Shown here: positions 1-26,965 of the stretch, one piece after another
Numbering within the stretch: the first letter of the stretch is position 1
Layout of the letters: each line of letters starts with the position of its first letter
Source: a virus
IMG/VR virus record: IMGVR_UViG_3300042330_000100
Location: 1 to 26,965 of that record
Length of the DNA: 26,965 bases
Strand: one strand, 5' to 3'
Notes under the pieces: model-generated
Told to the model about the DNA's origin: nothing
Database searches by the model: none
Seen by the model: only the letters and a program-made list of their open reading frames with translations
Translations under genes and position numbers: made by a program

Positions 1-87
1 CTGAGGAAGGAATGAGACCGCACCAGCAGCGGCAGCGGTCGCTAGAGAAATCCCAACTCCGCTGCTGTTGTTAGTGTCGGTTTGCAT
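1..87 (-). CDS. N-terminal part of 181-aa fibre/neck-region protein, cut by window end
   Basis: An ATG at 87-85 opens a frame that runs off base 1 after exactly 29 codons; the residues are rich in Ala/Gly and end with VSFLPQ. The start overlaps the stop of the 50-aa gene upstream (TAATG), the same coupling used elsewhere here. Read circularly, the frame continues at 26965 with NTGDTLRGAGEKINDNF and ends at 26507, giving a 181-aa protein. The GDTLR..KIN.NF.ELY motif is a common N-terminal motif of phage fibre-like and virion-associated proteins. The Ala-rich segment alone could be taken for part of a holin, but the joined reading explains it better. Confidence in the gene is high; confidence in the joint is moderate to high. 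Confidence 0.7.
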   Translation of the reverse strand, partial: MQTDTNNSSGVGISLATAAAAGAVSFLPQ

Positions 88-239
88 TACTCGGACTTAG
101 GTTGAGCAGCGTTGACGATTAGATCGACAAGCGGCAAAGCAACTTTGGCGTTTTGAATGCCTCCAGCTTTGACTGCAATGTCGATGAGTTGCAGCAAACC
201 GTTGGCTTGTTCTTGAGTGAGTTTTACGGTGATTTCCAT
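87..239 (-). CDS. Small 50-aa protein, function unknown
   Basis: A 50-aa ORF beginning MEITVKLTQEQANGLL. The ATG at 239-237 lies one base after the stop of the 117-aa gene; a longer frame to 281 would need an upstream alternative start inside that gene. The sequence is a short beta strand followed by amphipathic helices (residues about 8-45), with no cysteines and no membrane segment. Similar tiny proteins that start with a strand and continue with a helix pair often sit beside fibre genes in phages. Its place in a translationally coupled string suggests a virion-associated or fibre-accessory role, but nothing in the sequence shows a function. Confidence 0.7.
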   Translation of the reverse strand: MEITVKLTQEQANGLLQLIDIAVKAGGIQNAKVALPLVDLIVNAAQPKSE

Positions 240-240
240 A

Positions 241-594
241 TTAGGCGACGGGAACTTCAGCCACAGCAACGATCTCCACAACTGGATTCCACGGCAACGG
301 CAGCGTCACCACCGGCGGATTGATCTGATCGTTGATCTGCTGCGTCACGTTCGCTTCGATAGCGGTCTTATCGACACCGTTCTCGTAGCACCAGTTCAAG
401 ACCTGTGCTTCGCTCAGTTGGTCGTAAGGCGTGAACTCACCAGACGGCGGAGCGAACGAGCAGGAGCCGTAGCAAGTGCCGCTGTATTGATCCTGAGTGC
501 CGTTGCAACGCCAATCGGCGGTGATGACGACATCGGTGAGTGAGCCTTCGGTCGGCTTAACGAGAAGGCGTTCGATGATCCAGAGGATGGTCAT
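241..594 (-). CDS. Conserved small phage protein (117 aa) next to fibre genes
   Basis: The 117-aa product starts MTILWIIERLLVKP, has four cysteines in its first half (CNG, CYGSCSF, NWCYENG), and ends with a Pro-rich stretch after QINDQINPPVVTLPLPW. The pattern 'VIxAxWxCxGT ... GxFxPYDQLxExQVLxW ... QINPPVVTLPLPW' recalls a family of short phage proteins of unknown function that I know from environmental phage genomes, often beside fibre genes. The start is ATG, three bases after the stop of the S74 fibre gene, in the same frame direction and probably on the same transcript. It may be a fibre partner or assembly factor; that is inference from position only. Confidence 0.8.
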   Translation of the reverse strand: MTILWIIERLLVKPTEGSLTDVVITADWRCNGTQDQYSGTCYGSCSFAPPSGEFTPYDQLSEAQVLNWCYENGVDKTAIEANVTQQINDQINPPVVTLPLPWNPVVEIVAVAEVPVA

Positions 595-597
595 AAA

Positions 598-1782
598 TTA
601 GCGGGCTTCGAGGGTTTGGACGCGGGCGGTGAGTTCTTGGATGGCTTTTACCAGCACAGGAATCAGGTCAGCGCGAACGGATTTGTAAGGAGCTTCACCT
701 TCGGGAGCAGGGTCTTTCCACTCGTCGATTAGGTTGGGGAACACCGTCTCAAACTCCTGAGCAATGAAGCCTCTGTCGCTCTTGATGTTTTTACCTCTAC
801 CTTCCTTCCAGTCGAACTTGCGCGGCTTGAGGGATAGAATTGCAGCAAGTCCAACGTCGATGTCTTGGACGTTTTCCTTAAGGCGAGCATCCGAAATGAC
901 GGAAATGACCGCACTTGTTGCGGATACCGTTCCGCTGTAAGAAACGTAGAACTTAAACGCGGGAGTTCCGCCAGTAGAGTACAGCAGATATGAATAATCA
1001 GTCGCTGAAACAGAGCTTCCGACAGTTGCGAAATAAGGAGCGGTTGCGCTGTAAGCTGCTTTTAGTCCAATTCCACTGTTTGAACCTGCGTCAGCTGTTC
1101 CAATCAATAACCGACCACTCGCATCGAGGGTCATTGCTTGGGTCCAAGTGATATTGTTTCCACCAGTACCGCTTGCAGCGTTGTACCAAAAATGTGTTCC
1201 AGCGGCAATGCGATAACGCTCAGCAGGAGACGATGCCAGATATTTCCAGTTGGTTCCGTCGAAACGAGCGTTGTTTGTCAGGTTGGCATCGACGTCGTTT
1301 GTGACTCCAGTGAGGCTTGTACCGATTCCAATTTGCAGCGCACGATAGGTGCTACCCCACGCACTCGGCGTAACCCCCACGCCGAGGTTGCCGGAGGAGT
1401 CTACACGATAACGCTCAGTGCCACCTGTAGTGACAGCAAACGTGTCTGCCGCAGGATAGTAGATGCCAGTGTTTACGTCTCCGGTCGTTGTAAGAGCGGG
1501 AAGCAGTGCGGTTCCAGCAGCAAACGTCGAAACACCAGTGACTCCAAGCGTCGTTCCCACTGTAGCCGCGCCGGTGATGGCGGCGGAGCCAGCGGTAACT
1601 AGTCCGGTGACAGTCAATGCTCCACTCGCGGTTGGCGATGATGAGAGCAGATTGTTGATGCTGATGCGTTTGGTATTCCCCGAGGCTGGTGGAGTATCCG
1701 ACACGTCCACAATCGGGATCATGTCATTTATTGCATCGGCTGCCGTTAGGTTTGTTAGTGCTGAGATTTTAGCGTCTGCCAT
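598..1782 (-). CDS. Tail fibre/spike with C-terminal intramolecular chaperone (peptidase S74)
   Basis: This 394-aa protein has three parts. Residues 1-50 (MADAKISALTNLTAADAINDMIPIVDVSD) form the head/adaptor-type start typical of phage fibres. Residues 50-290 are low-complexity, Ala/Thr/Gly-rich and beta-repeat-like (TVGTTLGVTGVSTF, LGVGVTPSAWG). Residues 297-394 form the peptidase S74 domain. The signature SDARLKENV places the catalytic Ser at 297 and Lys at 302, and FDWK, RGFIAQEF and a terminal coiled coil (LVKAIQELTARVQTLEAR) follow. S74 domains trimerise the fibre and then cut themselves off just before the Ser. The mature fibre would therefore be about 296 aa. Its location between capsid and neck genes is unusual, since fibres normally lie at the distal end of the tail module. 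Confidence 0.93.
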   Translation of the reverse strand: MADAKISALTNLTAADAINDMIPIVDVSDTPPASGNTKRISINNLLSSSPTASGALTVTGLVTAGSAAITGAATVGTTLGVTGVSTFAAGTALLPALTTTGDVNTGIYYPAADTFAVTTGGTERYRVDSSGNLGVGVTPSAWGSTYRALQIGIGTSLTGVTNDVDANLTNNARFDGTNWKYLASSPAERYRIAAGTHFWYNAASGTGGNNITWTQAMTLDASGRLLIGTADAGSNSGIGLKAAYSATAPYFATVGSSVSATDYSYLLYSTGGTPAFKFYVSYSGTVSATSAVISVISDARLKENVQDIDVGLAAILSLKPRKFDWKEGRGKNIKSDRGFIAQEFETVFPNLIDEWKDPAPEGEAPYKSVRADLIPVLVKAIQELTARVQTLEAR

Positions 1783-1783
1783 A

Positions 1784-2017
1784 TCAGTAAACTGTTAAGA
1801 TTAGTTTTCCCAAGTCTTCTTGTGTTAAAAATGTGGAGCCATCTTCCAGCACTATGCTGTCGAATGTGCCATACGAAATAACGAGCTTGCTGGTTCCATC
1901 TTCTTGCAGCAGGAATGTCTCATCCTCTTGTAGAACATCCCTCCGCATAATCGGAGGCTCAGGCATGATCCCATTATAGGATCTCGTCCTGTTGATTGAT
2001 GTTCCGATTGAGATCAT
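1784..2017 (-). CDS. Hypothetical 77-aa protein with LQEDGTS-type repeats
   Basis: The 77-aa product contains three related strand-turn motifs, VLQEDETFLLQEDGTSKLV, IVLEDGSTF and LTQEDLGKLIL. These look like a short beta-repeat protein. Such 'LQEDGTxxLLxED' stretches are common in small phage structural proteins, whose function is unknown to me. The ATG at 2017-2015 overlaps the stop of the 86-aa gene (TAATG), and its own stop lies one base before the fibre start, so translation is probably coupled to the fibre. GC is lower than in the head genes. Confidence 0.75.
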   Translation of the reverse strand: MISIGTSINRTRSYNGIMPEPPIMRRDVLQEDETFLLQEDGTSKLVISYGTFDSIVLEDGSTFLTQEDLGKLILTVY

Positions 2018-2277
2018 TAGGCTCTGGCGTTAAACGCTACGACAGAACCGGATGAGATTTGAAAGCCGGTGATGTTGCCCACCAGCGGGAAGCCAGCAGG
2101 AATGGTCTTGGAGGTCCAAGTGCCGGATATTCCAAATCCCGTAATGGAAGTGAACACCGTCGGCTCGGTAGGAATCAAGCCAGACCAGTTGCCGGTCTGA
2201 GCGGCGGTGCTAGTGACCAGCGCGAAGCCTTCTCGGCCCATGCTGTACTCGGTTGAAATGTCTGCTTGGACGGCCAT
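2017..2277 (-). CDS. Small structural-type protein (86 aa)
   Basis: An 86-aa, cysteine-free, Thr/Ser/Gly-rich protein that is probably all-beta (TGNWSGLIPTEPTVFTSITGFGISGTW ... SSGSVVAFNARA). The composition and length match small phage virion or decoration-type proteins that usually follow capsid or precede fibre genes. It is the first gene after the terminator-like hairpin at 2298-2330, so its expression may be uncoupled from the capsid transcript or depend on read-through. The ATG is preceded by an A/C-rich leader (CACCGAAACACAATTTT) with no Shine-Dalgarno sequence. A capsid decoration role is possible but not shown. Confidence 0.75.
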   Translation of the reverse strand: MAVQADISTEYSMGREGFALVTSTAAQTGNWSGLIPTEPTVFTSITGFGISGTWTSKTIPAGFPLVGNITGFQISSGSVVAFNARA

Positions 2278-2297
2278 AAAATTGTGTTTCGGTGAAA

Positions 2298-2330
2298 GGG
2301 AGGGTCACCAGCGTATCCAGTGACCCTCCC
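2298..2330 (-). terminator. Terminator-like hairpin between head and fibre genes
   Basis: A perfect 11-bp inverted repeat (GGGAGGGTCAC / GTGACCCTCCC, arms 2298-2308 and 2320-2330) encloses an 11-nt loop. It lies in the 65-nt gap between the 58-aa gene and the 86-aa gene. On the minus strand the stem is followed by TTTCACCG, a weak T tract; on the plus strand AGTTTTGG follows. It could terminate or attenuate the head transcript, or protect its 3' end, so that capsid protein is made in excess. Confidence 0.7.
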
Positions 2331-2342
2331 AGTTTTGGTTGT

Positions 2343-2519
2343 TTAACCTTTGCGGATCTTCGGTGCAACGCTGCCCTGTATCCACAGGATCAGCTTTGAG
2401 CCCTCTGCAATCTTGGCAGTGTTAAAGTCAATGCGCTGGGCGGCTGCATCGACTTCGGGACCGGCGACAATCTTTGATTTGCCTGCCTTGTCCACTGCAA
2501 TGGTCGTGGCGATTCTCAT
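2343..2519 (-). CDS. Small 58-aa protein downstream of the capsid gene
   Basis: The ORF starts at ATG 2519-2517, 11 bases after the capsid stop, and encodes MRIATTIAVDKAGKSK ... ending SVAPKIRKG*. It is basic at both ends, with strands predicted at its start and near LILWIQG. Its size and position immediately after the major capsid gene match small head accessory proteins in other phages, but no diagnostic motif is present. A terminator-like hairpin follows 13 bases after its stop, making it the last gene of the head block. Confidence 0.7.
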   Translation of the reverse strand: MRIATTIAVDKAGKSKIVAGPEVDAAAQRIDFNTAKIAEGSKLILWIQGSVAPKIRKG

Positions 2520-2530
2520 GACTTGGCCGA

Positions 2531-4651
2531 TTAGGCGGTGACCAGAACTTCGGCCTGGGTCGTGTCCGCGGCCGCGGCGCCGAACATGATGTCGTAGGAC
2601 GCCATGTGAGCGCGGGAAGCGCGGCTGTACCAGACGGAGAGCAGGCAGCTCAGGCCGTTGGCGGTGGTGACGGCGCGTTGCTCGAGGAACTCACCGGCGA
2701 TCATGCCGACCGGGAGGCCGGAGGCGATGGCGATGGCATCAGGGCCGCAGACGAAGCCAGCGGTGTTGGTCTCGGCAGAGGTCCAGCGGTTGTTCTCGGC
2801 GACCACGTCGAAGCCGAACCGGCCGTTCGCCAGCAGCTCTAGGCGGCTGTCAGGGAAGGTGCTTGTGGCAGCCGAGAATTGGAGGCGAGCGATGTGGCCA
2901 CCGTCCAGGATGAGGTTCTTGCTGCGGTAGTTCTTCGCCAAGGCGAGGATCGCAGGCAGATCCGAGGTGTCGAAGTTGGCCGCGGTGCCGATAGTAACTG
3001 CGGTGCCGTAGTTGCCCGAGACCATCAGGGCGGTCAGCACGTCGCTGATACCGTAGGCAAACAGGTCGGCAGAACCAGCAGCCAAGTCGGACAACATGAA
3101 GCCCTGGTTAAGCTCCTGCTGGGTGACCGTGAAGTTCTTCGAGATCTGGTTCACGGTGACCGCGGTGGCGGCCAGCGTCGAATCGTTGTTGGTTTCCCAG
3201 GACGTCGGGTTGGTCTGGGCAGCGGTGCCGGTGGTGTACTTCTTGACCTGCACGGACGCGCGGGGCCTGAGGTTGTCCAGGCCGACGTTGCGGCTGAAAG
3301 CGGAGACCAGGGCCAAACGAGTGGCGGCCACGGTGATCACTGCGTCGGCGAGATAATCGACAACCAAGCCCGAGGCGAACGTGTTGGCGTTCTGGGGGGC
3401 GTGGATGGCGCTCTGGCGCAACAGCTCGGAGTGGTTGGCCACCAGGAACTTGCGGCGGTCAGCACCGGCCTGAAAGCCTCGATGCTTCTCGAGCAGTGCA
3501 TTGCCGAGGTTCTCGATGCGAACCGGGGCGACGGGCTCCGGTGCAGGGGCGGCGGTGATGGTCTTGGCGCTGATGGCAGCGGCAACGGCCTTGGCGACGA
3601 TGGCGTCGATGTCGAGGGCGGTCGGCGCACTAGGAGCGGCCGCCACCACGGTGTTGGAATCAGTCATGTTGTGTGGTGTCTGCTGTGATGTCGGCGCGGT
3701 TGTCGCGCCATCGTCGGCAGCGTTAGTGCTGCCGGTCGAAAGTGTTTTGTCTGTGGTTTCGCCCTCCTCGACTTCGAGCTGGGCATAAAGCGCTTTGAAC
3801 CAGTCACGGCCGGCGGCACCTCCCCAGAGGTTGGCAGCCACGTCGGCAGGGGTGTTGGCTTCGGCCTCGAGGAAGCGCTCGTTGCGTCCCCACCAGGCGT
3901 TGGCTGTGCGGATCTTGTCCTCGGTGGGCGCCTCACCGGCCACCAGGGCCTCGGCGTCTAGGACGGTCTGCTTCTCGAGGCCATCACCGGCCAGGCCTTC
4001 GGCATACTGCTCGAGGCCTCGGCGAAGATTGCTTCGGACGGTCTCAGGGGCGGTCTTGGTCACAGCCCGAGGATGCCAGCAGGCGGCCATGGCGAGCTGC
4101 TCGGTGGTCTTGTCGGCCAGACCGAACTGGATGGCCTCCTGGGCGGTGAACCATGTTTCCGCGGTCATTGCCGCGCGGATCTGAGCTGAGGTCTTGCCGG
4201 TGCGCTTGGTGTAGATGCCGGCCAGGATCTCCGCGTGCTGGTCGAGGGCGTTGGCCATCTTCCGCATATCGTCTGAGGTGCCTGCCACCATTCCAGACGG
4301 GTCATGGATCATGAACAGCGAGGCCTCGGCCATCTCGATGCTGTCACCTGCAAGAGCTATGACGGAAGCAATCGAGGCAGCGATGCCGACCACCCGAGTG
4401 GTCACCGGCGCCTGCCGGCCTCGCAGCATATTGTAGATCGCCAGGCCGTCCCAGACGTTGCCACCTGGGCTGTTGATCTCGACCACCAAGGGGCCAGGGC
4501 CGACAGACTGGAGAGCGTCGGAAAATGCCTTGGCAGAAATTCCGGAGCCACCGAACCAGTCTTCACCGATCTGGTCGAAAATCTGGAGCACAGCCGGCTC
4601 ATGGATCGAGGCTCGGGGGCTGTAGGAAAGCCAGTTGGTTACTTTGGTCAT
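2531..4651 (-). CDS. ClpP/S14-type prohead protease fused to HK97-fold major capsid protein
   Basis: This 706-aa polyprotein has three regions. Residues about 20-185 are a ClpP-like serine protease: VVEINSPGGNVWDGLAIY, the nucleophile Ser93 in GIAASIAS, His116 in FMIHDPSG, and ETWFTAQEAIQFGLADK. Residues about 195-395 are a linker/scaffold-like part rich in Ala, Thr, Pro and acidic residues. Residues about 400-706 are the capsid domain (FASGLVVDYL, ISKNFTVTQQELNQG, NLILDGGHIARL, IASGLPVG, RAHMASYDIMFGA). In many phages the protease and capsid are separate genes; natural fusions are known. The protease would cut the scaffold and release mature capsid protein during prohead maturation. The position of the canonical ClpP Asp appears to be Thr166, as is common in phage relatives. 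The ATG overlaps the portal stop by four bases. An internal ATG (codon 329) could give a second product. Confidence 0.93.
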   Translation of the reverse strand: MTKVTNWLSYSPRASIHEPAVLQIFDQIGEDWFGGSGISAKAFSDALQSVGPGPLVVEINSPGGNVWDGLAIYNMLRGRQAPVTTRVVGIAASIASVIALAGDSIEMAEASLFMIHDPSGMVAGTSDDMRKMANALDQHAEILAGIYTKRTGKTSAQIRAAMTAETWFTAQEAIQFGLADKTTEQLAMAACWHPRAVTKTAPETVRSNLRRGLEQYAEGLAGDGLEKQTVLDAEALVAGEAPTEDKIRTANAWWGRNERFLEAEANTPADVAANLWGGAAGRDWFKALYAQLEVEEGETTDKTLSTGSTNAADDGATTAPTSQQTPHNMTDSNTVVAAAPSAPTALDIDAIVAKAVAAAISAKTITAAPAPEPVAPVRIENLGNALLEKHRGFQAGADRRKFLVANHSELLRQSAIHAPQNANTFASGLVVDYLADAVITVAATRLALVSAFSRNVGLDNLRPRASVQVKKYTTGTAAQTNPTSWETNNDSTLAATAVTVNQISKNFTVTQQELNQGFMLSDLAAGSADLFAYGISDVLTALMVSGNYGTAVTIGTAANFDTSDLPAILALAKNYRSKNLILDGGHIARLQFSAATSTFPDSRLELLANGRFGFDVVAENNRWTSAETNTAGFVCGPDAIAIASGLPVGMIAGEFLEQRAVTTANGLSCLLSVWYSRASRAHMASYDIMFGAAAADTTQAEVLVTA
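3665..3690 (-). promoter_or_regulatory. Possible internal translation start for a separate capsid protein
   Basis: Within the protease-capsid fusion, codon 329 is ATG (3667-3665), followed by TDSNTVVAAAPSAP. It is preceded by CAGCAGACACCACACAAC, an A/C-rich stretch like the leaders of the free-standing genes at 13893, 16808 and 17649 (for example ACAGCAACAACATG). It falls in a low-complexity linker between protease and scaffold/capsid. An internal start here would yield a 378-aa scaffold-capsid protein without the protease, comparable in logic to the nested starts of lambda C/Nu3. This is inferred from sequence context only. Confidence 0.4.
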
Positions 4652-6189
4652 TGGGTTTTCTTGGCTCTGGTTTTCCGCTTCTTAGGCTCGAGCACCGCAA
4701 CCACCTCTTCGATGGGCTCGGCCGGGATCGGCTCGGGCATTTCTTCGGAAGGAGGCTGCTCGAGAGCGGCCGCGGCCGGCTCCGGTGCTATCGGCTGCTT
4801 TTGAGCGGTCGAGATCTGTGAGACATCGAGGCCGTACTTGACCGCCAGGTCTTGGATGTACCGGGCCTGTTGAGCCTTGGCCTCCAGGGCGGATCGCCAG
4901 TCGATGCCTCGGGCGCCGTAGATCTCGTCGTAGGTGGTAATGCCTGCACCAAGCTCGTTTAGCTGGGCGGCAGAGTTGCGGCCGACGTCGACGTTAGGGG
5001 CTCGGGGCGCCTGGATGGCCACCTCGTACCAGTCATCGGGGCTGTCCCTGAGAGTCGGGTCGGTGCGGATGGCGTACTCCATGACGTATTCCCAGATACG
5101 TCGGGCGGCCGAGGCCATCACCTGGTGACGGCTGCGGAACCACACCGAGGACATATCGAGTGAGCCACGGTAGACGGTGCCCTGCATCGACTCTGGAAAG
5201 ACCAGGACGTAAGGAATACCGACGCCGGCGCACACCTTCTCGGTCAGGCTGCGCCAGTACTCGCGCATATTGACGTTGGGGCGGTCAGCGCTGAACTGCT
5301 CGAACTCGTCGCCAGTCTTCATAACCTTGACCGAGGCGCCGAAAATGTTCTCGTAGTAGTTCTGGGCGGTGCCCTGGGAACCAGCAACACCGGATCGGAG
5401 GCTGGTTGCCTGCACCTCACCGGAGCTGGTCTTGATCACCTGGGCCACGCTGGAGGCGAGCTTGCAGGATTCCATCTCGAGCTTCTGGAGGTCGTCCAGG
5501 TCGTGAAGGTCGTTGATCACACAAGCCACGAAAGGCAGGCCGCGGAGCTGGCCGGCACGCTGGGCCTCGTAAATGTGGACCACCGAGTCGGAAGAAATGG
5601 ATCGGATGTCGGTAAGCTGTCCCTGCTGCTGCTCCTGGCCGCAATAGAAGGAGATGGCTCGACCCGTCTTAGGATCGAACCGGACGCCATCGAACACATC
5701 GGGAAGGCCCTCCTGGCCAGCGGGAGTGGAGACCTGCTGCGGCTCAATGAGCTGCAATCGGGGCCGGCCGGTCTCGCCCTTGGTCAGGAGGATAAAGGAT
5801 TCTCCGTCATAAAACCAGCCACGGGCGGCCAATGACATCAGGGTGCCGAAGGATTGCCGGGATCCGATGTCAGGGTAGCGGCTCCAGGTGTCCCACCACT
5901 TTTTGGCTCGGAGATTCCACTCGGGATTCGATGAGGCCGGCTGGACTGAGAAGTTCGACCCGACGGTGTAGTTCTCGAACAGGTCGCCCAACCTGTTCAT
6001 GACGGCGTTGTTCTGCTCGAAGAATCGGGACTTTCGGACGATCTGCTGCCGGGTAGAGGCAGTCACATCGAACCGAACCGAGGTGTAGCTGGTGTCCAGG
6101 AAGGACCGGCGGATCGAGTTAGACGCGCCTTCGTAGCGGTCGACAGGCGCCGAACGGAACTTGTTCAGGATGGTGTCGAGGAATCCCAT
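4648..6189 (-). CDS. Portal protein, lambda gpB family
   Basis: The 513-aa product shows the lambda-type portal pattern: an N-terminal SNSIRRSFLDTSYTSVRFD segment, NNAVMNRLGDLFENYTVGSNFSVQP, SFGTLMSLAARGWFYDGESFILL, LQLIEPQQVSTP and the hallmark QRAGQLRGLPFV followed by the long helix DLQKLEMESCKLAS. The last ~60 residues are Pro/Glu- and then Lys/Arg-rich (PKKRKTRAKKTQ), forming a disordered tail. Twelve copies form the DNA gate at the capsid vertex. The gene overlaps the downstream protease-capsid gene (ATGA), and its own ATG at 6189 overlaps the upstream gene's last base, so head genes are tightly coupled. The family usually lies between GpA-type terminase and a protease/scaffold gene, as here. 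Confidence 0.95.
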   Translation of the reverse strand: MGFLDTILNKFRSAPVDRYEGASNSIRRSFLDTSYTSVRFDVTASTRQQIVRKSRFFEQNNAVMNRLGDLFENYTVGSNFSVQPASSNPEWNLRAKKWWDTWSRYPDIGSRQSFGTLMSLAARGWFYDGESFILLTKGETGRPRLQLIEPQQVSTPAGQEGLPDVFDGVRFDPKTGRAISFYCGQEQQQGQLTDIRSISSDSVVHIYEAQRAGQLRGLPFVACVINDLHDLDDLQKLEMESCKLASSVAQVIKTSSGEVQATSLRSGVAGSQGTAQNYYENIFGASVKVMKTGDEFEQFSADRPNVNMREYWRSLTEKVCAGVGIPYVLVFPESMQGTVYRGSLDMSSVWFRSRHQVMASAARRIWEYVMEYAIRTDPTLRDSPDDWYEVAIQAPRAPNVDVGRNSAAQLNELGAGITTYDEIYGARGIDWRSALEAKAQQARYIQDLAVKYGLDVSQISTAQKQPIAPEPAAAALEQPPSEEMPEPIPAEPIEEVVAVLEPKKRKTRAKKTQ

Positions 6190-6596
6190 CAGCTCATGCC
6201 CATCCGGTAGGACGCCTCGCGGCGGAAGTTGGAGAAATCGCCGCCGTAACTGGTGGCTGCAACCAGAACCACGGTCACCATCTTGGTGTAGATCTGGGCG
6301 TCGGTGGGCGTAAGGTTGCCGTCCTGCTCGAGGTAATAGACGGCCAGGTCATAATCGTCGACCAGGCTTTCCCACATCTCGACCATCTCGGAAGGTGTAG
6401 GGGCGCCCTTGCCGGGCTCGGCGAACTCTACCGAGACATCGGAGGATGATGTCGACCGGACAACCTGGCCGGACTCGATCACTGTGGCCGCGGCGATAGA
6501 CTTAGCAGCCAGGGCAGCCAGGAGCGTCACACCGCCCAGTGTCGAGTAGACACTGCGGAGATAGGCCCTCTTGATGGCTACGGTAAACGTGAACAC
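6189..6596 (-). CDS. Hypothetical 135-aa protein in the gpW position
   Basis: The ORF lies between the terminase large subunit and the portal, where lambda-like phages carry the small head-completion protein gpW. Only a GTG start at 6596 opens the full frame; the first internal ATG comes very late. Residues 18-40 (TLGGVTLLAALAAKSIAAATV) are hydrophobic and Ala-rich and might be a membrane or buried helix. The remainder (VVRSTSSSDVSVEFAEPGKGAPTPSEMVEMWESLVDDYD ... FRREASYRMGMS) contains a strand pair followed by helices, loosely like gpW, but longer than the usual ~70 aa. I do not recognise it firmly. Its start may be elsewhere if the N-terminal part is not translated. Confidence 0.6.
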   Translation of the reverse strand: MFTFTVAIKRAYLRSVYSTLGGVTLLAALAAKSIAAATVIESGQVVRSTSSSDVSVEFAEPGKGAPTPSEMVEMWESLVDDYDLAVYYLEQDGNLTPTDAQIYTKMVTVVLVAATSYGGDFSNFRREASYRMGMS

Positions 6597-6637
6597 CTCG
6601 GGCGGATCTTCACCGATCCCAGGGTGACTTCAACAGG

Positions 6638-8494
6638 TTAGCTGGCTATTGACTCACTTGACGTGACTAGGTCGTTCCACAACATGACCATGGCGAGCTG
6701 CATGATTTCGCAGTCGTGCAGATGGTCGGGCCACTTTTGGTTCCTCTTAACCCAGACGTGCTTGATGCGGCCGGCGCGGTTGGCTTGGGGTCGTAGGACG
6801 TGAGAGTCGAGGTGTCGCCAGTACAGGTCGGGCTCGGCGATGTAGGCACCTTCGGCCTGGACGCTAGGCGGATCCTGATGGACGCCCCATTCCCGGTCGA
6901 TGTCGCCCTTCCTTAGCCTGGAGAGCATATCGCGGAGGTGCTCGGTGTCGAAAACCAGGAGGGGCTGCACCACGTCGGTCCTCATTGAGGATGATGTCGA
7001 CAGGCCGAAAGGGTGCACCGCCCCGGTGGCTGCTGTGAACCGCGCGCCGGTCTCTCGGCCTTTGAGCGGCATCCAGCCGATCACCATGGGCTTGCGGAGG
7101 CCGCCCTCGGGAGGGTATCTGAGGCCACAAGGGAAGTTGATCGGGTTGGAGGTCACCGAGGAATAGGAGGCACAGGCGTCGTAAACCGTCTGGGTGTTGA
7201 AGCCGCTGTCGATGCCGACATCCATGTCATGGACCTCGAGGGCCACCTGCACCCGGCGAAGGGCTGCGAAGTCGTCGGCATGGCCGGCAGCAATCAGGGT
7301 CGAGTTACCGTCTTTCCACTCGCGGCACACCCACCACAAGAACGGCGCCACGGCCTGAACGTCGGCGGTCAGGTAGCGGCGGCCGCCATCGACGGTCACG
7401 GTGGCCGAGGTCTCGGTACGCTCCTGCTGCACGTCCTGTTGCTCCCATGGCTCGGCCAGGTTGCCGTTGATGAAGCCTTGGAGGCCGGCCATTGATGCCT
7501 TGGCCTCGAGGAATGAGACCGCCAGATATCCCCAGGTACATTTACGGTCGGGGCTGTAGAGACTGCTTAGGTGGTAGGACCGCACACCAGGCATGGCGTT
7601 GGGATTCTCTGGGCGCCATTGGCCATGTCGGAGGGCTGCGACCTTGTGAGAGTCGGTGATTTTGCCCTGGCATAATTGGCAGACGTAATGGGCCGAGGAT
7701 CGGATCTTGCCTAGGTCGTGTTTGCCGTCCTCGGCCTTGGCGTCGTCCCAGGTCACCTGGCGCCATTCCAATTTGATGTACTCACGGCAGTGAGGGCACG
7801 GCAGGTAGTACCGACGCTGGTCCCCGCGGAGGAAGCGCTGCCAGATACGGCCTTCGACCACCGTCGGTGTCGATGTCATAAAGGCCTTGGAGCTTGAGAA
7901 GCTCTTGAGGCGCTGCTCGGCCAGGTCGAGGGCGTCGGCCTCCCGGGCGGTGGCCTCGGCGAACTTGTCGACCTCGTCGGCTATCAGCACCCGAACCGGG
8001 CGACTGGCTAGGTTGGCCGGGCTGTTGGATCCTACGAAAGTCAGTGTCGACCTGGTGAAGTTCTGCTCGAGGTTAGTGATCTTGTCGGCCTCGGCCGGGT
8101 AACACTCGAGCATGGCCGGGCTGTCCTCGAGCATGGGCAGCCAGCGGCTCTTCGAGAATGACCTGGCGAGGCTCTCGGTAGGCATCAGCCACAAGGCCGG
8201 GCTCGGCTCGTTGGCGATTAGCCAGGCCAGGCCGGCCATCAGGGTGGTCGTTTTGCTGGTTTGGCTGCCCCAGCACAGGGTGACCTCGTACACCGTCGGG
8301 TCTTTCCAACATTCCATGGGCTCCCTGGTGTAAGGCCGTACCGAGGTCGAGAATGGCCCGGGGTGCTCGGTCTGCCGTTGGGTCAGTCGGAGCGATGCCT
8401 CGGCCCAGTCGACCACGGTCTGCATCGGTGTCGGCCGGTAGAGATTGCGGCGGTAGTCCAGGAGGCTGCGCTGGAGGTCGGTCAGGATTTCCAT
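6638..8494 (-). CDS. Terminase large subunit, GpA type
   Basis: I choose the ATG at 8494 (MEILTDLQRSLLDYRR), giving 618 aa; an upstream frame extends to 8539 but lacks a good start. The ATPase has a Walker A variant WGSQTSKTTT (residues ~75-84), Walker B VLIADEVDKF (~169-178) and a coupling motif MTSTPTVVEGRIW. A zinc ribbon follows (CPHC ~233-236, CQLC ~272-275), then the nuclease region (YLTADVQ, VGIDSGFNT) and the C-terminal motif DHLHDCE typical of the family. It packages DNA into the prohead through the portal and cuts concatemers; relatives usually work at cos sites. The start is nested in the end of the small subunit gene (13-base overlap), so the two subunits are coupled. Confidence 0.95.
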   Translation of the reverse strand: MEILTDLQRSLLDYRRNLYRPTPMQTVVDWAEASLRLTQRQTEHPGPFSTSVRPYTREPMECWKDPTVYEVTLCWGSQTSKTTTLMAGLAWLIANEPSPALWLMPTESLARSFSKSRWLPMLEDSPAMLECYPAEADKITNLEQNFTRSTLTFVGSNSPANLASRPVRVLIADEVDKFAEATAREADALDLAEQRLKSFSSSKAFMTSTPTVVEGRIWQRFLRGDQRRYYLPCPHCREYIKLEWRQVTWDDAKAEDGKHDLGKIRSSAHYVCQLCQGKITDSHKVAALRHGQWRPENPNAMPGVRSYHLSSLYSPDRKCTWGYLAVSFLEAKASMAGLQGFINGNLAEPWEQQDVQQERTETSATVTVDGGRRYLTADVQAVAPFLWWVCREWKDGNSTLIAAGHADDFAALRRVQVALEVHDMDVGIDSGFNTQTVYDACASYSSVTSNPINFPCGLRYPPEGGLRKPMVIGWMPLKGRETGARFTAATGAVHPFGLSTSSSMRTDVVQPLLVFDTEHLRDMLSRLRKGDIDREWGVHQDPPSVQAEGAYIAEPDLYWRHLDSHVLRPQANRAGRIKHVWVKRNQKWPDHLHDCEIMQLAMVMLWNDLVTSSESIAS

Positions 8495-9111
8495 GGGTCG
8501 GTGTTGTGTAGTGTTTTGAGCGCCACCTCCTGGACCCACCGGGTCAGCTCGCGCTCGGCGTGCTCGGGGTCGTGCGGTGATATCCGGCCGGATAGTTGTT
8601 TCGGCATGGCCTTGATCAGCGAAGCCACGGCGCCGTCGTGCTCCTGCATCACCCGGCGCACCCAGTCGCCGGAGACCAGGCGCCGTTCCTTCTCGGCCTG
8701 GGTGATCACCTCGTCCCTGGCGCTTGTGAGGTTTTTGGCTGCCGCGGCATGGATGGCCACCAGCCGGCCGGCGTCGGCTCGACCACCGCGGAGGGCATCG
8801 ACAGCCAGGTCATAGGCTGCACGCTCGATTTGCCGCTGCCTTTCGTAAGCGCCCTCAGGCGAGTCGGTGGCGGCTGTTGCGGTGTTGAGAGGGCTCTCGG
8901 CTTCAATGGGCCTGTAGGGGCCTTCCTGTTCGATTGCGGTGGGGTCCGGTACGTTCTTCTGTTTACGAATAGACTTGGCTCGTGACCTAACGTGTTGAGA
9001 TCGCCAAAGGTCGGCCGACTCGGGGGAGTCCATGGGCATTCCCTGAGATATAAGCTGTGCGACTCGCGGCTGGCTTATACCGATGCGGTCGCCGTATTCC
9101 TTTTGTGTCAT
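8482..9111 (-). CDS. Terminase small subunit
   Basis: The 209-aa protein begins with a compact helix-turn-helix (MTQKEYGDRIGISQPRVAQLISQGMP), the DNA-recognition layout of Nu1-like small terminases. A variable charged linker follows (SIRKQKNVPDPTAIEQEGPYRPIEAESP), then a long helical region (RQRQIERAAYDLAVDALRGGRADAG ... RRVMQEHDGAVASLIKAMPKQLSG) likely used for oligomerisation and large-subunit contact. It binds the packaging site and recruits the large subunit encoded immediately downstream with a 13-base overlap. Its ATG overlaps the stop of the 74-aa gene (ATGA). The identification rests on position plus HTH architecture. Confidence 0.85.
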   Translation of the reverse strand: MTQKEYGDRIGISQPRVAQLISQGMPMDSPESADLWRSQHVRSRAKSIRKQKNVPDPTAIEQEGPYRPIEAESPLNTATAATDSPEGAYERQRQIERAAYDLAVDALRGGRADAGRLVAIHAAAAKNLTSARDEVITQAEKERRLVSGDWVRRVMQEHDGAVASLIKAMPKQLSGRISPHDPEHAERELTRWVQEVALKTLHNTDPWKS

Positions 9112-9332
9112 GGCTGCAAGGCGTCCTTGATCTCCTGGGGCATCATCGAGTCGGGCAGGTTGCCTGCGAATTGGAGGGCTCGGAAGACGCCGTCGCGCCG
9201 GCTGTCGTGGTTGCTGGGCACCAGTGAGCCGACAATTTGCTCCGGTGTGGTGCCACTTTTCATCAGCCGGATGAACCAGGCGGTGTTGGCCAGGCCGAAC
9301 TGGTCGACGAGGAATTGTATTTGGTTAGGCAT
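9108..9332 (-). CDS. Hypothetical 74-aa protein before the terminase genes
   Basis: A small helical protein (MPNQIQFLVDQFGLANTAWFIRLMKSGTTPEQIVGSL ... QEIKDALQP). It has no cysteines or membrane segment. The first ~35 residues could form a helix-turn-helix-like pair, but the match is weak. It is the first gene of the packaging/head string after an 83-base spacer (9333-9415), and its stop overlaps the small terminase start. A late-gene regulator or packaging accessory is possible. The leader (CATCAAATAATTTATG) is A/T-rich without a Shine-Dalgarno sequence. Confidence 0.65.
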   Translation of the reverse strand: MPNQIQFLVDQFGLANTAWFIRLMKSGTTPEQIVGSLVPSNHDSRRDGVFRALQFAGNLPDSMMPQEIKDALQP

Positions 9333-9415
9333 AAATTATTTGATGAAAGCATTACTCGCAGAAATTGATAGGGGTCTCGCGTTCACCTGTTATTGGAGAT
9401 ATGGCAAAAGATTCC

Positions 9416-9787
9416 TTACATATTTGCCGGTTTAACAGAGGTCTCTATTGTACTATGCTCTATCCTTTGCTGCCTTAAATACATCTCATGCCCTTTCGCA
9501 ATGATGTAAGCCACTGAACCACGGGCAACACCGCACGCCTTGGCCACATCGTCGAGGCTTAGGTCACGCTCCCGTAGGTCGTAGGCCTTGCGACACACGT
9601 CGGCATCCTGGGCGGTGGCAGTGATCTCGTAGTCCTCCTCCTCCTCGAGCGCCACGATGGGCGTGCCTAGGGCACTGAGCTTGACGCTGCGAGGGTAGGA
9701 CATCCATCCACGCTTGATTGCCAGGGCAACCAGGTTGGGGGCTTCGTGTAGGAGTTTAACTCGGTCGAGGTCGTAGGGTATTTTCAT
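9416..9787 (-). CDS. Helix-turn-helix protein (123 aa), putative regulator
   Basis: I use the ATG at 9787, two bases after the helicase stop; a longer frame to 9859 would overlap the helicase gene and uses a poor start. The product begins MKIPYDLDRVKLLHEAPNLV and has a clear HTH at residues ~76-100 (LSLDDVAKACGVARGSVAYIIAKGHEMYL). This resembles the recognition helices of Hin/resolvase-like or MarR-like regulators. An acidic stretch (VALEEEEDYE) precedes it. It closes the replication operon and is followed by an 83-base spacer before the late genes, a sensible place for an early-to-late switch protein. Its target is unknown; the dyad near 18.06 kb is one candidate. Confidence 0.7.
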   Translation of the reverse strand: MKIPYDLDRVKLLHEAPNLVALAIKRGWMSYPRSVKLSALGTPIVALEEEEDYEITATAQDADVCRKAYDLRERDLSLDDVAKACGVARGSVAYIIAKGHEMYLRQQRIEHSTIETSVKPANM

Positions 9788-9789
9788 TG

Positions 9790-11085
9790 TTAGAAGCTGG
9801 GAGATGGGTCGGTGAACCGGCAGAACTGGCCTTCGTACCACAGAGGCACGAGGCCGCACTCGCCGTCTCGTTGTTTGGCGACAGCGATGATGGCCTCGCC
9901 GTTGGCTTGGTTGCGCTCCCGGTTGAGCAGCAGCACCAGGTCGGCGTCACGTTCTATCTGCCCAGAGTCGGCCAGGTCGGTGAGTCTAGGCACCCGGCCT
10001 TTGTCCTTTTCGTTCTCCCGGTTGAGCTGGGCTAAGGCGACCACGGCGATCTTGGTGTCGTGAGCCACGGCCTTGAGTCGACCGGAGACCTCGGCGATCT
10101 CATAGGTTTTCTTTTCGGCCGCCTTGGATCCGTGGATCTTCTGGAGGTAGTCGACCAGGACAAGTTTAACTCCCCACTTCCTAACAGCCCGGCGGATCAC
10201 AGCGGTTATGGTGGCGATGCCGGACACACCTGAACCGGACACGAAGTAGATCGGGCTTCCGGCAACCTTAGCGGAGGCACTGGCCATAGCCTTCATTCCG
10301 CCTTCATCGAGGTCGCCGGTCTTGATGTCCTGCATTGGAATAGATCCTACGTTAGAGACCATTCTCCGAACGATAGACTCGTCGGACATTTCCAGCGATA
10401 TAAACAGGGTAGGCACCCGGTGCTCGATGGCTGCTGCCCGGGCTATTGCGATGGCAATGGCGGTCTTTCCGATGCTTGGCCTGGCCGCAATGATGGCCAG
10501 CTCGCCGAACTGGAAGCCGTCGGTCATTGCGTCCAGGCGCCGGAAGCCGGAGGTAATGCCGGACAGGTGGCCCTTCCTGGCAAATCGCTCCTGGGTAGAG
10601 TCGATGAACCGACTCACTACCGACTTGCAGGGTTGCACCTCTTCCTTGGATGCCTCGACGGTGAGCCCTGCTTCGGCATTAGCGACGATTTGATCCACAG
10701 ACAGGGTGGAGACAGCGGAGTCGCGAATAAGACGGTCACCGGCGAATCGTAACTGCCGGCGGTGATGGGCCTCGAGGACAGCCTTGGAGAACTCGGGATG
10801 GTTGGCCGGGCTGGCGCATATCTCGTCGCAGCGGTTCAGCACATCGAAAGGCACCGGAGTCCCAGGCATCGAGCGTTTCCATTCCTTGACCAGGCTCTGG
10901 AGGTTGACCGGCTCCGTCTTGGCGACCAGGCCTTTGGTCACCTCGTAGATCTGGCGCAGGCTGTCGTTCTGGATAGCCTCGGTAGTGATCCTGGAGAACA
11001 CCTCGTAGCAGACATCGGAGCCACCGGATAGGCAGGCGCCCAGGAGACCGAACTCGTCGTCCTCGGCAAAGTAGGGGTCGCTCAT
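9790..11085 (-). CDS. Replicative DNA helicase, DnaB family
   Basis: A 431-aa helicase with DnaB layout. Residues 1-100 form an N-terminal domain (EFGLLGACLSGGSDVCYEVFSRI), followed by a linker and a RecA-like domain from ~173. Walker A is ARPSIGKTA (201-209), Walker B is LVLVDYLQKI (308-317), then VVALAQLNRENEK and the arginine-finger region GQIERDADLVLLLNRE. The length is slightly shorter than cellular DnaB (~470). It unwinds DNA 5'-3' at the fork and recruits host primase. Its ATG overlaps the stop of the initiator-like gene (ATGA), the classical initiator/loader-helicase pairing. With no polymerase in the window, the helicase probably drives a host replisome. Confidence 0.95.
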   Translation of the reverse strand: MSDPYFAEDDEFGLLGACLSGGSDVCYEVFSRITTEAIQNDSLRQIYEVTKGLVAKTEPVNLQSLVKEWKRSMPGTPVPFDVLNRCDEICASPANHPEFSKAVLEAHHRRQLRFAGDRLIRDSAVSTLSVDQIVANAEAGLTVEASKEEVQPCKSVVSRFIDSTQERFARKGHLSGITSGFRRLDAMTDGFQFGELAIIAARPSIGKTAIAIAIARAAAIEHRVPTLFISLEMSDESIVRRMVSNVGSIPMQDIKTGDLDEGGMKAMASASAKVAGSPIYFVSGSGVSGIATITAVIRRAVRKWGVKLVLVDYLQKIHGSKAAEKKTYEIAEVSGRLKAVAHDTKIAVVALAQLNRENEKDKGRVPRLTDLADSGQIERDADLVLLLNRERNQANGEAIIAVAKQRDGECGLVPLWYEGQFCRFTDPSPSF

Positions 11086-11819
11086 TGCCAGTTAGTGATG
11101 TCGGCGCTGATAGCGCCTGGGTTGTTGTTGGATGAAAGACCTGCTTTAGAAGCAAAGATGCCAAGGTAATTGTTTGCCATTGAGTGATTCACCGCATCCG
11201 CAAACGTCTTGGCATCGAACTCTTTTGCCCATGCATTGAGAGCAGCAGAAAGGCCCAAGCGCTTGTATCCGCTTTTACGCTCGGCTTTGTACGCAAGCCA
11301 GGTCTCGACAGCAGCAAGGCATTCGTCCGTTTGGAGCTTCTCGGGTAGGATCAGGCCGAACTTAACTTCCCAAGGCGACTTTGGAGCCAGTGTCTTTTCT
11401 GTCTTCTCTTCTCTATCTTCTCTATCGGTTACCCCATGGGTTAGCTGTGGGTTAACCTGATTCGGTTCTGGGTTAACCCGTGGGTTACCCGTGGGTTTCT
11501 TTGGACGTCCTCCTTTGCCTCCATTTGACCAGGCAGCGATGAGTCCGGCGTTCACCTCGTCCCATTGGTGCGCTACTAGGTGGCCGTCTTCGACTCGGCA
11601 GAAGGTTTGCAGCATGGCTGACCAGAACAGATCGGCATCCCCAGGCCATCGGCAGACTGATGAAAGGATGACCGGGCTCCACTCTGGGAAGATGTTGGTC
11701 TTCCTTGTTTGGCAGTGTGACCACAGCCGGATGACGTAATTAGGCGCTGCGTCGGTTTCCAGAAGCCTCATCAATAGACGGGTCTTCCAGTGATCTAGGA
11801 AGTCGGGTTCGATTATCAT
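11082..11819 (-). CDS. Replication initiator / helicase-loader-like protein
   Basis: The 245-aa protein has two conserved blocks separated by a disordered linker. The N-terminal block (MIIEPDFLDHWKTRLLMRLL ... VIRLWSHCQTRKTNIFPEWSP) looks like the winged-helix part of DUF1376/lambda-O-like phage replication proteins. The linker (~95-150) is rich in Asn/Pro and then Glu/Arg/Lys. The C-terminal helical block ends with AVNHSMANNYLGIF, a pattern common at the C-terminus of DnaD/DnaT-like loaders. It lies directly before DnaB with a four-base overlap. The linker DNA holds five phased TGGGTTA repeats (11437-11498), as in lambda O, whose gene contains the origin. A large hairpin occupies its leader. 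Function inferred from architecture and context. Confidence 0.75.
   Translation of the reverse strand: MIIEPDFLDHWKTRLLMRLLETDAAPNYVIRLWSHCQTRKTNIFPEWSPVILSSVCRWPGDADLFWSAMLQTFCRVEDGHLVAHQWDEVNAGLIAAWSNGGKGGRPKKPTGNPRVNPEPNQVNPQLTHGVTDREDREEKTEKTLAPKSPWEVKFGLILPEKLQTDECLAAVETWLAYKAERKSGYKRLGLSAALNAWAKEFDAKTFADAVNHSMANNYLGIFASKAGLSSNNNPGAISADITNWQ
11395..11498. repeat. Candidate replication origin: phased iterons inside the initiator gene
   Basis: On the plus strand TGGGTT(A/T) occurs at 11437, 11448, 11469, 11481 and 11492, with start-to-start spacing of 11, 21, 12 and 11 bases, i.e. one or two helical turns. Two of them lie in palindromes GGTTAACC (11450-11457) and GGGTTAACCC (11470-11479). 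On one side lies a strand-asymmetric tract of about 30 bases with repeated TCTCTATC-type pyrimidines (11403-11426; purines on the coding strand). Iterons plus a neighbouring asymmetric tract within an initiator gene match the lambda ori layout. The protein-level repeat (VNP) is a poor reason for such exact DNA phasing. Confidence 0.6.
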
Positions 11820-11832
11820 GATTCAAATAGAA

Positions 11833-11897
11833 ATCCCCACCAGGCACAGGGTAGGAGATCGCAGGAAGGAGCTGCGAATGCCTGTGATGGTGGGGAT
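11833..11897 (-). ncRNA. Large imperfect hairpin in the leader of the initiator gene
   Basis: Nested inverted repeats form one long stem: ATCCCCACCA with TGGTGGGGAT (11833-11842 / 11888-11897, 10 bp perfect), CACAGG with CCTGTG (11845-11850 / 11881-11886), and CGCAG with CTGCG (11860-11864 / 11872-11876) around a 7-nt loop. It lies 13 bases upstream of the initiator ATG in a 173-base noncoding gap. It could be a regulatory leader, a protein-binding site or a single-strand initiation structure. As a terminator it is imperfect, since only TTTCTATTTG follows on the minus strand. Confidence 0.6.
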
Positions 11898-11992
11898 AAA
11901 ATTTGTCATGCCTTCGGTTGATTCGACGCTCACCTCCTACAGCTCACGTCAATGGGTACTCACTAGACTACAGCCTGCTCGATGTCCAGCCC

Positions 11993-12655
11993 TCAGTAGG
12001 CCGGCATCAGTATGTCGGCCACCGCCTGTGTTAGCTTCACGTCCTGGAGGCAGTAGTTGATGGCCGCCTGTCGGTCGGTGTTCCACAGCAGGCTGAAGTC
12101 GGCACCGTTGCCTGACTTCTCACCGAGTCCCAGGTGGCGACTGATGGAGGCGAGGCTTCCATGGGCCCGGTTGTCCCCGAGCTGCCACACCTCCCGGAGG
12201 TCGACCACTAGCTCGGACCAGTAGCGGCCGTTCCGCAACCAGTAGGGCGGCATGATCTTGTGGCGCCAGGAGCGTTTGATCAGGAAGGGCAGGTCGAAGG
12301 CCTTGATGTTGAAGCCAATGAGCTGTGGCTGTCGCTCGTAGTAGTTGAGCAGCGCCCACCATTGTCGCAGCAGGTGGGCCTCACCATCGGCATCGGCGCA
12401 GAGGATGTTCTGCTCCTGGTGATCGACCCGGTAGCCGATGCAGAGCACCTGGCCCGATAAGGCATCCAGGGCGGCATTGCGGATGTAGTCGGCCGTGTGG
12501 CTCTCCTCGGCCTTCTGGAGCTTTTCTGCGATTAGGTCAGGGTTCTTGATGTTGCCGAGCTTTACGTCGGCCGGGTTGAAGGCTGGAATGTTGAGCTGCT
12601 CAAGCGGTAGAGGCCCGGTCTCAATGTCGAAATAGATGTTAGGGTTGGCTGGCAT
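11993..12655 (-). CDS. 3'-5' exonuclease, DnaQ/PolB-exo type
   Basis: The 220-aa protein carries the DEDD exonuclease motifs: Exo I YFDIET (Asp10, Glu12), Exo II GFNIKAFDLPFL (Asp121) and Exo III YCLQDVKLT (Asp205, Tyr201). It resembles the stand-alone PolB-like 3'-5' exonuclease family found in phages and bacteria. The domain fills the protein, with no polymerase domain attached. It may proofread for, or act with, a host polymerase, or trim recombination ends with the SSB-like and RuvC-like proteins upstream. The start ATG follows an A/C-rich leader. A 94-base spacer precedes it and contains a GC hairpin also seen near 17.69 kb. Confidence 0.88.
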   Translation of the reverse strand: MPANPNIYFDIETGPLPLEQLNIPAFNPADVKLGNIKNPDLIAEKLQKAEESHTADYIRNAALDALSGQVLCIGYRVDHQEQNILCADADGEAHLLRQWWALLNYYERQPQLIGFNIKAFDLPFLIKRSWRHKIMPPYWLRNGRYWSELVVDLREVWQLGDNRAHGSLASISRHLGLGEKSGNGADFSLLWNTDRQAAINYCLQDVKLTQAVADILMPAY

Positions 12656-12679
12656 TTGTCAGAGTTGTTTGGAATTAAT

Positions 12680-12703
12680 GCGCGTTTGTCGGCCGATGCG
12701 CGC
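12680..12703 (-). other. GCGCG...CGCGC hairpin in spacer before the exonuclease gene
   Basis: On the minus strand GCGCG (12703-12699) and CGCGC (12684-12680) bracket CATCGGCCGACAAA. The element is preceded by GGGG, contains GGCC, and ends AACGCGC. The spacer at 17685-17703 carries the same order of motifs, GGGGCGCG - GGCC - AACGCGC, so this seems to be a repeated regulatory or structural element located before start codons. Confidence 0.45.
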
Positions 12704-12749
12704 CCCCGGCACTACGAGTCCCCAGCAGCAACAGGCTGCCGGAAGGTGG

Positions 12750-13145
12750 TCAGATCTTTTTGCCGCAATGTGGGCAAACGAGGAAGTTGATCGGCTCCCG
12801 GGTGGTTGGCACTTCGAGCCATTCGCAGATCTCGAAATAGCTTACCCAACCGAATCCGCGGACAGCTCCTGGTCGAAGGTGGCCGGTGTTGTATAGCTGC
12901 AAGGCCTCGTCGCGGCTCTTGACGCACAGCCTTTCGAGGGTGTTGAACGTCCTAACCGTGAACGGGAATCCCCATTGTCGCAGGATCTCCTCGTGTATCT
13001 CGGCCGACTGCTCGATCTGTTTGATGCGCTGGCGAGAAAGGTTAAAATGTTTTCCGATCTCCTCGAGCGTCTTGCCTTCGGAGCGCATCCGAACCACCTC
13101 GGGAACTTTGTCGACCAGTTTGACGTAGGGCTTTCGGGTTTTCAT
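12750..13145 (-). CDS. Sigma-region-4 plus alpha-CTD-like DNA-binding protein
   Basis: The start is ATG 13145 (MKTRKPYVKLVDKV), 1 base after the SSB-like gene stop; a longer frame to 13220 would overlap it. The 131 aa show three parts. Residues ~26-46 (TLEEIGKHFNLSRQRIKQIEQ) match the -35-binding helix-turn-helix of sigma factor region 4. Residues ~61-112 (FTVRTFNTLERLCVKSRDEALQLYNTGHL ... GFGWVSYFEICEWL) match the helix-hairpin-helix pattern of the RNA polymerase alpha C-terminal domain. The end (CPHCGKKI) is a single CxxC knuckle. Both modules bind DNA at promoters, so a transcription modulator of host RNA polymerase is likely. Which promoters it acts on is unknown. Pattern matching is by eye; structure prediction would settle the alpha-CTD part. 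Confidence 0.75.
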   Translation of the reverse strand: MKTRKPYVKLVDKVPEVVRMRSEGKTLEEIGKHFNLSRQRIKQIEQSAEIHEEILRQWGFPFTVRTFNTLERLCVKSRDEALQLYNTGHLRPGAVRGFGWVSYFEICEWLEVPTTREPINFLVCPHCGKKI

Positions 13146-13146
13146 T

Positions 13147-13893
13147 TTAGAATGGAATGTCTGAATCGGCAGGATCTTCCTTGGCGTTGATCTCATCGAT
13201 GCGCTTGGTAATGGCAGCAATGAGCTGCCTGTCCTCGTCGGTCTTGCCCGGGCTAATCTTAGCCTTAGGCAGCCAGCGCTCGGCTAGGCCTTGGACGGCG
13301 TCGTCGGTCAGCTCCGAGATGGCCACGCCCTTGAACTTGCCGACGTGCACCTGGGTGGTTGAGAGATCTGGTGAGCGTTTGGTTGAACCGTCAGGAGTGA
13401 CCGTCTTCACCTGGTCGTCATCCTTGGGCGGCCTGTCCTCCATGCGGATCCACAGGCCCGACGGCTTGAGCGGCTCGCCGTTCTTGTGAGCCATGATCAA
13501 CTTGATGTTCGAGAACGTCTTGGTGCCGTCCTGACTCTGCTCATGGACGATCACCACGGTGGCTGGTCGGCCGATGAGGCTGTCCAGGTCGAGGCTGGTG
13601 GTCTCCTCGGCGGTAAGGGCCCGACCGTGCCAATCTCGGAGGAACTTGGTCAGGCCGGCCTTCTCATGCAGGCTGGCGGTCATCGGCGCCGTCATGACCA
13701 CCCAGGGCTGCACCGGGTTGCGGGTCTTGTCCAGGAGATCGATCTCGAACGCGATCTTGAACTTCTGCTTGGTGCCGTACTCGGTCTCGTAGGACCGTAA
13801 CGGTGTGATGTCGACGCACACCGCGCGGCCGGTGTACTCGGGGCACGGCGTGAAGGTGCCGCCTGTTTGTTTCGTTGATACTGTGATTCCCAT
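13147..13893 (-). CDS. Single-stranded DNA-binding-like protein with DIPF tip
   Basis: The 248-aa protein begins with a beta-rich region (FTPCPEYTGRAVCVDITPLRSYETEYG ... KFKIAFEIDLLD, residues ~13-135), which fits an OB fold of phage replication proteins. A polar linker (~150-183) follows. Next comes HVGKFKGVAISELTDDAVQGLAERWLP (~183-209), a motif seen at the C-terminus of some exonuclease-type proteins. The end is acidic, DPADSDIPF, matching the interaction tip of bacterial SSB (DDDIPF). The tip recruits replication and recombination partners. It lies in the DNA metabolism operon beside exonuclease and resolvase genes. The ATG is preceded by a long CAACAACAC-type leader with no Shine-Dalgarno. 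Likely the phage SSB; the extra GKFKG module is unusual. Confidence 0.8.
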   Translation of the reverse strand: MGITVSTKQTGGTFTPCPEYTGRAVCVDITPLRSYETEYGTKQKFKIAFEIDLLDKTRNPVQPWVVMTAPMTASLHEKAGLTKFLRDWHGRALTAEETTSLDLDSLIGRPATVVIVHEQSQDGTKTFSNIKLIMAHKNGEPLKPSGLWIRMEDRPPKDDDQVKTVTPDGSTKRSPDLSTTQVHVGKFKGVAISELTDDAVQGLAERWLPKAKISPGKTDEDRQLIAAITKRIDEINAKEDPADSDIPF

Positions 13894-13917
13894 GTTGTTG
13901 CTGTGTTGTGTTGTTGT

Positions 13918-14109
13918 TTACTTGGAGGATTGCTTTTCAACCTCCGAAAGCTGTTTGGCCATGCGGTCGTATTGCGACCAGTACTCAGGCCAGGTGGCCT
14001 TGATCTTCGCCAGGTTCTCTGGATCGGCCACTAGCGCCGCGGCACCGAGTTTGCGAACAAATGACCCGCCGTATTCGATCATTGTGAAGGCTACATCAAA
14101 GTCTTTCAT
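13918..14109 (-). CDS. Hypothetical 63-aa protein
   Basis: The start is ATG 14109 (MKDFDVAFTMIEYGGSFVRKLGAAAL), which overlaps the stop of the 62-aa gene by ATGA; a longer frame uses TTG at 14139 and is less likely. The sequence FTMIEYGGSFVRKLGAAALVADPENLAKIKATWPEYWSQY is a pattern I associate with small phage proteins annotated only as hypothetical. Predicted as helical with a charged C-terminus. It ends 24 bases before the SSB-like gene. No function can be assigned. Confidence 0.72.
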   Translation of the reverse strand: MKDFDVAFTMIEYGGSFVRKLGAAALVADPENLAKIKATWPEYWSQYDRMAKQLSEVEKQSSK

Positions 14110-14294
14110 TGGATAATGAAGTCGAAGTTGGTTTTCCAAGAGTCGCCCAGGCGATTGTAGGTGTCGTGCTTGATCTTCCAGAGTCGAGGATTGCGAGTCG
14201 TCCCTGTGTGACGGCAGCGGATCCTGACATCAATGTCCTGGATGGCGACGTTCCTTAGCCGGTGGTCTTCCGGCAGTTCGTGCAGGTGTTTCAT
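14106..14294 (-). CDS. Hypothetical 62-aa basic protein
   Basis: A small, basic protein (MKHLHELPEDHRLRNVAIQDIDVRIRCRHTGTTRNPRLWKIKHDTYNRLGDSWKTNFDFIIQ in short segments) coupled by ATGA overlaps at both ends. It has several His and Arg residues and one Cys, and no membrane segment or recognised motif. It is part of a run of five small ORFs between the resolvase and the SSB-like gene whose lower GC suggests separate acquisition. Such runs in phages often hold anti-host or accessory proteins; nothing in the sequence shows this here. Confidence 0.65.
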   Translation of the reverse strand: MKHLHELPEDHRLRNVAIQDIDVRIRCRHTGTTRNPRLWKIKHDTYNRLGDSWKTNFDFIIQ

Positions 14295-14554
14295 TTCAGT
14301 CTCACTTCCTCTAATATGTTCAACATACCAATTGCGACCATACCGTTTGAACCATCGCGAAAGAACCTGCTGCTTGCTCTGCTGATGATGTCCTCCAGCC
14401 GCTTGATGCGCTCATTGGACGCGTTGAGTTCGCGTTCGAGCTGGCGGCTCCAATCCAAAACTTCATCGACTGATGTTGGATCAAACTCCAATTCGGCATC
14501 CGTCCTCGGTGTATCGCTGATCATTTTCGTGGCGTCAGGAATATGATCGCTCAC
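14291..14554 (-). CDS. Hypothetical 87-aa coiled-coil protein
   Basis: It starts with GTG at 14554, overlapping the previous stop (GTGA). Residues 1-15 contain MISDTPRTDAE, a motif common at the start of short phage proteins of unknown function, and residues ~30-60 form a likely coiled coil (VLDWSRQLERELNASNERIKRLEDII). The C-terminus (FFRDGSNGMVAIGMLNILEEVRLK) is helical. The 'SDTPRTD ... ARxLERELN' arrangement is frequent in phage hypothetical proteins that I know, but no role is established. Lower GC than neighbouring replication genes. Confidence 0.7.
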   Translation of the reverse strand: MSDHIPDATKMISDTPRTDAELEFDPTSVDEVLDWSRQLERELNASNERIKRLEDIISRASSRFFRDGSNGMVAIGMLNILEEVRLK

Positions 14555-14760
14555 TTGACGCCCTCTCTCGCTTTGAGCATTGCGTCGGCTAGTTGATAGG
14601 TGGCTTTGGAAATAGCATTAACATCCCAAGACTCGTATACTTTCCACGCTACTGGCAACGCCGCCGCCGCGAAGTAGTCGCGCAGGGTCATGCCATCGTT
14701 GTGCTGTACTCCGACTGGTGTTGGAAACGCTGGTCCTCCGTCGTTGATTGGTGCGCTCAT
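14551..14760 (-). CDS. Small phage protein of the 'MSAPINDGGPAFP' type (69 aa)
   Basis: The start ATG at 14760 overlaps the upstream stop (ATGA); upstream in-frame sequence to 14970 is the shadow of neighbouring genes. The 69 aa read MSAPINDGGPAFPTP ... GMTLRDYFAAAALP ... YQLADAMLKAREG. This NDGGxAFP ... GMTLRDYFAAxAL ... AYxxADAMLxAR pattern belongs to a very widespread small phage protein of unknown function that I recognise from many tailed phage genomes. It is a reliable phage marker. Coupled with neighbours in the small-gene run. Confidence 0.88.
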   Translation of the reverse strand: MSAPINDGGPAFPTPVGVQHNDGMTLRDYFAAAALPVAWKVYESWDVNAISKATYQLADAMLKAREGVK

Positions 14761-14954
14761 TTCGCCTCCTTCACTTGTTGCATTTGAACAAAGTCCAGTC
14801 GGTTTTCCTCGTTGATTGCGATACCCCAGCCGTTGCGACGGCATGATAGCTCGATTGCGCTCAAGACTTCGTTCATAACTTTGTCGGGCAGATAGATAGA
14901 AAGAAGCCCTTTGAAGGTGAGGCGATACTGCTCTTTGTCTTCTTTTTTGCTCAC
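14757..14954 (-). CDS. Hypothetical 65-aa protein
   Basis: It starts with GTG at 14954, overlapping the resolvase stop (GTGA), and reads MSKKEDKEQYRLTFKGLLSIYL ... SAIELSCRRNGWGIAI. The LTFKGLLSIYLPDKVMNEVLSAI segment is likely one helix-turn-helix-sized unit. It has a single Cys (residue 38) and no recognised motif. The larger frame to 15143 overlaps the resolvase and is a shadow. Coupled at both ends. Confidence 0.68.
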   Translation of the reverse strand: MSKKEDKEQYRLTFKGLLSIYLPDKVMNEVLSAIELSCRRNGWGIAINEENRLDFVQMQQVKEAK

Positions 14955-15406
14955 TTGACGCCCTCCGCAATCAGAGCGTGCTCCAACAAAAGCACCGCAT
15001 CTGCCGTCTTTAGAGTGATGTGGAGTGAAGGCTGCCGTTGCTGCGCCAGGCCCTTTAGATGGCCCTTCCAGCGCGTTCCATGCGTCTTGCTGGTGCCTGC
15101 ACCCAGAGTCCGCTGCCACCGCTGTGGTGTCACCTCGATGCACCTGGTGTTCATGCTGGCGATGAGGCCATGCAGGAACCCTACGTTGCGCCCGAAGTTG
15201 AACATGGCGCTGCCTGGTGCCCCTTTGCCGCCGATGTAGCCGCCGACCTTCTCGATGTAGACCACGTCCGACTGGGACAGGAAGTTGACCAGGACATCTC
15301 GGATGTCCCTGTCGGTCGTCGGCATGGGCTCCAGTGTGACCCGGTTGCCGGCGTAGTGCGCCAGGCCGCCGGACAGGCCAGGGTCGATGGCTAAGATTCG
15401 TTTCAT
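14951..15406 (-). CDS. RuvC-like Holliday junction resolvase
   Basis: The 151-aa product has the RuvC/RNase-H fold acidic residues: Asp8 in ILAIDPGLSGG, Glu52 in VVYIEKVGG and Asp136 in LKTADAVLLLEHAL. A conserved middle MFNFGRNVGFLHGLI and VTPQRWQRTLG also match phage RuvC-like enzymes. Length is somewhat shorter than E. coli RuvC (173). Such enzymes cut branched DNA, either resolving recombination intermediates or debranching before packaging. The ATG overlaps the stop of the RHH gene (ATGA). It fits a replication-recombination group with the SSB-like and exonuclease genes. Confidence 0.92.
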   Translation of the reverse strand: MKRILAIDPGLSGGLAHYAGNRVTLEPMPTTDRDIRDVLVNFLSQSDVVYIEKVGGYIGGKGAPGSAMFNFGRNVGFLHGLIASMNTRCIEVTPQRWQRTLGAGTSKTHGTRWKGHLKGLAQQRQPSLHITLKTADAVLLLEHALIAEGVK

Positions 15407-15540
15407 CGGGCGGCCTTCTTTAGCAAGGCCAGGATAGCATGGTCGGCCACCGCCTGGATCTTGAGGCCGTTGGCGAGGCAGTAGGCTCGCAGTTTTTGGT
15501 GGGTGGTTGGTGTCACGTTGATGGTCTTTGGCTTGGTCAT
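15403..15540 (-). CDS. Ribbon-helix-helix-like small DNA-binding protein (45 aa)
   Basis: A 45-aa ORF starting at ATG 15540 and ending at TGA 15403, overlapping both neighbours by ATGA. It reads MTKPKTINVTPTTHQKL ... GLKIQAVADHAIL. The short strand TINVTP followed by two helices (THQKLRAYCLANG and QAVADHAILALLKKA) is the MetJ/Arc ribbon-helix-helix pattern. Such proteins dimerise and bind operators with the strand pair. It is likely an early operon autoregulator or a DNA-bending accessory. Confidence 0.75.
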   Translation of the reverse strand: MTKPKTINVTPTTHQKLRAYCLANGLKIQAVADHAILALLKKAAR

Positions 15541-16013
15541 TGTGTTAGCTGCTTGGAGATCTCTTGGCCGAGGCTGGATGATGTCCTGCCCAGGAGGGCT
15601 ACACGATGCGCCATCTTCTCGGTGACGGCCTCATGCCTCTTCCTTTCGCATTCCGACAGCAGGTTAAGGTTCGTCTTGGTGCCCAGGATCACCGAGGCCT
15701 TAAGGCTGTTTACTGCCACGCGGTTCATGCGCTCCATTTCCTCGGCATTGGTGTTGGGAGGCGCGATATGGAAGCCAGCCCCGCGGAAGCCCCGCTGGCT
15801 GAAGTTCATTCCTCGGTGCCGCAGCACCATCCGAATGTTAAAGATTGCCATATTGAATTCCACGGTTCCGATCTTCTCCTCCAGGGCTGCTTCCATCTCC
15901 TCGGTGGTCACGGTCAGGCCATAGGCCAGCCGTTGCTCATTACGTTCGATCCAGTCCTTCCAGAGCGGAAGGCGCCGGACCTCTTCTTCGTTGATCATGT
16001 CTTGTGTTTCCAT
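15537..16013 (-). CDS. Hypothetical 158-aa phage protein
   Basis: It is mostly helical, beginning METQDMINEEEVRRLPLWKDWIERNEQRLAYGLTVTTEEMEAALEEKIG. Met/Arg-rich motifs (MVLRHRGMNFSQRGFRGAGFHIAPP) and a basic second half (SLKASVILGTKTNLNLLSECERKRHEAVTEKMAHR) follow. The second half, with a variable long helix, resembles DNA-binding/nucleic-acid scaffolds in early phage operons, but I do not recognise a family. The ATG lies directly downstream (14 bases) of the hairpin that closes the 16.03-16.22 kb repeat spacer. Translation may therefore be controlled by that structure. The 98-aa frame through the spacer is a product of the repeat. Confidence 0.72.
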   Translation of the reverse strand: METQDMINEEEVRRLPLWKDWIERNEQRLAYGLTVTTEEMEAALEEKIGTVEFNMAIFNIRMVLRHRGMNFSQRGFRGAGFHIAPPNTNAEEMERMNRVAVNSLKASVILGTKTNLNLLSECERKRHEAVTEKMAHRVALLGRTSSSLGQEISKQLTQ

Positions 16014-16027
16014 GTTGTGAAAGTTGC

Positions 16028-16047
16028 CCGGTGTTACCGCACACCGG
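16028..16047 (-). ncRNA. Hairpin 2 of spacer A (8-nt loop), before gene start
   Basis: CCGGTG / CACCGG stem around loop TGCGGTAA on the minus strand, ending 14 bases before the ATG at 16013. Same stem and loop type as 16852-16871. Confidence 0.65.
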
Positions 16048-16123
16048 AAAGCGTTGTTGCCTTACCAAGCCGCGCCGAGCCCGGCCATGCCGCGCCTGGC
16101 CGCGCCCCGCCCTGAAAAATTGT

Positions 16124-16141
16124 CCCGGATACCGCGCCGGG
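16124..16141 (-). ncRNA. Hairpin 1 of spacer A (8-nt loop)
   Basis: CCCGG / CCGGG stem around loop CGCGGTAT on the minus strand. Same place and loop type as the hairpin at 16952-16969, whose stem is CCTGG / CCAGG with loop TACGGCAA. Stem bases differ but pair in both. ACAATTTTTCAG follows in both. Confidence 0.65.
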
Positions 16142-16232
16142 TCGCGTGTTGCCTTACCAAGCCGATCCAGGCCATGCCGAGCCGAGCCCTGCCCTGCCGT
16201 GCCGAGCCGAGCCCTGCCGAGCCTTGAGAAAA

Positions 16233-16808
16233 TCAAACCATCTCGACAGTGAACCTGCCGAACTTCGGTCGCCAGTCGCCCAGGCCGACCAATCCTCCAG
16301 CCTCGCGTGAGGCGTCGATCACTTGCTCCTTTGAGACAACCGATTCGTCAAACTCAATGGTGCAGGTCGCCCACCAACCGGAAGGAACCATGGGCCGGAC
16401 TCGAATGATTCCGAGGTCGACCCGCTTTCGCAGTGTGAATGCCGGGTCGGAGTAAATCTGCTCCTTGGTCTGGCCCATCTTGCGATGGTGAATGACCACC
16501 TCTGCCTCAGATAGCAGCACCGCGGCGTCGAACTTTTTGCCGAGTCGCGCCTTCTTAGCGCCGTCCTTGAGGCACTTCTCGATGTTGTCGCACGGAAGGA
16601 CCATGCCGTTCTCGATGTCTGACCAGTAAAGGCCGGCCTCCCATTCGAGGCGGTCGCGTTCGTCATGATCGCTTGGTGTCATGTTTTTGCTGCCCTTGAC
16701 GGTGATCCGTTTGATCGCCACGACATAAGGGTTTTTGTGATCCACCATGTCGCCGTTGTGCATGATGAGGGGCCGCAGCCCGGTGAGTTTGACTTTGATC
16801 TGCTTCAT
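16233..16808 (-). CDS. Conserved phage protein with RAMP/Cas7-like features (191 aa)
   Basis: It starts MKQIKVKLTGLRPLIMHNGDMVD, with strands followed by NPYVVAIKRI and a helix (DHDERDRLEWEAGLYW). It also has VLPCDNIEKCLKDGAKKARLGKK and the C-terminal Gly-rich segment GGLVGLGDWRPKFGRFTVE (~171-189). The 'LMHN...NP...' start and 'GLGDWRPxFGRF' end define a phage family that I know only as hypothetical. The strand-helix order and Gly-rich loop recall the RRM-fold RAMP/Cas7 proteins, which bind RNA. That resemblance is inference by eye. The gene lies between two structured GGCNN spacers (A and B), with its stop and start attached to them, so an RNA- or DNA-binding partner of these elements is a good hypothesis. 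Confidence 0.72.
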   Translation of the reverse strand: MKQIKVKLTGLRPLIMHNGDMVDHKNPYVVAIKRITVKGSKNMTPSDHDERDRLEWEAGLYWSDIENGMVLPCDNIEKCLKDGAKKARLGKKFDAAVLLSEAEVVIHHRKMGQTKEQIYSDPAFTLRKRVDLGIIRVRPMVPSGWWATCTIEFDESVVSKEQVIDASREAGGLVGLGDWRPKFGRFTVEMV

Positions 16809-16851
16809 GTTGTTTTGCTTTGGTTGCCTTGTTGTTGTTTACCGAAAGTGT

Positions 16852-16871
16852 CCGGTGATACCGCCCACCGG
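16852..16871 (-). ncRNA. Hairpin 2 of spacer B (8-nt loop)
   Basis: CCGGTG / CACCGG stem around loop GGCGGTAT on the minus strand, upstream of the leader of the 191-aa gene. Counterpart of 16028-16047. Confidence 0.65.
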
Positions 16872-16951
16872 CAGGCGTTTTGCCTAGCCGCGCCGCGCCC
16901 GGCTATGCCCCGCCGCGCCTTGCCGCGCCTTGCCTAACCCTGAAAAATTGT

Positions 16952-16969
16952 CCTGGTTGCCGTACCAGG
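16952..16969 (-). ncRNA. Hairpin 1 of spacer B (8-nt loop)
   Basis: CCTGG / CCAGG stem around loop TACGGCAA on the minus strand, followed by ACAATTTTTCAG. Counterpart of 16124-16141; paired bases change together. Confidence 0.65.
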
Positions 16970-17059
16970 TGACGTATTGCCTCGCCCCTCCACGCCTTGC
17001 CCAGCCGGGCCGGGCACTGCCACGCCGTGCCGCGCCTAGCCAAGCCAAGCCTCGGAAAA

Positions 17060-17389
17060 TCATTTGATCACCTTCTGTATCCGGCGCCAGTAAGCCACCG
17101 TCGCAGTCTTGCGGTCGCCAGTCGGGCCTCCATTCCATCTCCTGGCTAACTGCTCGGTGGTGGCTCCGCGGCCGTAGTGGGTCAGGTAGGCCTGGCAGAC
17201 TGCTCGGGCCTGCACCCGGTTGGTCATGTCCTGGTGCCGGTAATGGCTGCCGGTGATCCGGTTGACGTCCAGAACCACACCGCGGTGAATCTGGAGGCAT
17301 CCAATGGCCCGGCCTTGGTCACCGATGGCCATGTCGTTGTTGCTGCTCTCGACCAGCATCAGGGCCGAGATGAGGTTGGTCAGGTTCAT
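17060..17389 (-). CDS. Lytic-transglycosylase-like endolysin (109 aa)
   Basis: The protein begins MNLTNLISALMLVESSNNDMAIGDQGRAIGCLQIH, with the catalytic Glu14 of the SLT/lysozyme-like fold (the 'ES' pair). GDxGxAxGxLQI follows, then a helical middle (VCQAYLTHYGRG) and the C-terminal ARRWNGGPTGDRKTATVAYW found in phage transglycosylase-like proteins. At 109 aa it is a minimal domain with no signal peptide and no cell-wall-binding domain. It probably cleaves peptidoglycan for lysis and would need a holin; none is evident nearby. A virion-associated role is also possible. Start overlaps the zinc-knuckle gene (ATGA). Confidence 0.82.
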   Translation of the reverse strand: MNLTNLISALMLVESSNNDMAIGDQGRAIGCLQIHRGVVLDVNRITGSHYRHQDMTNRVQARAVCQAYLTHYGRGATTEQLARRWNGGPTGDRKTATVAYWRRIQKVIK

Positions 17390-17649
17390 GGCTGGACGTA
17401 GCAGGAGATTCCATCGACCACGATGATGCCGTGGCCGCCGTCGATTATTGCTACCACAGCGCTAGCCTCGGCCTCGATGGCTGTGGCCGGCCGAACGTAC
17501 ATTCCCGACTTGTAGTCGTGCAGGTCGCCGTTGGAATGGTCAAATGCCTGGAAGCAGGGCATCGAGCAGAAGTTGCCCATCTCCCGGTCTTCGGGCAGGG
17601 GGCCTTGGCAGTGGATGCAGGTGGTGGGTTGGAAGAGGATGTTGCTCAT
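17386..17649 (-). CDS. Hypothetical 87-aa protein with Cys pairs (zinc knuckle)
   Basis: The N-terminal half contains CIHC (11-14) and FCSMPCF (Cys28, Cys32), a likely zinc-binding pair resembling C-terminal 'MYM'-type or FCS zinc knuckles. The C-terminal half (AIEAEASAVVAIIDGGHGIIVVDGISCYVQP) is beta-rich. Coupled downstream to the endolysin (ATGA). The leader is A/C-rich (CAACAGCAACACTATG) with the double hairpin 17685-17731 upstream. Zinc knuckles can bind nucleic acids or proteins; no specific role can be given. Confidence 0.75.
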   Translation of the reverse strand: MSNILFQPTTCIHCQGPLPEDREMGNFCSMPCFQAFDHSNGDLHDYKSGMYVRPATAIEAEASAVVAIIDGGHGIIVVDGISCYVQP

Positions 17650-17684
17650 AGTGTTGCTGTTGTTTGCTTTGGTGGTGCTTGTTT

Positions 17685-17731
17685 GCGCGTTGGCCAGTCG
17701 CGCCCCTGGTTGGGTGGTATTCGCCCCACCC
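17685..17731 (-). ncRNA. Paired hairpins in the 96-base spacer before the zinc-knuckle gene
   Basis: On the minus strand GGGTGG / CCACCC (arms 17731-17726 and 17717-17712) enclose an 8-nt loop GGCGAATA, near the loop type seen at 16.0-16.9 kb; the preceding ACGCC is also like spacer B. It is followed by CCAG - GGGCGCGA - CTGG (17709-17694) or alternatively GCGCG / CGCGC (17703-17699 / 17689-17685). The second shares GGGGCGCG, GGCC and AACGCGC with 12680-12703. Confidence 0.5.
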
Positions 17732-17745
17732 GGGCGTAAATTGAA

Positions 17746-17979
17746 TTAGTTCCAATCGGGATGGTTGCTGGTAACAAGAGCCACCCGATCCCATCCGCGG
17801 CAGAGTGCAATGTGACCGCCACCAATGTGAACGTAAGCCGAGTTAACTGCATTTCGCAGAATCTGAGCGGCTTGTTGGCGAGTCAATTCGCCAAGGTCTG
17901 CACCAGTTTTTAAAAGAACGATTGCAGTGCGCTCTTCTGTGGTGGGGGTGTTTTCGTATCGGACGGTGATCTTGCTCAT
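17746..17979 (-). CDS. Hypothetical 77-aa protein, first gene after the early promoter
   Basis: The protein begins MSKITVRYENTPTTEERTAIVLLKTGADLGELTRQQAAQILRNAVNSAYVHIGGG and ends with a mixed beta segment. A helix-rich middle (LTRQQAAQILRNAV) follows a strand pair. I do not recognise a family. It is the first gene downstream of the putative early promoter and dyad near 18.05-18.11 kb, so it would be expressed earliest. First-position early genes in phages often interfere with host functions; that is only a hint here. Confidence 0.72.
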   Translation of the reverse strand: MSKITVRYENTPTTEERTAIVLLKTGADLGELTRQQAAQILRNAVNSAYVHIGGGHIALCRGWDRVALVTSNHPDWN

Positions 17980-18025
17980 GTTTTGCTTTGGTTTGCTGTT
18001 TTTGTTGCCTTCGACGTGATCAAGA

Positions 18026-18038
18026 TGGGCGATGCCCA
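18026..18038 (-). other. Short hairpin in early leader
   Basis: TGGGC / GCCCA (18026-18030 and 18034-18038) around a 3-nt loop, 47 bases before the first early ATG. No T tract follows, so it is not a clear terminator. It may cap the leader RNA or act as a site. Confidence 0.4.
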
Positions 18039-18047
18039 GCCTTTCGT

Positions 18048-18073
18048 CTACAGAGAAAACTGTTTTTCTGTAG
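18048..18073. promoter_or_regulatory. Dyad overlapping the putative early transcription start
   Basis: CTACAGA (18048-18054) and TCTGTAG (18067-18073) are perfect inverted repeats around a 12-base AT-rich centre, extendable by AAAA/TTTT. The dyad begins four bases downstream of the proposed -10 box. It would overlap the transcription start and fits an operator or a 5'-end RNA hairpin. Confidence 0.5.
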
Positions 18074-18077
18074 ATTT

Positions 18078-18107
18078 AAGATAAAACCCAATGTTTGCAG
18101 GGGTCAA
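18078..18107 (-). promoter_or_regulatory. Putative early promoter
   Basis: On the minus strand TTGACC (18107-18102) is followed after 18 bases by TATCTT (18083-18078), a plausible sigma-70-type promoter (-35 match 5/6, -10 match 4/6). It sits in the 135-base gap between the 912-aa tail gene and the first early gene, with the dyad just downstream. A second TTGACC lies 11 bases upstream, in the tandem repeat. It is the only good promoter-like pair I see in a gap. Confidence 0.5.
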
Positions 18108-18119
18108 ACAGGGGTCAAA
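18098..18119. repeat. Tandem 11-bp repeat at the end of the tail gene
   Basis: CAGGGGTCAAA occurs twice in tandem (18098-18108, 18109-18119). The second copy contains the stop codon of the 912-aa gene. Each copy supplies a TTGACC (-35-like) on the minus strand, so it may be a duplicated promoter or binding site. Confidence 0.7.
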
Positions 18120-20853
18120 TTCTCCGCAGGTCGACGTAACTCAGGCTCATAAATGTCTGAGCGTTGATCGTTGCGTCGAAGTAGGAGATGACCCTTTGGG
18201 TCTCTCGTTGCGAGTAGCTGTGGTAATTTTTTATACGGGTCGCAACCACCGCTGGAAACTCAGTCGGCTGGCCGTTTTCCGTATCCCAGTTGCCCGACGT
18301 GAAGCCGAACTTACGGCACCAGGTCTGCAAGTTCTGGGGCGGAACGAAGAAATATTCGGTCGAGAAGCTGTCCTCGCCGCGGAAGCATTGGACTCCCTGG
18401 CCGCTCAGTAGATCGTAGCCGGCCGCGTCGAGATACCAGGCATCGAGGTCGAAGTCGGGCTCGTAGCCTGTGCCAAAGAATCCAGGCAGGCCAGGGGCGA
18501 AGTTCTGGGTGCAAAGGCAGATCGACTCAGTCCATGAGTCGAGGCGCCACTGCAGCAGGTTCCACAGCCAGGCGCTCTTCGGGATCTTGTGGAAGAATGG
18601 GCCGCAGCCTGGGCCGCCGTTTAAAAGGCCTTTTGCAAAATACGGTATCGCGAAAATGTAGGTGTTACTTTGCCAGTCAAACTTGATCGAGGTCAGATAA
18701 TCAGCGTTTGAATTGACCGCAGAAGCCATTGAAAGCGGCACTGTGGATGCGAACCGGGCATTTCGTTGATCTCGGAAGACATCGTCGATAGCCACCTGAA
18801 CCAGGGTGACGAATGAGGAATTTGGCCCGTCAGGCTTGATGGCGAACTTCGGCGTTTTGTTTGGGCTGCCTAGGATCCGAACCGAGGCATCCACACCGTT
18901 AGGCCCTCCCCATTTGTTGACCCAGAAATCAGCTTCAAAACCGTTGCTTGATTGATAGTCAGGGTCACCAGTACTGGCTCGCATCAACTCATTGTCGTAG
19001 TTGCCGGAGCTGAATCCCCAAGGCCCTCCTGGTGGGATGTAGGCCGCATTGATGGCCCCTTGCAACATTGTCGTAGAGGTTGGAATCGAGTCCCCAATCT
19101 TGGTGGGGAACATATTCTGCCACGGTATCCCAGGAGATGTTGCTGCTGCATTTCTCGATGGAGCGATCAAAGATGTCTTTGTTCTTGAAGAGAAATAGAA
19201 GTCTGTCCATGCACCCACTCCATATCCTGGGTTGTGGCTCTTGACGTAAAGTTGTAATTGTGAGGCGTAGGCCTCGAAATTAATCAGAATATTGCCGTCG
19301 ATGCCTATTGGGCTTCCAACGCTACAGGCCAGCCCCTGGGGCGTCAGCCTGAGTAGGCCGACTCGGTCCTCGGTGATGTCGTGAACGTCTTCGTAGTCGT
19401 TAATAAATCCAGCCTCAACAGCCAGTCGGCGGCGTACGTCGATAACCTTGTCGAAGATCGTCGCCTCGTTGCCGGCAGACCAAAATGAGTCAAAGTTGTT
19501 GGATGGAGGGTAGACCGTCGAAATAGTTATGGGTGTCGTGCTAATCTCCCAGACAGGGCCTTCTCCATTGTTGAAGATGTTGCAGTCGATGGGTGTGATT
19601 TGGAAGTAACCGCGGCGGCTGGTGAGGGTGATGCTGGTCGGGTTTTGGACGACAGTAATTCCAAGCGCCTCCAGCCTTTGGACTAAGCTCCCAACACCCG
19701 GGAAGTTGACTTCGCGATCCTCATAGGTCGGATTGGTGCCATTTGGGTCGATGGTGTATCTGACTTGTGCACGTCCCCAGGTGAACACCAAGTCGCCGAG
19801 CTGCTGCCTAAAGTCCCCGGGATCGGCGTAGGTCTGTGGGTACACCTGCCGGATGTCGTGCTGCACCGTTGGATCGATCTGGGCGCCCATCGTGTGGAGC
19901 CAGTCGAACATGATGAACGGGTTGGCCACGTTGTTGGCCTGGGCCGACCGTTCCAGCGCCAGGAACGGCGAGGTGTTGGGTATCTGCCAGCTCGGCGGTC
20001 CCTCGGCGAAATACGGCACGTCGCCTGGGAAGTACGGGAAGAAATGGTAACAAAAGCCACCGTTAGGCCAGCGCGTGGCCCAGGTGCCGTCCTGGCGGCG
20101 TCGGAATGCTCGGACCTGCCCTGGTCCTACAAACTCCCTATCGCCACTGCCATCGGGTAGCTGGAGCAGCACCTGCACGGTGGTGGTGCCGCAGTTGTGC
20201 ACGCGCCAGCAGTCGTACCGCTGGTAGGTGTTGAGGATACGAAAGACGGTCAGGCCCTCGATGGCGATCTCGGCGACAGCCAGCTTGTGCTTGTGGATCC
20301 GACCAGGAGGCAGTGTGGGGTCGGAAGGCCCGAGGCTGCCGCGGACATAGGACGTCAGGCCTGAGCCGGCCTGAGGATCCCAGCCGAGGTGCACGTCGTA
20401 CTGGATGCCGGCCACCTCCCGGCGCAGTAGCTCGAAGCTGTAGTGGATCGATCCGACGTCACAGGTGAAAGGATCGCCAGATGTGCTGTGGTGGTCGACG
20501 TAGACCTGGCCGCCGGCCACATCGAGGTGCTTGTTCTCTAGCTTCGACAGGGCGATCTTGGCCGCCTGTTGGCTGTGCTCGTCGCGGTAGTAGCCGATGC
20601 CAGGGATGGACGGGTTAGGCACTCCTCCGTCGTCATGCAGGCGCATGGCTGTCTGCGCATCGTTGCGGTAGACATACCAGACGCCGTAAGGGAACGGCGC
20701 CGACCAGTGATCGAAAGGCTGGAATCTCGATTGCGCCCACAGCGGACCCATCTCATTCAACGCTGCCCGACATTTCGCGTCGAACCGGCTATACAGGACG
20801 TTCAGGTTGTAGGCCGTGAACATCTTGTCTTTCCTGTCGGTAGCGTAGGGCAT
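18115..20853 (-). CDS. Large tail protein (912 aa), probable tip/receptor-binding component
   Basis: This is the longest gene and the last of the tail block. The protein has no signal peptide or long coiled coil. It shows Trp/Tyr/Cys-rich aromatic segments (CYHFFPYFPGDVPYFAEGPPSW, NFDSFWSAGNEATIF) and many Pro/Gly loops, like multidomain beta-rich virion proteins. Residues about 1-260 (YSRFDAKCRAALNEMGPLWAQSRF ... RVHNCGTTTVQVLLQLPDG) seem an independent domain. It follows five tail genes and precedes the early region. In siphoviruses this position usually holds the tip, baseplate or receptor-binding protein. I do not recognise a named family, and an enzyme function cannot be excluded. Confidence 0.8.
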   Translation of the reverse strand: MPYATDRKDKMFTAYNLNVLYSRFDAKCRAALNEMGPLWAQSRFQPFDHWSAPFPYGVWYVYRNDAQTAMRLHDDGGVPNPSIPGIGYYRDEHSQQAAKIALSKLENKHLDVAGGQVYVDHHSTSGDPFTCDVGSIHYSFELLRREVAGIQYDVHLGWDPQAGSGLTSYVRGSLGPSDPTLPPGRIHKHKLAVAEIAIEGLTVFRILNTYQRYDCWRVHNCGTTTVQVLLQLPDGSGDREFVGPGQVRAFRRRQDGTWATRWPNGGFCYHFFPYFPGDVPYFAEGPPSWQIPNTSPFLALERSAQANNVANPFIMFDWLHTMGAQIDPTVQHDIRQVYPQTYADPGDFRQQLGDLVFTWGRAQVRYTIDPNGTNPTYEDREVNFPGVGSLVQRLEALGITVVQNPTSITLTSRRGYFQITPIDCNIFNNGEGPVWEISTTPITISTVYPPSNNFDSFWSAGNEATIFDKVIDVRRRLAVEAGFINDYEDVHDITEDRVGLLRLTPQGLACSVGSPIGIDGNILINFEAYASQLQLYVKSHNPGYGVGAWTDFYFSSRTKTSLIAPSRNAAATSPGIPWQNMFPTKIGDSIPTSTTMLQGAINAAYIPPGGPWGFSSGNYDNELMRASTGDPDYQSSNGFEADFWVNKWGGPNGVDASVRILGSPNKTPKFAIKPDGPNSSFVTLVQVAIDDVFRDQRNARFASTVPLSMASAVNSNADYLTSIKFDWQSNTYIFAIPYFAKGLLNGGPGCGPFFHKIPKSAWLWNLLQWRLDSWTESICLCTQNFAPGLPGFFGTGYEPDFDLDAWYLDAAGYDLLSGQGVQCFRGEDSFSTEYFFVPPQNLQTWCRKFGFTSGNWDTENGQPTEFPAVVATRIKNYHSYSQRETQRVISYFDATINAQTFMSLSYVDLRRI

Positions 20854-20856
20854 GGG

Positions 20857-21066
20857 TCAGTAGAACCAAGACTCCTCGGAGGTCTGCACCGTTGTCGACA
20901 TCACCGGGGTCTTTAGAGTCGTGCCGTTGGCATTCTGCTCGACCCGTTGGCCAGGCCCGGCGACGAGCTGGACCCGTCGAACGGCCTCGATGAGCTGGTT
21001 GATGGCCCGGGCATGATCTGCCTTAAGGCCGGTCTCGGCCAGTTTGGAGGGCAGTTGAATGGCCAT
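20857..21066 (-). CDS. Hypothetical 69-aa tail-region protein
   Basis: A small protein, MAIQLPSKLAETGLKADHARAINQLIEAV, followed by RRVQLVAGPGQRVEQNANGTTL. The helix then hairpin resembles a short fibre or virion-adaptor start. The segment 'PGQRVEQNANGTTLKTP' is the 'PGxGIxVxxxxxGTxL' pattern of small phage proteins found next to fibre/tip genes. It lies between the duplicated pair and the 912-aa gene with gaps of two to three bases, so it is likely a structural accessory of the tip. Confidence 0.72.
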   Translation of the reverse strand: MAIQLPSKLAETGLKADHARAINQLIEAVRRVQLVAGPGQRVEQNANGTTLKTPVMSTTVQTSEESWFY

Positions 21067-21068
21067 GG

Positions 21069-21425
21069 CTATAGCTCGCAGAACTGGGCGAAGATCTTAA
21101 CCGGGCTGTTGCTGGCTTTGACGTACATCGTCGCATCGACCCATGGGATCAGGATGAACTGCCCGGCTGGGATCTGGAACGAGTACGGTGAGGAAGGCCC
21201 GATAGAGACCGGGTTGACCAGGTCCAGGTTGACCACCAGGAGGCGGTAAGGCGTCCCGAGGTCAGCGGTGAGGTCCAGAACCTCGTCGCTAGTGCCGACC
21301 ACCTGGGTCTGCTGCCCCATGTCGGTGCCGGTCATGTTGGCAATAGCGCTGTAGGACAGTGAGTTGATTACGGCGCCGCCCTTGGAGGCGTAAAGCCGCG
21401 CGGACATCTCGACTTCGTTTGCCAT
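21069..21425 (-). CDS. Small beta-rich tail protein, copy 2 of a tandem pair (118 aa)
   Basis: It shares the layout of the 124-aa gene upstream: MANEVEMSARLYASKGGA / MADEIQMTARLYASKNGA, then MTGTDMGQQTQ / MVGTDMGSQTQ, and the common end (FAQFCEL / QATFCEI). Both are single beta-rich domains with a terminal FCE(L/I). The family is known to me from phages as small virion proteins without clear function (pattern ...GTSxExLxL...LxxxNLDxxNxVxxG...IPAGxxxLIP...). Both have an A/C-rich leader. Tandem placement before the tip gene suggests alternative or layered accessory subunits. Confidence 0.8.
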   Translation of the reverse strand: MANEVEMSARLYASKGGAVINSLSYSAIANMTGTDMGQQTQVVGTSDEVLDLTADLGTPYRLLVVNLDLVNPVSIGPSSPYSFQIPAGQFILIPWVDATMYVKASNSPVKIFAQFCEL

Positions 21426-21437
21426 AGGGTTGGTGCG

Positions 21438-21812
21438 TTAAATCTCGCAGAAGGTGGCCTGGATGGTCACCGCGGAGGTGTTAGCAATCAGGTAGAGGTT
21501 CGTGTTGATGTACGGGATCAGCATGGTCTCGCCGGCCGGAAGTCGCATCGTGCCGGCACCTGCGATAAAGCCAGAGCTGAACGACAGCTCGACGTAGTTG
21601 GTGGAATCAAGGTTGGAGATCAGCACCTTGTATGGGCTGGTCACGTCGACAGGCACATCCAGGGTCTCAGAAGATGCGGTGCCGATAGATTGAGTCTGTG
21701 AACCCATGTCGGTGCCGACCATGGTGGCGCTCTTGGTGTAGGTGACCGAGGGTAGGTAAGCGCCGTTTTTGGAGGCGTACAACCGGGCCGTCATTTGGAT
21801 TTCGTCTGCCAT
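21438..21812 (-). CDS. Small beta-rich tail protein, copy 1 of a tandem pair (124 aa)
   Basis: Paralogue of the 118-aa gene immediately downstream, with 12 bases between them. Matched blocks: RLYASKNGA, GTDMGSQTQSIGT, TSPYKVLISNLDSTNYVELS, RLPAGETMLIPYINTNLYL and TIQATFCEI. Differences are spread over the whole length, so the duplication is old. Likely a tail- or baseplate-associated beta-sandwich protein; no enzymatic motif. Confidence 0.8.
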   Translation of the reverse strand: MADEIQMTARLYASKNGAYLPSVTYTKSATMVGTDMGSQTQSIGTASSETLDVPVDVTSPYKVLISNLDSTNYVELSFSSGFIAGAGTMRLPAGETMLIPYINTNLYLIANTSAVTIQATFCEI

Positions 21813-21835
21813 AGTGTGTGTTTTTTAAAGGTTAT

Positions 21836-22693
21836 TCAGAAGAACGGGTAAATGAGTGTGTCGTAAGGTGCGAAAGTCCAGGCGATGACCTGCTCAACCT
21901 GGTTGGTTTTGTTGACCAGGCTAGTCGAGAAGTTGGTTTGCTTCCAGCCCCAGACGGTGCCGAAGGGCGCTAAGACTGCCCCGGTGGCTTGATCTTTGGG
22001 AATTTTGGGAAGCATTTGTTGCACAGATAGTGGCAGATTCCAATTCTGAGCAAACGATTCGACCGTGTAGACAGGCGGTATTCCGTTAGGAATTTGAGGC
22101 AGGCCTAGATTTCCGGAAAAAGTGGCTATCCTAGTCAGACTGACTCGAGCAATAGGGAACGTGTCTTGGCCGCGGTAGAGCATCTGCCAGACTTTAAGCG
22201 CCATCGGATAACGAGCTGGGTCTGCGAGGTTAGTATCTCTCTGAGATAAAACCTCACCGTTTTTAGCGGCTGTCTCAATAATGAACTTGTAGAGGTTTGG
22301 ATTCCCTGTCGAGTTGGCCTCCTTGTCGACTGCTGGCAGAGCAAACACCGACACATCGAGGTAATCGGTGCGGAACTCGTAGCGGATGTCTGCTATTTCT
22401 CCAGGTAACGGGGCCGACTGATCTTGTATTGCAAGGCTGGGGTCGTAGGAGTTGCCGCCGATTGTGACGGTGGCCTCAGAATACGGGCCGTCCTCGCGGA
22501 TGCTGTACTTGGCGCCCAGGGCCACCCATTGGGCCGAGGCTATCCGAAGTGCATCCTTGGGGCCTTTAAATATCAGCGTGACAACTCGCCCATTGCCAAC
22601 GTTGTCGTATCCACGACTGACTTCGACATAGGTCAGCGGCGTGTTGCTCGGAGGCGGCGTCGGAGCGATTAAGTTACCCTGGATCGTTGCCAT
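21836..22693 (-). CDS. Minor tail protein (285 aa), function unknown
   Basis: It starts MATIQGNLIAPTPPPSNTPLTYVEVSRGYDN, a proline-rich lead into beta-rich segments, and contains YEFRTDYLDVSVFALP, WQMLYRGQDTFPIARVSLTRI and a C-terminal LVNKTNQVEQVIAWTFAPYDTLIYPFF. It has no Cys and no obvious active site. Position immediately after the tape measure is where distal-tail or tail-completion proteins lie. Assignment by context; the family is not recognised. One base separates it from the tape-measure stop. Confidence 0.72.
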   Translation of the reverse strand: MATIQGNLIAPTPPPSNTPLTYVEVSRGYDNVGNGRVVTLIFKGPKDALRIASAQWVALGAKYSIREDGPYSEATVTIGGNSYDPSLAIQDQSAPLPGEIADIRYEFRTDYLDVSVFALPAVDKEANSTGNPNLYKFIIETAAKNGEVLSQRDTNLADPARYPMALKVWQMLYRGQDTFPIARVSLTRIATFSGNLGLPQIPNGIPPVYTVESFAQNWNLPLSVQQMLPKIPKDQATGAVLAPFGTVWGWKQTNFSTSLVNKTNQVEQVIAWTFAPYDTLIYPFF

Positions 22694-22694
22694 A

Positions 22695-23690
22695 TTATTC
22701 TACAGCCTGAGCTGTTCTGCCGGTGTTTACTCGGACCGCACGGGTCTCGTTGGTCTGGATCTTGATTTGCCCCATGAGAGTGTTGGCCCATCCAGGAGGC
22801 GCTGGTGTCGAGAACATTGAGGTCTCTCGTTTTACCCTGCTGTCTATTGTGCCAATGGTTCCGCTTGGCATTGATATTGACCCTAAACTTTTACTAACAC
22901 CCTGAGATGAATCGACCGCTCCTCCAAGGCCGATTCTATATGGTTCCATCTCTTCTCTAAACTTTTTAAAAACACCGCTAAACATATTGTTATATACAAT
23001 TAGCTCTTTAGCAGCCTCCTCGACTTTGTTTCCGAAGAAATTGAGATAAGGCACTGAAGCAACAGTAACTTGCCGCTGTATCTCATCCATACGGTCAGCT
23101 AATTTTCCAACCTGATCGATTTGTTCTTTAGAAATTATGTCGATCGGACCCATCTCTTTTATCTTAGACATTGCTCCGGCTGCCTTGAATGCCTCATCAC
23201 CGAGGATAGCAATCATGGCTGCCTGTGTCTGGGCGCTGCTGCCTGCATCCTTGTGCGCTTGGCCCATCCTAGAAATAAGATCGATGTTTGAAATGCTCGC
23301 ATCGTTAAGTTCAGCGACTGAAAAGCCTAGTGTCTTGAAGTATTCCCGGGCTTTGCCTCCCTCCTCAATAGCCTTCAGGCGCTCCTGACTGACTTTAGTG
23401 ATCGACTTGGCCATGGCCTCGAAGGAAACACCCGTCTGGCCTGCCAGCACCTGAAGGCGCTGCACGTCGTCGGTGCTGATGTTGAGTTGCTCGGAAAGGT
23501 CTCCGATGGCGTCGACTGTCTGAATCACCTTGGAGACAAATGCGCCGATGGCAGCAACAGATAGCGCTGCACCAAGCTGAGATCCTACCGATTGCCGGAA
23601 CTTGTCGGTCGTGCTCGAAGCCTTTTTTAAGCCGCTTTCGTAGGCAGAACCGTCCAGGCCGAGCTTTGCAATAAGTGAGAAAATGGCCAT
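22695..23690 (-). CDS. Tape measure-like protein (331 aa, short)
   Basis: The N-terminus MAIFSLIAKLGLDGSAYESGLKKASSTTDKF matches tape-measure proteins (small strand followed by helices), and residues 35-60 (QLGAALSVAAIGAFVSKVIQTVDAIG) form the typical hydrophobic segment. Then long helices (DLSEQLNISTDDVQRLQVLAGQTGVSFEAMAKSI, IDQVGKLADRMDEIQRQVTV) and a Ser/Gly/Pro-rich end follow. Tape measures set tail length at roughly 0.15 nm per residue, so 331 aa would mean a very short tail (~50 nm), if all is used. Longer proteins (>600 aa) are usual for siphoviruses. The gene is lower in GC than neighbours. Confidence 0.75.
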   Translation of the reverse strand: MAIFSLIAKLGLDGSAYESGLKKASSTTDKFRQSVGSQLGAALSVAAIGAFVSKVIQTVDAIGDLSEQLNISTDDVQRLQVLAGQTGVSFEAMAKSITKVSQERLKAIEEGGKAREYFKTLGFSVAELNDASISNIDLISRMGQAHKDAGSSAQTQAAMIAILGDEAFKAAGAMSKIKEMGPIDIISKEQIDQVGKLADRMDEIQRQVTVASVPYLNFFGNKVEEAAKELIVYNNMFSGVFKKFREEMEPYRIGLGGAVDSSQGVSKSLGSISMPSGTIGTIDSRVKRETSMFSTPAPPGWANTLMGQIKIQTNETRAVRVNTGRTAQAVE

Positions 23691-23693
23691 TTG

Positions 23694-24260
23694 TTAGTTC
23701 CTTACCGTCTGCTGTTCTTGAGCATAGCGCCAGAGGGCATCGTTCTTATCGTTCCACAGCTCGACCTGACCGTGCATTTCGGCATTGGTCAGGAAGAACC
23801 TTTCGGCATCGGTCACCGGCATATTTAGAACCGTCTCCTCGGTGAATCCAATGTCGACCAGGCCAACCAGCAGCCTTTCGGGCCAGGGCATAGCGGCCTC
23901 CCTGGATCCTGCACCCGGCTGCCGGAGAACCTCTGGGCAGTCGGATTTGTCGCCGATCCACTCCTGGAGGGTGTGACACTCCTTGGCTATGTCGGACTTG
24001 CTGACCTTCTTCCGCATCAGCCGGAGCGGCACCCAGCGGAACACCGAGGCCATAGCCTTGACCGACTCCTGGGCAGATTGGCTGCACACGACGACAGCCT
24101 CGACCAGGTCGTTAGCGGTGGCCCGGCCTCCGGTGACGAAAGGCGATCCGAGGCGATGCAGCAGGATGGCGTGGCCGACAGTAAAGGGCACCATGCGGAG
24201 CCCGATCACCATCGGACAGGGCTTGGCTGTTGCGCTTAGGATGGCGGCCAGGCTGCTCAC
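23694..24260 (-). CDS. Putative tail assembly chaperone-position protein (188 aa)
   Basis: It lies between the tail tube and the tape measure, where phages encode tail assembly chaperones. The protein is mainly helical (MVPFTVGHAILLHRLGSPFVTGG, NDLVEAVVVCSQSAQESVKAM, WPERLLVGLVDIGFTEETVLNMPVTDAERFFLTNAEMHG). I find no slippery heptamer for the usual frameshift. Its ATG overlaps the tube gene (ATGA) and its stop is three bases before the tape measure. The role is inferred from position. Confidence 0.62.
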   Translation of the reverse strand: MSSLAAILSATAKPCPMVIGLRMVPFTVGHAILLHRLGSPFVTGGRATANDLVEAVVVCSQSAQESVKAMASVFRWVPLRLMRKKVSKSDIAKECHTLQEWIGDKSDCPEVLRQPGAGSREAAMPWPERLLVGLVDIGFTEETVLNMPVTDAERFFLTNAEMHGQVELWNDKNDALWRYAQEQQTVRN

Positions 24261-24748
24261 AGGTTGGTTGCGGCGCCGGCGGAGATGTTAATGAATCGTT
24301 TTAGTGTCATCGTGCCGGTCGCTTTTCCTGTCTGTGTGGTCTTAATCGAACCGCCGCCAGCATAGATCCATCGACCACCGCTGCCGGTGTTGATAGCGTC
24401 GGCGTAGCCTCCAAAATTGATAACTGGAGCGCCGGTGATGGCAACAGTGCCGTTACCTACGGGTAATGAGCAGCCATAGAGGCGTTCCAGTAGGGCGGTT
24501 GCTTCAGTGGCATTGGTCCCGACAGGGATAAAATTGACCGTCAATGTCAGCCGGTTGTTGTAGGTAATGTGGCCGACCACCTCGCCGCTGCTGTTCCGAA
24601 CCTCTTCGGTGTCACATTCGTGAGTGATGTCGTAGTTCTCGATGCTAGGTGAGACATATCCTCCGACGATGAGTGAGCCACCTGCGTCATAGACAGCGAT
24701 GGTCGCCGGTGATCCGAACAGGTATTTATTGCCTTGCGTGTTAGCCAT
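24257..24748 (-). CDS. Major tail tube protein (163 aa)
   Basis: MANTQGNKYLFGSPATIAVYDAGGSLIVGG begins a beta-rich protein with ENYDITHECDTEEVRNSSGEVVGHITYNNRLTLTVNFIP (strands) and GKATGTMTLKRFINI at the end, the GxxTxTxxLKR-like pattern of tube proteins. Size is in the range of lambda-like tube proteins (~160-250). It would stack as hexameric rings over the tape measure. Neighbours on either side (tail terminator-like, chaperone-position gene) agree. Confidence 0.8.
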   Translation of the reverse strand: MANTQGNKYLFGSPATIAVYDAGGSLIVGGYVSPSIENYDITHECDTEEVRNSSGEVVGHITYNNRLTLTVNFIPVGTNATEATALLERLYGCSLPVGNGTVAITGAPVINFGGYADAINTGSGGRWIYAGGGSIKTTQTGKATGTMTLKRFINISAGAATNL

Positions 24749-24760
24749 GTGTGTAGGTGT

Positions 24761-25243
24761 TTAAAGGGTTGCCGAACAGTAGAGGGTGAATGTCCTGGTG
24801 AACGTCCTGGACCGATTAGAGATTGAGGATGCCCCAAAGTCCAGAGGGGCGGCGAATTGCGCCGTAAAGGGGCCGCTAGGGTCGTTTGCTGCGGCATCGA
24901 GGGCAGAGGCCCCGGTGTCGTCGAACAGCGGCAGGATCCGGTTGTCGAGCACCTGGACGGTGGTCAGCACAGCAGCCTCGTCGGTGTCGTCGGCAGATAG
25001 CTGCAGCTCGACCGCGATCTCGATCTCACAGGTCAGATCGGTGCGCTGCATTGGCCTGGCTGAATTGGTCGAGACAACCAGGCGCGGGAAGTTGGGCATG
25101 ACGTCCTGGTCGTCGGGGTCGTCGTAGAGGCCGCGGCTGTAGGACGTGAGGCAGGTCGGTGTGCCGGCGCCGGAGGCCGACCAGTTGGCTGCTGCCAGGT
25201 AGTCAGCGACTGCAAGTTCAGCTCTTAGGGCGGCGGCGTTCAT
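24761..25243 (-). CDS. Tail terminator/completion-like protein (160 aa)
   Basis: Helix then beta-rich (MNAAALRAELAVADYLAAANWSASGAGTPTCLTSYSRGLYDDPDDQDVMPNFPRLVVSTN; TCEIEIAVELQLSADDTDEAAVLTTVQVLDNRIL; RTFTRTFTLYCSATL). This is the layout of tail terminator proteins (gpU-like), which cap the tube. The gene overlaps the neck protein gene (ATGA) and lies 12 bases before the tube gene. Identification by order and fold pattern. Confidence 0.65.
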   Translation of the reverse strand: MNAAALRAELAVADYLAAANWSASGAGTPTCLTSYSRGLYDDPDDQDVMPNFPRLVVSTNSARPMQRTDLTCEIEIAVELQLSADDTDEAAVLTTVQVLDNRILPLFDDTGASALDAAANDPSGPFTAQFAAPLDFGASSISNRSRTFTRTFTLYCSATL

Positions 25244-26055
25244 TTGATTGTGATCCCGTTGTCTTCGAGAACCTTCCCGTTGGCCAGGAGGGCCTCGGTC
25301 ATGTGGTTGATCATCTCCGTCGTCTCGTCGTCCATGGCCTTCTGCATTGCCTCGTTGTAGATTTGCGCCACTCGGTTGTACTGGTTGTCTGCCACACCTG
25401 TACGCATCGAAACGAAAGCGGTGGGATTAAATCCAGGAACCGCCTGGAATCCATGTGCAACAGTGCCTTTGTGAATGGCTATGTTTTCCTCTTGTAAACC
25501 GTACTGATTAGCCACGGCAACAAGGGCTGCGTTTGGTTTCTTTTTTGCCCTGTATCCTGGGGGTTTGACTAATGGCACCCACTTGGGGGCGGAGTATTGG
25601 CTGAATCCACGGTTGTAGATGCGGATTGATTTCACCACCGCGCTGCGAAGATATCCAACAGATCCAATGGACTTCTTCATCAACGCCGAGGCAGCCGCCT
25701 TCATTCTTTTTCCGTAAAGACCATGGCCTCCGTTTAGGTTTGCTGTTGGGTTTTTAGCGGCTTTTGCTTGAACGATAAGGTGGACTCTCCTGAGAATTCT
25801 TGAGGTTCCAACACGTTTTCCGGTCTTCTTAGACTTGCGGTTGATGTCACCAACCGGCGTCCCAAGGTAGTCAGCGATCCTCCGGCGCTCCTGGCCCGGG
25901 CTCTTGGGCGGCACCAGGACGAACAGTCTCACCATCAAATAGAAGAACCGGCTGTTGATGGCCTTGTGAAGGTCGCGGCTTGTCGTCAGCAGATACTGCT
26001 TCATGGCAAGGTCGAACTTGCCGCTGTCGACCGTCATGTTGACTCCGAATTTCAC
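25240..26055 (-). CDS. HK97 gp10-like neck/tail-completion protein (271 aa)
   Basis: The start MKFGVNMTVDSGKFDLAMKQYLLTTSRDLHKAINSRFFYLMVRLFVLVPP fits the helical start of gp10-like neck proteins (usually ~130-170 aa). This one is larger, with a basic insertion (RKSKKTGKRVG ... KAAKNPTANLNGGHGLYGKRMK) and a C-terminal helix NQYNRVAQIYNEAMQKAMDDETTEMINHM. The basic insertion is high in Lys/Arg, unusual and AT-rich at DNA level. It lies between the connector-like gene and the terminator-like gene (ATGA overlaps on both sides), as expected for neck proteins. Confidence 0.65.
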   Translation of the reverse strand: MKFGVNMTVDSGKFDLAMKQYLLTTSRDLHKAINSRFFYLMVRLFVLVPPKSPGQERRRIADYLGTPVGDINRKSKKTGKRVGTSRILRRVHLIVQAKAAKNPTANLNGGHGLYGKRMKAAASALMKKSIGSVGYLRSAVVKSIRIYNRGFSQYSAPKWVPLVKPPGYRAKKKPNAALVAVANQYGLQEENIAIHKGTVAHGFQAVPGFNPTAFVSMRTGVADNQYNRVAQIYNEAMQKAMDDETTEMINHMTEALLANGKVLEDNGITIK

Positions 26056-26507
26056 TTGGTCTTGGCCCCCAGTTCAAGGTTGTAGTAGGCGCCGGAGGCG
26101 TCTACACGGCAGGACAGGATGCGGAGGGTGCGGCCTTGATAGACCAGCGTCCTACCGACCACCGGCCGAGGCTTGCAGAAGGTCAGGGCGATGCGGTCGG
26201 TGTTCTCCTGGAGGATGAATAGGCCGTCCTCCTTGAGTAGCCTGGAGAAGGTCGTGCCCTGGTCGAGCGTGTAGAGCGTCGAGTCCATCGAGACCAGGGT
26301 GCTGTCGCAGGTCTTCCAGTCGGAGAACATGACCAGGATCCTCGATGTCACGTTGTCCTGGAACCCACCGGAGATGGGCACGTTGGCATCGTTGACCGCT
26401 GCCGGGATGCACCGGATCGACGCCCCTTCCCAGATGAACATCGGCGCCCCCAGCATCTGCTGGAGCACCGCCATGCCCTGCTGGAGACTGGATCCGATGG
26501 TGGTCAT
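26052..26507 (-). CDS. Head-tail connector/stopper-like protein (151 aa)
   Basis: The first part forms a helix (SSLQQGMAVLQQMLGAPMFIWEGASIRCIPAAVND), and the second, from ~100, is beta-rich, ending VGRTLVYQGRTLRILSCRVDASGAYYNLELG, a strand pattern of head-completion (gpFII-like) proteins. The ATG at 26507 overlaps the last base of the upstream stop (TGATG). Its place directly before the gp10-like gene is the usual head-tail joining position. Confidence 0.68.
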   Translation of the reverse strand: MTTIGSSLQQGMAVLQQMLGAPMFIWEGASIRCIPAAVNDANVPISGGFQDNVTSRILVMFSDWKTCDSTLVSMDSTLYTLDQGTTFSRLLKEDGLFILQENTDRIALTFCKPRPVVGRTLVYQGRTLRILSCRVDASGAYYNLELGAKTK

Positions 26508-26965
26508 CAGGTGGTGAAGTAGGTGCCGGAGACTATTAGGCGGCTGGTGGCCTGAAGATGGTCGGCCAGGCTAGTGGCAGCTCCTGTCTCGAAATGCGCC
26601 AGCTCGAGGTAGCTGGTGCCGGCGATTAGCCTGGCGATGATGGCGGTCTTGGCCTGGTTGGTGGCATTGGTCAGCCAGACGGCAGCCGCGGCCTCGTAGG
26701 TGATGGCATCGGGCAGCGACAGCCGGAGGTTGCCCGTGGCGGATCCGGTCACCGAGTTGACGGTGACATCCACAGTAAAGGTGGTCACACATCCGATGGT
26801 GGTGTGCCGCGCGGTGTTGGTCGTGATGGCAAAGGTGCGACCACCGCCCGAGTCGATGAGGGTCGGCGCCCAGGTCGTCGGTGTAACCAACGGCAGGGCG
26901 GCATACAGCTCGTCGAAGTTGTCGTTTATCTTCTCGCCGGCGCCGCGGAGGGTGTCCCCGGTGTT
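26507..26965 (-). CDS. C-terminal part of 181-aa fibre/neck-region protein, cut by window end
   Basis: An open frame enters at 26965 and stops at 26507. It contains NTGDTLRGAGEKINDNF followed by DELYAALPLVTPTTWAPT and then a beta-rich domain (LIDSGGGRTFAITTNTARHTTIGCVTTFTVDVTVNSVTGSATGNLRLSLPD ... TSRLIVSGTYFTT). A TTG at 26890 could be misread as its start; the frame is open through the joint to the ATG at 87. GDTLR..KIN.NF.ELY is a recurrent virion-protein motif, and the C-terminal 'LRLSLP ... SGTYFT' is a small fibre-type beta domain. It ends one base into the connector gene. Confidence 0.75.
   Translation of the reverse strand, partial: NTGDTLRGAGEKINDNFDELYAALPLVTPTTWAPTLIDSGGGRTFAITTNTARHTTIGCVTTFTVDVTVNSVTGSATGNLRLSLPDAITYEAAAAVWLTNATNQAKTAIIARLIAGTSYLELAHFETGAATSLADHLQATSRLIVSGTYFTT

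Follow-up and report, generated by a model that had tools for sequence, protein, structure and literature searches.

A small phage protein predicted to join a sigma region 4-type helix-turn-helix to an RNA polymerase alpha-CTD-like domain

To reprogram host RNA polymerase, phages usually bind it or replace its sigma factor. One gene in an uncultured phage genome (positions 12750..13145, minus strand) raises the question of whether a single small protein carries both DNA-reading ends of the holoenzyme, and to what use. A fusion of those two ends would be a compact tool with which to compete at promoters or to add contacts to them. The predicted product (P0001) has three parts: a helix-turn-helix of the sigma-70 region 4 type, an alpha-CTD-like domain, and a candidate zinc knuckle at the end. 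The initial annotation had placed both modules in one phage protein of 131 residues, and this holds: the open reading frame is real, and its homologues share the architecture.

The window, meaning the whole 26,965-base record that was analysed, comes from a tailed-phage genome, with genes for terminase, portal, a protease-capsid fusion, DnaB, and exonuclease. Every gene identified lies on the minus strand. Annotated phage records contain no close relative of the window, and Rfam and tRNA searches of it returned no matches. In the product of the protease-capsid gene, 706 residues long (2531-4651, minus strand), the presumed major capsid protein is joined to a head maturation protease; PHROG protease matches fall on the amino-terminal half. 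The window also encodes a second helix-turn-helix protein (9416-9787).

The reading frame of the fusion protein starts with ATG at 13145 and stops at 12752-12750. The preceding gene stops (at 13147) 2 bases before this ATG, so translation of the two is probably coupled. IMG/VR contigs, together with one contig from a Verrucomicrobiota metagenome-assembled genome (MAG), yielded 122 distinct full-length homologues, with identity down to 46% (L301) and one three-part architecture throughout. Values of dN/dS between homologues are about 0.06-0.20, and the gene is under purifying selection.

The amino-terminal module was recognized by the initial annotation as a sigma-4-type helix-turn-helix, and Pfam bears this out: Sigma70_r4 (PF04545) matches residues 16-48 (13002..13100, minus strand) with E 5.3e-8 and 32.7 bits, above the curated cut-off of 24.1 bits. 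Alignment by hhalign to six sigma factors covers residues 21-50 at E 4.6e-13, and the AF2 model places helices at residues 10-22, 27-34, and 38-58. The recognition helix, LSRQRIKQIE, has the form LSRQRIxQIE that likens this module to sigma-70 region 4. In an alignment of diverse family members, each of the 27 matches Sigma70_r4 at least weakly, and PDB sequence matches of the family are mostly sigma region 4 structures. Other candidates were rejected. Pfam matches to Death, HTH_7, and HTH_28 fall under cut-off, and PDB sequence matches to pentatricopeptide proteins (E down to 2e-10) are sums over ten near-identical designed repeats, each at E of at least 5, that vanish when the family profile is used.

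Sigma70 residues R584 and E585 contact positions -32/-33 of the promoter (PMC5101437), and align with residues 38 and 39 of the fusion protein. Position 38 is R or K among the 122 homologues, whereas the E585 position is Gln in every one of them (Q39); R40 and Q43 do not vary either. Unlike sigma factors, the fusion protein has no basic tail (ALRKLRHP) after the recognition helix, and a long helix running into the next domain takes its place. Regions 1-3 also are absent: the sigma models of Pfam and NCBIfam match region 4 only, at approximately residues 15-48. The protein therefore cannot initiate as a sigma factor by itself, and the idea that it is a sigma factor proper is ruled out by the lack of region 2 or 3.

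Residues 61-112 (12810..12965, minus strand) form a diverged RNA polymerase alpha-CTD-like domain, as judged from profile alignment with controls, bridging proteins, and structure prediction. The initial annotation proposed searches with two Pfam models; Sigma70_r4 is over its cut-off, but RNA_pol_A_CTD (PF03118) is below detection with the single sequence and is absent from its listed Pfam matches. This model matches 15 of the 27 family members weakly (best E 0.019). It is the only HhH-type model among the 25 Pfam families listed for the family, none of which is an HHH family. The family profile, by comparison with eight genuine RpoA CTDs, aligns over residues 61-111 with a probability of 95% and E 2.8e-8. 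The hhalign score of 45.7 stands against at most 23.9 for 200 column-shuffled alpha-CTD profiles, 12.4 for a reversed profile, and at most 15.7 for 200 column-shuffled family profiles. The proposed alpha-CTD-like module thus stands, well clear of its shuffled controls.

Structure prediction agrees. The helix order expected of alpha CTD is seen in AF2 models both of the full-length protein (pLDDT 82) and of the isolated C-domain (pLDDT 86). The C-domain was modelled alone because a Foldseek search with the whole two-domain model gave nothing significant, helix-turn-helix proteins dominating the matches. With the isolated domain, the best of only four PDB matches is 8igr_G (293 residues), from a CII-dependent transcription activation complex; we take chain G to be the RNA polymerase alpha subunit. 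At TM-score 0.48, rmsd 2.7 Å, and E 4.7 this match is not significant, and it lends support by rank only. Together, the helix pattern and this top rank favor the structural likeness to alpha CTD that had been supposed.

Stand-alone phage proteins provide a bridge between the family and PF03118. Two of them, in L374 (12679-13017; 112 residues) and L312 (2982-3419, minus strand; 145 residues), are encoded at a variable locus flanked by the SLT lysozyme and RuvC-like genes in related phages. Their PF03118 scores are 23.8 and 24.7 bits, respectively, with the cut-off at 23.8; the L374 protein aligns with the fusion family at E 1e-7 and 34% identity. Microbacterium phage Mazun gp26 and Ruegeria phage vB_RpoS-V16 gp23 likewise reach or pass PF03118, and the Pfam sigma-4 helix-turn-helix is absent from all four proteins scanned. 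Erythrobacter phage vB_EliS-L02 ORF40 is annotated with an alpha-CTD-like domain (PMC9127768). Fusion and stand-alone proteins occur together in L375, L377, and L378.

Resemblance to alpha CTD extends from helix order to individual positions. Alpha residues R265, N268, N294, and K298 are reported DNA contacts (PMC7822876, PMC5101437, PMC11434276). Residues R65, N68, G99, S102, and E105 of the fusion protein align with alpha R265, N268, G296, S299, and E302, respectively; R65, G99, and E105 are each present in 122 of 122 distinct homologues, S102 in 120, and N68 in 104. The minor-groove residue N294 is replaced by G97 (G in 104/122), and the equivalent of K298, position 101, is divided equally between K/R (61/122) and V/I (61/122). 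Within this alignment, the R265-type minor-groove arginine is retained without exception, and the other alpha contact positions have partly drifted. Further differences from alpha CTD are a WGFPF motif that precedes the first helix, a short GHLxPG insertion before the hairpin, a last helix that reads EICEWL, and the appended zinc knuckle. The alpha-NTD (the RpoA assembly domain) is absent, and the amino terminus is the helix-turn-helix instead.

The CPHC knuckle of the initial annotation is present (C124-P-H-C127; 12765..12776, minus strand), but it provides only half a zinc site. Its Cys pair is invariant, whereas H126 varies (N in four homologues). The protein has a single CxxC, and H89 and C107 are the remaining invariant residues that could serve as ligands; H89, C107, C124, and C127 are each found in 122 of 122 homologues. 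These four residues are a plausible candidate zinc site, and it is reasonable to suppose a single H-C-C-C site that would tie the tail to the alpha-CTD-like domain.

How novel is this arrangement? Separate sigma4 and alpha-CTD modules are already known, as are large Firmicutes proteins with both in one polypeptide (L085, 4957-7776; L102, 1291-3171; L105, 1135-3135). The L102 and L105 proteins are over both Pfam cut-offs, and that of L085 has two alpha-CTD repeats. Unlike the phage protein, these are cellular and longer than 600 residues, with the alpha CTD located amino-terminal of the helix-turn-helix and not adjacent to it. Minimal sigma and gp33-type factors of T4-like and jumbo phages have, as does the fusion protein, a single sigma4-type helix-turn-helix, which is proposed to bring in host RNA polymerase (PMC7824862); the minimal sigma factors with one such module occur in jumbo phages. 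They differ in having no reported alpha-CTD module, and their phages are large, with other transcription partners. Literature searches found no description of a phage sigma4-alpha-CTD fusion, and tblastn matches in annotated phage records span the helix-turn-helix part only, none covering the whole fusion. Among the named families of the libraries searched, none matches the small zinc-knuckled fusion.

The gene resides in a replication module. Upstream (13147..13893, minus strand) is an NGO0469-family phage replication protein (NCBIfam NF046043, E 4e-26, over cut-off), whose carboxyl-terminal DSDIPF is like the SSB tip. Downstream (11993..12655, minus strand) is a PolB-like 3'-5' exonuclease (Pfam DNA_pol_B_exo2, E 1.4e-11), after which come O-like and DnaB genes. 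The order NGO0469-family gene, fusion gene, exonuclease gene recurs in nearly all lineages compared. Among 27 contigs with both neighbours, chosen by a conserved upstream DNA element alone, 25 keep the fusion gene. It is lost from L285/L371 and from L346, which keep both neighbours approximately 90 bp apart (L371 5000-5100, contig G034; L346 4707-4796), so the gene is dispensable, although widely retained. Verrucomicrobiota is a candidate host phylum for this phage group because the MAG contig (L079), assigned to that phylum, carries a homologue with 51% identity.

What does the protein do? We favor, with a probability of about 0.6, a phage-encoded double-headed regulator that binds promoter DNA and likely tunes host RNA polymerase. 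The sigma region 4.2-type helix-turn-helix would recognize, through the major groove, a sequence like a -35 box; one continuous helix would tether to it the alpha-CTD-like domain, which would contact the adjacent minor groove through its R265-type arginine. Zinc held by H89, C107, C124, and C127 probably would pin the carboxyl-terminal tail to the domain. Made from the replication operon, the protein most likely would act at phage promoters, host promoters, or both, either as a co-activator or as a competitor for -35 and upstream DNA. The proposal builds on the module identities, the conserved DNA-contact positions, the fixed architecture, and the conserved gene position; DNA binding, zinc binding, and the effect on transcription, including its sign, we infer. 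Several observations count against it: N294 is replaced, K298 is V/I in half of the family, and the sigma basic tail is absent; the gene lies inside a replication module and is missing from two phages; and no Foldseek E-value reaches significance. The clean loss in these two phages counts in particular against a promoter role that is generic and essential. Redirection of host polymerase or blocking of -35/UP recognition, both raised by the initial annotation, are plausible as putative mechanisms. Such a protein would be a natural probe of cooperation between sigma4 and alpha CTD, and it offers an entry point to how transcription is controlled in a phage group that is widespread and uncultured.

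The near-constant position of the gene leaves room for a possible role in replication. Promoter-type modules might have been re-used in a DNA-binding accessory for origin binding, primosome loading, or recombination loading, with the neighbouring replication protein, exonuclease, O-like, and DnaB genes and the near-overlap that suggests coupled translation all in accord. This seems unlikely: characterised relatives of both modules serve transcription initiation, regulators often are mixed with replication genes in phage operons, and the two phages that lack the gene retain both neighbours. An ordinary local repressor or autoregulator, in which the alpha-CTD-like part is a generic HhH clamp and the link to polymerase ancestral only, likewise strikes us as improbable. 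Several generic helix-turn-helix families do match the N-domain weakly, and L301, the most divergent homologue, is a better match to HTH_23 than to Sigma70_r4 (15.5 bits, under cut-off). However, RNA_pol_A_CTD as the only Pfam HhH model listed for the family argues against a generic clamp, as does retention of several alpha DNA-contact residues.

A special case of the promoter-regulator proposal is host takeover, in which the protein shuts down host transcription by occupying host -35/UP sequences or the partner surfaces of sigma4 and alpha CTD. Imitation of two neighbouring holoenzyme parts that bind promoters would suit this role, as would dispensability of the gene in some phages. Precedents exist among small phage proteins directed at the host sigma factor or polymerase, including AsiA, which appropriates sigma (PMC6755090), and P7 of Xp10 (PMC3985653). 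Nevertheless, conservation at the DNA-contact positions suggests that the protein has DNA, not polymerase, as its partner, and host shut-off is a possible but rather doubtful outcome.

Within the promoter-regulator proposal, the most attractive putative target for the sigma4-type helix-turn-helix is a very conserved promoter- or operator-like element upstream of early genes (18120-18048, minus strand). Its layout is TGACCcCTGTTTGACCC-N4-AAACATTGGGTTTTcT-N3-AAATCTACAG-N15-CTGTAGAC, with two TTGAC-like boxes 11 bp apart. There are 103 distinct versions (at L004 672-817 and at homologous positions of more than 100 contigs), present across lineages that encode the fusion, and the flank upstream of the element is unrelated between lineages. 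The element persists in both phages without the fusion gene (L285/L371 and L346), which weakens the notion that the promoter-like element requires the fusion protein. By this comparison, the element does not depend on the fusion protein alone, nor is the protein essential for it. The boldest form of the proposal, a self-contained sigma4-alpha-CTD copy that reads -35 box and minor groove in trans at this element and so switches host polymerase to the phage genome, is very doubtful; a literature search found no description of such an in-trans takeover.

The intergenic DNA of this part of the window has other features. Leaders such as AAAGCAAAACAACATG (for example at 16805-16840 and 17975-18000, minus strand) are without an obvious Shine-Dalgarno sequence. 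A GGCNN repeat of period 5 forms two arrays between genes (minus strand, 16055-16218 and 16873-17046), and only some of the relatives have them (L004, L012, L018, L024, L147, and L209). The arrays flank a GGGACAATTTTTC / AGGACAATTTTTC motif and are followed by the hairpin CCGGTGNGCGGTANCACCGG, present in two copies in the window versus 0.05 expected by chance.
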